DNA of 64,000 nt. It comes from Candidatus Planktophila lacus (GTDB lineage: Bacteria; Actinomycetota; Actinomycetes; Nanopelagicales; Nanopelagicaceae). The notes beneath the pieces are model-generated. The model did not search any database, had not been told where the DNA came from, and was given only the letters and a program-made list of their open reading frames with translations. Position 1 is the first letter of the stretch. The number at the start of each line of letters is the position of its first letter. A program made the position numbers and the translations under genes. The stretch is taken from positions 496,001 through 560,000 of the forward strand of contig NZ_CP016783.1 in assembly GCF_002288385.1 (NCBI RefSeq), given 5' to 3'. Below, piece by piece: positions 1-64,000 of the stretch.

Positions 1-107
1 AGGCGCAACCGCTAATTACTATCTCATCGGACTTCGGACACGATGGCTTTTTGGTCGAATCTGAGTCAGTTGGCGCTGCAATCGCCAAAGCGCTGAGTAT
101 AATATAG
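1..107 (+). CDS. metX: Homoserine O-acetyltransferase, C-terminal end only (partial)
   Basis: Only the last 34 codons are inside the window, in the frame starting at base 3 and ending with TAG at 105-107. The tail contains SSDFGHDGFLVESESVG, which resembles the conserved C-terminal segment of MetX-type alpha/beta-hydrolase acyltransferases, where the GHDGFL histidine completes the catalytic triad. MetX acetylates homoserine with acetyl-CoA in methionine synthesis. The sigA -10 hexamer lies inside this gene's last codons. Identification rests on one motif, so another hydrolase of the same fold is possible. Confidence 0.7.
   Translation, partial: AQPLITISSDFGHDGFLVESESVGAAIAKALSII
98..103 (+). 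promoter_or_regulatory. -10 element for sigA
   Basis: A perfect TATAAT lies inside the last codons of the upstream metX-like gene. It would start transcription near base 110 and give a leader of about 60 nt before the sigA GTG. I saw no convincing -35 at 16-18 bp. Confidence 0.5.
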
Positions 108-123
108 ACATCGCTTCGAGCAG

Positions 124-143
124 TTCGAAACAAAAGTTTCGAA
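124..143 (+). promoter_or_regulatory. Inverted repeat in the sigA 5' leader
   Basis: TTCGAAAC and GTTTCGAA form a perfect 8-bp inverted repeat around AAAA. Further TTCGA copies flank it near 115 and 149. It could be an operator or an mRNA hairpin. It resembles an actinobacterial LexA box but is 2 bp longer between half sites, so I do not call it one. Confidence 0.45.
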
Positions 144-170
144 GATAGTTCGAAAAACCAAAGGATAATT

Positions 171-1838
171 GTGGCTGTATTTAGTGCGCTCAAAAACAAG
201 GCAAAGTCAGCAAAGGCGGCGAAAAAAGCTCCTGCCAAGAAAGCTGTTGCTAAGAAAGCACCTGCAAAAAAGGTAGCCGCCAAGAAGGCACCTGTTAAGA
301 AAGCACCTGCAAAAAAGGTAGCAGCGAAGCCTGTTAAGAAGGCCGTCGTTAAGCCAGTTAAGCCGGTAAAGGTTGCGCTGAAGAAGGACTTATCTGCAAA
401 AGAAGTTCAACAACTTGTAAATTTGAAGAACGACGTCGCTCGCCACAAAGAGATCGTCGAAACACTTGCTGCCAGCGGTATCGATAATTATCGCAAAGCG
501 GTTAAGAAAGAATTTTTGGCGCTCGCCCAAGAAGCGCGCCACCTTGATGAAGTAATTGCAACTGATTCTGAGAAAGCACGCAAAGCAGGACTCGGAACAT
601 CTGCGCGAATTCTCTCTAAAGCCCAACTCGCACTAATTGCGCCACCTCCAGCACCTGTTGCTCCAAAGAGCGAAGGTAAAGCCGGCAAGGCTGCGGTAGT
701 TCTAGATGATGAAGGTAACGAAATCGTCGTTGAAGAAATTGAACTTGAAGATGTCGAAACTCTTATCGCTGAAGTCGCTGAAATCATCGAAACAGAAGCA
801 GAAGATAAATCTAATCAGCCACGCGTTGTAAACCTGGCTGAAGAAGCATCTGGAAACGAAGAAAATGCCTTCACCCTTAAGGCCTCTGAAGAAGATGATG
901 CACCTGCGCAGACAGTTATGACTGCTGGTGCAACAGCTGACCCAGTAAAGGATTACCTAAAGCAGATCGGCCGCGTAGCACTCCTTAATGCTGAGCTCGA
1001 AGTAGAGCTAGCAACACGTATTGAAGCCGGGCTCTTTGCTGAAGAGAAAATTAAAGAAGATAAGAAGATGGAGAAGAAGTTCAAGCGCGAACTTGAATGG
1101 ATCGTTGAAGATGGCAAGCGCGCTAAGAACCACTTGCTAGAAGCAAACCTTCGTCTCGTTGTCTCTCTTGCAAAGCGTTACACCGGTCGCGGCATGTTGT
1201 TCCTTGATCTAATTCAAGAAGGAAACCTCGGTCTTATCCGTGCGGTTGAAAAGTTCGACTACACAAAGGGTTACAAGTTCTCTACCTATGCAACATGGTG
1301 GATCCGTCAGGCGATCACTCGCGCGATGGCAGACCAGGCTCGCACAATTCGTATTCCAGTTCACATGGTTGAAGTCATCAACAAGTTGGCTCGCGTTCAG
1401 CGCCAGATGTTGCAAGACCTCGGTCGCGAACCGACTCCAGAAGAGCTCGCTAAAGAACTTGATATGACACCTGAAAAGGTTGTTGAAGTTCAGAAGTATG
1501 GTCGCGAACCAATCTCACTTCACACACCACTTGGTGAAGAAGGAGATTCTGAGTTCGGAGATCTCATTGAAGACTCTGAAGCGGTTAAGCCTGAAGAATC
1601 TGTAACTTTCACAATCTTGCAAGAACAGTTGATGCAGGTCCTTGGCGGCCTCACCAACCGTGAAGCAGATGTAATCAAGGCTCGTTACGGACTTACAGAT
1701 GGTCAGCCAAAGACACTTGATGAGATCGGCAAGGTTCACGGGGTAACTCGCGAACGTATCCGTCAGATCGAATCTAAGACTATGTCGAAGTTGCGCCACC
1801 CATCACGTTCGCAATCACTTCGCGATTATCTAGATTAA
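171..1838 (+). CDS. sigA: Primary RNA polymerase sigma factor (RpoD/HrdB type)
   Basis: Encodes the housekeeping sigma-70 that directs RNA polymerase to most promoters. The 555-residue protein begins at GTG 171 behind the purine-rich AAAGGA. Residues of about 10-75 form a Lys/Ala/Pro-rich tail with repeated KKAPAKK units, as in long actinobacterial HrdB proteins, followed by an acidic stretch. Region 1.2 begins near residue 250 ([10 protein letters not shown]), region 2 carries [18 protein letters not shown] and the [10 protein letters not shown] segment, and region 4 ends in the helix-turn-helix [11 protein letters not shown]. Its neighbours CDGSH, DUF7455 and parE are a familiar actinobacterial order. 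The leader carries a TTCGA inverted repeat that may add control. Confidence 0.97.
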
Positions 1839-1868
1839 AACTAGATTAAAAAGAAATCGAGTTCTAAC

Positions 1869-2057
1869 GTGGTTAAGCCAAAGGTTTTCATAAACCCCAA
1901 AAGTGGTTCTATCCGCATAACCGGTGAAGTTGAAATGGTTGATGCTGATGGCAACGTTCTGGAGACTTTAGAAAATCCAAAGTTCTGCGGATGTGGCCAA
2001 TCAAAAGAAAAACCCTTCTGCGACGGTTCGCACAAGGGTCTTCTTAAAAAAGATTAA
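1869..2057 (+). CDS. CDGSH-type iron-sulfur protein
   Basis: A 62-residue protein with a single CDGSH domain near its C-terminus (FCGCGQSKEKPFCDGSHKG). The three cysteines and the histidine of this motif bind a 2Fe-2S cluster in mitoNEET-type proteins. The partner and physiological role are unknown; redox or Fe-S transfer roles are assumed from the family. It starts at GTG 1869, 30 bp after sigA, and probably shares its transcript. It ends exactly where the convergent DUF7455 gene ends, with no spacer. Confidence 0.85.
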   Translation: MVKPKVFINPKSGSIRITGEVEMVDADGNVLETLENPKFCGCGQSKEKPFCDGSHKGLLKKD

Positions 2058-2270
2058 TTAGTTCTTAGATTCAACCAAGCGTTCTGATTCGTCTTGGATT
2101 GCAACTGCCACAGCCTTTAGCTTTTCAGCGTATTCCTTGCCGTGGTGTGCACAGAACATTAGTTCGCCACCTGTTGCGAGGGTCGCTCGCACATATGCCT
2201 GAGCGCCGCAACGATCGCAACGATCAAGTGCATTAAGAGGTGTGGATTCGAGGATTACTTGCTCGGTCAT
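2058..2270 (-). CDS. DUF7455 small zinc-ribbon-like protein
   Basis: A 70-residue protein with CDRCGAQAY and a later CAHHGKEY. The two CxxC/CxxH-like pairs suggest one bound metal ion. It matches the small actinobacterial DUF7455 family, commonly found beside the principal sigma factor gene and a type II topoisomerase subunit gene, as here. No function is established. The start at 2270 has a GGAGAG ribosome-binding site upstream. Confidence 0.75.
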   Translation of the reverse strand: MTEQVILESTPLNALDRCDRCGAQAYVRATLATGGELMFCAHHGKEYAEKLKAVAVAIQDESERLVESKN

Positions 2271-2494
2271 CGCGCTCTCCGTTCATTTAGGTGGGAAGTG
2301 GTACTTCTTATGGAACATCAAACCATGTCTCTTTATTCCCCGCAGGAAATAAATGGAGGAATATTGTTACTTTTGCGTTGCAATTCACAGACTTTTCCGA
2401 TTTTTCGCCCGAAAGAAGGAAATTACCAATATTTGAGACTATTACGGCGCGTTAACGCAAGATCCTTGCAACTACGCCGATAACCTTTGCCTCC
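2271..2494. other. Intergenic region between DUF7455 and parE
   Basis: This 224-bp AT-rich gap holds the divergent promoters. A perfect palindrome GCGTTAACGC (2449-2458) and a -10-like TAACCT (2481-2486) lie just before the parE GTG. The ORF across 2259-2483 has no protein-like character and I do not call it. Confidence 0.4.
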
Positions 2495-4606
2495 GTGGCC
2501 GCCAAGAATTCTAAAGATGCTGGAGATCAACTCGATCTCACTGCTCTAGGCGACGCCGAAGATTCCTATACCGCCAAAGACCTGGCAGTCCTTGAAGGCC
2601 TTGATGCGGTTCGTAAGCGTCCGGGTATGTATATCGGTTCAACCGATTCACGCGGGCTCATGCACTGTCTCTGGGAAATTATCGATAACTCAGTAGATGA
2701 ATCACTTGCCGGTCATTGCAAGAAGATTGAAATTAATTTAGAGGCCGATGGATCTATCGAAGTACACGATGATGGACGCGGTATTCCAGTTGATAAAGAA
2801 CCAAAGACTGGATTAACTGGAGTTGAAGTTGTACTTACAAAGTTGCACGCAGGCGGAAAGTTCGGTGGCGGTTCTTATGCTGCATCAGGTGGTCTGCACG
2901 GTGTTGGTGCTTCAGTTGTAAACGCACTCGCCGAACGTCTTGATGCAGAAGTAGATCGCAACGGCAAAATTTACTGGATGTCATTTAAGCGCGGCGTTGC
3001 CGGCATCTTCGATGGCGAAGGTCCAAAGGCAGAGTTCACACCACAATCTGGACTTCGCACAATTGGAAAAGTTTCTGCAAAAGTTACAGGTACCCGTATT
3101 AAGTGGTGGGCAGATCGTCAGATCTTCTTAAAGGAAGCATCCCTTGATATCGAAGAAATTTACGCTCGCGCACGTCAGACCTCATTCTTAGTTCCAGGCT
3201 TAACGCTGATCGTCAATGACAATCGCACCAAAGCCGTAACAACTCAAACTTTCTACCACAAGGGCGGTATCTCCGAGTTCTGCGAATTCTTACAACCTGA
3301 TCAACCAGTCGGCGAAGTAATCCGCATCTACGGCACTGGCCATTACCAAGAGACTGTTCCAGTCCTTGACGATAAAGGCCACATGGTTTCAACTGAAGTA
3401 GAACGCGATATGGAAGTAGATATTGCGATGAAGTGGGGCGATGGCTTTGATGCGACCGTTCACTCATTCGTAAATATCATCTCAACCCCAAAGGGCGGAA
3501 CCCACGTTCAAGGTTTCGAGCGCGCGATCACCAAAGCATTTAACGAATCACTTCGCAGCACCGGCACTCTGAAGAAGAACGAAGCCGATGTAATCAAAGA
3601 TGACATCATGGAAGGCCTCACCGCTGTCATCACAGTGCGTATGTCTGAACCACAATTTGAAGGACAGACTAAGGAAGTTCTCGGCACAGCGGCTGCAACA
3701 CGTATCGTCTCGGCAGTAGTTGCCGACAAGATGAAGGAATTCTTCAACACAACTCGTCGTATCGATAAGGCCAATGGCCGTTTGATTCTCGAGAAAGTTG
3801 CTGCGGCATCGCGCACACGTATTTCTGCACGTACCCACAAAGACCTGCAACGCCGTAAGAACGCCCTCGAATCATCAGCGCTACCAACCAAGCTCTCTGA
3901 TTGCCGCTCTGAAGATGTAACTCGTACCGAACTTTTGATCGTAGAAGGTGACTCGGCACTTGGTACCACCAAGGCAGCGCGTAACTCTGAATTCCAAGCG
4001 ATCCTGCCAATTCGCGGCAAGATCCTTAATGTACAAAAGGCATCACTTTCTCAGATGCTCGATAACTCTGAATGCGCGTCAATCATTCAGGTAATCGGCG
4101 CTGGTTCCGGTAAATCATTCGAACTAGCCGATGCTCGCTACGGCCGAATCATCTTGATGTCAGATGCTGACGTTGACGGTGCACATATCCGCTGCTTGCT
4201 CTTAACTCTTCTCTATCGCTACATGAAGCCGATGATCGATGACGGTCGCGTCTTTGCAGCGATTCCACCGCTTCACCGCATCGAGTTAATGGGTAGCGGC
4301 GGCAAAAAGGGCGAATACATCTACACATACTCAGATGATGAGATGAAGAAGTTAACTGCCGAATTTAAAAAGGCTGGCAAGAAGTGGAAAGAACCAATCC
4401 AGCGCTATAAAGGTTTGGGTGAAATGGATGCTGATCAGCTCCGTGAAACCACTATGGACCCAGCGGCGCGCACCCTACGCCGCATAACAATTAAAGATGC
4501 CGCAGCAGCCGAGGCGATGTTTGAGCTTCTGATGGGTAACGATGTCGCCCCACGTAAAGAATTTATCTCAACGGCTGAAATCGATCGCGATCGGATCGAC
4601 GCTTAG
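2495..4606 (+). CDS. parE: DNA topoisomerase (ATP-hydrolysing) subunit B, ParE-like
   Basis: The ATPase and TOPRIM subunit of a type II topoisomerase, 703 residues. The GHKL ATPase motifs are visible (HDDGRGIPV; GGLHGVGASVVNALA). The TOPRIM part carries IVEGDSA, PIRGKILNV and DADVDGAH, the Mg-binding acidic residues. Its place beside the sigma factor and close to a ParC-like gene matches the second topoisomerase pair of actinobacteria, separate from gyrBA near dnaA, so I name it ParE and not GyrB. The start at GTG 2495 lies 8 nt after TAACCT. The partner at 7490-9019 is unusually short. Confidence 0.88.
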   Translation: MAAKNSKDAGDQLDLTALGDAEDSYTAKDLAVLEGLDAVRKRPGMYIGSTDSRGLMHCLWEIIDNSVDESLAGHCKKIEINLEADGSIEVHDDGRGIPVDKEPKTGLTGVEVVLTKLHAGGKFGGGSYAASGGLHGVGASVVNALAERLDAEVDRNGKIYWMSFKRGVAGIFDGEGPKAEFTPQSGLRTIGKVSAKVTGTRIKWWADRQIFLKEASLDIEEIYARARQTSFLVPGLTLIVNDNRTKAVTTQTFYHKGGISEFCEFLQPDQPVGEVIRIYGTGHYQETVPVLDDKGHMVSTEVERDMEVDIAMKWGDGFDATVHSFVNIISTPKGGTHVQGFERAITKAFNESLRSTGTLKKNEADVIKDDIMEGLTAVITVRMSEPQFEGQTKEVLGTAAATRIVSAVVADKMKEFFNTTRRIDKANGRLILEKVAAASRTRISARTHKDLQRRKNALESSALPTKLSDCRSEDVTRTELLIVEGDSALGTTKAARNSEFQAILPIRGKILNVQKASLSQMLDNSECASIIQVIGAGSGKSFELADARYGRIILMSDADVDGAHIRCLLLTLLYRYMKPMIDDGRVFAAIPPLHRIELMGSGGKKGEYIYTYSDDEMKKLTAEFKKAGKKWKEPIQRYKGLGEMDADQLRETTMDPAARTLRRITIKDAAAAEAMFELLMGNDVAPRKEFISTAEIDRDRIDA

Positions 4607-4609
4607 CCT

Positions 4610-4615
4610 TATCCT
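4610..4615 (+). promoter_or_regulatory. Leaderless -10 for the secreted protein gene
   Basis: TATCCT lies exactly 6 nt before the ATG at 4622 and begins just after the parE stop codon. Confidence 0.5.
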
Positions 4616-4621
4616 TTAACC

Positions 4622-5857
4622 ATGTTGGCCAGGATTGCAATTGCAGTTGCACTAGTAGTTACCCAGTTGGCATCTGTGCCCACCGCTAATGCCGTTGAAC
4701 CGCTTACCCCAATTCTGTCTTGCAGCACCAACCCTGGATTTGCCTGTATTGAAAAAATCAATGTCATTACAGTTGATGGCGAGAAGATTTCGGCAAGGCT
4801 TACAGAGACCAGAATTCCTGAGATTCGCACTTACGCACCATCAAGCGTTTTGAATGCGTCCTGGCAAACCTATGAAGTGCCAGGCATCAAACTTGTAGCC
4901 GGCAAAGGTGGAAAATTTCTAATTAGGCCATTCTATTTTCCAGTTGGAAACCTAGACTGTTTTTATAATCCTTGTGTATCAGGGGGTGAATACGTTGAGT
5001 TTGCTATAGCACCGATAACGTTTGATGGAGTTTCCAATCTAAAAGATCTCGGCTATACCTATGAAATATTCTTTAGAGTCCCTGATAACTTCTTAATGAC
5101 TGCAAGTTTGGGTCGGGGGATGCGGACGCTAGACATTTCCAAAGCTAGCGGTAACGATATGGCGCCAATTTCAGGCTTTAAAAACTATCGGATGAGAATC
5201 GAGCCCATGGCTTATTCTTCATTTGCGTTGAATGAAGCTTTAAACGGCAAATTAGTCGAAAGGGCTTCCGAGGAATCGGATAATGGAGCCATTTGGTTTA
5301 CGGGCTCTCGAGATTCAAATGTCACTTCTTTAGGAGAGTGCAAAAACCTGGAACTAATAAACGTTACGGGGAATGTCTTTTACTTGAATACTCCCAAGTG
5401 GAACCCAGTAACTAAAAGTATAGAAGTAGGAACAACTGCACCACATTTTAAATCTGACGGTTCACTCAATTCCGGTTATTTTCAAGCGAAAGTCACCACT
5501 GAAATGGGCAAATGTCTCTGGGGAGTTGATCTGACAAAAGCTGTGGAAGCCAATATCTCTCTGAATTATGAAAGTGGCGAGAAGGTCCAAGTTGAGACTT
5601 GGAGTGGGAAATTGGTCGGAAATGAATATGTACTTACGGCAAGTGGCTTTCACTTTTCTTCGCCAAAAATATCTTTCAAATTAATAGAGGGATCAAAACC
5701 TGCAGCAAGTCCTAGTGCAACTGCAACTTCTGAAGCTACATTGGCGCCCACGGGAGTGAAGGTAATCAAAGCCATTACCTGCGTAAAAGGGAAATTGATA
5801 AAGAAAGTTAGAGCGGTTTCGCCTAAGTGCCCAGTAGGTTACAAAAAGAAGATTTAA
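4622..5857 (+). CDS. Secreted protein of unknown function with basic C-terminal Cys-tail
   Basis: I do not recognise the family. The 411-residue protein opens with a typical signal peptide (residues 1-24, cleavage after ANA). The main body is polar, with two N-terminal cysteines (SCSTNPGFACIEK) and no membrane segment. Near the end a Ser/Pro/Ala/Thr-rich linker (PAASPSATATSEATLAP) leads to a compact tail containing CVKGKLIKKV and CPVGYKKKI. From general knowledge, similar CVKGK...CP.GYKKK tails recur on secreted proteins of related freshwater actinobacteria, perhaps as a surface-retention module; this needs checking. It sits between parE and an ABC-F gene, overlapping the latter by 4 bp. Codon use in the body looks less GC-biased than in its neighbours. 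Confidence 0.7.
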   Translation: MLARIAIAVALVVTQLASVPTANAVEPLTPILSCSTNPGFACIEKINVITVDGEKISARLTETRIPEIRTYAPSSVLNASWQTYEVPGIKLVAGKGGKFLIRPFYFPVGNLDCFYNPCVSGGEYVEFAIAPITFDGVSNLKDLGYTYEIFFRVPDNFLMTASLGRGMRTLDISKASGNDMAPISGFKNYRMRIEPMAYSSFALNEALNGKLVERASEESDNGAIWFTGSRDSNVTSLGECKNLELINVTGNVFYLNTPKWNPVTKSIEVGTTAPHFKSDGSLNSGYFQAKVTTEMGKCLWGVDLTKAVEANISLNYESGEKVQVETWSGKLVGNEYVLTASGFHFSSPKISFKLIEGSKPAASPSATATSEATLAPTGVKVIKAITCVKGKLIKKVRAVSPKCPVGYKKKI

Positions 5858-7452
5858 TCGATAGAAACTAGATCGAAGTATTCGTCTTTCCAAATATCTT
5901 CATCGCCATCAGGCAGCAAGATCACGCGCTCTGGCTTAAGGGCCTGAACAGCGCCTTCATCGTGAGAGACCATGATTACTGCGCCTTGATATTCACCAAG
6001 TGCGCCCAAGATCTCTTCACGAGATGCGGGATCTAAGTTGTTTGTTGGCTCATCTAACAAAAGAACGTTTGCGGCAGATACAACCAAAGTGGCGAGTGCT
6101 AAACGAGTTCTTTCTCCACCAGATAAGACCTTCACTGGTTTATGAACATCATCGCCAACGAACAAGAATGAACCAAGAACGTTACGCGCTTCTGGTTCGC
6201 GCAAGTCATCCTTGGAAGACATCATGTTTTCCAGAATTGTGCGATCAAAGTCGAGCATTTCATGTTCCTGGGCGTAGTAACCAAGTTTTAAGCCATGTCC
6301 ATGTTCAACTTTTCCAGTATCGGATTCAAGTTGATTGGCCAGGATCTTAAGAAGAGTAGTTTTTCCAGCACCGTTAAGTCCCAAGATAACAACGCGTGAG
6401 CCCTTATCGATAACGCAGGAAACGTCGGTGAAGATTTCGAGAGAGCCGTAGTTCTTGGAAAGTTCTTCGCCAGATAGGGGAGTCTTTCCGCAAGGCGCTG
6501 GGGTTGGAAAGCGAAGTTTGGCGACCTTATCTTTAACGCGAACGTCATCTAGTGAGGAACGAAGTTTCTCAGCGCGACGTAACATGCCTTGAGCGGCAGT
6601 TGCCTTAGAAGCCTTAGCGCGCATCTTCTCGCCCTGCTTCTGCAAGATCTCAGCTTTCTTTTCAGCGTTGGCGCGCTCTTTCTTACGGCGATGCTCATCT
6701 TGTTCGCGCTGCAGGAGGTATTGCTTCCAGCCCAAGTTATAAACATCGATCACGTTACGGTTGCCATCGATATAGAAGACCTTATTTACAACTTGTTCGA
6801 TCAAGTTAACATCGTGAGAGATGATGACAAGTCCGCCTGAATAAGTGCTGAGGTAGTTGCGAAGCCAAATGATTGAGTCAGCATCTAAGTGGTTCGTTGG
6901 CTCATCCAGAAGCAGAGTTTCTGCGCCAGAGAACAAGATACGGGCAAGTTCGATACGGCGGCGCTGACCACCAGAAAGTGTGTCTAGCTGATTGCCAAAG
7001 ACTGCTTCAGATACGCCAAGTGAAGTTGCGATTGCTTCTGCTTCAGATGTTGCGGCATAACCACCGGCGGCTTGGAACTCAGCATCGACGCGTGAGTAAC
7101 GCTCCATTGCTTTTTCGAGGGCTTCACCTTCAGTTGTTGCCATCTCTTCTTCAACTTGGGTCATACGCGCTGCGATCTGATCTAATCCGCGCGCCGATAA
7201 AATTCTTTCAATAACAGTGCCTTGATCTTCACCAGTGCGGGGATCTTGTGGCAGATAACCGATCTTGCCGGTGCGTTGTACTGCGCCACCTGCGGGGAGT
7301 GTTTCACCAGCAAGTACCTTGGCGAGCGTAGATTTTCCTGCGCCATTGCGACCAACGAATCCGATGCGATCTCCGTGGTTGATGCGAACATTTACTCCTG
7401 AGACCAGAAGTCGCGCACCTGCGCGTAGTTCAAGAGCACTTGTAGAGATCAT
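5854..7452 (-). CDS. ABC-F family ATP-binding protein
   Basis: A 532-residue soluble protein with two ABC ATPase domains in tandem and no membrane part. The first has Walker A GRNGAGKST and signature LSGGQRRR; the second has GLNGAGKTT and LSGGERTR. A charged linker (EQDEHRRKKERANAEKK) joins them. ABC-F proteins act on the ribosome as translation factors or give resistance to ribosome-targeting antibiotics; which applies here cannot be read from the sequence. The gene follows parC by 37 bp on the same strand and is probably co-transcribed. It overlaps the convergent secreted-protein gene by 4 bp with interlocked stop codons. Confidence 0.92.
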   Translation of the reverse strand: MISTSALELRAGARLLVSGVNVRINHGDRIGFVGRNGAGKSTLAKVLAGETLPAGGAVQRTGKIGYLPQDPRTGEDQGTVIERILSARGLDQIAARMTQVEEEMATTEGEALEKAMERYSRVDAEFQAAGGYAATSEAEAIATSLGVSEAVFGNQLDTLSGGQRRRIELARILFSGAETLLLDEPTNHLDADSIIWLRNYLSTYSGGLVIISHDVNLIEQVVNKVFYIDGNRNVIDVYNLGWKQYLLQREQDEHRRKKERANAEKKAEILQKQGEKMRAKASKATAAQGMLRRAEKLRSSLDDVRVKDKVAKLRFPTPAPCGKTPLSGEELSKNYGSLEIFTDVSCVIDKGSRVVILGLNGAGKTTLLKILANQLESDTGKVEHGHGLKLGYYAQEHEMLDFDRTILENMMSSKDDLREPEARNVLGSFLFVGDDVHKPVKVLSGGERTRLALATLVVSAANVLLLDEPTNNLDPASREEILGALGEYQGAVIMVSHDEGAVQALKPERVILLPDGDEDIWKDEYFDLVSID

Positions 7453-7489
7453 TTGACGAAGTCTCCCACAAGGGAGAAGTTAAACGAAA

Positions 7490-9019
7490 TTAAGCAGCGC
7501 CAATTCGTGTGCGACGCGGGGTAGCGAATGATTTTCCGACTGCAGTTAGCTCGGTTGCAACCTGCGCCTTGATATTTTCTTCAGATTTTAGAAGATCGCT
7601 AAGCGCGGCGATAGTTGTTTTGAGTTCTTTCTGTTCAGTCTCAAGTTCGAGTTTGCTCATCTTGGTCAAACGACGAAGTGGCATATCGAGGATATAAGTT
7701 GCTTGTTCATCATTTAACTTAAAGTCCTTGATCAACTTTTCCTTTGCAGCGGCTGCATCATCGCTACCGCGAATAATCTTGATTACCTTATCGATATCAA
7801 TGATCGCCTTAAGCAGACCATCGACCATTGATAGGCGGCCTTCTGCTTTGGCTTTGCGATATTCAGAGCGACGACGTACAACTTCGATGCGGTGATCGAT
7901 AAAGACTTGTAGTAATTCCTTAAGTCCAAGAGTTTGTGGGCGACCCTTAACCAAGGCAACAGCGTTAATGGCGAAGGCATCTTCCATCGGAGTTAACTTA
8001 TAGAGCTGTTCTAGAACTGCCTCTGGTTCAAAGCCGTTCTTTAGCTCGATAACTACGTTGGTTCCGGTCTGGCCATCAGTTAGATCGATGATGTCTGAAA
8101 TACCTTGAATCTTCTTCGCCTTAGCAAGATCTGCAATACGTTCAACAACTTTTTCAGGGCCGATGTTAAATGGAAGTTCCTTAATGGTGATACCCATCTT
8201 GCGAGAGGTAACTTTGCTGATTTCAACAGATGCGCGAACCTTAAATGAACCCTTACCGGTGGCATATGCCTCGCGTACGCCTTCGGCGCCAACGAGTTCT
8301 CCGCCAGTTGGAAAGTCTGGCCCAGGGATGTGCTTCATCAACTGATTAAGCGTCGCCTTAGGGTTATCAATTAAGAACTTAGTTGCAACGATAACTTCAC
8401 CTAGGTTATGTGGCGCCATATTTGTCGCCATACCAACTGCGATACCTGAACCGCCATTTACCAAAAGGTTTGGATACGCGGCAGGAAGAACAAGTGGCTC
8501 AAGCAATTGGCCGTCATAGTTTGGACCAAAATCAACGGTGTCTTCATCGGCTTCAGCAACCATCGCCATTGCAGCGTTGGCTAGACGAGCTTCGGTGTAA
8601 CGCATCGCTGCCGGGCCAGAGTCGAGTGAACCAAAGTTTCCGTGGCCATCGATTAGTGGAACCTGCATTGAAAAAGATTGCGCCATACGAACAAGTGCAT
8701 CGTAAATCGCTGAGTCACCGTGCGGGTGCAACTTACCCATTACTTCGCCAACAACACGTGCGCTCTTTACATGGCCGCGCTCTGGACGAAGACCCATATC
8801 GGCCATCTGGTGCAAGATGCGGCGGTGAACTGGCTTTAAACCATCGCGCGCATCAGGAAGTGCTCGTGAGTAAATAACTGAGTATGCATATTCAAGAAAT
8901 GATTCTGACATTTCAGATGAAACATCGATATCTACAATCTTGCCGGGATATTCACCGGGCTTTGGACCAACGACCTTCTTCGCCTTGGTCGATGCTGCGG
9001 CCTTCTTCTCTGTTGCCAT
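7490..9019 (-). CDS. parC: DNA topoisomerase subunit A, ParC-like, lacking the C-terminal domain
   Basis: The breakage-reunion subunit of the second type II topoisomerase, partner of ParE at 2495. The catalytic tyrosine is Tyr141 in AMRYTEARLA, and the quinolone-region segment HPHGDSAIYD keeps Ser103. At 509 residues it ends just after the coiled-coil gate region (RRLTKMSKLELETEQKEL), whereas the family is usually about 750-850 residues with a DNA-wrapping beta-pinwheel domain. The next gene starts 37 bp later, so there is no room for a frameshifted remainder. The start at ATG 9019 lies 6 nt after a weak -10 (CAGAAT). Loss of the wrapping domain should change how it handles DNA crossovers. 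Confidence 0.9.
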   Translation of the reverse strand: MATEKKAAASTKAKKVVGPKPGEYPGKIVDIDVSSEMSESFLEYAYSVIYSRALPDARDGLKPVHRRILHQMADMGLRPERGHVKSARVVGEVMGKLHPHGDSAIYDALVRMAQSFSMQVPLIDGHGNFGSLDSGPAAMRYTEARLANAAMAMVAEADEDTVDFGPNYDGQLLEPLVLPAAYPNLLVNGGSGIAVGMATNMAPHNLGEVIVATKFLIDNPKATLNQLMKHIPGPDFPTGGELVGAEGVREAYATGKGSFKVRASVEISKVTSRKMGITIKELPFNIGPEKVVERIADLAKAKKIQGISDIIDLTDGQTGTNVVIELKNGFEPEAVLEQLYKLTPMEDAFAINAVALVKGRPQTLGLKELLQVFIDHRIEVVRRRSEYRKAKAEGRLSMVDGLLKAIIDIDKVIKIIRGSDDAAAAKEKLIKDFKLNDEQATYILDMPLRRLTKMSKLELETEQKELKTTIAALSDLLKSEENIKAQVATELTAVGKSFATPRRTRIGAA

Positions 9020-9044
9020 GCGCGCATTCTGCCAAGATAACTAG

Positions 9045-9950
9045 CTAAATCGCGGTACCTACACGCGGTCTGCCGCCGACGATTGCAACACAACCTGCCG
9101 CTAACTCTCCACCTGCCTGTAAAGCAGCGGTTAAATCGTGGTCCTTCGAATATGAGGCGATAAATCCGGCGGCAAAACTATCTCCAGCCCCTGTTGTATC
9201 AACAACGGTAGCTGCAACTGCAGGAAGGCTAATGGAATCAAAACCGCGTGCTTTGGCGATAGCGCCAGCAGAGCCGCGTTTAATTACGACAACCTGCGAG
9301 AAATCAAGCAGGTAATCAAGAGCGCGTTCAATATCAACTGAGCCAGTTAAGTAAATCGATTCTTCTTCATTTAGGAATAAAACATCCATCATTGAAAACC
9401 AGTTATGTAACTCTTTATCTGCAACATCTTTCATCGCACCAACAGATGCGGGATCAAAATAAATCGGTAGCCCATCTGCCTTGATCTTCTCAATCATCGC
9501 TAAAACACCATCACGGGCTAAGGGATTGAGAAGCGCGTAACCAGAGATGTAAACAGCTTGAAATGAACCCAGATCAGGTAGGTCTGTCACGGTTAGTCGT
9601 GAATTTGCACCTTTATCCGGAAACATAGTGCGCTCACCTGATGAGTCAACAAGAACTACAACAACGCCGGAAGTTTCACCTGGAATTATTAGATCTCCAT
9701 GGTTTACGCCTAAGGCATCGAATTCTGCAACGATCGCAGCACCTGCTGGATCATCTCCAACGTGGCTAACGATTGTGCTCCGTGCATCGGTGCGAGTAAG
9801 CCAAGCGGCGACATTTCCTGCGGCTCCACCACTGCTGGTGCTGATGCGGCTTGCGGTATCGCTGCCGTAGTTAATCTTTTGTGGGGAAACGTTTATGCGG
9901 GCGATGACATCGAGCATTACATCGCCGATACATAGAACGTTAATTGTCAT
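9045..9950 (-). CDS. psuK: PfkB-family sugar kinase, probable pseudouridine kinase
   Basis: A 301-residue ribokinase-fold kinase. It has the N-terminal glycine pair region (SSGGAAGNVAAWLTR) and the C-terminal PfkB signature DTTGAGDSFAAGF, in which the Asp is the catalytic base. It is directly downstream of psuG with a 15-bp gap, so the likely substrate is pseudouridine, giving pseudouridine 5'-phosphate for PsuG to split into uracil and ribose 5-phosphate. The function comes from context; the sequence alone shows only a PfkB sugar or nucleoside kinase. Confidence 0.72.
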   Translation of the reverse strand: MTINVLCIGDVMLDVIARINVSPQKINYGSDTASRISTSSGGAAGNVAAWLTRTDARSTIVSHVGDDPAGAAIVAEFDALGVNHGDLIIPGETSGVVVVLVDSSGERTMFPDKGANSRLTVTDLPDLGSFQAVYISGYALLNPLARDGVLAMIEKIKADGLPIYFDPASVGAMKDVADKELHNWFSMMDVLFLNEEESIYLTGSVDIERALDYLLDFSQVVVIKRGSAGAIAKARGFDSISLPAVAATVVDTTGAGDSFAAGFIASYSKDHDLTAALQAGGELAAGCVAIVGGRPRVGTAI

Positions 9951-9965
9951 TTAAATACCTAATAG

Positions 9966-10880
9966 TTAGTGGTGCTGCTTAGCAACGGCGATATCAGCGG
10001 CAAGTGCTGAGTTAGATTTAATGATTTCGATATTCACTGAAAGCGATTCGCCTTCGCTGGCGGTGTGGAAATGTTCAAGAAGGAATGGAGTTACCGCTTT
10101 GCCGATGATGCCTGCTTTACGCGCACCGGCTAACCCGCTCTTCAAAATTGCATCATGGCGCTTGCGATCCATCTCGTGCTTGACCGGATTTGCAACAACT
10201 AGCGCGCTCTTATTGGTCTTTAGCGCCTCACGTGAATGAATAATTTGTGCGATCTCGGCAGCGCTGTCAACGCGGTGCTCGATCGTAAAACCAGAATCAG
10301 TTAGGTAGAAACCTGGAAAGGCAGTTGTCTTATATCCAACTACGCCAATGGCTAGTGTTTCTAAACGCTCTAAAGTTGCTGCCACATCGAGAATCGATTT
10401 AACACCAGCACATACAACAGTGATATCTAATTGGGAAAGCGCCGTAAGGTCGGCAGACTCATCAAAAGTTTCATTGGCATCGCGGTGAACTCCGCCCAAA
10501 CCACCAGTTGCAAATACACGGATTCCGGCAAGTGCGGCTAAGTGCGCAGTTGCGGCAACTGTTGTCGCTGCGCTCTTCTTGCTCGCCGAGATAATTGCTA
10601 GGTCGCGACTAGATGCCTTAGCGATGTCATCGCGATTAGCAATTGCCTTTAATTGGTCATCGGTTAAACCAATATGAACAACTCCATCGATTACCGCAAT
10701 AGTTGCTGGAACTGCGCCATGATCACGGACGATATCTTCGACTTCACGCGCTACCTCTAAATTTTGTGGGCGCGGCAGACCATGACTGATGATCGTTGAT
10801 TCGAGTGCAACTATTGGTTTTCCTTCAGCCAGCGCTGCAGCAACTTCTGGCGATGGAGTAAAAGGCATACGGTGGCTCAT
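9966..10880 (-). CDS. psuG: Pseudouridine-5'-phosphate glycosidase
   Basis: Cleaves pseudouridine 5'-phosphate to uracil and ribose 5-phosphate in RNA-nucleoside salvage. The 304-residue length is normal for the family. The N-terminal segment PIVALESTIISHGLPRPQN and the later GGLGGVHRDANETFD are characteristic PsuG stretches. It is the first gene of a two-gene operon with a PfkB kinase, which supports the assignment. The start at ATG 10880 is 7 nt after TAAGGT, suggesting a leaderless mRNA. Confidence 0.92.
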   Translation of the reverse strand: MSHRMPFTPSPEVAAALAEGKPIVALESTIISHGLPRPQNLEVAREVEDIVRDHGAVPATIAVIDGVVHIGLTDDQLKAIANRDDIAKASSRDLAIISASKKSAATTVAATAHLAALAGIRVFATGGLGGVHRDANETFDESADLTALSQLDITVVCAGVKSILDVAATLERLETLAIGVVGYKTTAFPGFYLTDSGFTIEHRVDSAAEIAQIIHSREALKTNKSALVVANPVKHEMDRKRHDAILKSGLAGARKAGIIGKAVTPFLLEHFHTASEGESLSVNIEIIKSNSALAADIAVAKQHH

Positions 10881-10887
10881 AAGACCA

Positions 10888-10893
10888 ACCTTA
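10888..10893 (-). promoter_or_regulatory. Leaderless -10 for psuG
   Basis: Reading leftward, TAAGGT is followed by 7 nt and then the psuG ATG. The 32-bp gap to the divergent phosphodiesterase GTG leaves no room for a leader on either side. Confidence 0.5.
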
Positions 10894-10912
10894 CCCGTGA
10901 GAAGATACCTCC

Positions 10913-12016
10913 GTGCATCTCTCGCAAATCACTCCATCGCTCTTTGCCAGCCTAGGTTTAGCCGATGCCAGTGATCAAATAAATTGTGGTGCTAGCCCCA
11001 ACGGCCGCGAACTTCTATTTCTAGTAGATGGCTTAGGCGCAGATGCAGTTGAAAAGTTTTCAAGCTATATCCCTACTCTTTCCTCGCTGATTCGCCATGG
11101 CGCAGTGCGCACTTCTTTTCCATCTACAACTGCGACAAGCCTGGCAACGCTAACTACAGGTGTTAATCCAGGAACTCACGGAATGCTGGGTTACACCGTG
11201 CAAGTTCCGCGCAGTGGTGGCCGAATTCTTAACTCACTCAAGTGGGATGAACGCGTTGACCCAGCGATCTGGCAACCTGTCCCGACTTTATTCGAGCGCG
11301 CAACGGCTGCAGATATCAGCGTTACCCATGTTGCGGCAAAGCGTTATGAAGATACTGGTTTCACGCGCGCTGTTTTCCGCGGTGCAAATTACCGCGGTGC
11401 CAATATCCACGAAGATTTAGTCACCGAAACGGTGGAGGCGTTAAAGAAGACGCCATCATTTGTTTACCTCTATGTAAATGAACTAGATGTTGCAGGGCAC
11501 AGCGATGGCGTAGGTTCAGAGAAATGGTTGGCCGCTCTTGTCGCCATCGATCAGCTAGTTGCGAACTTACTGAAAAAACTTCCACGTAAAACTAGGCTTT
11601 GGTTAACTGCCGATCACGGCATGATCAATGTCGGAGAAAAGATAGTTATTGGCCAAGACAATGACTTAGCCACTGATATCGCAACCATCGCCGGCGAGCC
11701 TCGTGCGCGCCACCTTTATTTGGCAGATGGTGCTCCGCTTAGTGCACATAAAGAAGTGGCATCGCGCTGGGAAGAATATTTGGGGGAGAAGGCCACTATT
11801 TATCTACGCGATCAAGCGATCGCAGCAGGGCTCTTTGGTAGCGATGTCTCACTTGATGCATCAGATCGCATGGGTGATGTAATCGCAATCGCACATGGCG
11901 AAATGATCTTGATCGAGGCTGAACGCGAAAAACAAGAAGGCGCAATGGTCGGTCACCATGGTGGAGCAACAGATATTGAAAGCTTTGTACCGCTGCTAAC
12001 TCATGTTACGAGTTAG
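10913..12016 (+). CDS. Type I phosphodiesterase / nucleotide pyrophosphatase family protein
   Basis: A 367-residue member of the alkaline-phosphatase superfamily. Metal ligands and nucleophile are visible: LVDGLGADAV, the Thr in FPSTTATSLATLTTG, NELDVAGHSDG, TADHGM and VGHHGG near the C-terminus. It should hydrolyse phosphodiester or pyrophosphate bonds, but the substrate is unknown. There is no signal peptide, so it is probably cytoplasmic. It starts at GTG 10913, divergent from psuG, and overlaps the convergent sepH by 4 bp. Confidence 0.85.
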   Translation: MHLSQITPSLFASLGLADASDQINCGASPNGRELLFLVDGLGADAVEKFSSYIPTLSSLIRHGAVRTSFPSTTATSLATLTTGVNPGTHGMLGYTVQVPRSGGRILNSLKWDERVDPAIWQPVPTLFERATAADISVTHVAAKRYEDTGFTRAVFRGANYRGANIHEDLVTETVEALKKTPSFVYLYVNELDVAGHSDGVGSEKWLAALVAIDQLVANLLKKLPRKTRLWLTADHGMINVGEKIVIGQDNDLATDIATIAGEPRARHLYLADGAPLSAHKEVASRWEEYLGEKATIYLRDQAIAAGLFGSDVSLDASDRMGDVIAIAHGEMILIEAEREKQEGAMVGHHGGATDIESFVPLLTHVTS

Positions 12017-12921
12017 TTTTCGGGGGTTGGTTCCTCGGTAGTTTTGCGACCAAACATAATTTCATCCCATGAAGGAACTTTGGCGCGTGCAGTAATTCCA
12101 TCTTGGCTATCGCCTGGAGCTGGTGTCTCGCGAATTGAAACTAAACGAGGAGTCTCACGGCTAACTTCGGCTTCAAATTCTTCATCTGTTGGATCGTTAT
12201 CAGGAAGATCATCGAGAATTGAAGAGATGCTGCGCACCGGTGCGCTATCGATACGAATGGGTTCGCGTGGTTCAGTGCGTTCTTCTATACGTGAAGGGTG
12301 TGATGGTTCGGCATAAACCAAACCTGGTTCGATGCGGCGCACAGGCGCTGCTTCACCGGTCATCCACGCCGCGTTGTCATCGAGCGGAGTAATTGAACGG
12401 CGATGGGTATCAAATGAGAACTGTGCAGATCCAACGCCATCGCGGTTTGGATAGTGGAGTTCGATTGTCCAACTGCCATCTTCTAAACGCCAGGTGTTCC
12501 AATCGATCGCATCGATATCTACGCCGCGTGGTGCAAGTTTTGAAATAACGATGTCGAGAAATGTTGGCGCATCTTTAGCGGTCTCTTTACCATCGCGACG
12601 TGGAGTCAGACCATGTACTTGATCGATAATAAATAAACGCTCTTGCAGAATTGGACCAGAAAAACGTTCGACTTTATCTACTGAAATATTTCCATCGCGT
12701 GCAATGACTTCCATAGTTTCGCCTGCGCGCAGACGACGTTGAATCTCTTTAACGCTCATCACTTCGTTCTCATCGCCAACCGGGACTGAAGTTAAACGTG
12801 GTTGGTTTACCGTGGCGCGCAAAGTGTCGCTGATTCGCAAAGTGTGTTCATTTCCGTCGTTATCGGTGAGCGCTAGGTGCACCCCATCTGGGGTCTTGCC
12901 GGTTAGGCGTAGCTCACTCAT
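12013..12921 (-). CDS. sepH: Septation protein SepH (DUF3071)
   Basis: An actinobacterial cell-division protein that stimulates FtsZ assembly. The 302-residue product has the N-terminal DUF3071 domain ([20 protein letters not shown]) and a helix-turn-helix-like part, [20 protein letters not shown]. The C-terminal third is an acidic, Pro/Arg/Glu-rich, probably disordered tail, which is usual for SepH. The start at ATG 12921 follows TATTCT by 7 nt. The stop codon interlocks with that of the convergent phosphodiesterase. Confidence 0.88.
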
Positions 12922-12928
12922 GTGGGCG

Positions 12929-12934
12929 AGAATA
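12929..12934 (-). promoter_or_regulatory. Leaderless -10 for sepH
   Basis: Reading leftward, TATTCT then 7 nt then the sepH ATG. The rest of the gap up to 13091 is the rplS leader, where I saw no clear promoter. Confidence 0.5.
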
Positions 12935-13091
12935 CCCGCAGCGGGTGAGAAAGTCGGGCAGGGTGAGCCTCTGGCTGAACGGGAGGGAAGGGCCGATTTA
13001 CGCTCGGCGCCCCTTCTGTGGCAAGATACGCAGTCTGCACAACACTTTTAGTTGCGCTTGTAAACGCTTAAAAATAGATGAGGACCTTACG

Positions 13092-13673
13092 ATGAATATT
13101 CTTGATGCCGTTGATGCGAAGTCACTTCGCCATGACGTCCCACAATTTCGCGCTGGAGACGAATTAAAGATCCACGTCCGCGTTATCGAAGGTAGCAAGA
13201 GCCGTATCCAGGTCTTCCAAGGAATCGTTATCCGTCGCCAAGGCGATGGCGTTCGCGAAACTTTCACAATCCGTAAGGTCTCTTACGGCGTTGGAGTAGA
13301 ACGTACCTTCCCAGTACACACACCAGTTATTGAAAAGATCGAACTCGTAAAGAAGGGCGATGTACGTCGCGCCAAGCTTTACTACCTCCGCGATCTTCGC
13401 GGTAAGGCTGCCAAGATTCGCGAAAAGCGCGATGGCATCGAAGGCTACGGCGATGGAATCCTTTCAACTCCTGAGAAGGAAGTAATCGTTGAAGCTCCTG
13501 CGGCAGTAGTCGAAGAAGTTGTGGCAGTGTCCGAGCCAGCTGCGACCGAAGTGGTGGCAGAGGTTCCAGCTCAAGAAGCGACTACAGATGTTGTGGTTGA
13601 AGCTGAAGCAGCAGTTGAAGAAGTTGCGGTTGTTGAAGAAGCGCCAGCAGCTGAAGACAAGCCTGCTAACTAA
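13092..13673 (+). CDS. rplS: 50S ribosomal protein L19 with long acidic C-terminal tail
   Basis: L19 sits at the 30S-50S interface of the ribosome. I choose ATG 13092 because [19 protein letters not shown] is the conserved L19 start and GAGGACC lies upstream; the longer in-frame extension to 12945 has no L19 similarity. The conserved core ends near residue 120 ([15 protein letters not shown]). About 70 further residues are almost only Glu, Ala, Val and Pro, giving 193 residues against about 115 in most bacteria. The tail looks disordered and strongly acidic. It heads an rplS-lepB-rnhB cluster. Confidence 0.95.
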
Positions 13674-13687
13674 GTAACTCTTCTCTA

Positions 13688-14341
13688 ATGCCACGCAAGG
13701 GCTCGCTATTACGCGAGTTACCTATTCTGGTTGTTGTCGCGCTCGCAGTTTCGCTCGTCATCAAATCATTTCTAGTTCAGTTCTTCTATATACCTTCTGG
13801 GTCGATGGAGAACACCCTTCAGATAAATGATCGCGTTGCGGTAAATAAAGTCCCATTAATTAGCAAGTCAATTAATCGCGGAGATGTAGTTGTCTTTCGC
13901 GATCCAGATAACTGGCTACCTGAGCCATACAGTGCAGATGGAAATAAATATATAGCCAAGATTAAAGAAGGCTTTGTTGCCGTTGGCGTTCTACCAAATC
14001 CAGCAAAGCAATATCTGGTTAAGCGAGTAATTGGCGTTGCCGGCGATAAAGTCGAATGCTGTGCCAAGAATAAGAAATTAATGATCAACGGCGTTGAAAT
14101 TGATGAGCCATATATCTTCGCGGGAAATACACCTAGCGATACTAAATTTAATGTCACCGTACCTGAAGGCAAGATCTGGGTAATGGGAGATCACCGTGGC
14201 GCCAGCGCTGATTCACGTTTCCATCAAGACGATATAAATCAAGGAATGGTGCCAACTTCTAAGGTAACCGGGCGCGTTATCGGAATTATCTGGCCAATTA
14301 AGAATTTTGGATTAGTTGGCTCTTACTCTTCGCTTAAGTAG
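13688..14341 (+). CDS. lepB: Signal peptidase I
   Basis: Membrane serine protease that removes signal peptides from exported proteins. The 217-residue protein has one N-terminal membrane segment (about residues 11-31). The catalytic Ser39 is in YIPSGSMENTL, and the general-base lysine is in YLVKRVIGVAGDKV. MGDHRGASADSR is the conserved box D/E. It follows rplS by 14 bp in the usual rplS-lepB-rnhB order. Confidence 0.95.
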   Translation: MPRKGSLLRELPILVVVALAVSLVIKSFLVQFFYIPSGSMENTLQINDRVAVNKVPLISKSINRGDVVVFRDPDNWLPEPYSADGNKYIAKIKEGFVAVGVLPNPAKQYLVKRVIGVAGDKVECCAKNKKLMINGVEIDEPYIFAGNTPSDTKFNVTVPEGKIWVMGDHRGASADSRFHQDDINQGMVPTSKVTGRVIGIIWPIKNFGLVGSYSSLK

Positions 14342-14354
14342 CTAGTTGCTTTAA

Positions 14355-14960
14355 ATGGTGAAGGTAATTGAATCGCTGCTAATTGAAGCAGGTATCACGC
14401 CACTTGCCGGAGTAGATGAAGCAGGACGCGGTGCATGCGCCGGACCCCTAGTAATTGCATCAGTAGTGCTCGCCGATCCCTTTGCACCAGAGTTAGCAAA
14501 AGTTCGTGATTCAAAAGATGTATCTGAATCAGAGCGAGAAAAGTTATTTGATCTCGTAACATCTACAGCGCTTTCTATTAGCGTGATAACTGTGCCAGCG
14601 GCCGAAGTTGATTCTCGCGGTGTGCACGCGGCAAACCTCGATGGCATGCGCCGTGCGGTGCAGGGCTTATCGGTCACACCTAACTACGTGCTTACAGATG
14701 GTTATGCCATTGAAGGTTTAGCGATTCCCAATGTGGCAGTTTGGAAAGGCGACCAAGTCGTTACATGCATTAGCGCTGCTTCAATTATCGCTAAAGTTAC
14801 TCGTGACCGCATAATGCGCGAATTAGATACTGAATTCCCAAATTATGGCTTTGCCAAACATAAGGGCTATATCACCAAAGTCCACACCGAAGCGTTGCAA
14901 GAACACGGCCCGTGTATAGAACACCGCCGCTCTTTCGCAAATATTGCAGTGCTCCTTTAA
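14355..14960 (+). CDS. rnhB: Ribonuclease HII
   Basis: Cuts the RNA strand at ribonucleotides embedded in DNA. The 201-residue protein has the catalytic GVDEAGRGACAGPLV motif, with Asp and Glu metal ligands, and the later SIIAKVTRDR and KHKGY segments. Length is typical. It is 13 bp after lepB and presumably in the same operon. Confidence 0.95.
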   Translation: MVKVIESLLIEAGITPLAGVDEAGRGACAGPLVIASVVLADPFAPELAKVRDSKDVSESEREKLFDLVTSTALSISVITVPAAEVDSRGVHAANLDGMRRAVQGLSVTPNYVLTDGYAIEGLAIPNVAVWKGDQVVTCISAASIIAKVTRDRIMRELDTEFPNYGFAKHKGYITKVHTEALQEHGPCIEHRRSFANIAVLL

Positions 14961-15011
14961 TTATTACCCACAAGCGCTTTCAGCTTTGGATTAACTGTCT
15001 GGACCTTTCTC

Positions 15012-15017
15012 TAACCT
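15012..15017 (+). promoter_or_regulatory. Leaderless -10 for yraN-comM-dprA
   Basis: TAACCT followed by 7 nt and the yraN ATG. Confidence 0.5.
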
Positions 15018-15024
15018 GCGCGCC

Positions 15025-15402
15025 ATGGGCAAAGTAGGCGAGAAGAAGAACAATCAAAAGACTGGTGCATTTGGCGAACAAGTAACCGCTGATTACTTGA
15101 TTGCACGTGGAGACGAGATTCTGGACCGCAATTGGCGAGTGCGCGAAGGCGAGATAGATCTGGTTTCGCTAAGTAGCGATGGCGTTTTTCACTTTATCGA
15201 AGTAAAGACTCGTTCATCACTTGCCTTTGGCCACCCCTTTGAGGCAATCAATCGCGATAAAGCCCATCGCATGCAACGTTTAGCACTTGCTTGGCTGGCT
15301 ACCCATGGATGCTTAGGTTGCGAATACGCGATCGATGTTGTGGCTGTTCTTATTGCAGTCGATGGAACACATACCTTGGAATATCGAGGGGCGATCCTAT
15401 GA
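15025..15402 (+). CDS. YraN family (UPF0102) endonuclease-like protein
   Basis: A 125-residue protein with a restriction-endonuclease-like core: GAFGEQVTADYL at the N-terminus, then REGEIDLV and FIEVKTR, which supply the Asp and ExK residues of that fold. The molecular role of the family is not settled; linkage to comM and dprA suggests DNA processing. It is the first gene of the yraN-comM-dprA operon, and its TGA overlaps the comM ATG. Confidence 0.88.
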   Translation: MGKVGEKKNNQKTGAFGEQVTADYLIARGDEILDRNWRVREGEIDLVSLSSDGVFHFIEVKTRSSLAFGHPFEAINRDKAHRMQRLALAWLATHGCLGCEYAIDVVAVLIAVDGTHTLEYRGAIL

Positions 15403-16919
15403 GCCTTGGTCAAACGACTTGTGTTGCTCTGCATGGCCTCGACGGTGCGATTGTCACTGTTGAAGTAGATATCGCTGATGGCCTGCCGATGTATTCGCTA
15501 CTTGGATTACCGGATGCGGCGCTTAACGAATCTCGCGATCGAGTACGTGCAGCGCTAATTAATTCAAATGAAGTCTGGCCCAACAAGAAAGTAACTGTCT
15601 CGCTATCGCCTGCTTGGTTACCAAAGAGCGGTTCGGGTTTTGATCTATCTATTGCGCTAGCGATTTTGATCGCTCATGGTGCGCTGCCGCAAGAACCACT
15701 CGAAGACGTTGTTATCTTGGGCGAGCTGGCACTTGATGGTCGTATCCGTTCGGTGCGCGGAGTACTGCCAGCGCTAATTGCGGCATATAAATCAGGGATC
15801 AAAAGGGCTCTTGTTTCGCCAGAAAATTATGGGGAAGCATCGCTCATGACACAGATGGAGATCTTAACTTTCCCAAACCTGGCACAAGTTCTACGTTTCT
15901 TGCGAACCGGAGAAATTACATCTGCGCCGCAACTTGATCTAGAACTTTCAGTAGAAGAAGTTCAACCTGATTTCTCCGATGTTGCAGGTCAAACACGTGC
16001 TCGATTTGCAGCAGAGGTAGCAGCAAGTGGGGGACACCATTTGCTCTTGATCGGTCCACCAGGTGCGGGTAAGACAATGATCGCAGCGCGGCTGCCAACT
16101 ATCTTGCCCGCACTTGGTATTGATCAAGCACTTGAAGTAACAGCAGTTCATTCAATTGCGGGTTCTCTTGGAACTCGTTCGCCAATGTCTTTAGTTGCGC
16201 CAATAGTTTCGCCTCATCACAGCGCATCACGCGTTGCCATGGTTGGCGGTGGATCGCATGCGATAAAGCCAGGTGCTTGTTCGCTGGCACACCACGGAGT
16301 TCTCTTTATCGATGAAGCCCCCGAATGCGCAGTTGGAGTTTTAGATTCACTCCGCCAGCCGTTGGAATCCGGCACGATCACGATTGCACGTAGCGTTGGC
16401 AGCATTACCTTTCCCGCACAATTTCTCTTGGTGCTGGCTGCCAATCCTTGTCCATGCGGAAAGTTCTCCGGTAAAGGTCGGGCATGTATCTGTTCCTCAC
16501 TTGCGGTGCGGCGCTATCTCGGAAAGCTATCTGGACCTTTGATGGACCGAATTGATATGCGCGTGCAAGTTGAACCAGTTAGCCGAACTGAAATGGCGCA
16601 GACCGAACTCGGTGAAAGTAGCGCAGTAATTCGCGATCGGGTAGTTGCCGCAAGAGCTACTGCAGAAGAGCGATTTGCGAACGAGAGTTGGAAGTTGAAT
16701 TCGCAGATCCCATCTCGGGCACTGCGCACGACATATAAACCTGAACGCGCTGCCATGAATTTTCTCCACGACCAATTAGAGAAAGAGTTGCTCACTGCGC
16801 GCGGATTACACAAGATCATCCGCCTTTCGTGGACTCTGGCAGATCTTGCCGGCCACACAATTCCGAACCTTGCTGATGTGCAACGCGCTCACCAACTACG
16901 AGAGGGATCAGAGTTATGA
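15399..16919 (+). CDS. comM: ComM/YifB family Mg-chelatase-like AAA+ ATPase
   Basis: A 506-residue AAA+ protein. ComM promotes branch migration during integration of taken-up DNA in competent bacteria. It has an N-terminal Lon-protease-like domain, Walker A GPPGAGKTM, an LFIDEAPE Walker B, and the zinc-like cysteine set NPCPCGKF...CICS. I choose ATG 15399, which overlaps the yraN stop as ATGA, over the track-style extension back to 15291, which runs inside yraN. dprA follows with another ATGA overlap. Confidence 0.92.
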   Translation: MSLGQTTCVALHGLDGAIVTVEVDIADGLPMYSLLGLPDAALNESRDRVRAALINSNEVWPNKKVTVSLSPAWLPKSGSGFDLSIALAILIAHGALPQEPLEDVVILGELALDGRIRSVRGVLPALIAAYKSGIKRALVSPENYGEASLMTQMEILTFPNLAQVLRFLRTGEITSAPQLDLELSVEEVQPDFSDVAGQTRARFAAEVAASGGHHLLLIGPPGAGKTMIAARLPTILPALGIDQALEVTAVHSIAGSLGTRSPMSLVAPIVSPHHSASRVAMVGGGSHAIKPGACSLAHHGVLFIDEAPECAVGVLDSLRQPLESGTITIARSVGSITFPAQFLLVLAANPCPCGKFSGKGRACICSSLAVRRYLGKLSGPLMDRIDMRVQVEPVSRTEMAQTELGESSAVIRDRVVAARATAEERFANESWKLNSQIPSRALRTTYKPERAAMNFLHDQLEKELLTARGLHKIIRLSWTLADLAGHTIPNLADVQRAHQLREGSEL

Positions 16920-17773
16920 GAGATACCCAGGCCCGGCTGGCACTCTTTGCCGCCATTGAAGGTGGACATGTTTTCTGGAGCCAAGAGATCGCAACTTATG
17001 GTTCTGATCATGTCTATAAGAAGTTAATAGAAGGAGGTTATGACGGAGTTAAATTCGGAAAGACGATAGACCGATTGCGCGCTCTTAAGGTAGACGAAAT
17101 TGCCAAAAGCATTGAAAGCGCAGGTGCGATCTTCTTAACGCCAGAAATGGCGCAATGGCCCGAGCAATTAAATGAACTCGCTGCGCCACCAATCGGTTTA
17201 ATTGTGAAAGGTGATATTGATGTATTGCAAGAACGAGGTCTCGCAATTGTCGGAACGCGCAATCCCACGCCTTATGGAATCCGTAATGCTGGAGATTTCG
17301 CTGCTGGCTTTGTAGATCGCGAATGGACGATTATCAGCGGTGGTGCATATGGGATTGATTCAGCAGCACATAAAGGTGCGCTTATTGCCGAAGGATCAAC
17401 AGTTGCGGTGCTTGCTGCTGGAATAGATGTTGCATACCCGGCAGGAAATGCTCGGCTATTTGCTGAAATCTGCGAGAACGGTGCACTGGTCTCAGAAGTT
17501 ATTCCTGGCGCCCATGCAATTCCGTCACGTTTTCTAACGCGCAATCGAATAATTGCCGCGCTTTCACAAGCAACCTTGGTAGTTGAAGCCGCCTTTCGTT
17601 CTGGCTCACTTCGAACCGCACGCGATGCCGCAGAGCTAATGCGTCCGGTAATGGCTATACCTGGGCCGATAAGTGCTCCAACATCTGAAGGCTGTCATCG
17701 CTTAATCGGCGAACGCGCCGCTGAGTTGGTTACATCTGTTGGAGATGCGATCGAGTTGATTTCTACCCTTTAA
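16916..17773 (+). CDS. dprA: DNA-processing protein DprA
   Basis: A single-stranded-DNA-binding protein that loads RecA during natural transformation. The 285-residue protein has the Rossmann-like DprA core: IVGTRNPTPYG, SGGAYGIDSAAHKGAL and VLAAGIDVAYPAGN. It is translationally coupled to comM. This pair suggests a capacity for DNA uptake or recombination, but no pilus or ComEC gene is in this window. Confidence 0.93.
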   Translation: MRDTQARLALFAAIEGGHVFWSQEIATYGSDHVYKKLIEGGYDGVKFGKTIDRLRALKVDEIAKSIESAGAIFLTPEMAQWPEQLNELAAPPIGLIVKGDIDVLQERGLAIVGTRNPTPYGIRNAGDFAAGFVDREWTIISGGAYGIDSAAHKGALIAEGSTVAVLAAGIDVAYPAGNARLFAEICENGALVSEVIPGAHAIPSRFLTRNRIIAALSQATLVVEAAFRSGSLRTARDAAELMRPVMAIPGPISAPTSEGCHRLIGERAAELVTSVGDAIELISTL

Positions 17774-17818
17774 AAATTTGGTTTAGGCAATGCACGCGCT
17801 TAATGAGAGAATAAGCGC

Positions 17819-18736
17819 ATGAGTGAATTCCGTTCGGGCTTTGTCGCAATTGTCGGCCGCCCTAACACCGGAAAATCAACTCTCATCAACGCACTTGTCG
17901 GTAGCAAGATCGCGATAACTTCACCGCATCCCAACACCACGCGCCATGCGATCCGTGGCATCGTAAACCAACCAACTTTTCAAGCAGTGCTGGTTGATAC
18001 CCCAGGTATCCATAAGCCAAAGACTCTGCTCGGCCATCGCCTAAATGCAGTTGTCGGCGAGAGCATGGATTCAGTAGATATCGTTTTGATGTGCCTGCCA
18101 GCAGATGAAACTTCTGGGGGAGGAGATGTATTTCTTGCCCAAGAGATTGCTAAACACCCGCGCGCTAAGAAATTCGCACTAGTTACTAAGACAGATTTAA
18201 TCTCTAAGGAGAAATTGGCCCTGCGTCTAGCCGGAATCAACGATCTCGCTAAGGGATTTACATGGGATGAGATCGTTCCGATCTCTGCAGCGATACATTC
18301 ACAGATCGATTTATTAGCTGAGTTAATTGGTAAAAGCTTGCCGGTTGGCCCAGCCTTCTATCCCGAAGGAATGAAGAGCGATCAAGATCAGCAGCAGTTG
18401 ATCTGCGAGTTAATTCGCGAAGCTGCCATGCGCGATGCCCGTGAAGAACTTCCACACTCGATTATGGTGACAATCGATGAGATGTCAGAGCGCGATGAAA
18501 AAGGCTCACGACCATTCTTTGATATTCACGCAACTATCCACGTGGAACGCGATTCACAGACCGGAATCATCTTGGGCCATAAAGGCGAGAGATTGAAAGA
18601 TATTGGAATGCGTGCACGTGCAGATATCGAACGCGAACTTAACGCGCGAATCTTCTTAGGGCTACATGTAAAGGTATCTAAAGAATGGCAGCGCGATCCT
18701 AAGTTGCTGCAGCGTTTGGGATTTGGCGAAAACTAA
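17819..18736 (+). CDS. era: GTPase Era
   Basis: GTPase that binds 16S rRNA and assists 30S assembly. The 305-residue protein has G1 GRPNTGKST, G3 DTPGIHKP, G4 TKTD and a C-terminal KH domain (DSQTGIILGHKGERLKDIG). ATG 17819 is preceded 6 nt upstream by the -10-like GAGAAT. The stop interlocks with that of the convergent EamA gene (4-bp overlap). Confidence 0.95.
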   Translation: MSEFRSGFVAIVGRPNTGKSTLINALVGSKIAITSPHPNTTRHAIRGIVNQPTFQAVLVDTPGIHKPKTLLGHRLNAVVGESMDSVDIVLMCLPADETSGGGDVFLAQEIAKHPRAKKFALVTKTDLISKEKLALRLAGINDLAKGFTWDEIVPISAAIHSQIDLLAELIGKSLPVGPAFYPEGMKSDQDQQQLICELIREAAMRDAREELPHSIMVTIDEMSERDEKGSRPFFDIHATIHVERDSQTGIILGHKGERLKDIGMRARADIERELNARIFLGLHVKVSKEWQRDPKLLQRLGFGEN

Positions 18737-19605
18737 GCGCTTGTTCTGCGGCTTGCTAAATATGAGCCGATCAAAACCAGTGGCAGTCCAACGATAATTC
18801 CAAGGGTCAGTGGTTCATTTAAAATAATCACGCCAAGGACAACGGCAAAAGCGGTATTCATATAAGTAACTAGCGATGCGCGGGTTGGCCCGATCTCAGC
18901 CATAACTGCAAAGAAGATGGCAAATGCGATGCCGGTCGAAAATACACCTAGTGCGATCAGCGAATAAATTGCCTCGTGGCTTACGGCGCGATCTGGCCAG
19001 AAGATAAAGAGCGCTGGTGAGTAAAAGACTGCAGTCATCGCCATTGCAATACCGTTGATCGCAACACCTGAGCCTTCCGGCATCTTGCGCGTAATGTAGA
19101 TAACGGCGAAGGCGTAACCGATAGATGCAGCAATTACCATCAAGATTGATAGCGGATCAGATGAACCGGTCAAGCTTTCGATTCCTACAAGTAAGAAGAC
19201 GCCAAGGAAACCGATGGCGATTCCAAACAACCGCTTTGGTTGCCAGACAGATTTATCACCGTAGCGCGATGCGATTAGAGTCGAAAAGATAGGTACTGAG
19301 GAAACGAGCAAACCAGCTAGCCCAGATGAGATCTTCTGCTCAGCAGTCCCGATCAGAATCCAAGGACCAACCATTTCGAAGAGGGCATATACCGCTATGT
19401 AGCGCCAATTTTTTAGCGCCGTAAAGAAAGTTTTATCGTAAATCGCAATTGGAATAAGAATTAGCGCACCGATGACAACTCTTCCCAAGACCACAATCGC
19501 TGGATGAAATCCATCCTGTGGATCAACGGCAACGCGAATAAATAGATAAGGGATGCCCCATAAAAAGCCGGAAAGTAGAAAGAGGATCAAATTTCGGCGC
19601 GACAT
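18733..19605 (-). CDS. EamA/DMT family transporter
   Basis: A 290-residue membrane protein with about ten hydrophobic segments and two EamA repeats. The opening LFLLSGFLWGIPYLFIR is typical of drug/metabolite exporters. Substrates of this family range from amino acids to cofactors and cannot be told here. The gene lies 36 bp behind glgM on the same strand. It is only distantly similar to the other EamA gene at 29606. Confidence 0.88.
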   Translation of the reverse strand: MSRRNLILFLLSGFLWGIPYLFIRVAVDPQDGFHPAIVVLGRVVIGALILIPIAIYDKTFFTALKNWRYIAVYALFEMVGPWILIGTAEQKISSGLAGLLVSSVPIFSTLIASRYGDKSVWQPKRLFGIAIGFLGVFLLVGIESLTGSSDPLSILMVIAASIGYAFAVIYITRKMPEGSGVAINGIAMAMTAVFYSPALFIFWPDRAVSHEAIYSLIALGVFSTGIAFAIFFAVMAEIGPTRASLVTYMNTAFAVVLGVIILNEPLTLGIIVGLPLVLIGSYLASRRTSA

Positions 19606-19641
19606 GAGTCGGGGTGCTCCAGTGCTAGAAAGTGTTTTGAA

Positions 19642-20808
19642 TTAACGCAGCACGCTGCGATAGAGCGCAATAGTAGCCTGTGCAACAGCATCCCAGCCAA
19701 AGTGCGTTGTGGCGCGTTCGCGACCTGCTTTTCCATAGCGCTTAAGTAGTTCTGGATCCGCCAATAAACGAGTAATCGCTTGCGATAAATCACCCTCAAA
19801 TTTGGCGTGATCTTCGGTGTATTCAACTAATTCACCAGTTTTTAAGTGATCGACAACTTCTGGAATACCGCCTACGCGCGATGCCAGAACCGCGGTTTGG
19901 CATCCCATCGCCTCTAAATTAACAATTCCGAGTGGTTCATAAATTGATGGACATAAGAAGAGTTCGGCTTGAGTTAATACAGCTGTTAACTCATCGTGCG
20001 GCAACATATCTTTGATCCACCAGATGTTGTTGCGAGTTTTCTGTAGTTCAGCAATTAGATCGGCAACTTCTGCGCCAATACCTGGTTCATCGGGGCTTCC
20101 GGCGCAGAGCACCAAACCATATTCGGCAGGTACTGATTTCCAGGCGCGCAGCAAATGAGCTAAACCTTTTTGACGAGTAATACGACCAACAAATGTGGCA
20201 TAAGGCCCAGTGATTCCATACTTTGCCAAAACAGATGGATCAGGATTTGGTGCAAACTTTGCAACGTCTACTCCATTTCGAATGGTGTAAACCTTACTTG
20301 GATCAACGCTTGGATAGGCGCTTAAGACATCGGCGCGCATTCCATCGCTAACTGAAATTATTGCAGCAGCGCTTTCGTAAGCGGTTTTTTCCGCCCAAGA
20401 AGAAATCTGGTAACCACCACCGAGTTGTTCAGCTTTCCATGGGCGCAGCGGTTCAAGTGAATGCGCGCTAACAATGTGGGGGATACCGTAAAGCAACGAT
20501 GCAGTATGTCCGGCCATATTGGCATACCAAGTATGTGAATGTACAAGCTGCACGCTCTCAAGATTTGCAGCGATTGCCAGGTCTGTTGCGATCGCTTGAA
20601 GCGCAGGATTTGCAGATGCGAATTCGCTGGGGGTGTCATATCCAAAAGCGCCATCGCTACGTTCTCCGCCAAAGCAATGCACATCTACCTGAACTCCACT
20701 GATGGATCGAAGCGCCTGAGTTAATTGGAAGACATGTACTCCGGCTCCGCCATAGACCTGAGGTGGCCACTCTTTGGTGACAATTCCTACCTTCAGATCT
20801 TTACTCAT
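19642..20808 (-). CDS. glgM: GT4 glycosyltransferase, glycogen synthase / maltose-1-phosphate synthase (GlgM type)
   Basis: A 388-residue GT-B enzyme. The N-terminal KEWPPQVYGGAGVHVFQL and the C-terminal EPLGIVNLEAMGC (nucleotide-sugar binding EX7E) place it in the actinobacterial GlgA/GlgM family. Members use ADP-glucose to make glycogen or maltose 1-phosphate. It is divergent from glgC, as in Mycobacterium (Rv1212c/Rv1213), which favours the GlgM reaction; the sequence alone does not prove it. The start at 20808 follows TAGGCT by 7 nt. Confidence 0.85.
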   Translation of the reverse strand: MSKDLKVGIVTKEWPPQVYGGAGVHVFQLTQALRSISGVQVDVHCFGGERSDGAFGYDTPSEFASANPALQAIATDLAIAANLESVQLVHSHTWYANMAGHTASLLYGIPHIVSAHSLEPLRPWKAEQLGGGYQISSWAEKTAYESAAAIISVSDGMRADVLSAYPSVDPSKVYTIRNGVDVAKFAPNPDPSVLAKYGITGPYATFVGRITRQKGLAHLLRAWKSVPAEYGLVLCAGSPDEPGIGAEVADLIAELQKTRNNIWWIKDMLPHDELTAVLTQAELFLCPSIYEPLGIVNLEAMGCQTAVLASRVGGIPEVVDHLKTGELVEYTEDHAKFEGDLSQAITRLLADPELLKRYGKAGRERATTHFGWDAVAQATIALYRSVLR

Positions 20809-20815
20809 AGATCAG

Positions 20816-20821
20816 AGCCTA
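20816..20821 (-). promoter_or_regulatory. Leaderless -10 for glgM
   Basis: Reading leftward, TAGGCT, 7 nt, ATG. Confidence 0.5.
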
Positions 20822-20867
20822 AACCAATTAGCGCTCATTTCATCTGTTGCATCGGCGCTATCGCGAG

Positions 20868-20873
20868 TAGATT
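20868..20873 (+). promoter_or_regulatory. Leaderless -10 for glgC
   Basis: TAGATT, 6 nt, ATG of glgC. Confidence 0.5.
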
Positions 20874-20879
20874 TAGGAC

Positions 20880-22103
20880 ATGCAGCGAAGAGAGCGTCCA
20901 CTAGGAATAGTCCTTGCTGGTGGCGAAGGTAAGCGCTTAATGCCGTTGACCGCAGATCGCGCAAAACCGGCGGTGCCGTTCGGTGGCACCTATCGTTTGG
21001 TCGATTTCGTTCTCTCTAATTTAGTAAATGCTGAGATGCGCAAGATCGCTGTACTAACGCAATATAAATCGCATTCTCTCGACCGCCACATAACAACTAC
21101 TTGGCGCATGAGCACTTTAACTGGAAATTACATAACGCCAGTTCCGGCGCAACAACGCCTTGGACCTCGTTGGTACACCGGTAGCGCTGATGCAATTTTG
21201 CAGAACTTCAATTTAATTCATGATGAAAACCCAAACCACGTTCTTGTCTTTGGTGCAGACCACGTCTATCGCATGGATCCTGATCAGATGTTTGAGGCGC
21301 ATATCGAATCTGGCGCTGGCGTAACTATTGCCGCAATCCGTATGCCACGCGCTGAAGCCCATGACTTTGGCGTAATTGAGTTAGCTGATGATGGAATCAC
21401 AATTAAGGCATTCCACGAAAAGCCATCGGACCCACCTGCCATGCCAGGCCACCCTGATCTGTGTTTAGTTTCAATGGGAAATTACATCTTCCGCCGCGAT
21501 GTTATGGAAGAAGCTCTAATTCTAGATTCTGAAGATTTAGAGAGTCGCCATGATCTCGGCGGAAATATCATTCCGATGCTCACCGCAAATGGCAGCGCAA
21601 AGGTTTATGACTTTGCAGACAACGTAGTGCCGGGTGAAACCGAACGCGATAAAGGCTACTGGCGTGATGTGGGATCAATCGACGCTTATTACGATGCTCA
21701 TATGGATCTAGTTTCGATCCACCCAATCTTTAATCTCTACAACCGTGAATGGCCATTACTTACAAATCCACCATCACTTCCTCCTGCAAAATTTAGTGAA
21801 GGCGGTATTGCTCAGGATTCAATCGTTGGCGCAGGTTCCATCATCGCCGGTGGCCATGTAAACCGCACTGTTATTTCTCATGATGTTCATGTCGGAGCCG
21901 GCGCATTTGTAGATGGTTCTGTGCTTATGCCATCGGTAAAGATTGGCGACAAGGCAGTTATTCGCAGTGCAATCTTGGATAAGAATGTTGTTGTTGAACC
22001 AGGTGCGCAGATCGGCGTTGATTTAGAGCGTGATCGTGCTCGATTTACTATCTCTGATGGCGGAATTGTCGTAGTCGGTAAGGGAGTTCGCGTTACTGCT
22101 TAG
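20880..22103 (+). CDS. glgC: Glucose-1-phosphate adenylyltransferase
   Basis: Makes ADP-glucose, the donor for GlgM/GlgA. The 407-residue protein has the N-terminal nucleotidyltransferase motif [20 protein letters not shown], the catalytic-site segment [13 protein letters not shown], and a C-terminal left-handed beta-helix ([19 protein letters not shown]). It is divergent from glgM, so both steps of alpha-glucan synthesis are probably switched together. It overlaps the convergent esterase gene by 11 bp. Confidence 0.95.
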
Positions 22104-23022
22104 TTTTTACAACAATTTCTTTTGCTGCAAAATCAAGTGCCAGATGTGACGAGGGCGTTGCAGCAACGTTGGCAAAGAAGCCATGGATCATTCCTGGAAA
22201 TTCTTTATATATAAATTCGGCGCCATCTTTTTCTAGCTTGGCGCAGTAATTCTCAGAGTCACTTACCAACGGATCGTATTGAGCAGTGATCACGATTGAT
22301 GGGGCAACTCCTGCAAGAGACTTTGCGCGCATGGGCGCAGCATATGAATTGTTATCGTGCTGGCTACCTTGCAGGTATTGATCCCAGAACCATTGCATCG
22401 CTTGCGTTGTTAACCCGTAATCTGTTGCCGCATCGACATACGACTTAGTTGTGAAGTCACGATCCAGGCAGGGATAAACAAGTAATTGATAAGTTAAGGA
22501 AACCTTTTCATCGCGTGCTTTTAGGGCAACTGCTGCCGCGAGATTTCCGCCAGCGCTATCTCCGCCAACACCAACGCGATTGGGATCGATACCAATTTCT
22601 TGGGCGTGTGCTTTAACCCAGAGAAGTCCGGCGTAACAATCATCAAATGGCGCTGGGAATGGATGCTCTGGCGCTTTCTGATAATTAACGCTGATTATTA
22701 CCGATCCACTTTGATTAGCTAAGCGGTGAAGCGCGGCATCATAAATATCTAGAAAATTTAATACCCAACCACCACCATGGAAAAAGACCATGGCGGGTGC
22801 GTTCTGATCTTGATTTGGGCGATAGATCCGAATCGGCAGATCTGCAGAGGGGCCTGGAATAAAGCGATTTGTTACAGAGAGAATTGGTTCTGGAACGCCT
22901 GCAAATGCAACGCGACCTTGCGTCAGCTCACGAATAACAGCAACGGGTGCTTCCCAAACTTGCGGAAGTCCTGCCGCTTTCTGATCTGCAAGTTGCTGAA
23001 TTATTTCAGGGGCTAAGGTCAT
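22093..23022 (-). CDS. Alpha/beta-hydrolase, HSL-type esterase
   Basis: A 309-residue hydrolase of the hormone-sensitive-lipase family. It has the oxyanion motif FFHGGGWVL and the nucleophile elbow [11 protein letters not shown]; the acid and base are likely in the late [10 protein letters not shown] and GMIHGFF segments. I choose ATG 23022, with a GGAG site upstream, over a longer reading into xylB. The substrate is unknown. It begins 4 bp after the xylB stop codon and is presumably co-transcribed with it. Confidence 0.88.
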
Positions 23023-23026
23023 GTAA

Positions 23027-24451
23027 TTAACTCCAATTCTCTGTGCGATCGCGCAGCGTGCGATATCGCTCAACGACATCGGGTGTTGCAATTGCAGAAA
23101 CTTTTTCAATCTTTCCAAGATCCCAAATCGGTGCGCTATCTCCACCAAGTAAGGCCCAAGCTGCTTGGCGGGCTGCGCCATTTGCTACATATTCTCCTGC
23201 TGGCGGAACAAGTACTTCCCGACCAAAGAGCGCTGCAGCAATTTGCGAAACCGCAGGGTTCTTGGCTGCGCCACCAATCAGAATAATCCGTTTTACATTT
23301 ACGCCTAACTTCTCGAGCGCATCCACAGCATCTACTAAACCGCAGAGCATTCCTTCGACCATCGCGCGTGCGATATCTGCAGCATTTGAGTTATTTAGAT
23401 TCATTCCGCCGAAGACACCGGTTGCATGTGGTCGGTTAGGGGTGCGCTCACCTTCGAAGTAAGGAAGTAGCGAAAGCCCGTTGGCACCTGGCTTAGCCGA
23501 TAAGGCAAGTGCGCCAACTTCATCATGAGTTTTTCCAAGGATACGAGTTGCGGCATCCAATATGCGCGCTGCATTTAGCGTGCAGACAAGTGGCAAGTAG
23601 CGACCAGTTGCATCAGCAAAACCGGCAACCTGGCCAGATGCATCATGGGTTGGTGTCTCAGAGACTGCAAATGCGGTTCCACTAGTTCCGAGTGAGACAA
23701 CAACATCGCCGGCTTGTGCCTGAATACCAAGTGCGGCGGCTGCGTTATCTCCGGCTCCCGGTGCAATTGGAATTCCAGATGGCGTTATTCCGCCAAATTG
23801 AGCTGGCGAAATAATTTTTGGCAGATATATTTCGCGATCGGTGCGCAGAACCTTTGCCAAAATATCGCGGCGATATTGCGAAGTTGTTGGATCGAAGTAA
23901 CCAGTGCCCGATGCTTCGCTGCGATCAGAGAAAAGTTTTCCGAAATCTAGAGCTTCACCTTTACTGTGTTGCAGTTGCCAAGATAACCAGTCGTGGGGGA
24001 GAGCAACGCCTGCAACCTTTGCCGCGCTATCTTTCTCAGAATCTGCCAGCCAACGTAATTTTGTGGCGGTAAATGATGCAACCAATACCGAACCAATTTG
24101 TTTGGCAGTTTCTGCATTGCCACCAAGCTCTTTATTTAGTGCTGTTGCGGCATCGGCAGAACGCGTGTCATTCCATAGAAGTGCATCGCGAATTACTTTG
24201 CCTTGCGCATCGAGTGCGACCATTCCATGTTGCTGTCCACCGATTGAGATCGCTTCAACGCCATCAAGACCGCCAGCTGCAGAAATAGCGGTATCTAGGG
24301 CGCTGACCCAGTATGCAGGATTAACTTCGGTGCCATCAGGATGAGTAGCGCGGCCTTCGCGGACTAACTCGCCGGTAACGCCATCGCGGATGACGACCTT
24401 GCAAGATTGAGTAGATGAATCCACGCCCGCGATGAGTTTTTGGTTAGCCAT
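23027..24451 (-). CDS. xylB: Xylulokinase (FGGY family)
   Basis: Phosphorylates D-xylulose to xylulose 5-phosphate. The 474-residue FGGY kinase shows GVDSSTQSCKVVIRDG, GGQQHGMVALD, the ATP-site GAGDNAAAALG and a C-terminal IGGAAKNPAV segment. The QQHGM stretch is typical of xylulokinases within FGGY. No xylA lies in this window. The start at ATG 24451 follows TAACCT by 6 nt, and a GTCAACGTTGAC palindrome sits just upstream, suggesting repressor control. Confidence 0.9.
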   Translation of the reverse strand: MANQKLIAGVDSSTQSCKVVIRDGVTGELVREGRATHPDGTEVNPAYWVSALDTAISAAGGLDGVEAISIGGQQHGMVALDAQGKVIRDALLWNDTRSADAATALNKELGGNAETAKQIGSVLVASFTATKLRWLADSEKDSAAKVAGVALPHDWLSWQLQHSKGEALDFGKLFSDRSEASGTGYFDPTTSQYRRDILAKVLRTDREIYLPKIISPAQFGGITPSGIPIAPGAGDNAAAALGIQAQAGDVVVSLGTSGTAFAVSETPTHDASGQVAGFADATGRYLPLVCTLNAARILDAATRILGKTHDEVGALALSAKPGANGLSLLPYFEGERTPNRPHATGVFGGMNLNNSNAADIARAMVEGMLCGLVDAVDALEKLGVNVKRIILIGGAAKNPAVSQIAAALFGREVLVPPAGEYVANGAARQAAWALLGGDSAPIWDLGKIEKVSAIATPDVVERYRTLRDRTENWS

Positions 24452-24457
24452 GGGTAG

Positions 24458-24463
24458 AGGTTA
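24458..24463 (-). promoter_or_regulatory. Leaderless -10 for xylB
   Basis: Reading leftward, TAACCT, 6 nt, ATG. Confidence 0.5.
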
Positions 24464-24473
24464 GACTGTGCCT

Positions 24474-24485
24474 GTCAACGTTGAC
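24474..24485. promoter_or_regulatory. Palindromic operator candidate between xylB and pfkA
   Basis: GTCAACGTTGAC is a perfect 12-bp palindrome with a central CG, the layout of LacI-family operators. It begins 10 bp upstream of the xylB -10. Confidence 0.5.
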
Positions 24486-24524
24486 CACTTATTCTCAAGT
24501 CTAAAATTCATTTTGGCTTAGATT

Positions 24525-24530
24525 TATAAT
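24525..24530 (+). promoter_or_regulatory. -10 element for the phosphofructokinase gene
   Basis: A perfect TATAAT gives a short leader of about 13 nt with a GGAG ribosome-binding site at 24541-24544. This gene is therefore led, unlike most others here. Confidence 0.55.
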
Positions 24531-24549
24531 TTTTTGAACTGGAGTTTTC

Positions 24550-25575
24550 ATGCGTATTGGCGTCCTTACAGGTGGCGGAGATTGCCCTGGTCTTAATGCG
24601 GTTATCCGCGCAGTAGTTCGTAAAGGTGTAAAGGAATACGGCCACGAGTTTGTTGGCTTCCGTGATGGCTGGAAAGGCCCACTCGAGAACTACACAATGG
24701 AGCTCAACCTTGAGACAACCCGCGGCATCTTGCCTCGCGGCGGAACTATTCTCGGTTCATCTCGTACCAACCCATTTAAAATTGAAAATGGCGTAGAACG
24801 CATCAAGCAGAACCTCGCTGATCAAGGCATCGATGCACTTATCGCAATTGGTGGCGAAGATACTCTCGGCGTTGCCACAAAGTTAGATGCACTTGGCGTA
24901 AAGGTAATCGGCGTTCCAAAGACGATCGATAACGACCTTAACAACACCGATTACACATTTGGGTTCGACACATCTGTAAACATTGCAGTTGAAGCGATCG
25001 ATCGCCTTCACACGACTGCTGAATCACATCACCGCGCACTTATCGTTGAAGTTATGGGCCGCCATGCTGGTTGGATCGCACTTCACTCAGGTATCGCAGG
25101 TGGAGCCGCTTGTATCTTGATCCCAGAAGTTAAATTCTCGGTAGATAAGGTCTGCGAATGGGTCGAGTCACGCTTTAAGAGCAGCTATGCACCAATCATC
25201 GTTATCGCTGAAGGTGCAATTCCTCAAGATGGTGACATGATCACCAAGGATTCAGAGCTCGATGCTTTCGGTCACGTAAAGCTTTCTGGAATTGGCGAAT
25301 GGCTTGCTAAGCAGATCGAAACCAAGACCGGCAAAGAGGCACGTACATCTGTTCTCGGCCACATCCAACGTGGTGGAACGCCAACTGCCTTTGACCGCGT
25401 TCTTGCTACACGTTTTGGTTTGCAGGCGATCACCGCTGCATCTGAAGGCGACTGGGGCAAGATGGTTGCACTTCACGGAACAGATATCGTCCGCGTTCCG
25501 CTTGCAACAGCGACTGAGAAGCTCAAAACTGTTCCAATCGAGCGTTACAAGGAGTCAGAGATCTTCTTCGGATAA
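24550..25575 (+). CDS. pfkA: 6-phosphofructokinase, predicted PPi-dependent
   Basis: Phosphorylates fructose 6-phosphate in glycolysis; 341 residues. The opening RIGVLTGGGDCPGLNAVIRA is the phosphofructokinase signature. At the phosphoryl-donor site the protein has GGEDT, where ATP enzymes carry GGDGS or GGEGT, and VPKTIDND with Lys where E. coli has Gly. Asp plus Lys at these two positions is the known signature of PPi-dependent enzymes, as in Amycolatopsis. The reaction would then be reversible and save ATP. The donor is a prediction from two residues. Confidence 0.88.
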   Translation: MRIGVLTGGGDCPGLNAVIRAVVRKGVKEYGHEFVGFRDGWKGPLENYTMELNLETTRGILPRGGTILGSSRTNPFKIENGVERIKQNLADQGIDALIAIGGEDTLGVATKLDALGVKVIGVPKTIDNDLNNTDYTFGFDTSVNIAVEAIDRLHTTAESHHRALIVEVMGRHAGWIALHSGIAGGAACILIPEVKFSVDKVCEWVESRFKSSYAPIIVIAEGAIPQDGDMITKDSELDAFGHVKLSGIGEWLAKQIETKTGKEARTSVLGHIQRGGTPTAFDRVLATRFGLQAITAASEGDWGKMVALHGTDIVRVPLATATEKLKTVPIERYKESEIFFG

Positions 25576-25604
25576 TTCTCACCCGAGAAACTATCTGAAC
25601 AAAC

Positions 25605-25610
25605 TACTCT
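25605..25610 (+). promoter_or_regulatory. Leaderless -10 for DAHP synthase
   Basis: TACTCT, 7 nt, ATG at 25618. Confidence 0.45.
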
Positions 25611-25617
25611 TTATCCC

Positions 25618-26964
25618 ATGATGAATTCATTAGAGACTCTCTTCACCCCTGGACTCGTTGCGGCGCAACAACCGCAATGGCCGGGTGGTGTTGAAGGTGC
25701 TCCTGTGAAAACCGCAGTTGCTCAACTGAAATCTTTTCCACCACTTGTCTTTGCTGGTGAGTGCGATGATCTAAAGGCGAAGATTGCTGAAGCAGCTGCA
25801 GGGCGCGCATTCTGGTTACAAGGCGGAGATTGTGCCGAAACATTTGCAGCTGCAACTGCAGATTCAATTCGCAATCGCATTAAGACGATATTGCAGATGG
25901 CCGCTGTTTTGCAGTACTACTCAAGTCTGCCAGTTGTAAAAGTTGGCCGCATGGCGGGGCAGTTTGCAAAGCCGCGTTCAAATGATTTTGAAACCCGCGG
26001 TGATGTAACGCTTCCTGCCTACCGCGGAGATGCAGTCAACGATCTCGAGTTTAATGAAGCATCTCGTACGCCAGATCCAGATCGCATGGTTCGTGTTTAC
26101 AACACATCGGCTGCAACTCTTAACCTAGTTCGTGCCTTTACCCAAGGTGGTTTTGCAGATCTGCGCCAAGTTCACGAATGGAACAAGGGCTTTATCCGAG
26201 ATTCGTCTGTTGGCGATCGCTACGAACAAATGGCACGCGAGATCGGCCGCGCACTCGACTTTATGAAATCAGCAGGCGTTGACCCAGATTCATTTAAATC
26301 TGTTGATTTCTTCTCTAGCCACGAAGCGTTGATCATGGAGTACGAGAAGGCGTTGACGCGCATCGATTCACGTACCCAACTTCCTTACGATGTTTCTGCA
26401 CACTTCCTGTGGATCGGTGAACGCACACGTCAGTTAGATGGCGCACATATTGATTTTGCTGCCAAGGTACGCAACCCAATCGGCGTAAAGCTCGGACCTA
26501 AGTCAACTGTTGATGATGCGCTGGCTTTGATCGATCGCCTTGATCCCAATCGCGAGCCAGGTCGACTCACATTCATTACTCGTATGGGTGCAGGAAAGAT
26601 CCGCGAAGCGCTCCCGGCTCTTGTCGATGGCGTTACTAAATCAGGTGCACAAGTGCTTTGGGTCTGCGATCCAATGCACGGCAATACCTTTGAGGCAGCA
26701 ACTGGTTACAAGACCCGTCGCTTTGATGATGTTATGGATGAAGTTAAGGGCTTCTTTGAAGTACATAAGAGCCTTGGCACACATCCAGGCGGAATCCATA
26801 TCGAGCTAACCGGTGATGATGTCACCGAGTGCCTAGGCGGCGGAGAGCAGATCTCGGAAACTGATTTAGCCACCCGCTATGAAAGCGCCTGCGACCCAAG
26901 ACTTAACCATTCTCAGTCGCTAGAGCTTGCCTTCCTAGTTGCTGAAATGTTGCGCGATCGCTAA
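25618..26964 (+). CDS. aroG: 3-deoxy-7-phosphoheptulonate synthase, class II
   Basis: First step of the shikimate pathway: condenses erythrose 4-phosphate and phosphoenolpyruvate to DAHP. At 448 residues it matches class II (plant/actinobacterial) enzymes. FWLQGGDCAETFA carries the metal-binding Cys, and VKVGRMAGQFAKPRS, IGERTRQLDGAH and CDPMHGN are further class II motifs. The start is ATG 25618 or the adjacent ATG 25621. Confidence 0.95.
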   Translation: MMNSLETLFTPGLVAAQQPQWPGGVEGAPVKTAVAQLKSFPPLVFAGECDDLKAKIAEAAAGRAFWLQGGDCAETFAAATADSIRNRIKTILQMAAVLQYYSSLPVVKVGRMAGQFAKPRSNDFETRGDVTLPAYRGDAVNDLEFNEASRTPDPDRMVRVYNTSAATLNLVRAFTQGGFADLRQVHEWNKGFIRDSSVGDRYEQMAREIGRALDFMKSAGVDPDSFKSVDFFSSHEALIMEYEKALTRIDSRTQLPYDVSAHFLWIGERTRQLDGAHIDFAAKVRNPIGVKLGPKSTVDDALALIDRLDPNREPGRLTFITRMGAGKIREALPALVDGVTKSGAQVLWVCDPMHGNTFEAATGYKTRRFDDVMDEVKGFFEVHKSLGTHPGGIHIELTGDDVTECLGGGEQISETDLATRYESACDPRLNHSQSLELAFLVAEMLRDR

Positions 26965-26974
26965 TTTAGCGGAC

Positions 26975-27469
26975 GTGGCACTGCAGATCTCGCACTACAA
27001 ATCTCCTATCGGGGTTTTAAATCTAATTGCCGATGAACAAATTCTGCTGGGGCTAAACCTTTCTAATATGAAGGCGCTTAAAGATGGCCTCTCCCCAGAT
27101 GATTTTCAAAAGGGATTTAAGGAAGTTTCTAAGATCCCAGTCATCACTGATTTGTTAAATGATTACTTTGCCGGAGATATCGCTGCCATCAATGGAATTT
27201 CTGTCCGCCAACCTGGTGCGCCATTTTCACAGGCAGCCTGGAAAGCGATGCGCAAAGTTAAGGGCGGCAAAGTACTTTCTTATGCAGATTTAGCAGATAA
27301 CGCTGGATCGCCAGCTGCGGTGCGCGCTGCGGGTTCGGCATGTGCCAAGAATGCAATTGCACTCGTTGTGCCATGTCATCGCATAGTAAAAACTGGGGGA
27401 GCCCTCGGAAATTACGCCTATGGGCTAAGTAAGAAAGAGTGGTTGTTACGCCACGAGAACGCGCTTTAA
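26975..27469 (+). CDS. ogt: Methylated-DNA-protein cysteine methyltransferase
   Basis: Suicide repair protein that removes the methyl group from O6-methylguanine. The catalytic motif VVPCHRIV is followed by GALGNYAYGLSKK, both typical of Ogt. I choose GTG 26975 (164 residues) because the homologous part begins at LQISHYKSPIG; the longer reading from 26939 lies inside the DAHP synthase gene. The stop region overlaps the convergent ltaE gene by 24 bp. Confidence 0.9.
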   Translation: MALQISHYKSPIGVLNLIADEQILLGLNLSNMKALKDGLSPDDFQKGFKEVSKIPVITDLLNDYFAGDIAAINGISVRQPGAPFSQAAWKAMRKVKGGKVLSYADLADNAGSPAAVRAAGSACAKNAIALVVPCHRIVKTGGALGNYAYGLSKKEWLLRHENAL

Positions 27470-28486
27470 TATTTCAATTGCAGCAGCGCATTGCTCGTCA
27501 TCAAAATCTAAATGAGTAACTAAGCGCGCGTACTTCGGACCTAGCGCGCTAATCCATAAGCCTGCTTCACGGCAACGCGTTGCTAGTTCTGCTGCGGTGT
27601 ATGGAGCGTTTGCTAAATCAAGTCCAACGATATTTGTCTCAACTAAAGCCGGATCAACAAAGGATTTATCTATAGCAGCGATGGCAACAGCCAACTCTTT
27701 AGCGCGGCGATGATCTTCCGATAAGCGAGCAATATTGTTATCGAGTGCGTAATGCGCAGCACCTGCGAGCAAGCCAACCTGGCGCATTCCGGCGCCATAA
27801 CGCTTGCGCCAGATACGCGCCTTTGTCACACGCTCTTTGGTGCTGAGCATCACTGAACCAATTGGCGCACCTAAACCTTTAGATAAACAGACGCTGATCG
27901 TGTCGAAGTATTTTCCGTATTCAGTGAAAGCAACGCCACTTGCAACGTGAGCGTTCCAGATACGTGCACCATCTAAGTGAAGTGCAACGCCAATTTCATC
28001 GGCGCCTTTACGAAGCGCTTTAATTTCTTCAAGTGGTTGAACTGTTCCGCCACCAAAGTTATGGGTATTTTCGACTGCGATTGCAGTTGTTGAAACAAGA
28101 TATGGGCCAGAGTTTGGACGAGCAATTTCCAGCGCATCCTTAGCGACCAACAGCCCATTTTTAGCGGGCCAAGTGCGCGTTGTAATTCCACTAAATACTG
28201 CGGCGGCGCCTAGTTCGGCGCGAACGATATGTGAATTAGTTTCAGCGATTAACTCTTCGCCAGGGGCAACGAGCATGCGAATGGCCAATTGATTGGCTAG
28301 AGATCCAGTGGGAGTAAAGACTCCGGCTTCTTTTCCAAAGAGCGCAGCGACTCGTTCTTCGAGTGAGTTAACCATTGGATCATCGCTATAGACATCATCG
28401 CCAACTTCAGCACTTGCCATCGCTTGGCGCATCGCCTGTGATGGGCGAGTTACGGTATCTGAGCGAAGATCAATTGGGTTGGCCAT
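27446..28486 (-). CDS. ltaE: Low-specificity L-threonine aldolase
   Basis: PLP enzyme that cleaves L-threonine or allo-threonine to glycine and acetaldehyde. The 346-residue protein shows DLRSDTVTRPSQAMR at the start, HLDGARIWNA (cofactor Asp) and CLSKGLGAPIGSVM (Schiff-base Lys). It is the last gene of a leftward operon nfo-eamA-chimera-ltaE. Its first 90 codons are duplicated in the chimera just upstream. This copy is full length and should be active. Confidence 0.94.
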   Translation of the reverse strand: MANPIDLRSDTVTRPSQAMRQAMASAEVGDDVYSDDPMVNSLEERVAALFGKEAGVFTPTGSLANQLAIRMLVAPGEELIAETNSHIVRAELGAAAVFSGITTRTWPAKNGLLVAKDALEIARPNSGPYLVSTTAIAVENTHNFGGGTVQPLEEIKALRKGADEIGVALHLDGARIWNAHVASGVAFTEYGKYFDTISVCLSKGLGAPIGSVMLSTKERVTKARIWRKRYGAGMRQVGLLAGAAHYALDNNIARLSEDHRRAKELAVAIAAIDKSFVDPALVETNIVGLDLANAPYTAAELATRCREAGLWISALGPKYARLVTHLDFDDEQCAAAIEILKRVLVA

Positions 28487-29326
28487 GGCCTAAGCCTCTC
28501 ACGCCTCTTTCATTACGATCAAATACATCGCGATCACAACCAAGATTCCGCCAATTGAGACTTGAAGTGAGAGAGATTCTCCACCAAATACAACTGCGAA
28601 GAGCGCAGCGAAGACAACTTCCATCGTCAAGATAACTGCCACCTTGGTAGAAGTCATATGGGCTTGCGACCAAGTTTGTACGATGAAGGCAACTGCGGTG
28701 CAAACAACCGCGGTGAAAATTACTACGCCCCAAACTCCAGCATCTGGCGGTGTTTCATAACCTTGTCCAAGAGAAATTACGCCAGTTAAGATCGCGCAAA
28801 TTGTGAGCTGAACAACGGTAAGTGCATAGGCATCTAAACCTAAACTCCATTTACTCAAAGTTACGATATGCGCGGCAAAAGCGATAGCGCTAATGAAGAC
28901 GAGCGCTTCACCAACTCCGACTGACCAGCCTTGTAGCGAAAGCAGCGCAAGGCCAATCGTTGCCAGCACAACGCAGAACCAGGTAAAAGCTCTGATTCGC
29001 TCCTTTAAAAATAACGCTGCAATGAGCGGTGTTAGAACAACGTAGAGTCCAGTAACAAAACCTGTAATTGCAGCCCCAGTGCGAGCAAGTCCGAGAGTTT
29101 GGAATATATAACCAGAGCCTAAGAAGAGACCGGCTAGTGAGCCTTTCAAAATTAATTCACGATTTAACTTCTGCAAGACACTTGGGCGCAGAATTACCAT
29201 CGCAAGAACCGCCACCACAAAACGTGTTGCTAGAAAACTATTTACTGCTTGGCGCTCGATCGCTGGTTTCATCAAAACGAAGGCTGCGCCCCAAGATGCT
29301 GAGACCGCTAATAGCGCCCAAGGCGC
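28220..29326. repeat. Tandem duplication, copy 1 (1107 bp)
   Basis: The segment runs from inside ltaE (codon 89-90) across the ltaE start and the eamA stop to codon 12 of eamA. It is repeated head to tail at 29327-30433. I saw no mismatch in the bases I compared, and all reading frames give identical proteins. The breakpoints share only about 2 bp (GC) of homology. Confidence 0.93.
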
Positions 29327-29593
29327 GCGAACGATATGTGAATTAGTTTCAGCGATTAACTCTTCGCCAGGGGCAACGAGCATGCGAATGGCCAATTGAT
29401 TGGCTAGAGATCCAGTGGGAGTAAAGACTCCGGCTTCTTTTCCAAAGAGCGCAGCGACTCGTTCTTCGAGTGAGTTAACCATTGGATCATCGCTATAGAC
29501 ATCATCGCCAACTTCAGCACTTGCCATCGCTTGGCGCATCGCCTGTGATGGGCGAGTTACGGTATCTGAGCGAAGATCAATTGGGTTGGCCAT
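28499..29593 (-). CDS. Chimeric protein: ltaE N-terminus fused in frame to an EamA transporter
   Basis: A 364-residue ORF made by the tandem duplication. Residues 1-90 are identical to the start of threonine aldolase and residues 91-364 are identical to EamA from its residue 13 onward. The junction reads SHIVRA then PWALLAV, and the frame is kept because the unit is 1107 bp (369 codons). All membrane segments of EamA are retained, but they now carry a soluble, incomplete aldolase domain without the Schiff-base lysine. It has the ltaE start region, so it may be translated. Whether it is functional, neutral or an assembly artefact is open. Confidence 0.75.
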   Translation of the reverse strand: MANPIDLRSDTVTRPSQAMRQAMASAEVGDDVYSDDPMVNSLEERVAALFGKEAGVFTPTGSLANQLAIRMLVAPGEELIAETNSHIVRAPWALLAVSASWGAAFVLMKPAIERQAVNSFLATRFVVAVLAMVILRPSVLQKLNRELILKGSLAGLFLGSGYIFQTLGLARTGAAITGFVTGLYVVLTPLIAALFLKERIRAFTWFCVVLATIGLALLSLQGWSVGVGEALVFISAIAFAAHIVTLSKWSLGLDAYALTVVQLTICAILTGVISLGQGYETPPDAGVWGVVIFTAVVCTAVAFIVQTWSQAHMTSTKVAVILTMEVVFAALFAVVFGGESLSLQVSIGGILVVIAMYLIVMKEA

Positions 29594-30433
29594 GGCCTAA
29601 GCCTCTCACGCCTCTTTCATTACGATCAAATACATCGCGATCACAACCAAGATTCCGCCAATTGAGACTTGAAGTGAGAGAGATTCTCCACCAAATACAA
29701 CTGCGAAGAGCGCAGCGAAGACAACTTCCATCGTCAAGATAACTGCCACCTTGGTAGAAGTCATATGGGCTTGCGACCAAGTTTGTACGATGAAGGCAAC
29801 TGCGGTGCAAACAACCGCGGTGAAAATTACTACGCCCCAAACTCCAGCATCTGGCGGTGTTTCATAACCTTGTCCAAGAGAAATTACGCCAGTTAAGATC
29901 GCGCAAATTGTGAGCTGAACAACGGTAAGTGCATAGGCATCTAAACCTAAACTCCATTTACTCAAAGTTACGATATGCGCGGCAAAAGCGATAGCGCTAA
30001 TGAAGACGAGCGCTTCACCAACTCCGACTGACCAGCCTTGTAGCGAAAGCAGCGCAAGGCCAATCGTTGCCAGCACAACGCAGAACCAGGTAAAAGCTCT
30101 GATTCGCTCCTTTAAAAATAACGCTGCAATGAGCGGTGTTAGAACAACGTAGAGTCCAGTAACAAAACCTGTAATTGCAGCCCCAGTGCGAGCAAGTCCG
30201 AGAGTTTGGAATATATAACCAGAGCCTAAGAAGAGACCGGCTAGTGAGCCTTTCAAAATTAATTCACGATTTAACTTCTGCAAGACACTTGGGCGCAGAA
30301 TTACCATCGCAAGAACCGCCACCACAAAACGTGTTGCTAGAAAACTATTTACTGCTTGGCGCTCGATCGCTGGTTTCATCAAAACGAAGGCTGCGCCCCA
30401 AGATGCTGAGACCGCTAATAGCGCCCAAGGCGC
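29327..30433. repeat. Tandem duplication, copy 2 (1107 bp)
   Basis: The second head-to-tail copy of 28220-29326. It contains the 5' part of the chimera and the body of the intact eamA. The right breakpoint is at AAGGCGC inside eamA codon 12. Confidence 0.93.
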
Positions 30434-30466
30434 AAGCTTTAACTGGAGTTGATGGCGCGCGCTCAT
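29606..30466 (-). CDS. EamA/DMT family transporter
   Basis: A 286-residue membrane protein with about ten hydrophobic segments in two EamA repeats (ALLAVSASWGAAFVLMKPA at the start). It is probably an exporter or importer of small metabolites; the ltaE neighbour hints at amino acids, but that is inference. ATG 30466 overlaps the nfo stop as ATGA. Everything after residue 12 is repeated exactly in the chimeric gene downstream. Confidence 0.9.
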   Translation of the reverse strand: MSARHQLQLKLAPWALLAVSASWGAAFVLMKPAIERQAVNSFLATRFVVAVLAMVILRPSVLQKLNRELILKGSLAGLFLGSGYIFQTLGLARTGAAITGFVTGLYVVLTPLIAALFLKERIRAFTWFCVVLATIGLALLSLQGWSVGVGEALVFISAIAFAAHIVTLSKWSLGLDAYALTVVQLTICAILTGVISLGQGYETPPDAGVWGVVIFTAVVCTAVAFIVQTWSQAHMTSTKVAVILTMEVVFAALFAVVFGGESLSLQVSIGGILVVIAMYLIVMKEA

Positions 30467-31320
30467 CCACGTAAACCTTTTAGAAGTTCAACCTCTTTAC
30501 CGTGCTCTGGTTCCATGCCGGGTGTCTCCAAAATTAGGGGAGCGTTCTTAACTGCCGGGTGCTTTAGTAACTCTTTAAAGGGATCTACGCCGATAAAACC
30601 ATCGCCGATATTTTGGTGGCGATCTTTAAGCGCACCGCAGACATCCATCGAATCATTGGCGTGGATTAATTGGATTCGTTCGGCGCCAGCGACTTCAACA
30701 AGTAAATCCAAAGTCTCTTTCATGCCACCTTTTTTAGCGATGTCATGGCCTGCGGCAAAGACATGGCAGGTATCAAGACAGATGCCGACTTTAGGGTGGT
30801 ACTCCAGCGCCTTTAAGTAATATTCCAGATCTTCTAACCGCTTAACAAGTGATTGTCCTTGGCCGGCAGTTGGTTCTAGTAGCAACATTGGAGCATCATC
30901 AGTTAGCGCGTTAAGGATCGGCATCATCCCTTTATGGATCTGCTTCCACGCTTTATCAATAAAATCTTCATTAACGGCTGAGCCGGTATGAACTACAACG
31001 CCATGTGCACCAATCTCTTTACCGCGCTTTAGTGAAAATTCGGTAGAGGCCAGTGAGTTTTTATAAGTTCCTTCAGTTGGAGAACCCAGATTGATTAGAA
31101 ATGGTGCGTGTACATAAACCTCAAGATCTAACGCTGCTACCTTTTCACGAAATAACGCATCTGCTTCATGGTTGGTCTCTGGCATTGCCCAGCCGCGTGG
31201 ATTAGAGGTAAATACCTGGATCGCTTCGGCGCCGATAGTTTCGGCATATGCGATAGAGCGCTTAGCCATTCCACCGGTAGTCGGAGTATGTGCACCGATA
31301 CGCGGTGAGGTTTTTGGCAT
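30463..31320 (-). CDS. nfo: Deoxyribonuclease IV (endonuclease IV)
   Basis: AP endonuclease of base-excision repair; 285 residues. Zinc-ligand motifs are visible: IGAHTPTTGG, GICLDTCHVFAAGHD, QLIHANDS and PLILETPG. The start at 31320 follows TAGGGT by 6 nt, and that hexamer overlaps the end of pknB by one base, so nfo probably opens its own leaderless transcript with eamA and ltaE downstream. Confidence 0.95.
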   Translation of the reverse strand: MPKTSPRIGAHTPTTGGMAKRSIAYAETIGAEAIQVFTSNPRGWAMPETNHEADALFREKVAALDLEVYVHAPFLINLGSPTEGTYKNSLASTEFSLKRGKEIGAHGVVVHTGSAVNEDFIDKAWKQIHKGMMPILNALTDDAPMLLLEPTAGQGQSLVKRLEDLEYYLKALEYHPKVGICLDTCHVFAAGHDIAKKGGMKETLDLLVEVAGAERIQLIHANDSMDVCGALKDRHQNIGDGFIGVDPFKELLKHPAVKNAPLILETPGMEPEHGKEVELLKGLRG

Positions 31321-31324
31321 TTGC

Positions 31325-33271
31325 CTACCCTACTGTGATCGTAACTGTGCTGCCACGTTTAACCTTCGTGCCGACCTTCGGAGCGATATTTGTGACCGAC
31401 TTGACCTTCTTGGCACCGATCTTCTTTACAACAACTTTAAGTTCTAGATCTGCAAGCGCAGCGCGAGCCTTTGCTTCAGTAAGTGAGAAGACGTTAGGGA
31501 TAAATACAAATTGCGATCCCTTAGAAATCGTCAAGGCGATTTTCTCGCCCTTTGGTAGCGGTGCTCCGCCTGATGGAACCTGGCTAATAACGGCACCCGC
31601 TAAAACACTTTCGCTAAATTGATCAATTGTTTCTACATCAAATCCAGCTTCAGTCAATTCATTGAGTGCTTGGTCGGCGGACTTTCCAACATAGGAAACG
31701 ACATCAAGTGTTTCTACGCCCTTACTTACCAAGATATCAACTATTGCATCGCGCTTAACTTTCTCACCTTGCGCAGGGCTTGATGAGATAACAAATCCCC
31801 TAGGCGTTCTATCGTTAAAGACTTCCTTTAACTCGCCAACTTTTATTGGAGACTTTGCAAGAAGATTTACCGCTGCCTCTGGCGTGAGCCCAACCAACAT
31901 CGGAATTACAAAACGTTCTGGGCCTTTGGAGATAATCGCCTTTACTTGTCCGCCAGCATCAACTTTGCCGCCACCTGCAGGATCAGATTCGATAATCTGG
32001 CCATCGCCAACTTCTTCATCAAAGCGTTTTTCAGAGATCACCAGCGTTAATCCGAGAGGAGATAGCGCGCTTAACGCTTGGTTCTCTGTCGCACCGACAA
32101 TTGATGGCACAACAACACGTGAACCTGGACCGACGAGCGCATACCAACCGAAGATTCCTAGTGAAATTGCCAGACCGGCTGCGATAAAGCGATTACGACG
32201 AACTCGCTTGCTTATCTTCTTACGCTTTTTAATCTGCGCCGTTGTTTCGCGCTTTGTCGGCTCTCCCTTTTCAGGTAATTCATTTGAGTCTTCACGATTC
32301 TTCTTTAGCGACACAGTCTTTTCCTTTTCGGCGCGCGCACGTTCACGGCGACTTGGTTTCTTCGATGCCGGGCGCATCGGAGCAATAGGGATATCTAGCT
32401 CCAAACTCATCTGTCTCTGATTTGGGTCAAGTGATTGTGCGATAGCGCTTAGTGCGGCATGGAATTCGCCAGCATCTTTGGGGCGCCCATCTGGATCTGA
32501 ATTTGTAGCACGCTGAATCAATTGATCTAGTTCGGCAGGGATACCGTTCTTCTTTGTGCTCATCAGAGGCACGCGTTCATTAACGTGCATATATGCGATC
32601 TGTATTGGTTCATCTCCTGCAAATGGTTTCTCACCAGTAAATATTTCAAATGCGGTAATTCCAGCGGAGTAAACATCGCTACGTGCATCTGCAATTCCGC
32701 GTTGAACTTGCTCGGGGGATAGGTATGAAACGCTGCCGAGTATGACGCTGGATTCAGCGGTCATCGTTGTGCCAAGTAGCGGCCCCTTCGCTAAACCAAA
32801 GTCAGCGATCTTGATACGTCCTTCTTTAGAGATCAGGATATTTTCTGGTTTGATATCGCGATGAACGATTCCAACTTTATGCGCTGCGGCTAGTGCGCTT
32901 AAGACAGGTAAGAGAAATTGAATTCCGTTAGCAACCGAGAGCGAGCCCTGCTCATTTAAATATTCACGAAGGGTGTGGCCCTCGACCATCTCCATCACCA
33001 GAAAAACCGCAGGCGTTCCGTTCTGATTCCACCCTTGATCTTGTACCGAAACAATGTTGGGATGAGAAAGCGCAGCTGATGCTTTGGCTTCGCGAATAAA
33101 GCGTTCTACAAATTGTTCATCCTGTGCAAGATGGGGATGCATGATTTTTACGGCAACTTTGCGATCTAAGCGGGTATCAACTGCCTCATAAATTGTTGCC
33201 ATGCCACCTGCCGCCATCTGGCGAAGGAGCTGATAGCGCCCATCAATTAGCTCGCCAGTTAGATCGGACAT
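31325..33271 (-). CDS. pknB: Serine/threonine protein kinase with PASTA repeats (PknB type)
   Basis: Membrane kinase that senses peptidoglycan fragments and controls growth and division. From ATG 33271 the protein has 648 residues. The kinase domain spans about 12-275, with Lys42 in VAVKIM, HRDIKPEN at 137 and DFG at 157. A basic juxtamembrane stretch leads to one membrane segment (about 361-381), then four extracellular PASTA repeats (about 386-449, 453-517, 521-584, 588-648). The longer reading to 33388 runs into the upstream kinase gene, and TAAAAT lies 7 nt before 33271. Confidence 0.95.
   Translation of the reverse strand: MSDLTGELIDGRYQLLRQMAAGGMATIYEAVDTRLDRKVAVKIMHPHLAQDEQFVERFIREAKASAALSHPNIVSVQDQGWNQNGTPAVFLVMEMVEGHTLREYLNEQGSLSVANGIQFLLPVLSALAAAHKVGIVHRDIKPENILISKEGRIKIADFGLAKGPLLGTTMTAESSVILGSVSYLSPEQVQRGIADARSDVYSAGITAFEIFTGEKPFAGDEPIQIAYMHVNERVPLMSTKKNGIPAELDQLIQRATNSDPDGRPKDAGEFHAALSAIAQSLDPNQRQMSLELDIPIAPMRPASKKPSRRERARAEKEKTVSLKKNREDSNELPEKGEPTKRETTAQIKKRKKISKRVRRNRFIAAGLAISLGIFGWYALVGPGSRVVVPSIVGATENQALSALSPLGLTLVISEKRFDEEVGDGQIIESDPAGGGKVDAGGQVKAIISKGPERFVIPMLVGLTPEAAVNLLAKSPIKVGELKEVFNDRTPRGFVISSSPAQGEKVKRDAIVDILVSKGVETLDVVSYVGKSADQALNELTEAGFDVETIDQFSESVLAGAVISQVPSGGAPLPKGEKIALTISKGSQFVFIPNVFSLTEAKARAALADLELKVVVKKIGAKKVKSVTNIAPKVGTKVKRGSTVTITVG
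31327..31332 (-). promoter_or_regulatory. Leaderless -10 for nfo
   Basis: Reading leftward, TAGGGT, 6 nt, ATG; it overlaps the pknB stop codon by one base. Confidence 0.45.
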
Positions 33272-33278
33272 ATCTGCA

Positions 33279-33284
33279 ATTTTA
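33279..33284 (-). promoter_or_regulatory. Leaderless -10 for pknB
   Basis: Reading leftward, TAAAAT, 7 nt, ATG. It overlaps the stop codon of the upstream P-loop kinase gene. Confidence 0.45.
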
Positions 33285-33818
33285 GGTAGTGAGAATGAAA
33301 TCTGCCTTTTCGCGCGTTGAGTGTTGTAAGAAATATTCGGCTTGTGTTCCAAGCCACTTTTGCATCTGCTCATGCATCTGCGCGCCATCGCGATCTAATA
33401 CACGTTTTAAGCCATCTGCGGGGTCAATCTCCATCCAGATTAGAGCTGCAAATCGATCCTGCAACTCTTTATCTCCGCAACCAACTCCCTCGAGAATTAG
33501 GAGATCGCTAACCGGCAGTTCTTCACTTTCGCCGAAGGAAGAACTCTCCCAGTTATACCTTTGAATTTTGGCGGGAGCTTTCGCTTCATGTTGGCTTACT
33601 AGGTATTGCAGAATCGTGGAAAGGTCTTTCGATAGAGCGTTATCCCAGCCGTCGTACAAGTCATCCATATGAATAACTTGTACAGACATCTTGTTACTTA
33701 GGGCTAAGAAAATTTCATGGGCCAAGGTTGTTTTCCCTGCCCCAGCTGGCCCATCAATTGCAATGACCGGCCGCGACTTCTCCTTACAGAGATCGGCTAG
33801 CGCTGCGATGAGCTCCAT
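33282..33818 (-). CDS. P-loop kinase of the uridine-kinase-like family, candidate thiamine kinase
   Basis: A 178-residue nucleoside/cofactor-type kinase. Walker A is DGPAGAGKTT; HMDDLYDGWDNAL resembles the substrate-binding DDFY motif of uridine kinases; LLILEGVGCGD is the second Asp/Glu strand; RVLDRDGAQMHEQMQ looks like the lid. The start at 33818 lies 35 bp inside the upstream pnuC-type gene, which points to coupled translation. That transporter sits behind a TPP riboswitch, and PnuC-type carriers need a kinase to trap their substrate, so thiamine phosphorylation is a reasonable guess. The family alone does not name the substrate. Confidence 0.7.
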   Translation of the reverse strand: MELIAALADLCKEKSRPVIAIDGPAGAGKTTLAHEIFLALSNKMSVQVIHMDDLYDGWDNALSKDLSTILQYLVSQHEAKAPAKIQRYNWESSSFGESEELPVSDLLILEGVGCGDKELQDRFAALIWMEIDPADGLKRVLDRDGAQMHEQMQKWLGTQAEYFLQHSTREKADFILTT

Positions 33819-34374
33819 ACCATTTGCTCCATCCCATAGCCGCTAGCACTGTGAAAGTAATATAAAGCACTGAAGTAAAGAGTAAATCCTGTGATGCATA
33901 AAGTGCTACATATCCAGCATCTACGACCAACCAGATAATCCAACTTTCAAACTTTTGATAGACCATCAAGATTTGTGCAGAAAGTGAACCGAAGAAGAGA
34001 ATCGCATCAGCGTAAGTTGATGCCGCACCCCAGTATTTAAGTAGCGGTGCCAGCGCCAACGTTGCCAAGATGATTGCTACTAAAACATATGCGCGATGGC
34101 TGCTCTTCAATCTTCCAGGCTTTGCGCCACTTGGTTCCCATCCAAACCAACCTGCAATTGCAGCGATGATAAATACGATTTGCAGCGCCGCGCTGGCGTA
34201 GAGCTCCCATTGGAAGAAGAGAATTCCGTAGAGAACTGAACTTAGCGCCCACCAGGGCCAAGTAATTCGTTTACCGGTTATGCCAAGTGCAACTCCGATG
34301 AAAGAGGCCATTACCGCGATTAGTTCGAGATAAGACAGTTCGTATCCCCAAATAGTTAAAAATGTAGATGACAT
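33784..34374 (-). CDS. pnuT: PnuC-family vitamin transporter, probable thiamine transporter (PnuT)
   Basis: A 196-residue membrane protein with about seven hydrophobic segments and the PnuC-family layout (ITWPWWALSSVLYGILFFQW; the late ESWIIWLVVDAGYVALY). PnuC carries nicotinamide riboside, while close relatives carry thiamine (PnuT) or riboflavin. The TPP riboswitch directly upstream argues for thiamine. Transport in this family is facilitated diffusion with metabolic trapping, and a kinase gene overlaps its 3' end. The start at 34374 has AAAGGG as ribosome-binding site inside the 3' side of the riboswitch. Confidence 0.85.
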   Translation of the reverse strand: MSSTFLTIWGYELSYLELIAVMASFIGVALGITGKRITWPWWALSSVLYGILFFQWELYASAALQIVFIIAAIAGWFGWEPSGAKPGRLKSSHRAYVLVAIILATLALAPLLKYWGAASTYADAILFFGSLSAQILMVYQKFESWIIWLVVDAGYVALYASQDLLFTSVLYITFTVLAAMGWSKWYGAHRSASRSL

Positions 34375-34380
34375 AGTTTT

Positions 34381-34472
34381 ACCCTTTCCGCATCCGCATT
34401 ACCGGACGGGTCAAGCGGTCGATCTGAATTTCAGATCCTCTCAGCCGTTTCAGCGGCTCCCGCGAGATTTAC
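34381..34472 (-). ncRNA. TPP riboswitch (THI element)
   Basis: Read on the minus strand the segment shows the THI-box landmarks in order: CGGGAGCC, CGGCTGAGAGG, a P3-type hairpin GATCTGAAATTCAGATC, then GACCGCTTGACCCG and CCGGTAATGCGGATGCGG. It begins within a few bases of the crtB stop and ends at AAAGGG, the likely ribosome-binding site of pnuT. That placement suggests translational control: bound TPP would hide the site. Basis: the CTGAGA and GGTAATGC core motifs are seen directly; the fold was not computed. Confidence 0.88.
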
Positions 34473-34473
34473 T

Positions 34474-35379
34474 TTAGCGCAAACGCGCTGCAACGGCGCT
34501 TATATAAGCCGCGAAAGCCACTCGCGCTCTGCGAGCTGTCGAAGTCTTGGCGCGCTTATTGAAGATGTCATAACCAATTTTTTCTACCTCATCAACGATT
34601 CCACAGTACAACTCACTTGCTGCGCGGATACATGGCTGGCTGGTCTTATCTAGTAGCGCAATACCTGGTTCGGCAGCCTTCTGTAGTTGGCGAACGCGAG
34701 CGATCTGAAACTTAAGTGCGCTAATAATTTCAGGAGTTAACTTGCGCGCTTCCAACATTTGGCGAGTTACGCCATGTTCGGCAAGTTCTTGTAGCGGCAG
34801 GTAAACGCGGCCGCGGTCTAAATCTTCGCCAACATCGCGAATAAAGTTAGCGAGCTGGAAGGCAACGCCCAGATTCTTTGCTGCTTCTAAAGAATTAACA
34901 GTATCTCCGCCCAAGATCGGCACCATCTGCAGACCAATCACTGCGGCAGATCCATATACGTACTCGTATAGATCATCAAAGGTTTGATATTCAGTAACGG
35001 TTAGATCCATCTCCATGGAGTGCAAGAAATCTACGAAATGTTGGTGGGGGATATCAAAGCGCTGCACCGTATCTATAAGCGCACGACCAACGAGATCCGA
35101 ACTCTTACCTGTTTCTAAACCGCGCAGTACATCGGAACTCCATGCGCGCAGAACTTTGGCTTTTTCTTGTGCCGTTAGCGTTGAGGCTAAATCATCGACA
35201 ATCTCATCGGCATAACGTGCAAAGCCATAAAGTGCGTGAACAAATGGGCGCTTGCTCGCTGGTAATAAAAGAGTTGCGAGATAGTAAGTCTTGCCATGTA
35301 GCGAGTTAAGCCGTTTGCACTCTGCATAGGATGCGCGAAGTTCAGGATCGGTAATCCCTGCAGCGTTTAACTCACTCAC
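34474..35379 (-). CDS. crtB: Phytoene synthase
   Basis: Joins two geranylgeranyl diphosphates to phytoene. The 301-residue protein has both Asp-rich motifs of the squalene/phytoene synthase fold: YADEIVDDL and FIRDVGEDLDRGRVYLP. It starts at GTG 35379, directly after the crtI stop codon (TAAGTG). It is the third gene of the leftward crtE-crtI-crtB operon and is followed at once by the TPP riboswitch. Confidence 0.95.
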   Translation of the reverse strand: MSELNAAGITDPELRASYAECKRLNSLHGKTYYLATLLLPASKRPFVHALYGFARYADEIVDDLASTLTAQEKAKVLRAWSSDVLRGLETGKSSDLVGRALIDTVQRFDIPHQHFVDFLHSMEMDLTVTEYQTFDDLYEYVYGSAAVIGLQMVPILGGDTVNSLEAAKNLGVAFQLANFIRDVGEDLDRGRVYLPLQELAEHGVTRQMLEARKLTPEIISALKFQIARVRQLQKAAEPGIALLDKTSQPCIRAASELYCGIVDEVEKIGYDIFNKRAKTSTARRARVAFAAYISAVAARLR

Positions 35380-36864
35380 TTACTTAACCGGACCTACGAT
35401 TCGCTCTGCCGCTAAGCGTCCAGAAATCAAAACCATCGGAACGCCAACGCCTGGTTGTGTACCTGAACCGGCAAAGACGACATTTTCAAAACCAGCTGCG
35501 ATATTGCGGGGACGGAATGGTCCGGTCTGGAAGAAGGTATGTGCGCTGGCAAACGGTGCGCCGCGTTCCATGCCTTGTGCTTGCCAATCAAGTGGCGTGG
35601 TCATTACTTCGGTTTCTATTGAATCGCCAAAGCCGGTGTAACCGCGATCTTCTAGAGTCTTAATCATGTGATCTCGATATGGCCGCGCTTGGGTCTTCCA
35701 GTCAATATCGGCATCCAAGTTTGGAGTCGGATAGAGAATGTAGTAACTCTCTTTGCCGGCTGGGGCAAGAGCTGCATCATCCTTAGTCGGAATAGTCACC
35801 AGTACTGAAGGATCAGACATCAAGGTCTTTTTCTTGATTAGCTCATCAAAGACGCCATCCCAAGATTTTCCGAAGTGAATATTGTGGTGAGCGACGTGGT
35901 CATACTTCTGAGAAGAACCAACTAGCAAAGTCGCACAAGACGGTGAGTACTTAAGGCGCTTAATGTTTAACGGAGTTTTGCCAAGTAGATCGCGCCAAAC
36001 AACGGGTAGATCTGGGTTCATGACAACCACATCGCATTCGATGCGTTCGCCCTTATCGGTGATAACCGCTTTAGCGCGCCCGTTCTCAACTTCTAGACGA
36101 GTGACAGTGGTGCTGTATTTGAAAGTTACGCCATGCTTTTGCGCAGCAGCAGCAAGTGCGCGAGGTACAGCATGCATTCCACCCTTAGGAAAGAAGACCC
36201 CATTTACTGAATCCATATAAGCAATAACTGCATAGATTGCTAGCGCCTGTTGTGGGCTGACGCCTGCATACATAGCCTGGAATGAGTAAACCTTCTGCAG
36301 GCGTGGATCTTTAAGGAATTGATTTACTTTTGGAGAAAGTTTTCTAAATCCACCGAGTGCGATCAAGCGTGCCAAGTTGGGGGTCAACAAATTAAATGGA
36401 GAATCGATATTGCGATCGATGAAATCGTTCATCTCGTACTTGTATAGCTTGGTTACGAAATCTACGTAACGGCGGTAGCCCAGGGCTTCTTCGGCGCTAA
36501 CTGTGCGACGGATCTCTTCTTCCATCTCAGCGGTATTGGCATGGACATCGATCTGCGAACCATCGTGATAAAAAGCGCGATACAGCGGCTTAAGCGGTGA
36601 AAGCTCTAGCCAATCCTTCATATCTTCACCGACGCAGCTAAAGGCATCTTGAATTAGCGAAGGCATAGTTAAAACAGATGGACCGGTATCAAATGAGTAG
36701 CCATCTTTTTCTAGCAAACCGTTGCGACCGCCCGGAACAGATTCGCGTTCTACGACCGTTACTTTGCGACCTGCGCCCGCTAAGCGAAGTGCAGCGCTTA
36801 ACCCAGCAAGTCCTGCACCAACTACGACTACGTGATCAGTTGGTCCCTTTACCTTTGCCGGCAT
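35380..36864 (-). CDS. crtI: Phytoene desaturase
   Basis: FAD-dependent desaturase that turns phytoene into lycopene in several steps. The 494-residue protein has the N-terminal dinucleotide fold VVVGAGLAGLSAALRLA, and a C-terminal FAD site (NVVFAGSGTQPGVGVPMVLISG), quoted by its key residues. It abuts crtE upstream and crtB downstream with no gaps, so the three are one transcription unit. Confidence 0.94.
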   Translation of the reverse strand: MPAKVKGPTDHVVVVGAGLAGLSAALRLAGAGRKVTVVERESVPGGRNGLLEKDGYSFDTGPSVLTMPSLIQDAFSCVGEDMKDWLELSPLKPLYRAFYHDGSQIDVHANTAEMEEEIRRTVSAEEALGYRRYVDFVTKLYKYEMNDFIDRNIDSPFNLLTPNLARLIALGGFRKLSPKVNQFLKDPRLQKVYSFQAMYAGVSPQQALAIYAVIAYMDSVNGVFFPKGGMHAVPRALAAAAQKHGVTFKYSTTVTRLEVENGRAKAVITDKGERIECDVVVMNPDLPVVWRDLLGKTPLNIKRLKYSPSCATLLVGSSQKYDHVAHHNIHFGKSWDGVFDELIKKKTLMSDPSVLVTIPTKDDAALAPAGKESYYILYPTPNLDADIDWKTQARPYRDHMIKTLEDRGYTGFGDSIETEVMTTPLDWQAQGMERGAPFASAHTFFQTGPFRPRNIAAGFENVVFAGSGTQPGVGVPMVLISGRLAAERIVGPVK

Positions 36865-37950
36865 TTAATGGCTCCTACGAGTTGCGCTAGTTGCGAGTTC
36901 AACGAGTAACTCGCGGGCTGAAGGGTCAATTTCATCAGAGTTTGCCGCAGTTAGCGCGTTGGAAAGAAGCCCCTCGATGAGATCTTCGACAACTTTAACT
37001 GCGCCCGTTGCGGTAATAAGGGCACGAATTTCTTCGATTTGATCGGCGGTTAGATCTTCGCGGCCTAAAGCGGCGGTGATCTTGGCGCCACTTGCTTGGT
37101 CTGCGCGCTCTAGCGTCATCGCCATCAAAACAGTGCGCTTGCCTTCACGAATATCATCGCCGGCTGGCTTACCGGTAACAGATGGATCGCCAAAGATTCC
37201 GAGCATGTCATCACGCAATTGGAATGCCTCACCAAGTGGCAGACCATATGCGCTCAAGATATTTGTTAAATCTTTTCGTTCTGCCTCATCGGTAATCGCA
37301 AGTGATGCACCTAAATGCAGTGGGCGTTCAATTGTGTACTTTCCAGATTTGTAACGGGCAATGCGAAGTGAGCGATCAACGCTAGGAGAACGTTCACCGG
37401 CTTCACGAACATCTAAATACTGTCCCGCCATAAGTTCGATGCGCATCTCATCATGCACCTTTAGCGCCGATAAGAGCGCGCTATTTTCAACACCAGAGGT
37501 ATGAAGTAAATGATCTGACCAAACTAAAGCTAAGTCGCCGAGAAGTACTGCTGCTGCTTCACCAAATTGATCTGCCAAACCGCTCATCGCTTCTTGTTGA
37601 TGCAAGTTCTCAAAGTGGCGATGTATCGCAGGTTTTCCGCGGCGAGTATCTGAACGATCCATTAAGTCATCATGGATAAGCGCACATGCTTGCAATAGTT
37701 CGAGGCTGGTGAATGCGCGAATATCGGCAGCGGTTGCAACCTTGCCAGTTGCCGCAAAGCCGGCATATGCAAAGAGTGGGCGAAGGCGCTTCCCACCTTC
37801 AAGCAAGAAAGATTCGAGGGCATCGCATACTGGGATTAACTCAGAGCCGATGCCACTTAAATATTCGCGCTGCAAGGTCAGATAAGAAGTTAGTTCGCTT
37901 TGAACCGTCTCGCGTACCGCTAAAAGCGTGCCACGTGCATCGTTAACCAC
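36865..37950 (-). CDS. crtE: Polyprenyl (geranylgeranyl) diphosphate synthase
   Basis: Builds the C20 precursor for CrtB. The first Asp-rich motif is LIHDDLMDRSD and the second is QLRDDMLGIFGD; GGKRLRPLF binds the allylic diphosphate. I choose GTG 37950 (361 residues) and not the ATG at 37986, which would lie inside metF, because a -10-like TACCGT sits exactly 6 nt before it. The gene is divergent from metF over a 22-bp shared promoter. Confidence 0.92.
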   Translation of the reverse strand: MVNDARGTLLAVRETVQSELTSYLTLQREYLSGIGSELIPVCDALESFLLEGGKRLRPLFAYAGFAATGKVATAADIRAFTSLELLQACALIHDDLMDRSDTRRGKPAIHRHFENLHQQEAMSGLADQFGEAAAVLLGDLALVWSDHLLHTSGVENSALLSALKVHDEMRIELMAGQYLDVREAGERSPSVDRSLRIARYKSGKYTIERPLHLGASLAITDEAERKDLTNILSAYGLPLGEAFQLRDDMLGIFGDPSVTGKPAGDDIREGKRTVLMAMTLERADQASGAKITAALGREDLTADQIEEIRALITATGAVKVVEDLIEGLLSNALTAANSDEIDPSARELLVELATSATRRSH

Positions 37951-37972
37951 GGCGCAACGGTACCCTGACCGC
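37951..37972. promoter_or_regulatory. Bidirectional leaderless promoter crtE / metF
   Basis: Between the two GTG starts lie 6 nt, then TACCGT reading left (37957-37962), overlapping by TA with TACCCT reading right (37961-37966), then 6 nt. The geometry is identical to the ybaK/MFS gap at 46823-46844. Confidence 0.6.
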
Positions 37973-38854
37973 GTGGAGATGCGCATGAAGGAGATCGGCG
38001 AAGGCGTTACTTACTCCTTCGAGTTCTTTCCTCCGAAAGACCCAGAAGGTGAAGAACGCCTATGGAGCGCTATGCGCGCCCTTGAGCCAATTGCTCCTGA
38101 TTTCATCTCAGTTACTTATGGTGCAGGTGGCACAACCCGCGATCGCACGATTCGGATAACTTCCGAGATAACGCAGCGCACCCATATTCCAACAGTTGCG
38201 CACTTAACTTGCGTTGGTTCCACGCGCGATGAGTTAATCGAAATTTTAGCTCGCTATAAGCAATCTGGAATCCATAACATTCTCGCCCTTCGTGGAGATC
38301 CAACCGGGGGACCGCGTGCGCCTTGGACGCCAACACCTGGCGGTTTAAATCACGCCGACGAATTAGTAACGCTCGCTGCTGAAGTCGGCGGATTCACAAT
38401 TGGCGTTGCCGCATTCCCCGATGGACATCCCGCATCAGGGTTAAATTTCGATGAAGATATTGAAGTTCTGCTCCGTAAAGAAAAAGCCGGTGCATCATTT
38501 GCAACAACACAGTTCTTCTTCGAAGTAGATAAATGGAGAGCGCTCGTCGATCGCTTATCAGCACGTGGCTCAAAACTGCCGATCATCGCAGGCATATTGC
38601 CGGTCACAAATGTTGCGCAGTTAAATCGTATGGCCGAGTTAAGCGGCACACCGATTCCACCGGCTATCGCTGCGCGTTTTGAAGCGCTGAAAGATTCACC
38701 AGATGATGTCCGTAAGTTAGGCGTAGAAATCGCCACAGGCCTCTGTGAAGATTTACTGGATGCAGGCGTGCCGGGTCTTCACTTCTACACAATGAATACT
38801 TCTTCGGCAACACGCGAAATATTTGAGCAGATCAAAGATAAGAAACGCGGATGA
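37973..38854 (+). CDS. metF: Methylenetetrahydrofolate reductase
   Basis: Reduces 5,10-methylene-THF to 5-methyl-THF for methionine synthesis. The protein shows YSFEFFPPKDPEGEERLW, FISVTYGAGGTTRD and NILALRGDPTGG, all typical of MetF, with FAD-binding residues in a TIM barrel. I choose GTG 37973 (293 residues): the longer start at 37928 overlaps crtE, while TACCCT lies 6 nt before this GTG. ATG 37979 and 37985 are alternatives. It is followed by a CDP-alcohol phosphatidyltransferase with an ATGA overlap. Confidence 0.93.
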   Translation: MEMRMKEIGEGVTYSFEFFPPKDPEGEERLWSAMRALEPIAPDFISVTYGAGGTTRDRTIRITSEITQRTHIPTVAHLTCVGSTRDELIEILARYKQSGIHNILALRGDPTGGPRAPWTPTPGGLNHADELVTLAAEVGGFTIGVAAFPDGHPASGLNFDEDIEVLLRKEKAGASFATTQFFFEVDKWRALVDRLSARGSKLPIIAGILPVTNVAQLNRMAELSGTPIPPAIAARFEALKDSPDDVRKLGVEIATGLCEDLLDAGVPGLHFYTMNTSSATREIFEQIKDKKRG

Positions 38855-39483
38855 ACCAGACCGATTTTTTCGCCAAGTGGAGCGCGCTCCACGGTAACGC
38901 TGAGATAAAGGGAATTGTTAAGGCTTGGCTCAAGATCTCATTTGCATCAGCTAAATTCGTTTCAGCACTGCGCTTAACTCCGAACTTACTCACGCTGCTA
39001 GGAATTGTTTTTGCGGTTGCGATGGCAGTTAATCCACTATCGCTCTGGGCGATTCCGCTGCTTGTACTTTCGCTTTACGCCGACGGCATTGATGGCAGCG
39101 TTGCTATTTATCAGAACCGCGAGAGCCAATTCGGTGCGATTCTGGATTCAGTTGCCGATCGCATCAGCGAGGCGCTCTGGTTCTATGTCGCCTATCGCAT
39201 CGGCGCACCTGCCTGGTTGGTACTGATTACCTATGTAATTGCATCTACTCAAGAATATGCGCGTGCCCGTTTAGGTGGTTTAGGAATCAAAGATGTTGGA
39301 GTAGTTACACCTGCAGAACGACCAGTTCGCGCCAGTTTTATCTTTATCGCGCTAGTTGCCTATGCAATTGGTCTTAATTTAGTCGTTGTAGTTATGGCAG
39401 TTCTCGCCGCACTTCAAATATTTAGCTTCTACCTAGTGGGTCGTTGGGCCTACAACTGCTTGCGCAACAATTTCAGCGCTTAG
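38851..39483 (+). CDS. CDP-alcohol phosphatidyltransferase family protein
   Basis: A 210-residue membrane enzyme that should transfer a phospho-group from a CDP-linked donor to an alcohol. The catalytic motif appears as DGIDGSVAIYQNRESQFG followed by LDSVAD. The four Asp are kept, but the usual AR after the second pair is AI. Some actinobacterial subfamilies also seem to lack this Arg, so loss of activity should not be assumed. Substrate is unknown. It overlaps the convergent crtD-like gene by 51 bp, the longest tail-to-tail overlap here. Confidence 0.82.
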   Translation: MNQTDFFAKWSALHGNAEIKGIVKAWLKISFASAKFVSALRLTPNLLTLLGIVFAVAMAVNPLSLWAIPLLVLSLYADGIDGSVAIYQNRESQFGAILDSVADRISEALWFYVAYRIGAPAWLVLITYVIASTQEYARARLGGLGIKDVGVVTPAERPVRASFIFIALVAYAIGLNLVVVVMAVLAALQIFSFYLVGRWAYNCLRNNFSA

Positions 39484-40950
39484 CCCAACTAAAGGTAAGC
39501 CTCCACCTGGATGAGCCGATCCACCAACGCAGTACAAACCCTTTAATGGAGAACGATTCTTGGCGCGCAAAAATGCCGAACGCGCTCCGTTGCTGGAAGT
39601 GCCATAGATCGATCCACCTGGCGCCATCACTGTGCGCTCGAGATCTGCAGGTGTGCGAATTTCCAAAACTTCTAAGCGGTCTCTAACTGATATTCCGCGC
39701 GCTTCAATGGCATCGATAATCTTCATCGCATAGCGGTGGTTGGCATCTTTATCGTTCCAGTTAAAGCCATCGCTATCGCCATGGCGCGGTGCATTAACCA
39801 GCACAAACCAAGCTTCGTGCCCGGGGTGTTTAACCATCGCATCGTCATTTGGCGCGCAGATATAAATCGTTGGATCTTCAACTGGCACCTTACGGCTGAA
39901 GATATCTTCAAACTCTTCATCATAATCTTTGGGAAAGAACACATTGTGATGCGATAAACCTGTTGGCTGATCAGTGGGACGAAGTCCAAGTAGAAGTGAG
40001 AATCCAGCGAGTGATGGTTCAGCCTTGGCCAAGTTCTTACGGGTGCGCTTTAACTTAGAGACTTTGCCTGAAATCAACTTGTTATAGACCAGCGAAGCAT
40101 CAGCGTTTGCTACGACAACTTCATAGTCAATTGATCGGCCATCTCCAAGTGAAAGGCCAGTTACAGATTTACCATTCTGGTTAATCGCAGCAACGGGGGA
40201 GTTGAATTCAAATTTAACTCCGCGATCAAGGCAACGTTGATAAACGGCATCGGCTAGCTTTCCAACCCCGCCTTTAATGTGCCAAGCCCCGAATGCTTCT
40301 TCAACGAAGGCAATAGATGCCAGAACCGCAGGTGCAACGCGCGGATCAGATCCGCTATATGTTGCATAGCGATCCAAGATATTTCGTAGATGAATATCTT
40401 TAATCTTTAGCCCGCGCAGAGTTTTCCAGGGAGCAATGATTCGTAAATCACGAAGCAGCGTTGGACGCTTTAAAAGAGATGCAATAGAACGCAGTTCAGA
40501 TTCGATAAATGGTTCGCGCGAGACATCCCACATCGCCTCAGCAGTGCGCATTACGCGATCCCACTCCTGCCCTGCTTCTGCGCCGAGCGATTCAGTGATT
40601 GCCGCCAGAGTCTCTTTGCGAGATAAGTTGGCAAACTTAACTGACTTGCCATCGGCAAAACGGTAATCAAATGATGGATTAACGGGAACTAGCTCTAGAA
40701 CTCGACCCATGACTTCACCGGTGCGCTGAAAGAAATCGCGATAGACCGCAGGAAGAGTTAAAAGTGATGGGCCGGTATCGAATGCGTAATTTCCGATCCA
40801 TTCTGTGCGGCACTTACCACCGTGGCGATCAGATGCTTCATAGACAGTTACTTGGTGGCCAGCCTTTGCTAAACGCGCTGCAGTTGTCATTCCGCCCATG
40901 CCGGCACCGATTACAGCAACAGCAGGTTTAATTCCACTTACTCTGCTCAC
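39433..40950 (-). CDS. CrtI-family carotenoid desaturase (CrtD-like)
   Basis: A second FAD-dependent CrtI-type oxidoreductase, 505 residues. It has VAVIGAGMGGMTTAARLAKAG at the N-terminus (Rossmann fold), FDTGPSLLTLPAVY, and a C-terminal LYCVGGSAHPGGGLPLVGLS. It sits with cruF- and glycosyltransferase-like genes, so 3,4-desaturation of a hydroxylated acyclic carotenoid (CrtD role) is likely; an isomerase or ketolase role is possible. I choose GTG 40950, which overlaps the upstream stop as GTGA. Confidence 0.82.
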   Translation of the reverse strand: MSRVSGIKPAVAVIGAGMGGMTTAARLAKAGHQVTVYEASDRHGGKCRTEWIGNYAFDTGPSLLTLPAVYRDFFQRTGEVMGRVLELVPVNPSFDYRFADGKSVKFANLSRKETLAAITESLGAEAGQEWDRVMRTAEAMWDVSREPFIESELRSIASLLKRPTLLRDLRIIAPWKTLRGLKIKDIHLRNILDRYATYSGSDPRVAPAVLASIAFVEEAFGAWHIKGGVGKLADAVYQRCLDRGVKFEFNSPVAAINQNGKSVTGLSLGDGRSIDYEVVVANADASLVYNKLISGKVSKLKRTRKNLAKAEPSLAGFSLLLGLRPTDQPTGLSHHNVFFPKDYDEEFEDIFSRKVPVEDPTIYICAPNDDAMVKHPGHEAWFVLVNAPRHGDSDGFNWNDKDANHRYAMKIIDAIEARGISVRDRLEVLEIRTPADLERTVMAPGGSIYGTSSNGARSAFLRAKNRSPLKGLYCVGGSAHPGGGLPLVGLSAEIVAQAVVGPTTH

Positions 40951-42017
40951 AGGGTGCGACCTTTCCATGCAACAACCCCACGAGCGCGCCAACTGTAGAT
41001 AATTAAATAGATCAAGATCGCACAAGAAATCGGATGCAGAATTGAATCTAGGATTCGCCCGCGCGAACGCGCTGCGCTAAGTGCGCGGGTTATAACTACA
41101 AATTGGTAGGCGAAGAAGCCCAGGGGATGGCCACCAAACCAGGCAATTACTGGAGCGATGCCAGTAATAAATAGAAATGCAATCGCAGCTGCGCTGCCGC
41201 TCTGACTGCCGAATGCTTTCCAGAGAGATTTTCCATACCCAGCTTTGATTTCAGAGAAGTTTTTATACATGCGGGTCTGCGCCAGCGATGAACCATCTGC
41301 GACTCCACCAAATGCGCCTGATTTAATCAGCGCGCGAGCAAGTTCCATGTCGTCGAGAACTTCTGCAGCGATCGCAGTAAATCCGCCGATTTGGTCCAAC
41401 GCGCTTTTGCGCACCAGAAAGAATTGTCCGTTGGCAACTGCTAAAGAAGTGCGCGTAGATTTCTCGGCAACGCGCAAAGGCACTGTGCTCATCCATGACC
41501 ATTGCAGTAGCGGTTGAATCAATCGTTCTGAAAAAGTCTTAGCGATCTGACGTGGATACGGCGAGATAAATGAGCGATCGCCCAGCATTGCAATGGCTTG
41601 TGCAATAGCGGTTGACGTTAAACGAACATCTGCATCAAGAGTTACAACGATTTCACCCTTAGCCTGCAAATATCCCTGCTGCAACGCCCATGGTTTACCT
41701 AGCCAACCATCTAGAAGTTCAGGGGCGTTGATAACTTTAATTTGAGCGCCACCATCTTTGGCTTCCTGCAACTTGTCTGCTGTGTCATCGGTGGATGAGT
41801 CGTTGATGAAGATGATCTCTGACTTATTCAAGAACTGTTGTGCCTGCAGGCTAAGTACTAGATCTGCGATGTTTTCCGCTTCATTCCGCACCGGAATCAA
41901 AATAGTTACAGATTCACTGCGTTCTGCAGCAGGTGCGGGGCGGCGGATCGTAAAGAAGTTTGCGACGGCTAGCCAGAGTAGAGCAACGGATGCAAAGAAA
42001 ATTAAGTTAGTTAGCAC
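40947..42017 (-). CDS. Family 2 glycosyltransferase, probable carotenoid glycosyltransferase
   Basis: A 356-residue membrane-anchored GT-A enzyme. A hydrophobic N-terminus precedes ILIPVRNEAENIADLV; the donor-site Asp are in INDSSTDDTAD and VTLDADVR; further membrane segments follow near the C-terminus. Between cruF- and crtD-like genes it resembles CruG-type enzymes that add a sugar to the hydroxylated end of acyclic carotenoids. It starts at GTG 42017, 25 bp after cruF. Confidence 0.8.
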   Translation of the reverse strand: MLTNLIFFASVALLWLAVANFFTIRRPAPAAERSESVTILIPVRNEAENIADLVLSLQAQQFLNKSEIIFINDSSTDDTADKLQEAKDGGAQIKVINAPELLDGWLGKPWALQQGYLQAKGEIVVTLDADVRLTSTAIAQAIAMLGDRSFISPYPRQIAKTFSERLIQPLLQWSWMSTVPLRVAEKSTRTSLAVANGQFFLVRKSALDQIGGFTAIAAEVLDDMELARALIKSGAFGGVADGSSLAQTRMYKNFSEIKAGYGKSLWKAFGSQSGSAAAIAFLFITGIAPVIAWFGGHPLGFFAYQFVVITRALSAARSRGRILDSILHPISCAILIYLIIYSWRARGVVAWKGRTL

Positions 42018-42042
42018 GATTTATTCGATACAAGTTAAACTG

Positions 42043-42846
42043 TTAAGGGCGCCCGAGCCAGCGTGAGAAGAGATACGGTGCAAGGAAGGCGCCATAAACC
42101 GTTCCGAATAAGAATGCGATACCTGGGCGATCAAAGAAGAATAGATTTGAAACGATGCCGCCAAACCAAGTCCAGATTAAGAAGAAATCAACTGCCGTGT
42201 AACTCGCGCTCTGCTTGCGGCGATCGCGCGGTAGAACTAAGTGCAGAACTGCAATTAAAGCCATGCCAGATAACAACCATCCAAATGCATTTGAGAGTGG
42301 AATTTCAGGGGTGAAGGGAACATGTGAGCCAGTTACCTCCCAAGTCCAACGACCACCACTAACCATCTGCGGATCAAGGAATAAGTCATAGGCCATCATT
42401 CCAAAGCCACCGTAGAGAAACACCCAGTTCTTAGTCACTCGGCGCGCAACACATAAGACTGGATGCGCGATCATCGCCCATGCAAATGGCACAACAAGTG
42501 GAACGCTAATTAATTGCGGACCAAGTGATGGGTCATATGAATAGACTCCAAATGGCCAGCCAGTAGAGACGCCAATTAATTCAATAAAGAAACCAAAAGT
42601 TAGCGCAATAGCTAAATATGTAAACGCATAACGTGCACCGTATGACAACAGCGCATGTAGCACCATGGCGCCGGCGCCCCAATAAACAGTTGCAATAGTT
42701 ACAACGCGAAGCGTTTCACCTTCAAGAAGTGGATAGGAAACTTGTAAGAGCAGAGCAACGCCAAGCACCAGATAGAGAAAGAGGCGGGAGCGATCCGAGA
42801 TACCGCGGCGGTGGCGCCTGCGGGGGTTGTAATGACGAATCGACAT
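42043..42846 (-). CDS. cruF: CruF-family carotenoid hydratase
   Basis: A 267-residue membrane protein of the carotenoid-biosynthesis (DUF422) family, with about seven hydrophobic segments. YDLFLDPQMV and a later IPLSNAFGWLLSGM are the family's conserved stretches. CruF and its archaeal relatives add water to the 1,2 double bond of lycopene-type ends, creating the hydroxyl that a glycosyltransferase can use. ATG 42846 follows a weak -10 (CAGAAT) by 6 nt. The GT2 and crtD-like genes follow directly. Confidence 0.85.
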   Translation of the reverse strand: MSIRHYNPRRRHRRGISDRSRLFLYLVLGVALLLQVSYPLLEGETLRVVTIATVYWGAGAMVLHALLSYGARYAFTYLAIALTFGFFIELIGVSTGWPFGVYSYDPSLGPQLISVPLVVPFAWAMIAHPVLCVARRVTKNWVFLYGGFGMMAYDLFLDPQMVSGGRWTWEVTGSHVPFTPEIPLSNAFGWLLSGMALIAVLHLVLPRDRRKQSASYTAVDFFLIWTWFGGIVSNLFFFDRPGIAFLFGTVYGAFLAPYLFSRWLGRP

Positions 42847-42885
42847 GGGCTAATTCTGCCCTAGTAATCGCTCCCAGAAATACCT

Positions 42886-43563
42886 CTATTTATTAAGCGA
42901 ACCGCGGATATCGCGCACAGAAAAGCGTGCAAAGAGTTCTTCGGCATACCAAGCATGGCGTTCAGTGGCTGCAATCGCTTCTTGGTGGGCGGCGCCCTTG
43001 TAAGCAAAGTTTCTTAAATCTGCGCCAGAGCGCCAATGTGAAAAAGTTCCTTGCAGACCTATCGGAGCTTCACCAATTCCGATGGTCTGCAATAAACCAG
43101 GAGATGAATGCAGACTCGAAGTTACTGGTGGAACGGCTTTCCAGAAACGCACATTTTGGGCCCACTTGATTCGAGCGCGTGTAATCGCAACAACTTCACC
43201 ATCACCAGCGCTCTTTACGTAGTCAAAGGGATTTACCTTGGCCCATAAACCATGAGATGAAATCGGATCAACGAGATATCGAACTTCTTCGCTGCTATTT
43301 TTCCGCCAGCGCTTAATTAACTTTGAGCTATCTAGCGCAGCCAATTGAGATTGTTCAATAACAACTAGCGCACCCCAGCGAGTTATATCAGCATCGCGCG
43401 GGGTAAATGTTTCACCTTTTCCCGCACCAAGCATCTTGGCAAAACGCACGCCCTTCATTCTGCGAAGGCCGCCACGATCTAGCGCCATCCGCAGAAGTGC
43501 GAAACCTAATTTGCGCTGCGTTATCTTCCAGAAATAAATAACTGTGACAAGTTCATTGTTCAT
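42886..43563 (-). CDS. crtA: Spheroidene monooxygenase-like protein (CrtA family)
   Basis: A 225-residue protein resembling CrtA, a haem-containing enzyme that puts a keto group at C-2 of acyclic carotenoids. Supporting segments are ALVVIEQSQLAALD, SHGLWAKVNPFDY, VAITRARIKWAQNVRFWKAV and GIGEAPIGLQGTFSHW. The carotenoid neighbours support the role, but CrtA-like proteins with other oxygenase roles exist. It overlaps the upstream hydrolase gene as ATGA. Confidence 0.8.
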   Translation of the reverse strand: MNNELVTVIYFWKITQRKLGFALLRMALDRGGLRRMKGVRFAKMLGAGKGETFTPRDADITRWGALVVIEQSQLAALDSSKLIKRWRKNSSEEVRYLVDPISSHGLWAKVNPFDYVKSAGDGEVVAITRARIKWAQNVRFWKAVPPVTSSLHSSPGLLQTIGIGEAPIGLQGTFSHWRSGADLRNFAYKGAAHQEAIAATERHAWYAEELFARFSVRDIRGSLNK

Positions 43564-44363
43564 CTATTAATACCTGCTACAGCAAATATCTCTGCGGCAA
43601 CCTCCTGCGGGTGATCCCACATTGGAGCATGGCCACATTCTGCAAATATTTTCCATTGCGCGTGCGCAGGTGCCATTAGGCGTTCTTGGCAGGTTGTCGC
43701 TGGCAGAGTTTTATCTGAATCTCCAAAGATAATCGTCACTGGAATCGAGGAATCTACCTTCGAATCAAAACGCTTATTTAGCATTCCATCCCAAGCTGGA
43801 AAATAACCCGGGGAATTAGCCATCGCCAAAGTTGCATCTAAGCAAAGCTCTGTAGAAAATTCGCGCCAACGCGGACTAACCGATTCAAAACCTAACTTCC
43901 GCGACCACTCATACTTTAAAAATGTAGGCGCAAGCGGCGCAGAATTCTTCGCCAAATAACGAAGCGTTGAAGTGCCCGGATATCGCTGCACAAATGTTGC
44001 CAACCAGAATCCAGCAGGGGCAAGGGCAACAACGCTCTTAACCGTTTGCGGATGTGCGGCGGCCATTTCAAGTGCAATCCAGCCACCCCAAGAATTTCCA
44101 ACAAGATCAAACTCGTTAACTTGAAATTCTCGCCCGACTTCCTTAACAACTAAATTGGCCAATGCATGCGGATCCATCGACATGGTTTTATCCATAGGAG
44201 TTTTTCCATGGCCAGGGAGATCAATAGTGATGACGTTGTAACTTCGCTGCAGTAACGGGGTAAGGGGCTTCCAGGCTGTTGCTGCCGAGCCCATCCCATG
44301 AACCAGCACAATATGAGGCGCTGATTCGGCCTCAGATGGGAGGAGTTGCATAGAAAGGTTCAT
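43560..44363 (-). CDS. Alpha/beta-hydrolase fold protein
   Basis: A 267-residue hydrolase with VLVHGMGSAATAWKPL, nucleophile elbow LVGNSWGGWIAL, acid in FGDSDKTLP and His in AECGHAPMWDHP, a full triad. The specific reaction is unknown. It is the first gene of the crtA-cruF-GT2-crtD-like series, overlapping crtA, so a role on carotenoid esters or precursors is conceivable. A TAATAT 11 nt upstream of its ATG suggests a short leader. Confidence 0.85.
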   Translation of the reverse strand: MNLSMQLLPSEAESAPHIVLVHGMGSAATAWKPLTPLLQRSYNVITIDLPGHGKTPMDKTMSMDPHALANLVVKEVGREFQVNEFDLVGNSWGGWIALEMAAAHPQTVKSVVALAPAGFWLATFVQRYPGTSTLRYLAKNSAPLAPTFLKYEWSRKLGFESVSPRWREFSTELCLDATLAMANSPGYFPAWDGMLNKRFDSKVDSSIPVTIIFGDSDKTLPATTCQERLMAPAHAQWKIFAECGHAPMWDHPQEVAAEIFAVAGINR

Positions 44364-44411
44364 CTTAAATTCAGATATTACTCCGTGGCGCTGGTTATTA
44401 CCTGTTCATCT

Positions 44412-45101
44412 ATGGCCGATGATAGCCATGTGAATTTGAGAAAAACCATCGCCGAGGCAGTTGGTACTGCGACTCTTTTGTTGGTCGTTATCGGCTCTGG
44501 CGTAATGGCTACCAATCTTTCAAAAGATGTTGGTGTGCAGTTAACAATTAACTCAGCGGCAACCGGATTAATTCTCTACATCTTGATCACCTTGCTTGGC
44601 CCGATTAGCGGCGCCCATTTCAACCCAGTTGTGACTGCAATCCAGTTGTTCAAGAAGAACATCACAGCAGCTCTTGCTGCCGCCTACCTGGCGGCTCAGT
44701 TGTTTGGTGCGGTAATTGGCGTTGCACTTGCTAACTTCATCTTTAACTTACCAATAATCGAAATTTCCCAGAAAGACCGAACTGGCGCTGAACTCTTCGT
44801 GAGCGAAATTCTGGCAACCGCTGGCCTAGTCTTCATTATATTTACCGCAATCGCGCAAAAGAGCGAGGCGAAGATTCCAGTTCTTGTCGGCGCTTACATA
44901 TCAGCAGCTTATTTCTTCACTTCATCAACGAGCTTTGCCAATCCAGTGGTGACTGTGGCCAGAACTCTCTCAGATACATTCGCTGGTATCGCACCAAGTT
45001 CTGTTGCTCCTTTCATCGCGGCGCAGATTTTGGGCGCTGTCCTAGGTCTAGCTCTAACCAAATTTATAAATTCCCCAAATGAAACAGGAAACGAGAAGTA
45101 A
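44412..45101 (+). CDS. MIP/aquaporin family channel, possibly arsenite channel
   Basis: A 229-residue channel with six membrane segments and the two half-helix boxes written here as FNPVV and ANPVV (usual NPA changed to NPV in both). ATG 44412 is chosen because MADDSHVNLRKTIAEAVGT is where homology should begin; the reading from 44346 adds an uncharacteristic start. The gene ends with TAA directly followed by the arsC ATG. Aquaporin-arsC pairs are known in arsenic resistance (AqpS in Sinorhizobium). Confidence 0.85.
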   Translation: MADDSHVNLRKTIAEAVGTATLLLVVIGSGVMATNLSKDVGVQLTINSAATGLILYILITLLGPISGAHFNPVVTAIQLFKKNITAALAAAYLAAQLFGAVIGVALANFIFNLPIIEISQKDRTGAELFVSEILATAGLVFIIFTAIAQKSEAKIPVLVGAYISAAYFFTSSTSFANPVVTVARTLSDTFAGIAPSSVAPFIAAQILGAVLGLALTKFINSPNETGNEK

Positions 45102-45500
45102 ATGAGCAAACCAACAGTTCTCTTTGTATGCGTACACAATGCCGGTCGCTCACAGATGGCGGCGGGCTTTATGCGCGAACTCGGGCAGGGACGTGTAGAA
45201 GTACTCTCTGCCGGTTCTGCTCCAAAAGATTCCATTAACCCAGTTGCCGTTGCAGCGATGGCTGAGGTCGGAATAGATATCGCAAATAACACTCCAAAAG
45301 TATTAACAACTGAGGCTGTACAAGAGTCAGATGCGGTTATCACCATGGGCTGCGGCGATGTCTGTCCGTTCTATCCCGGTAAGCGTTATGAGGATTGGGT
45401 ACTTGAAGATCCTGCGGGACAGGGGATTGAGCCAGTGCGTGTAATTCGAGATGAGATCAAAGCTCGAGTAGAAAAGTTATTGGCCGAGCTTCTCGATTAA
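45102..45500 (+). CDS. arsC: Arsenate reductase, LMW-PTP family, mycothiol-dependent type
   Basis: A 132-residue protein with the phosphatase-like loop FVCVHNAGRSQMA (Cys10-X5-Arg16) and MGCGDVCPFYPGKRYEDW, a stretch close to corynebacterial arsenate-mycothiol transferases. It converts arsenate to arsenite, which the upstream channel could let out. No arsR or arsB is nearby. The last 24 bp overlap the convergent VOC gene. Confidence 0.9.
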   Translation: MSKPTVLFVCVHNAGRSQMAAGFMRELGQGRVEVLSAGSAPKDSINPVAVAAMAEVGIDIANNTPKVLTTEAVQESDAVITMGCGDVCPFYPGKRYEDWVLEDPAGQGIEPVRVIRDEIKARVEKLLAELLD

Positions 45501-45866
45501 ATCCCACTTATTTCCATACTTATCCTTGAAAACAACTACTTGACCAAAACTTTCCTGTCGCGGAGTTTCGGCAAATTCGATCCCGCGAGATTTATATAGT
45601 TCGTATGTTTCATTAAAATTAGTTGTGTACATAAAGAATCCAACTCGACCACCTGTTGAGTTTCCTATTGCAGCTATCTGCGCCTCATTTGCTGCTTTTG
45701 CCAGCAAAATCTTTCCACCCGTGTCACCAGGTGCGACTACAACCCAACGTTTTTCAGGAGTTAGCACGGTATCTTCGATCAGAGTGAAGCCCAAATCATT
45801 TACATAGTGTGCAATCGCTACGTCATAATCGTCTACGACAATTGCGACCATTCCTAAAGTAAGCAT
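45477..45866 (-). CDS. VOC superfamily (glyoxalase/bleomycin-resistance-like) protein
   Basis: A 129-residue single-domain protein with paired beta-alpha-beta-beta-beta units (MVAIVVDDYDVAIAHYVNDLG; FVVFKDKYGNKWDLIEKLG near the end, given in part). The final Glu and a mid-protein segment could bind a metal. Members include glyoxalases, dioxygenases and resistance proteins; the role is not clear here. Confidence 0.82.
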   Translation of the reverse strand: MLTLGMVAIVVDDYDVAIAHYVNDLGFTLIEDTVLTPEKRWVVVAPGDTGGKILLAKAANEAQIAAIGNSTGGRVGFFMYTTNFNETYELYKSRGIEFAETPRQESFGQVVVFKDKYGNKWDLIEKLGQ

Positions 45867-45942
45867 TTTTAATCCCCAACAACCATTGCGGAAGCGCTCT
45901 TTGATGTTTGATCTTGGGCTCGCACTAAAAGTACCTTCGCCG

Positions 45943-46329
45943 TTATTTCTGTTCTTTTGTGTCGGATTTTAAAATTCGATAAAAAGCAAATGTAATTATT
46001 AATGCAGGGATAACGTTCCAACGCTCATTAGCGCTTCGAGATGCTGCATTAGCCAGAATTCCCAAGGCTCCGAGAATTAGAAAAGCTTTAACTATCCATT
46101 TTGGCTTAATTGCTAGGCCGTAGGCGAAGCGAGTAAAAATCACTACCTGATAGGTAATTAGAGCAAAATTTAAAATGTAAATAAATCTTAAGTAGGATGG
46201 AAAAACCTCAAATTGGCCACCAGCTGCGCGATCAAGTGCGTAAGAAGCACCCAGCATCACACCGCCAACGAGATATAGGTTCCAGGCAAAAGAAGCAAAA
46301 ACTGCAGTTACAAAAGTTTTGTTCCTCAT
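45943..46329 (-). CDS. Small membrane protein of unknown function
   Basis: I do not recognise this 128-residue protein. It has four hydrophobic stretches (about residues 8-28, 48-68, 80-98 and 105-122) and short charged ends, consistent with a four-helix inner-membrane protein. No enzymatic motif is seen. It lies 4 bp behind the ybaK-like gene on the same strand, so they are probably co-transcribed. Confidence 0.6.
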   Translation of the reverse strand: MRNKTFVTAVFASFAWNLYLVGGVMLGASYALDRAAGGQFEVFPSYLRFIYILNFALITYQVVIFTRFAYGLAIKPKWIVKAFLILGALGILANAASRSANERWNVIPALIITFAFYRILKSDTKEQK

Positions 46330-46333
46330 TTAA

Positions 46334-46822
46334 CTAGTCTCCTACAACCATTGGGGTGGCGCCCGTGCAAGTAATTAATTCGGCGTAACTAGTTGGGTAG
46401 ACCGCATGCGGGTGTCCAGATGCTGCCCAGACAACTTCATAATCATTTAACGCTTGATCAATCAGAATCTTCTCGGGTTGGCTAATCCAACCAAGTGGTG
46501 CAACTCCACCTACTGAATAACCAGAAATTTCTTTTACATAATTGGCATCTGCGCGACCAAGTTCGGCGATACCTAAATTCTTCGCAACTAAATCAGTATT
46601 AACGCGGTGGCGACCACTGGTGATGATCAATAGGGGATTGCCTGAAGGAAGTTTGAAGATAAGAGAAGAGGCGATCTGCCCAACTTCAATTCCTAAACCA
46701 TTGGCGGCATCGACTGCAGTTCGGGCGGTCTCAGCAAGAACAGTTACTTGTCCTTTAACGCCAAGGTTGGTGGCTGCTTGAATAAAGCGTTTTACCGCTG
46801 CCTTTTCGAGGATGCCTTCCAT
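46334..46822 (-). CDS. YbaK/EbsC family aminoacyl-tRNA deacylase
   Basis: A 162-residue editing-domain protein that hydrolyses mischarged tRNA. The conserved SLIFKLPSGNPLLIITSG and YSVGGVAPLG stretches are present, with the conserved Lys and the Gly-X-X-Pro-type loop. Length is typical. It starts at ATG 46822, divergent from the MFS gene over a 22-bp shared promoter, with TATCCT 6 nt before its ATG. Confidence 0.88.
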   Translation of the reverse strand: MEGILEKAAVKRFIQAATNLGVKGQVTVLAETARTAVDAANGLGIEVGQIASSLIFKLPSGNPLLIITSGRHRVNTDLVAKNLGIAELGRADANYVKEISGYSVGGVAPLGWISQPEKILIDQALNDYEVVWAASGHPHAVYPTSYAELITCTGATPMVVGD

Positions 46823-46844
46823 AGTTGCAGGATACCCTTGGCGA
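46823..46844. promoter_or_regulatory. Bidirectional leaderless promoter ybaK-like / MFS
   Basis: 6 nt, then TATCCT reading left (46829-46834) overlapping by TA with TACCCT reading right (46833-46838), then 6 nt to the MFS ATG. It has the same 22-bp layout as crtE/metF; the two 10-bp cores differ at only two positions. Confidence 0.6.
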
Positions 46845-48056
46845 ATGTCTATCGGAGCACTTGATCAAAACCACCGTGCGAAATTAGCTAGAAATTCTCT
46901 TCGCGTCTGTTTCCTCTTGCTCGGAATAGTTTCTATGGGTTGGGTTCCGCGCATTCCCGAGATTAAAGATCTAATCGGGCTTTCAAATGGAGCTTTTGGC
47001 TTTGTTCTTTTGGGAAGCACCTTCGGATCAATTACTGGAGCACAGCTTGCCGGAAGGTTGATGCATACCTTCGGATCGCAGAAGGTAATTTTCGTTGGAG
47101 TATTCATAATGCCTGCTGGGTTAGCGGGTATGGGCCTAGCAACTAATGCAGTCACCTTGTTCTTGACTTTGTACACCATGGGCCTTGGCTATGCCCTGAT
47201 TGATATGTGTTACAACTTTCAAGCAACCGTGGTTGAAAATATTTTGGGCCGCCGTTACATGTCCTCATTTCACGCAATGTGGAGCATGGGCGCGTTTGTG
47301 ACAACTGTTCTTGGTGGCGCAATTACTCGCCATGTTTCACCGCGCACAAATTTGGTTGCCATTGCGATCGTCTCTTTGATCGCCTATCTCATCGCTGCTT
47401 ACTATTTGCTTCCTTCATCGATTGACGGGCATAAGGGCGATGAAGAACATCAAGCAAAGATTCCGCTTTTCGGTAAATCTGTTATGCCGCTCTGGTTCTT
47501 GGGCGTCGGACTTCTCGCCAGCTTGGTCGGTGAAGGCGCGGCAAGTGACTGGGGCGCAATTTTATTGCGCGATGAAATGGGCTATGGCAAAGGTGTTTAT
47601 GCATCAGCATTCGCATCCTTTGCTCTCGCCATGATTGTCAGCCGCTTCTTAGGCGATCGCGCACTCGATTATTTCGGTCCAGCGCGTTTAGTAAAACTTG
47701 GTGGATATTTCGGCGGAAGTATTTGGGGGATTGCGATGCTAATTGCGATTCCAATGTCGGATTCTTATCCAATTCCTGCGCTGATAATTGTGAATATCGG
47801 CTTCATCGCAGCAGGCCTTGGCATTGGTCCAATGTTTCCTGCATTTATCTTGGCGGCAAGTAAGACTCCAGGGATTGCGCCAGCAGTTGCAATATCGCGC
47901 GTTGGTGTAATTGGTATCGCCGGCTTCTTCTTCGGTCCAACGGTTACAGGTTTGATCGCCGAATATACAAATCTTTCAATTGGTATGGCTTATCCGGTTT
48001 TGATGTTGATTCTGGCGGGCTTCTTATCGAAGTCGATTAAGACAGGTAAGGCTTAA
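46845..48056 (+). CDS. MFS transporter (YbjJ-like)
   Basis: A 403-residue major-facilitator protein with about 12 membrane segments. The cytoplasmic loop after the second helix reads GRLMHTFGSQKVI, and a long loop (SSIDGHKGDEEHQ) divides the halves. ATG 46845 is chosen because TACCCT lies 6 nt before it and the longer reading overlaps the divergent gene. Substrate is unknown. Its stop interlocks with that of the convergent TauE/SafE gene. Confidence 0.87.
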   Translation: MSIGALDQNHRAKLARNSLRVCFLLLGIVSMGWVPRIPEIKDLIGLSNGAFGFVLLGSTFGSITGAQLAGRLMHTFGSQKVIFVGVFIMPAGLAGMGLATNAVTLFLTLYTMGLGYALIDMCYNFQATVVENILGRRYMSSFHAMWSMGAFVTTVLGGAITRHVSPRTNLVAIAIVSLIAYLIAAYYLLPSSIDGHKGDEEHQAKIPLFGKSVMPLWFLGVGLLASLVGEGAASDWGAILLRDEMGYGKGVYASAFASFALAMIVSRFLGDRALDYFGPARLVKLGGYFGGSIWGIAMLIAIPMSDSYPIPALIIVNIGFIAAGLGIGPMFPAFILAASKTPGIAPAVAISRVGVIGIAGFFFGPTVTGLIAEYTNLSIGMAYPVLMLILAGFLSKSIKTGKA

Positions 48057-48790
48057 ATCCAAGTTTGCAATAAAGTAAAGATTGCCAATACAACGAGTAC
48101 GCCGGCAAAGAACTTCTTTGCTAATACATTGCTATGAGTTTGGTGATGAGAAGACAATAAGGCGATAACCATCGCACTAGCTGCCATCACGAGTGGAATC
48201 TTCCAATCAACTTCATCCCAGTGTGATTGATGGCCAATAAATGCAGTTATCGAGTTAAGAGCAATAACAGCTAGTGAAGTTCCAGTTGCAACCCGTGCCG
48301 GCGTTCCAAAGGCATGCATCAACACGGGAATGACTATGAAGCCACCACCGATTCCGAAAAGTCCGGTTATCGCGCCAATGCCCAAAGAGAGCAACACCAG
48401 GAAGCCAATCGACATCCTGCGTTCTTCTTGTTCTTCAGATTTTTTAAGCATTGAAAGCGCTGCAATAAACAATGTAATGCTAAATCCAGTTGTGATTACT
48501 TGATCGCTTAACTTGTGAGCCAAGATCGAGGCCGCGAGGTTGGTAACTAACCCAAGTGCCCAAATGACTACTGCTTCACGGTAGAGAATCTGCTTGGCGC
48601 GAATTTTTGGAATAGAGCCTGCTATAGCGGCAGCAAGAACTATCGCTAGCGCACCTGTGGTTGCAGGAATTGCGGTAAACCCAAATACATATAAAAGAAT
48701 CGGAACCGAGAGCATTGCTCCACCGGCGCCTACAACGCCTAAAACTGCGCCTATAGCTCCACCAGAAATCAGCGCCAGCAAGATATCCAT
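48053..48790 (-). CDS. TauE/SafE family anion permease
   Basis: A 245-residue membrane protein with about eight hydrophobic segments and the glycine-rich family repeats GAVLGVVGAGGAMLSVP and GAITGLFGIGGGFIVIP. Relatives export sulfite, sulfoacetate or similar anions. The sequence does not decide the substrate. Confidence 0.87.
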   Translation of the reverse strand: MDILLALISGGAIGAVLGVVGAGGAMLSVPILLYVFGFTAIPATTGALAIVLAAAIAGSIPKIRAKQILYREAVVIWALGLVTNLAASILAHKLSDQVITTGFSITLFIAALSMLKKSEEQEERRMSIGFLVLLSLGIGAITGLFGIGGGFIVIPVLMHAFGTPARVATGTSLAVIALNSITAFIGHQSHWDEVDWKIPLVMAASAMVIALLSSHHQTHSNVLAKKFFAGVLVVLAIFTLLQTWI

Positions 48791-48814
48791 TTCTTAATAA
48801 TCTCACCCAAAAGC

Positions 48815-48844
48815 AAAACGGCCCCCATCTCTGGGAGCCGTTTT
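48815..48844 (-). terminator. Intrinsic terminator after the DoxX gene
   Basis: AAAACGGC and GCCGTTTT form a perfect 8-bp stem with inner C/G pairing and a short loop. In the minus direction it is followed by a T-rich stretch. It is one of only two clear intrinsic terminators in the window. Confidence 0.7.
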
Positions 48845-48870
48845 GGATAAAGCTTTGTAACTTATTGAAT

Positions 48871-49299
48871 TTACTTGTTGAAGAAAGAGATGTTTCCGAT
48901 GTGTGGACCGAAAGCATCTGCTGAAATTGCACCGCTGTAGATAAGTGCGAAGATGATTAGTGATGCGCCAGCTAAAGCGAGATCCTTGTTGAAAGCGATC
49001 ATTTCGTTCTGCTTTGCAGTTGCATCAGTCTCTTTCCAGTAGTTGTGGAAGATGACTGCGGCAAGCACCAAAGTGATTGCAAGCATTAGAGCGCCAAGGT
49101 CTACCCAGAAGCCGAGTGCGATGTAGATTCCACCGAGAAGGAAGAAAAGGCCACTTGCGATTACGCCGAGCTTTGCAGCAGGCAACTTCTTGTACTTGGC
49201 ATAGCCAGTCATCATTTCAAGCTTGGCAAAGTGAGCGATTCCTGAGGTGATAAAGATGAAGGCGAAAAGAATTCGGCCAATTACGAGTACTACGTCCAT
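48871..49299 (-). CDS. DoxX family membrane protein
   Basis: A 142-residue protein with four membrane segments, matching DoxX/DoxD-like proteins (VIGRILFAFIFITSGIAHF; AVIFHNYWKE). DoxX-type proteins are linked to redox or oxidative-stress functions in actinobacteria, but no firm role exists. It has a strong AAGGAG ribosome-binding site and its own terminator, making it one of the few clearly led, monocistronic genes here. Confidence 0.85.
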   Translation of the reverse strand: MDVVLVIGRILFAFIFITSGIAHFAKLEMMTGYAKYKKLPAAKLGVIASGLFFLLGGIYIALGFWVDLGALMLAITLVLAAVIFHNYWKETDATAKQNEMIAFNKDLALAGASLIIFALIYSGAISADAFGPHIGNISFFNK

Positions 49300-49431
49300 G
49301 ATTCTCCTTATTTAGAAACTGATTAATAGCGGTTCTGACTCTGGCAATTGTAGGGGAGATAGTTGAACTTTCAACTATTTTGAGCGTGGCGACACACCTT
49401 TCTTGCCAATGTCAGGGCCTTGGGCTAGTTT

Positions 49432-49447
49432 TCGAACACATGTTCGA
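49432..49447. promoter_or_regulatory. LexA (SOS) box
   Basis: TCGAACACATGTTCGA is a near-perfect palindrome matching the actinobacterial LexA consensus (CGAAC-N4-GTTCG). It lies 32 bp before the first gene of the DUF6504-dnaE2-dinB operon, so DNA damage should induce it. Confidence 0.88.
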
Positions 49448-49448
49448 A

Positions 49449-49457
49449 TTATCCACA
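49449..49457 (+). promoter_or_regulatory. DnaA-box-like 9-mer
   Basis: TTATCCACA matches the consensus DnaA box exactly and begins 2 bp after the LexA box. A single copy may be chance. Confidence 0.3.
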
Positions 49458-49479
49458 GGAAGGCCAGAGGCGCGTAAAA

Positions 49480-49761
49480 ATGTCAGTCCCAGAGATATCA
49501 CCAGCCTACGAAGTAGTTTCCGATGGAGCAGCAACGCCCATCGAATTCACCTTTCGCGGCAAACGTTTTCGCATCCATGCAGTTCTATCGCGTTGGTGTG
49601 AAGCAGGTGGTTGGTGGAACCGGGTTAGCGATGGCATCTATCGCCCCGATGATGGCGCTCGCGCTTTATGGACAGTTGAAGCTGCTCCTATCGGTGCACT
49701 TAACACCTTTCAATTAGAACGCGACGAGATAACAGGTTCGTGGATCGTTAAACAAGTATGA
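49480..49761 (+). CDS. DUF6504 family protein in the SOS mutagenesis operon
   Basis: A 93-residue protein with FTFRGKRFRIHAVLSRWCEAG, WWNRV and RALWTVEAAP, the pattern of DUF6504, a small actinobacterial family found beside or fused to Y-family polymerases. No activity is known. It is the first gene of the LexA-boxed operon, with GAGG 9 nt before its ATG and dnaE2 7 bp downstream. It may be an accessory factor of the translesion complex. Confidence 0.72.
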   Translation: MSVPEISPAYEVVSDGAATPIEFTFRGKRFRIHAVLSRWCEAGGWWNRVSDGIYRPDDGARALWTVEAAPIGALNTFQLERDEITGSWIVKQV

Positions 49762-49768
49762 GACAAGT

Positions 49769-52700
49769 ATGAGTTTTATACATCTACGTACATCGAGCGC
49801 CTTCTCGCTTAAATACGGAACAACGCAGCCGCAAGATCTGGTGCAACGCGCTGCCGAATTTGAATCACCGGCGCTCGCTCTCACCGATCGCGATGGTTTA
49901 TCAGGATCCATTCGCTTTGCCCGCGCCTGCCTGCAGTACGGGATCGCACCGATTATCGGAGTTAATTTAGCTATCGATTTGTTAAACGATCCGAACAATA
50001 AAAACCCCTTAGCGAAAGATCTGCCACGTGTAACAGTTCTGGCACATGGAGACGGGGGATGGCGCGCACTTGTTCGTTTCATGACCGGACTATCCATGAA
50101 CGCCGTTGATCGCAAGCCAGTTATTACCCTCGAACTACTGCAACGCTTTAGCGAATACTCAACACAGTTACATTTGCTGCACGGCCCTGAATCACCTTTA
50201 AGCCAAGCGCTAGTCTTGCACCGCAGCGATATCGCCTACGAGTTATTTAATAAGACTCGCCCCTTCTTTGGTGATCAAGCAATTGACTGTGTTTCACATC
50301 TTGTTGCTGGCAAAGGCCCGTTTTCAACAACACATGCCGCGCGCTCTTTAATCTTTGCCCGCGATCACGATATCGATGCAGTTATCACCAATGCGGTGCG
50401 GATGCGCGATGCCGCCGATGGACCAGTTGCCGACATCCTCGATTGTGCGCGCCAATTAGTTCCGTTGCATCAACGCCACCTCGAAAGACGTAACGCCGAA
50501 GGTTATTTAAAATCTAACGAACAAATGGTTTCACTCGCCGCCGAAATTGCGCGCGCTGCAGGAGAACGAACGCCACGTGCACTTTTAAACACCACGCGAC
50601 AATGGGCCGAACGCGCGCTGTTATCGCCACAACGCGATCTTGGTTTAGGGGCGATCCATCTACCCGAACCCCATGTGGTTGGGGCAGATTCGGCCAATCA
50701 AATGCGCACTTTGCTGCGCAGCCGTTGCGAATCCGGAATCAATTGGCGCTACAACGATTCAACTCTCATCGCTAAAGCGCGCACTCGTTTAGATGATGAA
50801 CTCGCAACAGTTGCAACCCTTGGTTACGAGTCATATTTCTTAACCGTTGCTGATATCACCGATATGGCGCGCGAAAACAATATCCGCGTTGCAGCTCGCG
50901 GCAGTGGCGCGGGCTCTTTGATCTGTCACTTACTTGGCATCTCTGGCGTAGACCCAATGCGCCATGGCCTTTTAATGGAACGTTTCTGTTCACCGCTACG
51001 TCGCGCTCTTCCCGATATAGATATCGATGTTGAATCCGCACGGCGTTTAGAAATTTACGACATGGTCTTTAAACGCTATGGAGATACCGATTGGCGCGCA
51101 CCAGGTGCGCTCTCGCGATGTGCAACTGTGGCGATGGTTGACACCTACCGCGCCCGAAACGCTATCCGCGATACCGGCGCCGCACTTGGTATGTCGCCGA
51201 TGGAGATCGATCTAATCGCTAAATCTATGCCGCATGTGCGCGCCCGCAATATCGAAGCAACTCTTAAATCACTTCCTGAACTTCGCTCACTTAATTTATC
51301 GGCGCCCCTTACCGCGATGGCGATCTCACTTGCCCAGCGCCTTGATGGCTTACCGCGCCATTTAGCGATGCACCCATGCGCCGTTGTTCTCTCTGATGCA
51401 GGCTTGCTAGATCGCGCGCCAGTTCAATTTAACGCCGGCGGTTACCCAATGGTTGAATTCGATAAAGATGATGTTGAAGAAATCGGTTTACTAAAACTCG
51501 ACATCCTGGGTGTGCGGATGCAATCAACAATTGCTCATGCTGTTGCAGAAATAAAACGAGTTGATCAAGCCGAAATTGATATTGATGCCGTGCCACTAGA
51601 TGACAAAGCAACTTACGAGTTAATCCAATCAACCCGCACCTTAGGTATCTTTCAAGTCGAAAGCCCGGGGCAACGTGAGCTTGTCGGAAAGTTAACTCCG
51701 AAAACTTTTAACGATCTCGTAATCGATATCTCGCTCTTTCGCCCTGGCCCAGTAAAGAGCGACATGATCCGCCCCTTCTTAAGTGCGCGCCATGGCTTTA
51801 CTTCGGCGCAGATAATTCATCCTGATCTCTACGAGATCTTGGCTGAAACTGAAGGCGTGGTTGTATTTCACGAACAAGTGATCTCAATTATCGCCACCAT
51901 GACCGGCATATCTCTAGCTGCCGCCGACGAAAAACGGCGCGCTTTAGGCAGTAAAGAAGGCCAACAAGAAGTCTGCGATTGGTTCTTTCCTGCCGCAACC
52001 GCGCGCGTTTACGAGTTAACAACTATTACCGAGATCTGGGATGTCTTGCGCGCCTTTGCATCCTTTGGTTTCTGTAAGGCACACGCTGCAGCTTTCGCAC
52101 TTCCTACTTATCAATCTGCATATTTAAAGAGCCATTACCCAGCAGCATTTATCGCCGGTGTTCTTACCCACGACCCTGGCATGTACCCAAAGCGTTTGAT
52201 GGTTGATGAAGCACGTCAGTTAGGCGTTGGGCTGGCACCGCTTGATATCAATTTTTCAAATGAAAACTACACAGTTGAGAAAAGTAACGAAGGCGCTTAC
52301 AGCGTACGTATCGCACTTTCTACAGTTGGCGGCATTAGCGCGGGGGAGATCGATTCAATAATCGCAGGGCGTCCCTATATTGATTTAGCAGATTTCTATC
52401 GCAGATCAGGTGCCTCACATCCAATCATCGAAACTTTAATCATGACTGGCGCTTTCGATCGAGTGCACTCGCTTAGCGATGGCGCCCTAAATCATCGCGA
52501 TCTACTTCTGCATTTATCTGATCTAACTCGTTCACCGGCTTCAAATATTTCTGGTTCGCAGATGGTCTTTGGCTTTGCCCCACCCGCACTTGCCACCAGT
52601 GGTCTACCTGCGATGGGCGCTTCTGAAAAAGTGCGTAACGAAGTCGAGCGCTTAGGAATGGATATCACCCACCATATGCTCGAGTTCTACGCGCCATTTC

Positions 52701-53047
52701 TAAATGCCATCGGCGCAGTTAAATCATCGGATCTACTAACACTTCGATCACAGAGCGATATCTTGGTTGCAGGAGTAAAGGTGGCGATGCAGACCCCACC
52801 AGTGCGCTCTGGGCGGCGCGTTATCTTCTTAACTCTCGATGATGGTTATGGTTGCACTGATTCAACATTCTTCTCTGATGCGCAAGAGGGTTTTGCTTCC
52901 ACTCTCTACTCAACATCCTTATTGTTAGTCCGTGGCAAAACTAGACGCACCGGCGAACGCGGTATCTCGATCAACGCTAGCGGTGCCTGGGACCTACGCC
53001 AGGCTTATGAAAAGTGGTCGCGCAAATTAATCGAGAGAGCGATATGA
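49769..53047 (+). CDS. dnaE2: Error-prone DNA polymerase DnaE2
   Basis: A 1092-residue C-family polymerase. The N-terminal PHP domain begins FIHLRTSSAFSLKYG, and the catalytic palm has RRALPDIDIDVES with the paired Asp. DnaE2 acts in damage-induced mutagenesis in mycobacteria, with ImuA' and ImuB as partners. Here it lies between a DUF6504 gene and dinB under one LexA box. The dinB start overlaps its stop as ATGA. Confidence 0.95.
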   Translation: MSFIHLRTSSAFSLKYGTTQPQDLVQRAAEFESPALALTDRDGLSGSIRFARACLQYGIAPIIGVNLAIDLLNDPNNKNPLAKDLPRVTVLAHGDGGWRALVRFMTGLSMNAVDRKPVITLELLQRFSEYSTQLHLLHGPESPLSQALVLHRSDIAYELFNKTRPFFGDQAIDCVSHLVAGKGPFSTTHAARSLIFARDHDIDAVITNAVRMRDAADGPVADILDCARQLVPLHQRHLERRNAEGYLKSNEQMVSLAAEIARAAGERTPRALLNTTRQWAERALLSPQRDLGLGAIHLPEPHVVGADSANQMRTLLRSRCESGINWRYNDSTLIAKARTRLDDELATVATLGYESYFLTVADITDMARENNIRVAARGSGAGSLICHLLGISGVDPMRHGLLMERFCSPLRRALPDIDIDVESARRLEIYDMVFKRYGDTDWRAPGALSRCATVAMVDTYRARNAIRDTGAALGMSPMEIDLIAKSMPHVRARNIEATLKSLPELRSLNLSAPLTAMAISLAQRLDGLPRHLAMHPCAVVLSDAGLLDRAPVQFNAGGYPMVEFDKDDVEEIGLLKLDILGVRMQSTIAHAVAEIKRVDQAEIDIDAVPLDDKATYELIQSTRTLGIFQVESPGQRELVGKLTPKTFNDLVIDISLFRPGPVKSDMIRPFLSARHGFTSAQIIHPDLYEILAETEGVVVFHEQVISIIATMTGISLAAADEKRRALGSKEGQQEVCDWFFPAATARVYELTTITEIWDVLRAFASFGFCKAHAAAFALPTYQSAYLKSHYPAAFIAGVLTHDPGMYPKRLMVDEARQLGVGLAPLDINFSNENYTVEKSNEGAYSVRIALSTVGGISAGEIDSIIAGRPYIDLADFYRRSGASHPIIETLIMTGAFDRVHSLSDGALNHRDLLLHLSDLTRSPASNISGSQMVFGFAPPALATSGLPAMGASEKVRNEVERLGMDITHHMLEFYAPFLNAIGAVKSSDLLTLRSQSDILVAGVKVAMQTPPVRSGRRVIFLTLDDGYGCTDSTFFSDAQEGFASTLYSTSLLLVRGKTRRTGERGISINASGAWDLRQAYEKWSRKLIERAI

Positions 53048-54240
53048 CCCAAGAGAAAGCGCAAGAGTCCACGATCTTGCATGTGGATATGGATGCCTTC
53101 TATGCATCTGTTGCCGAACTCGATCACCCAGAACTTCGCGGTAAGGCAGTTGTTGTTGGCGCAGGTGCCCGCGGCGTTGTTCTATCTGCAAACTACGCCG
53201 CACGTAAATTCGGAATCCGTGCAGCAATGCCAGTAGGCCGGGCGCAACGTATGGCACCGAACGCAATCTTTATCGCACCAGATCACCATCGATACTCTGA
53301 AATCTCCGAACGCGTAATGAAGATCTTCGAATCATTCACTCCGCTGGTAGAACCGATCTCACTAGATGAAGCTTTCTTAGATGTAACAGGTGCGCGCAAA
53401 TTACTGGGCACAGGTCGCGAAATTGCAACGGCTATCCGCGCCAGGGTTGAGCAAGAAGAAGGCATAACCTGTTCAGTCGGTATCGCTCCTTCAAAATTTA
53501 TTGCAAAGCTCGCATCACAACATTGCAAACCAAATGGCATGCTCGAAATAACAACTGATCGCATCTTGACTTTCCTACATCCACTGCCAGTTGGCGCAAT
53601 CTGGGGAGTCGGGCCAAAGACTGCTGAACAGCTGGAAAGACTTGGGCTTCATACAGTTGCAGATATCGCAAACACGCCGCGCAGCACTTTGATTCGCGCA
53701 CTTGGTGATGCAGCAGGTGCTTCACTTTATGAACTTGCGTGGGGGCGCGACTATCGCGATGTCACACCTGAAGAACCAGATAAATCAATTTCGGCTGCTG
53801 AAACATTTTCCACCGATCTTGATAATCCAATTGAGATCTTGCAAGAGTTTCTACGTATGACCGAGAAAGCAACGGCGCGACTTCGCGAGAAAGGTTTATT
53901 TGCAAAGACAATTTCGATCAAGGTGCGCTTTGCAGATTTCTCAACGATCAACCGCTCAAAGACTCTGCCACTTGCAATCGATAGCACCCACGAGGTTTAC
54001 GAAGTTGTTAAGGCGCTTTACTTGGCGTTAAAGATCGATCGCGCACGGCTTCGCTTAGTTGGAGTCTCATTGGAAAACTTGCAGGATGATTCACCAGAAC
54101 AGTTGGTCTTGGGTGCGCGTGAAAAGGGTTGGCGCGATGCTGAAGGGGCAATTGATCGTGCAAAGGCGCGCTTTGGGAGGGGCAGTGTGCGGCCGGGGCG
54201 CCTGATTAAGGCTGAATCTGATGAGGAAGAGACCGACTAG
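53044..54240 (+). CDS. dinB: DNA polymerase IV (DinB)
   Basis: A 398-residue Y-family translesion polymerase. The catalytic acids are intact: Asp15 in HVDMDAFYASV, and Asp108-Glu109 in SLDEAFLDV, so this is not the inactive ImuB type. Near the C-terminus EQLVLG resembles a beta-clamp-binding motif and matches the QLVLGL of E. coli Pol IV. ATG 53044 overlaps the dnaE2 stop; the longer reading lies inside dnaE2. SOS control is implied by the upstream LexA box. Confidence 0.95.
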   Translation: MTQEKAQESTILHVDMDAFYASVAELDHPELRGKAVVVGAGARGVVLSANYAARKFGIRAAMPVGRAQRMAPNAIFIAPDHHRYSEISERVMKIFESFTPLVEPISLDEAFLDVTGARKLLGTGREIATAIRARVEQEEGITCSVGIAPSKFIAKLASQHCKPNGMLEITTDRILTFLHPLPVGAIWGVGPKTAEQLERLGLHTVADIANTPRSTLIRALGDAAGASLYELAWGRDYRDVTPEEPDKSISAAETFSTDLDNPIEILQEFLRMTEKATARLREKGLFAKTISIKVRFADFSTINRSKTLPLAIDSTHEVYEVVKALYLALKIDRARLRLVGVSLENLQDDSPEQLVLGAREKGWRDAEGAIDRAKARFGRGSVRPGRLIKAESDEEETD

Positions 54241-54245
54241 CACCG

Positions 54246-54286
54246 CTAGGTCCTCTGGACTAGTTGGTGAACCAACTAGCACCTAG
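54246..54286. promoter_or_regulatory. Nested inverted repeat after dinB
   Basis: An inner perfect CTAGTTGGT-GA-ACCAACTAG (54260-54279) sits inside an outer CTAGGT/ACCTAG pair. No T-tract follows, so it may be an operator for the DUF3040 gene or a weak terminator of the dnaE2-dinB operon. Confidence 0.45.
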
Positions 54287-54299
54287 AGAAATCTTGTTC

Positions 54300-54305
54300 T
54301 ATTGT
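54300..54305 (+). promoter_or_regulatory. Leaderless -10 for the DUF3040 gene
   Basis: TATTGT, 6 nt, ATG. Confidence 0.5.
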
Positions 54306-54311
54306 GGGCAT

Positions 54312-54680
54312 ATGGCACTTTCCGATCGCGAATTACGCTTGCTAGCCGAGATGGAGCAGGCGCTATCAGCTGATGACCCAGCTCTCGTCTCCACGCTCTC
54401 AGGTACACGCCGTCGCGGCCCAGGCGCTGCAATTGGTGTTGTCGCCCTAATCGTAGGAATCGCCACTCTCTTTGCCGGCCTAATCGCACAGGTCACCGTC
54501 GTCGGCGTCGTCGGCTTTATCTTCGCCCTCGTAGGCGTAATCGTCTTGGCCAATGCGATCTCGGCTGCGGCTAACGGCGCTCGCCAGGGTTCCTTTGCCA
54601 AGCGCCCACGCGGTAAAGGCTTTGGAAAGGGCTTCACCCAAGGTTTTGAAGATCGTTGGGATCAGCGCAATAACGGCTAA
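54312..54680 (+). CDS. DUF3040 family membrane protein
   Basis: A 122-residue protein common beside mraZ in actinobacteria. It has MALSDRELRLLAEMEQAL at the start, two membrane segments in the middle (about residues 40-85), and a basic Gly/Lys-rich tail ending in FEDRWDQRNNG. I choose ATG 54312 over 54264 because TATTGT lies 6 nt before it and this start fits the family. Function is unknown; conserved position next to the dcw cluster hints at envelope or division work. Confidence 0.82.
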   Translation: MALSDRELRLLAEMEQALSADDPALVSTLSGTRRRGPGAAIGVVALIVGIATLFAGLIAQVTVVGVVGFIFALVGVIVLANAISAAANGARQGSFAKRPRGKGFGKGFTQGFEDRWDQRNNG

Positions 54681-54702
54681 CCGCCGCTAAATCAGACCTA
54701 CC

Positions 54703-54731
54703 AAGCCCTCGCTCACGCGGGGGCTTTTTTC
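54703..54731 (+). terminator. Intrinsic terminator after the DUF3040 gene
   Basis: AGCCCTCGC pairs with GCGGGGGCT around a TCAC loop (9 bp with one G-U) and is followed by six T. It separates the DUF3040 gene from the dcw cluster. Confidence 0.88.
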
Positions 54732-54754
54732 TTGCCTATTTGCGGGCAAAACCG

Positions 54755-54830
54755 GTGGGGAGGCGTGGGGAGGCTGTGGGGGAAAGGTGGCGGAGGGTGG
54801 TTGAAAAAGGAGGAAAGTGGAGTAAAGTGG
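54755..54830 (+). promoter_or_regulatory. Phased GTGG array, candidate MraZ operator
   Basis: GTGG begins at 54755, 54765, 54776, 54787, 54797, 54817 and 54827, so spacings are 10, 11, 11, 10, 20 and 10 bp. The last two are full AAAGTGG copies. MraZ proteins bind tandem GTGG-type repeats one helical turn apart at their own promoter, and this array ends 57 bp before the mraZ ATG. Confidence 0.75.
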
Positions 54831-54886
54831 GGGATTAAGCGGGAATTGCCGCTTATCAGAGTCCTCGGGGAAGGGGGTTCGCGAAG

Positions 54887-55318
54887 ATGTTTCTCGGTAC
54901 CCACGAGCCACGCCTTGATGAAAAGGGCCGCTTAATCCTTCCCGCAAAATTCCGCGAAGAACTCTCTGCAGGTTTAGTAATCACAAAAGGACAAGAACGT
55001 TGTCTCTACGTTTTTCCATCTGCTGAATTTGCAACGATCACCGAAACACTGCGCCAGGCACCAGTTACATCAAAGAATGCCCGCGATTACATGCGCGTGA
55101 TGTTTGCCGGCGCACACGATGAAATTCCTGATCGCCAAGGTCGCGTAACTATTCCTGCAGGACTTCGCACATATGCAGGACTTGAAAAAGAGTGCGTTGT
55201 CATTGGTGCAAATACTCGCGTTGAAATTTGGGATAACGCAGCTTGGAACTCTTATTTATCAGATCGCGAAAAGGGCTTTGCCGAGGTTTCAGAGGAGATT
55301 TTTCCGGGTCTCTTCTGA
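54887..55318 (+). CDS. mraZ: Transcriptional regulator MraZ
   Basis: A 143-residue DNA-binding protein with two AbrB-like domains; [19 protein letters not shown] opens the first and [12 protein letters not shown] the second. MraZ usually represses its own dcw operon. The start at ATG 54887 follows a G-rich AAGGGGG ribosome-binding site and a long phased GTGG array. A structured RNA and rsmH follow. Confidence 0.96.
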
Positions 55319-55375
55319 GAAAAATTAATACAACTTAATAAAACAACTAAATAGCAAGTAAAAAATTAAATAGCG

Positions 55376-55476
55376 CTCTCATCTGTGGCCACCGCCGACC
55401 TAAAGCCGGCAGCGACACCCCTTCCCCGGTGTCGCTTTCGTTAGATCCGTCGGCCGGCGGTGACCAGAGATGAGAG
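55376..55476 (+). ncRNA. mraW RNA motif upstream of rsmH
   Basis: A GC-rich island in AT-rich sequence with nested pairing. The outer stem is CTCTCATCT with AGATGAGAG, the next pairs CACCGCCG with CGGCGGTG, and the inner hairpin AGCGACACC/GGTGTCGCT is perfect. Position and build match the actinobacterial mraW motif described upstream of mraW/rsmH. Its ligand or mode of action is unknown. The fold was traced by eye. Confidence 0.8.
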
Positions 55477-55528
55477 ATGAAGTTAAATAAGTAAATGCGA
55501 GATAACTAGTTAAGAAAAGGGGGAGTGT

Positions 55529-56485
55529 ATGAACGATGCAAGTACGCAACATATTTCAGTAATGCTTGATCGTTGCATTGAACTACTCTCTCCAACAACT
55601 CAGCTAACCCAATCACCAGTTATCGTTGATTGCACACTTGGTTTAGGCGGTCACACCGAAGCCCTCCTTGAAAAGTTTCCAACCCTTACCGTAATCGGAA
55701 TCGATCGCGATCCAATTGCCTTAGAACGCGCATCTGCACGCCTTGCTCGCTTCGGAGATCGCTTCAAACCAAACCACGCTATCTTCGATCGCATTGGTGA
55801 AGTTGTTGCTAGCCATGGGTATAAAAGCGTGAATGGAATCCTCTTTGATCTTGGCGTTTCATCCATTCAATTAGATGAAGTAGATCGCGGATTTTCATAT
55901 TCACAAGATGCGCCTCTTGATATGCGCATGGACCGCACTCGCGGGATTACCGCTTCAGAGATTGTAAATACCTATGCTCCAGGCGCACTGGTAAAGATTC
56001 TGCGCACTTACGGTGAAGAAAAGTTTGCAACACGTATCGTTGAAAATATTGTTAAGGCCCGTGCGAAAGCACCTCTTAACTCAACCCAAGAACTTGCTAC
56101 ATTAGTTAAAGAGAGCATTCCTGCTGCAACCCGTCGCACCGGTGGTAATCCGGCAAAGCGCACCTTCCAGGCCCTACGCATTGAAGCCAATGACGAACTC
56201 GGTGCGGTTACTCGCGCACTACCTGTTGCACTCGATCTCTTGATGGTGGGCGGCCGAGTTGTTGTTCTCTCCTTCCAATCGCTAGAAGACCGCATCGTTA
56301 AAGAGATCTTTGTTGAGCGTTCGACATCAAAGACGCCACGTGATCTTCCAGTTGATCTTCCAGAATTTGCTGCGAAGTTTGCACTTGTTTCCAAATCAGG
56401 TGAAACACCTTCTGATCAAGAGTTAGCTAACAATCCGCGCTCGGCATCGGTTCGATTACGTGCGATCGAAAGGTTGGCTGCTTAA
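55529..56485 (+). CDS. rsmH: 16S rRNA m4C1402 methyltransferase
   Basis: A SAM-dependent enzyme that methylates 16S rRNA C1402; 318 residues. The SAM site is DCTLGLGGHTEALLE, and GILFDLGVSSIQLDE, RGFSYSQDAPLDMRMD and the late NPRSASVRLRAIER are family hallmarks. It starts at ATG 55529 with GGGGGAG upstream and opens the run rsmH-ftsL-ftsI-murE-murF-mraY-murD. Confidence 0.96.
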   Translation: MNDASTQHISVMLDRCIELLSPTTQLTQSPVIVDCTLGLGGHTEALLEKFPTLTVIGIDRDPIALERASARLARFGDRFKPNHAIFDRIGEVVASHGYKSVNGILFDLGVSSIQLDEVDRGFSYSQDAPLDMRMDRTRGITASEIVNTYAPGALVKILRTYGEEKFATRIVENIVKARAKAPLNSTQELATLVKESIPAATRRTGGNPAKRTFQALRIEANDELGAVTRALPVALDLLMVGGRVVVLSFQSLEDRIVKEIFVERSTSKTPRDLPVDLPEFAAKFALVSKSGETPSDQELANNPRSASVRLRAIERLAA

Positions 56486-56917
56486 ATGGCACTTACCCAA
56501 ACGATTGCAACTCGCGCCCCACGTGCTCCACGCCAGAAGCTCTCTGAAAAATCTGCAGAAGTATTCTTAAAGTTAGTACCAAATGTTTCTGATGGTGCCC
56601 AAGCTACTCATCGCTTCTTTGCAACCTTCTTATCGGTTGTTGCCGGTATCGGTTTGTTGATGTTGCTAGTTGTAAATATCTTGCTGGCACAAGATGCCTT
56701 CACGCTCTCAGAGTTAAAGGCTGAAGCCAAGATCGTTGCAGATCAACGTGAAGCGATTAACCGCCAGATTGATCTCGCATCATCACCAGAGGCGCTAGCT
56801 AAGAAAGCAGCCGAACTCGGAATGCGTCCATCTGAATCTCCCGTATTTCTAAACCTGGCACCAATTGCAGACGCTGCAACTTCTGAAATAACTAATGGAG
56901 ATGTAGCCCGTGGGTAA
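56486..56917 (+). CDS. ftsL: FtsL-like cell-division protein
   Basis: A 143-residue bitopic protein. A cytoplasmic basic N-terminus leads to one membrane segment (about residues 46-68) and a heptad-like coiled coil (LSELKAEAKIVADQREAINR). Sequence conservation in FtsL is low, so the call rests on topology and on its place between rsmH and ftsI. It links FtsI/FtsW activity to the divisome. It starts directly after the rsmH stop and overlaps ftsI by 8 bp. Confidence 0.82.
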   Translation: MALTQTIATRAPRAPRQKLSEKSAEVFLKLVPNVSDGAQATHRFFATFLSVVAGIGLLMLLVVNILLAQDAFTLSELKAEAKIVADQREAINRQIDLASSPEALAKKAAELGMRPSESPVFLNLAPIADAATSEITNGDVARG

Positions 56918-58733
56918 TTTAAATCTGGCCGCATCTCGCATCCGCATACTCATCGTCTTTATCTTGATCTTCTTCCTACTATTTGCGGCGCGCTTGATTC
57001 AAATCCAGGCGATCCAAGCCAGCGACTATCGCGCTAAAGCTGCCAATGAGATGGAGTCAACGCGTGCTATCCCAGCCGCGCGCGGTGAGATAACCGATAT
57101 AAATGGCGTTGCTTTTGCGCGCAGCGTCTCAGCGATAAATATCGTCGTTGACCAAACTTTGATTACCGATGCACCTGCCAGCGCGAACTTTGCTGCGCCA
57201 ATCCTTGGAATGACAGTTGCGCAGGTACAGAGCGCGATATCTGGAACAAAGCGCTATTCGATGGTTGCTCGAAATGCGAAGCCTGCGATTTGGCGCACCT
57301 TAAGCGATTCCATCGATGCTCATAATGCAGCGCTATCAAAAGAGAATTTTGATAAGCGAATTCTGGGTTTCTTCGCCGAGCGCAATTACATCCGCGAGTA
57401 TCCATCTGGCTCTCTTGTCTCCTCTCTTGTTGGCTTCGTTCGCCAAGATGGAATCGGTGCTACAGGCCTCGAATCAAGTATGAACTCACTGATTTCCGGA
57501 ACCGATGGACGTTATTCATATGCGCGTGGCTTAGGTGCAGAAATTCCTGGTTCACAGAATGAAATAGTTGCGGCAAAGAAGGGCACAACGGTTCGTTTAA
57601 CTATCGACCGTGATGTGCAGTGGGTTGCAGCGCAAGCTATTCAAGACGCGGTTTCCAAATCTCGTGCAACTAGCGGAACAGTAATTGTCATGGATCCAAA
57701 AACTGGCCATATTTTGGCGCATGCGACTGCTCCAACATTTGATCCAAATAACACTAAGTCGGTTTCTCAATCACTGATGCGAAATCCATCAGTACAAGAT
57801 GTTTATGAGCCTGGTTCAACTGGAAAGATTATGACTCTGGCTGCTGCGCTTGAAGAAGGGAAGATAACTCCAGAGACGGTTCTATCTGTTCCTTACTCAA
57901 TCAAGCGCGGGGGAGATACCTTCCACGACCATGAGCGCCATCCAGTTCAGCATCTAACAACTTCTGGAATCTTGGCAGTTTCCTCAAATACTGGAACTAT
58001 AAAAATTGGCGAAATGCTTTCAAACGACAAGTTGCACAACTATTTAACTAAATTTGGAATTGGCGTATCAACGGGATCTGGTCTACCTGGTGAATCTAAA
58101 GGGTTATTCCGCCCTGTCAGCGATTGGTCTGGAACTACAGCGCCAACTGTTGCTTTTGGTCAGGGATACTCAGTTACCGCAATGCAGGCAACTAGCATCT
58201 TTGCAACTATCGCAAATGATGGTGTTCGCGTTTCTCCAACTGTTATTGCAGGCACTAGCGACAGCACTGGAAAGTTTACTGTGGCCGCAGATCGCACCAG
58301 CCAGAGAGTAGTTAGCGCAAAGACTGCACAACAGGTTCGCTTGATGATGGAATCAGTTGTTTCAGGACACGGAACCGCGCCAAGTGCGGCGATACCTGGA
58401 TATCGAGTGGCTGGTAAAACTGGAACTGCCGAACGTTACAACGTTGATTGTGGTTGCTACAGCGGATACACCGCATCATTTATTGGCTTTGCCCCTGCAG
58501 ATGCTCCAAAGTATGTTGTTAGCGTGACTATCCAAGATCCAAAGGGCTCGTACTACGGTGGCTCACTCGGTGGTCCAGTATTTAAAAAGGTTATGACATT
58601 TGTATTGCAGGCAGAGCATGTTGCACCAACTGGAACAAAAGTTCTTCCAGTAGCGCTAACCCAAGCAGAGCTTCGCCAGAAAGAGCGTCGCGAAACTGCG
58701 GCAACCGCACAGGCGAGTTTAAAGAGCAGATAA
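56910..58733 (+). CDS. ftsI: Peptidoglycan transpeptidase FtsI (PBP3-like)
   Basis: Septal class B penicillin-binding protein, 607 residues. One N-terminal membrane segment is followed by the dimerisation domain (RGEITDINGVAFARS) and the transpeptidase domain. The active-site Ser303 is in EPGSTGKI (S-T-G-K), the SxN motif is VSSNTGT and the KTG motif is AGKTGTAER. There are no C-terminal PASTA repeats. The start is GTG 56910, overlapping ftsL; the stop overlaps murE as TAATG. Confidence 0.95.
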   Translation: MGNLNLAASRIRILIVFILIFFLLFAARLIQIQAIQASDYRAKAANEMESTRAIPAARGEITDINGVAFARSVSAINIVVDQTLITDAPASANFAAPILGMTVAQVQSAISGTKRYSMVARNAKPAIWRTLSDSIDAHNAALSKENFDKRILGFFAERNYIREYPSGSLVSSLVGFVRQDGIGATGLESSMNSLISGTDGRYSYARGLGAEIPGSQNEIVAAKKGTTVRLTIDRDVQWVAAQAIQDAVSKSRATSGTVIVMDPKTGHILAHATAPTFDPNNTKSVSQSLMRNPSVQDVYEPGSTGKIMTLAAALEEGKITPETVLSVPYSIKRGGDTFHDHERHPVQHLTTSGILAVSSNTGTIKIGEMLSNDKLHNYLTKFGIGVSTGSGLPGESKGLFRPVSDWSGTTAPTVAFGQGYSVTAMQATSIFATIANDGVRVSPTVIAGTSDSTGKFTVAADRTSQRVVSAKTAQQVRLMMESVVSGHGTAPSAAIPGYRVAGKTGTAERYNVDCGCYSGYTASFIGFAPADAPKYVVSVTIQDPKGSYYGGSLGGPVFKKVMTFVLQAEHVAPTGTKVLPVALTQAELRQKERRETAATAQASLKSR

Positions 58734-60226
58734 TGCGCCCATTTAGCCAGAGCACTTTAAAGTTAACGAAAGTCGCCGGCGCTGTCTCTGCAACCTGTGA
58801 ATTAAGCGAAGCGGAACTTTCTAAGATAGAAATTTCCGGCCTCACTCATAACGATTCTCAAGTAGAACCCGGAGATCTCTTTATTGCGATACCGGGTGCT
58901 AATCGCCATGGTGCAGAGTTTGCGATGAGCGCAGTAAGTAAAGGCGCGGTAGCGATTTTGACCGATAGTGCAGGAGCCGCTTACGTTCAGGGCATCCCAG
59001 TTCTAGTTGTGGCGGATCCTCGCCGCGTTGCGGGCAATATCGCTGCTCTGTTCTACAACGAACCAATGCGCGATCTATCGAGTATCGGAATTACCGGTAC
59101 AAATGGCAAGACGACTGTTTCTACTTTGATTTATCAAATATTCGAAGCAGCTGGGCGCGATAGCGGGCTAATCGGAACGATCGAAACACGTATCGGAAAA
59201 GATGCCATTGATAGTTCGCGAACCACACCGGAAGCCACAGATTTGCAAGCGCTCTCGGCGGTAATGCGCGAGCGACATATGCGCCATCTAGTTATGGAAG
59301 TCTCTAGCCATGCCATGGTCTTACATCGCATGCAAGGCGCACATTTTGCCTTTGTTGGTTTCACAAACTTGACTCAGGATCACCTAGATTTTCACGGAGA
59401 TATCGAGAGTTATTTTGCAGCCAAAGCCAAGTTGTTTACCTACGAATTTGCAGATCAAGCCGTTATCAATATAGATACTGAATATGGCGCAAGGTTGGCT
59501 GATAAAACTGAACTTCCAGTGATCTCTCTATCTCGGCTGAATCCGCAAGCTACTTGGCACTTTACAGATATTGATACCTCTGGAAAGCAAGTTCACTTTA
59601 AAATCCGTGGCTCTGGCGGAATGCTTATTGAATCCTCAACAAAACTTCGCGGTGGCTATAACTTGGATAACCTTTTAATGGCTATCGCTATCGCAGTTGA
59701 ATCTGGTGTGGATCCAATCGATATTGCAGCCGCTGTTCCGGCGCTATCAGGTGCAGCAGGTCGGCTAGAAGAGGTAAGCGTTGGTCAGAGTTATTCGGCC
59801 TTTGTTGACTATGCGCACACTCCTGATGCAGTCTCTAACGTGCTCGAATCAATTCGCGAATTTACATCTGGAAAAGTTATCGCCGTGCTAGGTTGCGGCG
59901 GGGATCGCGATTCCTCAAAGCGTCCCTTGATGGGGCAAGCGCTTCTAAAGGGTTGCGATATTGCAGTGTTTACCAGTGATAATCCGCGATCTGAAGATCC
60001 AAGCCAGATTCTCAAAGAGATGGTTGGTAACTTAAAAGTTTCTGCGCCAGCGATAGTAATTGAAGATCGCAAGAGCGCGATTGAGTACGCCGTATCTTTG
60101 GCATCGCAAGGAGACACAATTGCGATCTTGGGTAAGGGCCACGAACTCGGGCAAGAGATTGCTGGACAGAAATTAGATTTTGATGATCGCAAAGTTTTGG
60201 CACAGGCGATTGCAGGTGTGAAATGA
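58733..60226 (+). CDS. murE: UDP-MurNAc-tripeptide synthetase, meso-DAP-adding
   Basis: Adds the third residue to the peptidoglycan stem peptide; 497 residues. The ATP site is ITGTNGKTTV and the substrate-selecting motif reads TSDNPRSEDP. The DNPR sequence marks enzymes that add meso-diaminopimelate and not lysine, so the wall should be DAP-type. It overlaps murF by 4 bp. Confidence 0.96.
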   Translation: MRPFSQSTLKLTKVAGAVSATCELSEAELSKIEISGLTHNDSQVEPGDLFIAIPGANRHGAEFAMSAVSKGAVAILTDSAGAAYVQGIPVLVVADPRRVAGNIAALFYNEPMRDLSSIGITGTNGKTTVSTLIYQIFEAAGRDSGLIGTIETRIGKDAIDSSRTTPEATDLQALSAVMRERHMRHLVMEVSSHAMVLHRMQGAHFAFVGFTNLTQDHLDFHGDIESYFAAKAKLFTYEFADQAVINIDTEYGARLADKTELPVISLSRLNPQATWHFTDIDTSGKQVHFKIRGSGGMLIESSTKLRGGYNLDNLLMAIAIAVESGVDPIDIAAAVPALSGAAGRLEEVSVGQSYSAFVDYAHTPDAVSNVLESIREFTSGKVIAVLGCGGDRDSSKRPLMGQALLKGCDIAVFTSDNPRSEDPSQILKEMVGNLKVSAPAIVIEDRKSAIEYAVSLASQGDTIAILGKGHELGQEIAGQKLDFDDRKVLAQAIAGVK

Positions 60227-61608
60227 TTGAATTAAAGGCATCAGAGATCGCCAAGATCGTCGGCGGAGATTTAATAGGCAGTGATATCACCGTCACAGCA
60301 GCACCGATCTTTAATTCAAATCAAGCGACTAAAGGATCAATCTTTCTCGCTCTCGTAGGTGAAAAAACTGATGGCCATAACTTCGTTTCAGATGCTTTTG
60401 CGCACGGCTGCGTTCTCGCCTTTGTAACTAGGGAAGTCCCAGAACGCTGCATAGTCGTCAAAGATGTTCTTGCAGCGCTTAACTCACTTGCATCTTATGT
60501 TCGCCAGGCGCTACCTGAATTAAAGGTAATTGCGCTAACTGGTTCTCAAGGAAAGACAACAAGTAAAGATCTGCTCCGCCACATCTTGGAAACCGTCGCA
60601 CCTACCGTGGCCCCGGCTGGAAACTTCAATAATGAACTAGGTGCACCGATCACTTTGTTGCAATGCGACGAGAAAACCAGATTCTGCATCCTAGAAATGG
60701 GAGCTCGTCATGTTGGCGATATCGCAAAGTTATGCCAGATGGCCACTCCAGATATTGGAGTTGTTCTCAGAGTCGGAACTGCACACGTTGGTGAATTTGG
60801 ATCCGAAGAGTTAGTCGCCAAAGCTAAGTCAGAGATGATTTCATCACTAAGCGGCTCTGCGATAGCGGTTCTCGGTCAATACGATCAATACACGCCAGCA
60901 ATGGCTTCCTTGCACAGCGGCGCAACGGTGACATTTGGTGAGACAACAAGTGCAGATGTTCGAGCCACAGATATTGAAATTCGCGAGGGCCGTCCGCATT
61001 TTGATCTAGTAACTCCGGCAGGTCGTGCATCGGTTGGCTTAAGAATTGTTGGAATTCATCAAGTATCTAACGCACTTGCCGCGGCAGCGATCGCAACCAA
61101 TTTAAAGATCTCAATTGATCTAATTGCTGGCGCACTTTCTACCGCCGAGCTTCACAGCAAGTGGCGGATGGAGATCGCAGAGATAGATGGGCTTGTGCTA
61201 ATCAATGATTCTTACAATTCAAGTCCTGAGTCGGCTGAAGCAGCGCTACGCACCTTGGTGCTCTTTGCCCAAGAACGGGGCGGTCAATCCTGGGCTTTCC
61301 TAGGAAAGATGCATGAACTCGGCGCGTCATCGCTTCAACACCATTCACGACTTGGCACCCTTGCTTCAGAGTTAGGAATTGACCATCTCGTCTGCGTGGG
61401 TTCTCCAGAGTATGCCGCGCAGATTACTGGTTCCAGCGCAATGACAGTTCACCTCCTTGACTCTAAAGAGTTGGCAGATGAGTTAGTTAGTCAGATGAGC
61501 CAGGGAGATGTAGTTCTAGTGAAAGCATCTCGCGCAGAGAAGTTTGAGGAAGTTGCAGAGTCAATCACTGAAAAGTGGAATAGCCGTGAAGTTGGGGGAG
61601 AGAATTAA
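60223..61608 (+). CDS. murF: UDP-MurNAc-tripeptide--D-Ala-D-Ala ligase
   Basis: Completes the pentapeptide by adding D-Ala-D-Ala; 461 residues. The ATP site is LTGSQGKTTSKDLL, and LEMGARHVGDI, NDSYNSSPESAEAAL and FLGKMHELG are MurF motifs. The first codon overlaps the murE stop; the stop directly precedes the mraY ATG. Confidence 0.95.
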   Translation: MIELKASEIAKIVGGDLIGSDITVTAAPIFNSNQATKGSIFLALVGEKTDGHNFVSDAFAHGCVLAFVTREVPERCIVVKDVLAALNSLASYVRQALPELKVIALTGSQGKTTSKDLLRHILETVAPTVAPAGNFNNELGAPITLLQCDEKTRFCILEMGARHVGDIAKLCQMATPDIGVVLRVGTAHVGEFGSEELVAKAKSEMISSLSGSAIAVLGQYDQYTPAMASLHSGATVTFGETTSADVRATDIEIREGRPHFDLVTPAGRASVGLRIVGIHQVSNALAAAAIATNLKISIDLIAGALSTAELHSKWRMEIAEIDGLVLINDSYNSSPESAEAALRTLVLFAQERGGQSWAFLGKMHELGASSLQHHSRLGTLASELGIDHLVCVGSPEYAAQITGSSAMTVHLLDSKELADELVSQMSQGDVVLVKASRAEKFEEVAESITEKWNSREVGGEN

Positions 61609-62667
61609 ATGAGAGAAATTCTGATCGCTGGTGCGATCGCCTTGTTCTTATCTCTCTTCGGAACGCCAGGTTTAATTCGCATACTTGCCCGCCGCGGTTA
61701 TGGACAAATTATTCGAGATGATGGACCTTCTTCGCATCACACTAAGCGCGGGACGCCAACTATGGGCGGCATCATTATCATTTTCGCAACGGCAGTGGGA
61801 TATTTCATCGCCCACGCAATTTCGCGAAACACAGTTAGCACCTCAGCGCTCTTAGTTCTTGGTTTGATGGCAGGTCTGGGATTTCTTGGATTCTTAGATG
61901 ATTGGCTAAAGGTTTCTCGCCAGAAATCACTTGGTTTAAATGCCAAGCAGAAAATCTTTGGGCAGATTGTGGTTGCTGCAACCTTTGCTTACTTAGGAAT
62001 CAACTTTCCAGATCGCGATGGGCTTACGCCAATATCCCAGAATTTATCTACCGTTCGCGATACCTCAATTACTTTAGGAACCACCTTGGTAATCATCTGG
62101 GTTGTCATAATGGTGACCGCTACCAGCAATGGTGTGAACCTCACCGATGGTTTAGATGGCTTAGCCACTGGCGCAGCTGTAATGACATTTATCGCATTTA
62201 TTTTGATTGGCGTTTGGGAATTTGGTCAGAGTTGCGCGGTATCACCTGGCGCTAACTGCTATCTAGTTCGAGACCCGTTAGATATTGCTGTTCTATCTGC
62301 AGCGCTAGCTGGGGCCTGTGCCGGTTTTCTCTGGTGGAACGCTTCGCCAGCAAAGATATTTATGGGCGATACCGGTTCGCTAGCACTGGGCGGTGCCCTT
62401 GCTGGAATCGCAACAACGCTGCGTATTGAGTTATTACTAATTCCACTAGGTGGCTTATTTGTAATAATTAGCGCTTCAGTGATTCTGCAAGTTGCCTACT
62501 TTAAAATCTCAGGTGGAAAGCGAATCTTCAAGATGGCGCCACTGCAACATCACTTCGAATTAATGGGCTGGGGTGAAGTAACAATTGTGCTTCGCTTCTG
62601 GATCATCGCTGGCCTTTGCGTCGCAGCTGGCCTCGGACTCTTCTACGCGCAATGGGTTACGGCATAA
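61609..62667 (+). CDS. mraY: Phospho-N-acetylmuramoyl-pentapeptide transferase
   Basis: Makes lipid I on undecaprenyl phosphate; 352 residues with about ten membrane segments. The conserved cytoplasmic motifs are [42 protein letters not shown] and [11 protein letters not shown]. The catalytic Asp residues are in the DDW and the TDGLDG stretches. Confidence 0.96.
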
Positions 62668-62679
62668 GGCCGAGAAGAA

Positions 62680-64000
62680 ATGGCTATTAACTTATCGGGT
62701 GAGAGCGTTTTGATCCTTGGCGCTGGAGTAACTGGAATAGCAGTCGCCAGATCACTCAGCGCTAAAGGCGCATCAATTCTCTTCGCCGATGACCAGGTTG
62801 AAACTGTAGAAGGATTTAAAGTTTCAAAGTCAGATCAAATACAGGTTGATGGGCTTTCATTTATCGTTATCTCACCAGGCTGGAAAGAGAGCCATCCACT
62901 TATCGTTAAGGCGCAAGCCGCCGGCATACGTTTGGTAAATGAGATTGATCTGGCTTGGTCTTTTCGCGCAGAACTTGTTCCCGGTCAAAAGTGGATCGCT
63001 TTAACTGGAACCAATGGAAAGACAACAACTGTTGAAATGGCGGCTGCAATGCTGCGCGCAGGTGGGGTTTCAGCCATTGCTTGCGGAAATGTTGGTACGA
63101 CGGTAATTGAAAGCGTAGAAAGCCCCGAGAAGTATGAAGTCCTCGTGCTTGAACTCTCATCTTTTCAACTGCACTGGTTGAGAGAAGCAAGTTTTGTGGC
63201 GGCAGCGATTTTAAATATTGCTGAAGATCATCTTGATTGGCATGGCACTTTCACCGAATATGCCCGCGTTAAGGGTTCGATTCTAGATCGCACATCTACT
63301 GGAATCTTTAACTCGGCAGATTTGGAAGTCGTAAATCAAGCAGCGCATTGGCAGGGACGTAAAGTCTTTTTCTCACTCGACACGCCTGCACCTGGTGAAA
63401 TCGGCGTAGTTGAAGAGTTATTGGTAGATCGTGCATTTGTAAGTGATCCCCAGGAAGCGGCGATGCTTGCAGAGATAGTTGATGTAAAACCTACCGTTCC
63501 ACACAACGTGGCAAATGCCTTGGCCGCCGCAGGGCTGGTTCGAGCCCTTGGCGTATCTCCGGAGGCAGTTCGCAGCGCTCTACAAAATTTCTCATTGGGC
63601 AGACACCGCATCGAAGAAGTAGCAAATATAAATGGAATCTCTTGGGTAAATGATTCAAAGGCGACAAATCCCCATGCGACAGTGGCATCTTTAAACTCAG
63701 CGCTATCGTCTATCTGGATCGCAGGTGGTTTGGCTAAGGGCGCTGAGATGCAAGAGCTAATCGCTAAGTGCAAATCAAGAATTAAAGTTGCAATTCTTAT
63801 CGGTACCGACCGCGAGCTAATCGCCGATGAATTGCGTTCGCAAGCACCAGAAATTGAAATCGTTTACGTCGATGCTCCCGGCACATATCAGCGAGGCGGA
63901 ACAGATAATTCACTGATGGAGGCGGTCGTTAAAGCTGCCGCTGAACGCGCTAAGACCGGGGATCGAGTATTACTCGCCCCAGCTTGCGCATCAATGGATC
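62680..64000 (+). CDS. murD: UDP-MurNAc-L-Ala--D-Glu ligase (partial, runs off the window)
   Basis: Adds D-glutamate to the stem peptide. From ATG 62680 the reading frame stays open to the window edge (440 codons, near full length). VLILGAGVTGIAVARSL opens the N-terminal domain; the ATP site is LTGTNGKTTTVEM; LELSSFQLHW, AEDHLDWHG and WVNDSKATNPHA follow in the expected order. The ribosome-binding site is GAGAAG, and the gene lies 12 bp after mraY. Confidence 0.94.
   Translation, partial: MAINLSGESVLILGAGVTGIAVARSLSAKGASILFADDQVETVEGFKVSKSDQIQVDGLSFIVISPGWKESHPLIVKAQAAGIRLVNEIDLAWSFRAELVPGQKWIALTGTNGKTTTVEMAAAMLRAGGVSAIACGNVGTTVIESVESPEKYEVLVLELSSFQLHWLREASFVAAAILNIAEDHLDWHGTFTEYARVKGSILDRTSTGIFNSADLEVVNQAAHWQGRKVFFSLDTPAPGEIGVVEELLVDRAFVSDPQEAAMLAEIVDVKPTVPHNVANALAAAGLVRALGVSPEAVRSALQNFSLGRHRIEEVANINGISWVNDSKATNPHATVASLNSALSSIWIAGGLAKGAEMQELIAKCKSRIKVAILIGTDRELIADELRSQAPEIEIVYVDAPGTYQRGGTDNSLMEAVVKAAAERAKTGDRVLLAPACASMD

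Follow-up and report, generated by a model that had tools for sequence, protein, structure and literature searches.

How two divergently transcribed genes can each be supplied with a promoter when almost no DNA lies between them is the question raised by a short intergenic gap in the genome of Candidatus Planktophila lacus. The window analysed here is a stretch of 64,000 nucleotides of this genome (positions 496,001-560,000). A YbaK-like gene and an MFS gene run away from each other here, and 22 nt (positions 46823-46844) part their start codons; CAT-AGTTGCAGGATACCCTTGGCGA-ATG is the full gap with the codon at either end. At its centre lies AGGATACCCT, which reads TATCCT leftward (46829-46834, minus strand) and TACCCT rightward (46833-46838, plus strand); the -10 elements of the two strands overlap here in a symmetric core, and the TA at 46833-46834 is common to both. 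Each -10 element is separated from the ATG of its own gene by a 6-nt spacer, so that on both sides the first T of a TANNNT motif lies about 12 bp upstream of a start codon, as in leaderless promoters (PMC3160421). A preliminary description of the locus had given this geometry, and it is established to the base.

The leftward gene (46334-46822, minus strand) encodes a 162-aa protein, predicted to be translated from a leaderless message, that matches the Pfam aminoacyl-tRNA editing family tRNA_edit (PF04073, 2.1e-22). Its score against TIGR00011 YbaK_EbsC is 45.2 bits, far under the cut-off of 153.25, and the label "ybaK-like" used earlier is a fair one. The rightward gene (46845-48056, plus strand), also predicted to be leaderless, encodes a 403-aa transporter that matches MFS_1 (PF07690, 1.2e-18) and whose closest named relative among the matches is in Candidatus Planktophila lacus (99% identity in the best segment), which fits the acI affiliation of the preliminary description. 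The listed MFS reading frame begins at an earlier ATG (46812); the gene caller chose the ATG at 46845, and that start is adopted here. By eye, a Shine-Dalgarno sequence at working distance is absent at both starts. The motifs AGGA and AAGGG end 12 nt ahead of the start codons, inside or beside the -10 region, and were rejected by eye as Shine-Dalgarno sequences because of this excessive distance. The ybaK-like gene has T at -1 and the MFS gene has A; the latter, not being C or T, counts against a leaderless bidirectional reading. At its far end, the MFS gene overlaps a convergent TauE-like gene by four bases at the stops (48053-48056).

The reading that best accounts for these features, with a probability of roughly 0.86 on the sequence evidence, is that the 22 bp at 46823-46844 constitute a compact bidirectional core promoter in which two leaderless -10 elements overlap by TA. 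RNA polymerase carrying what would be the housekeeping sigma factor would bind the core in either orientation, with the palindromic TA occupying positions -12/-11 of both -10 elements. The last T of each element would lie at -7, which puts the predicted transcription start of either gene on the A of its ATG. The starts predicted from the -10 positions are 23 bp apart, and the products would be two leaderless mRNAs, presumably translated as such. One polymerase at a time would fit on the core, so the two directions may be mutually exclusive, probably with no regulator involved. The shared TA requires four fixed bases, as against six for two separate -10 elements, which would make the arrangement easy to originate and shorten the gap.

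Single genes of the genus carry the same signal. A simple script was used to call genes across 464 kb of the P. lacus genome (1.41 Mb in all) and 400 kb of each of four genomes of the same genus (2.06 Mb together), giving 1901 genes and 207 divergent pairs. Upstream of the 414 divergent-gene starts, TANNNT is found at 6 nt in 103 cases, at 7 nt in 52, and at 8 nt in 12, compared with 0 to 8 cases at each of the remaining distances between 0 and 29; the P. lacus sample has the same peak. Among the 244 genes with TANNNT at 6 nt, 77% have C or T at -1 and 2% have G; among the 1507 genes lacking the motif at 6-8 nt, the shares are 45% and 17%, respectively. The TANNNT signal is thus established genus-wide, and its strong excess 6-7 nt before start codons is the recognised sign of leaderless genes. 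Together, the peak and the pyrimidine at -1 agree with the leaderless promoter of Actinobacteria described in PMC3160421 and PMC3898074.

The layout recurs within the window. The pattern CAY-N6-ANNNTANNNT-N6-RTG matches exactly two places, the ybaK/MFS gap and, as the preliminary description had noted, the gap between crtE and metF (GGCGCAACGGTACCCTGACCGC, 37951-37972). This second gap lies between a crtE-like polyprenyl diphosphate synthase gene (36865-37950, minus strand, GTG start; PF00348, 3e-49) and the methylenetetrahydrofolate reductase gene metF (37973-38854, plus strand, GTG start; PF02219, 2e-91; TIGR00676 above cut-off). The simple gene caller placed the metF start at an ATG 6 bases further in, for a gap of 28; the gap is counted as 22 because the earlier position is a start codon (ATG or GTG) in relatives, several of them having ATG where P. 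lacus has GTG.

Of the 93 genomes that had a crtE match, 50 (the best 30 and 20 from the remainder) were used for the ortholog comparison, with one locus truncated. The core ANNNTANNNT is in register in all 49 readable crtE/metF loci, at crtE identities of 54-100%. Its A, T, A, and T never change, and neither do three further columns of the core region; the other inner columns and most flanking bases vary. Of the 49 loci, 42 have a start codon where it is expected, with a gap of exactly 22 in 37 of them and 23 in 5; the core is still kept in the seven that have no start codon there. In five of these seven (L213, L214, L216, L217, and L218), a different protein behind an AAAGG Shine-Dalgarno-like leader replaces metF, by eye; a search with one fragment of this replacement protein gave no NCBIfam match. 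In another locus (L224), the letters beside the kept core resemble, by eye, the first metF codons of relatives and then give way to stop codons, which would fit decay of metF. Since the core is kept at crtE where there is no leaderless metF partner, it can outlast that partner, as a promoter would.

Conservation of the ybaK/MFS module is narrower. The comparison covers 40 ybaK loci (the best 30 of 81 genomes with a match and 10 of 11 further loci, a Sinorhizobium locus being left out): the 22-bp module is present in 17, which are not 17 species, since contigs L085-L092 probably repeat species already among the other genomes; the gap is 29 bp in 15; the leftward element stands alone at 6 nt in five and at 8 nt in two; and one locus is truncated. 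In the 29-bp gaps, TANNNT occurs twice without overlap, at 6 nt from the start on either side. Of the 39 readable loci, 37 (17 + 15 + 5) therefore have the leftward TANNNT at a distance of 6 nt from the start, and the other two have it, by eye, 8 nt away. Nine genomes with the module, among them P. lacus, agree throughout in the 16 bases GCAGGATACCCTTGGC; of the remaining six positions, five vary. The overlap at ybaK/MFS is found in one clade; another clade has two separate -10 elements at the 29-bp gap, so overlap is not required. Identity to the P. lacus MFS protein is 44.8-59% in the 29-bp group, whose MFS genes, on this measure, may not be strict orthologs. Conservation is established at both loci, and in sequence terms it argues for some constraint at crtE/metF and for turnover at ybaK/MFS. 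The notion of the module as a recurring form is borne out by the crtE/metF core (49 of 49) but holds less well for the ybaK/MFS copy, which is not common to all relatives (15 have separated elements).

Comparison with control patterns indicates where the layout exceeds expectation. In the P. lacus genome there is no raw excess, with four matches versus five for the reversed pattern; two of the four are true divergent gaps, both in the window, one is intragenic, and one lies between genes of the same direction. Across 61 genomes of the genus, P. lacus included, the pattern with 6/6 spacers has 305 matches versus 169 reversed and that with 5/5 spacers 93 versus 225 reversed; orthologs are included in these as in the family and phylum counts, so that the matches are not independent events, and the 5/5 control is imperfect because the 20-bp pattern does not share the reading phase of the 22-bp one. 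Per genome, the 6/6 count is above the 5/5 count in 56 and below it in one. The exact 17-bp TANNNTA form has no excess in the genus (91 versus 203 reversed), which counts against the shared-promoter reading. Within the family (201 genomes), there are 724 matches versus 459 reversed, with an excess in the P. lacus genus (332 versus 173) and in genera g8, g16, and g17 that is missing in g2 (42 versus 48) and g4 (53 versus 64). A 22-bp match with the centre AAGACTAAACTT (for example, G059:C98:6996-7023) was seen by eye in 19 of 22 g16 genomes and in one of g7; judged from its sequence, it is probably one more conserved module. Among 60 genomes of the phylum, P. lacus included, the 6/6 pattern has 111 matches versus 86 reversed and the 5/5 pattern 101 versus 110 reversed; in the 59 without P. 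lacus, the 6/6 count is above the 5/5 count in 26 and below it in 14. The module as a broad phylum trait was rejected, the excess being slight.

The 6/6 spacing excess is also seen in a 9 x 9 matrix of spacer combinations over the 2.06 Mb of the five genomes. The 6/6 cell holds 12 matches, and the other 80 cells have a mean of 2.59 and a maximum of 7; with the two window loci removed, the comparison is 10 to 2.59 (Poisson p about 4e-4). Paired divergent starts occur at 6/6 (five), 6/7, 7/6, and 8/6 (one each) and in no other cell. Two control cores have raw counts of 11 and 8 at 6/6 among cells ranging from 2 to 24, with no peak at 6/6 and none there on paired divergent starts; over all 81 cells, they fall on true divergent starts two and zero times. 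The five true 6/6 pairs are crtE/metF in two genomes, ybaK/MFS, and a TauE-like locus in two genomes (orthology by eye).

Gap classes place the 22-bp form in a wider context. TANNNT is found on both sides of 39, on one side of 84, and on neither side of 79 of the 202 divergent pairs with a gap of at least 0; the 5 of 207 pairs with negative gaps, one of them the crtE/metF pair of G072, were left out. The 39 both-sided pairs comprise 5 with the shared-TA offset, 3 with the TANNNTA offset, and 31 with separate -10 elements. Gaps range from 18 bp (core TANNNTA) through 22-24 bp (shared TA) to at least 27 bp (two separate -10 elements), and all of these occur; the 22-bp form is one state within this range. 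The TANNNTA overlap falls on the true divergent starts of biotin ligase and carboxyltransferase genes in G066, where the families were identified. Like pairs, functionally linked by biotin, were seen by eye in P. lacus and G108, and TANNNTA gaps of 18 bp are located at L051:15196-15213 (P. lacus), L134:8808-8825, and L101:2835-2852. A 23-bp gap in the window (12922-12944, AGAATACCCG) separates a DUF3071 gene from a long L19 reading frame; it has a leftward TATTCT 7 nt from the ATG and a rightward near-miss, TACCCG, and the true L19 start may be downstream.

The second instance had been taken earlier to turn a curiosity into a pattern, one that an excess of 22-bp divergent gaps genome-wide would support. 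Counted in this way, the support is weaker than claimed: the P. lacus genome has two true instances, and in the five-genome sample the caller gives three gaps of 22 bp among 207 pairs, which become five, representing three independent loci, after two crtE/metF gaps are given the conserved upstream start. As a pattern, the module stands on the genus excess (305 at 6/6 versus 93 at 5/5), but there are few independent loci per genome. The shared-TA slot holds 5 of the 14 independent both-sided loci, spread over 13 slots (p 0.003, window loci included), with independent loci counted by hand, look-alike gaps merged as orthologs, and crtE/metF added because the gap-class count had missed it. Leaving out the two window loci reduces this to 3 of 12 (p about 0.06), which was counted against the shared-promoter reading, as was the absence of the shared-TA form from 42 divergent pairs sampled in three other genera. 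The suggestion of a bidirectional-promoter-like module is nevertheless favoured by its recurrence at crtE/metF and by the excess over spacing controls across the genus.

The closest alternative is that two independent leaderless promoters merely overlap, in which case the short gap would follow from genome compaction and the shared TA would play no part of its own. This has somewhat less than an even chance, and it is nested in the best explanation, since its parts are equal and only the overlap is inconsequential; confidence in one does not exclude confidence in the other. Consistent with independent promoters are the 15 related loci with separate -10 elements in the 29-bp ybaK/MFS gap, the range of gaps from 18 bp upward, and the fact that the exact pattern has no more than two true instances in the P. 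lacus genome, against which stand the prominence of the shared-TA 6/6 cell in the matrix (12 versus 2.59) and the overlap at crtE/metF in every readable ortholog compared.

The near-palindromic core might alternatively be an operator to which a regulator binds between the genes. The cores AGGATACCCT and ACGGTACCCT are partly palindromic and the crtE/metF core persists in seven loci without the expected start codon, as an operator could, yet across loci (AGGATACCCT, ACGGTACCCT, ACCATACAAT, and AGTCTACGCT) only the A, T, A, and T of the -10 positions recur. Because the inner bases, which an operator common to the loci would preserve as well, differ between loci, and because the recurring positions match the start-codon distance of the single-gene TANNNT signal, this explanation is rejected as very improbable. 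Coincidence of start codons with short A/T-rich letters of no function is scarcely credible. It would fit the four matches versus five reversed in the P. lacus genome, two of the four not being divergent gaps, but the excess is specific to one spacing, the TANNNT signal is genus-wide, and the bases held invariant across species at both loci already contradict chance.

If the bidirectional core promoter is the correct reading, little DNA can separate and, seemingly, drive two genes: a core of 10 bases, four of them fixed. Since the start codon fixes where transcription is predicted to begin, the layout is recognisable from sequence alone, and candidate bidirectional promoters become countable in uncultured genomes for which there are no RNA data. 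The crtE/metF locus, where the core is constant and the partner gene has changed in some species, is a good case for asking whether the overlap itself is selected. It is conceivable, if doubtful, that the shared-TA core works as a switch with two positions, in which polymerase bound one way excludes the other and ties outputs such as those of crtE and metF together in each cell without a regulator, the overlap being selected for this effect.

The shared-TA leaderless layout is genuine, and some gene pairs conserve it, but it combines two features that were known before. Bidirectional promoters are defined by divergent start sites 7-25 bp apart (PMC10268837), and in E. coli the commonest separation is 18 bp, with 10 and 23 also common (PMC12825309). 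Calculation assigns 18 bp to TANNNTA and 23 bp to the shared-TA core, which makes the geometry one already known. In five E. coli bidirectional promoters described there, basal activity was too low for polymerase competition to matter, and competition was seen once one side was strongly activated (PMC12825309). As far as they are described in PMC10268837 and PMC12825309, the shared -10 bidirectional promoters of Warman et al. 2021 likewise have a pseudo-symmetric -10 region serving both directions, and the separation of 23 bp predicted here is among their common distances; their core is TATAAT, whereas the core here is TANNNT, and the start sites here are predicted to coincide with the start codons, so that the core fills the whole gap. 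Among the literature matches listed, no title or abstract concerned leaderless bidirectional promoters in this group. Leaderless promoters of Actinobacteria (PMC3160421, PMC3898074) and Deinococcus (PMC12340547) also place TANNNT 6-7 nt before ATG or GTG. According to PMC3898074, M. tuberculosis promoters have no conserved -35 element, and a pyrimidine at -1 is common at its mapped start sites, a feature shared by most such genes of this genus. What differs in P. lacus is that two of these promoters would stand back to back with a common TA. A further parallel is the divergent pair prpD and Rv1129c of M. tuberculosis (PMC3898074), neighbours that are both leaderless by start-site mapping, as the ybaK-like and MFS genes are predicted to be.
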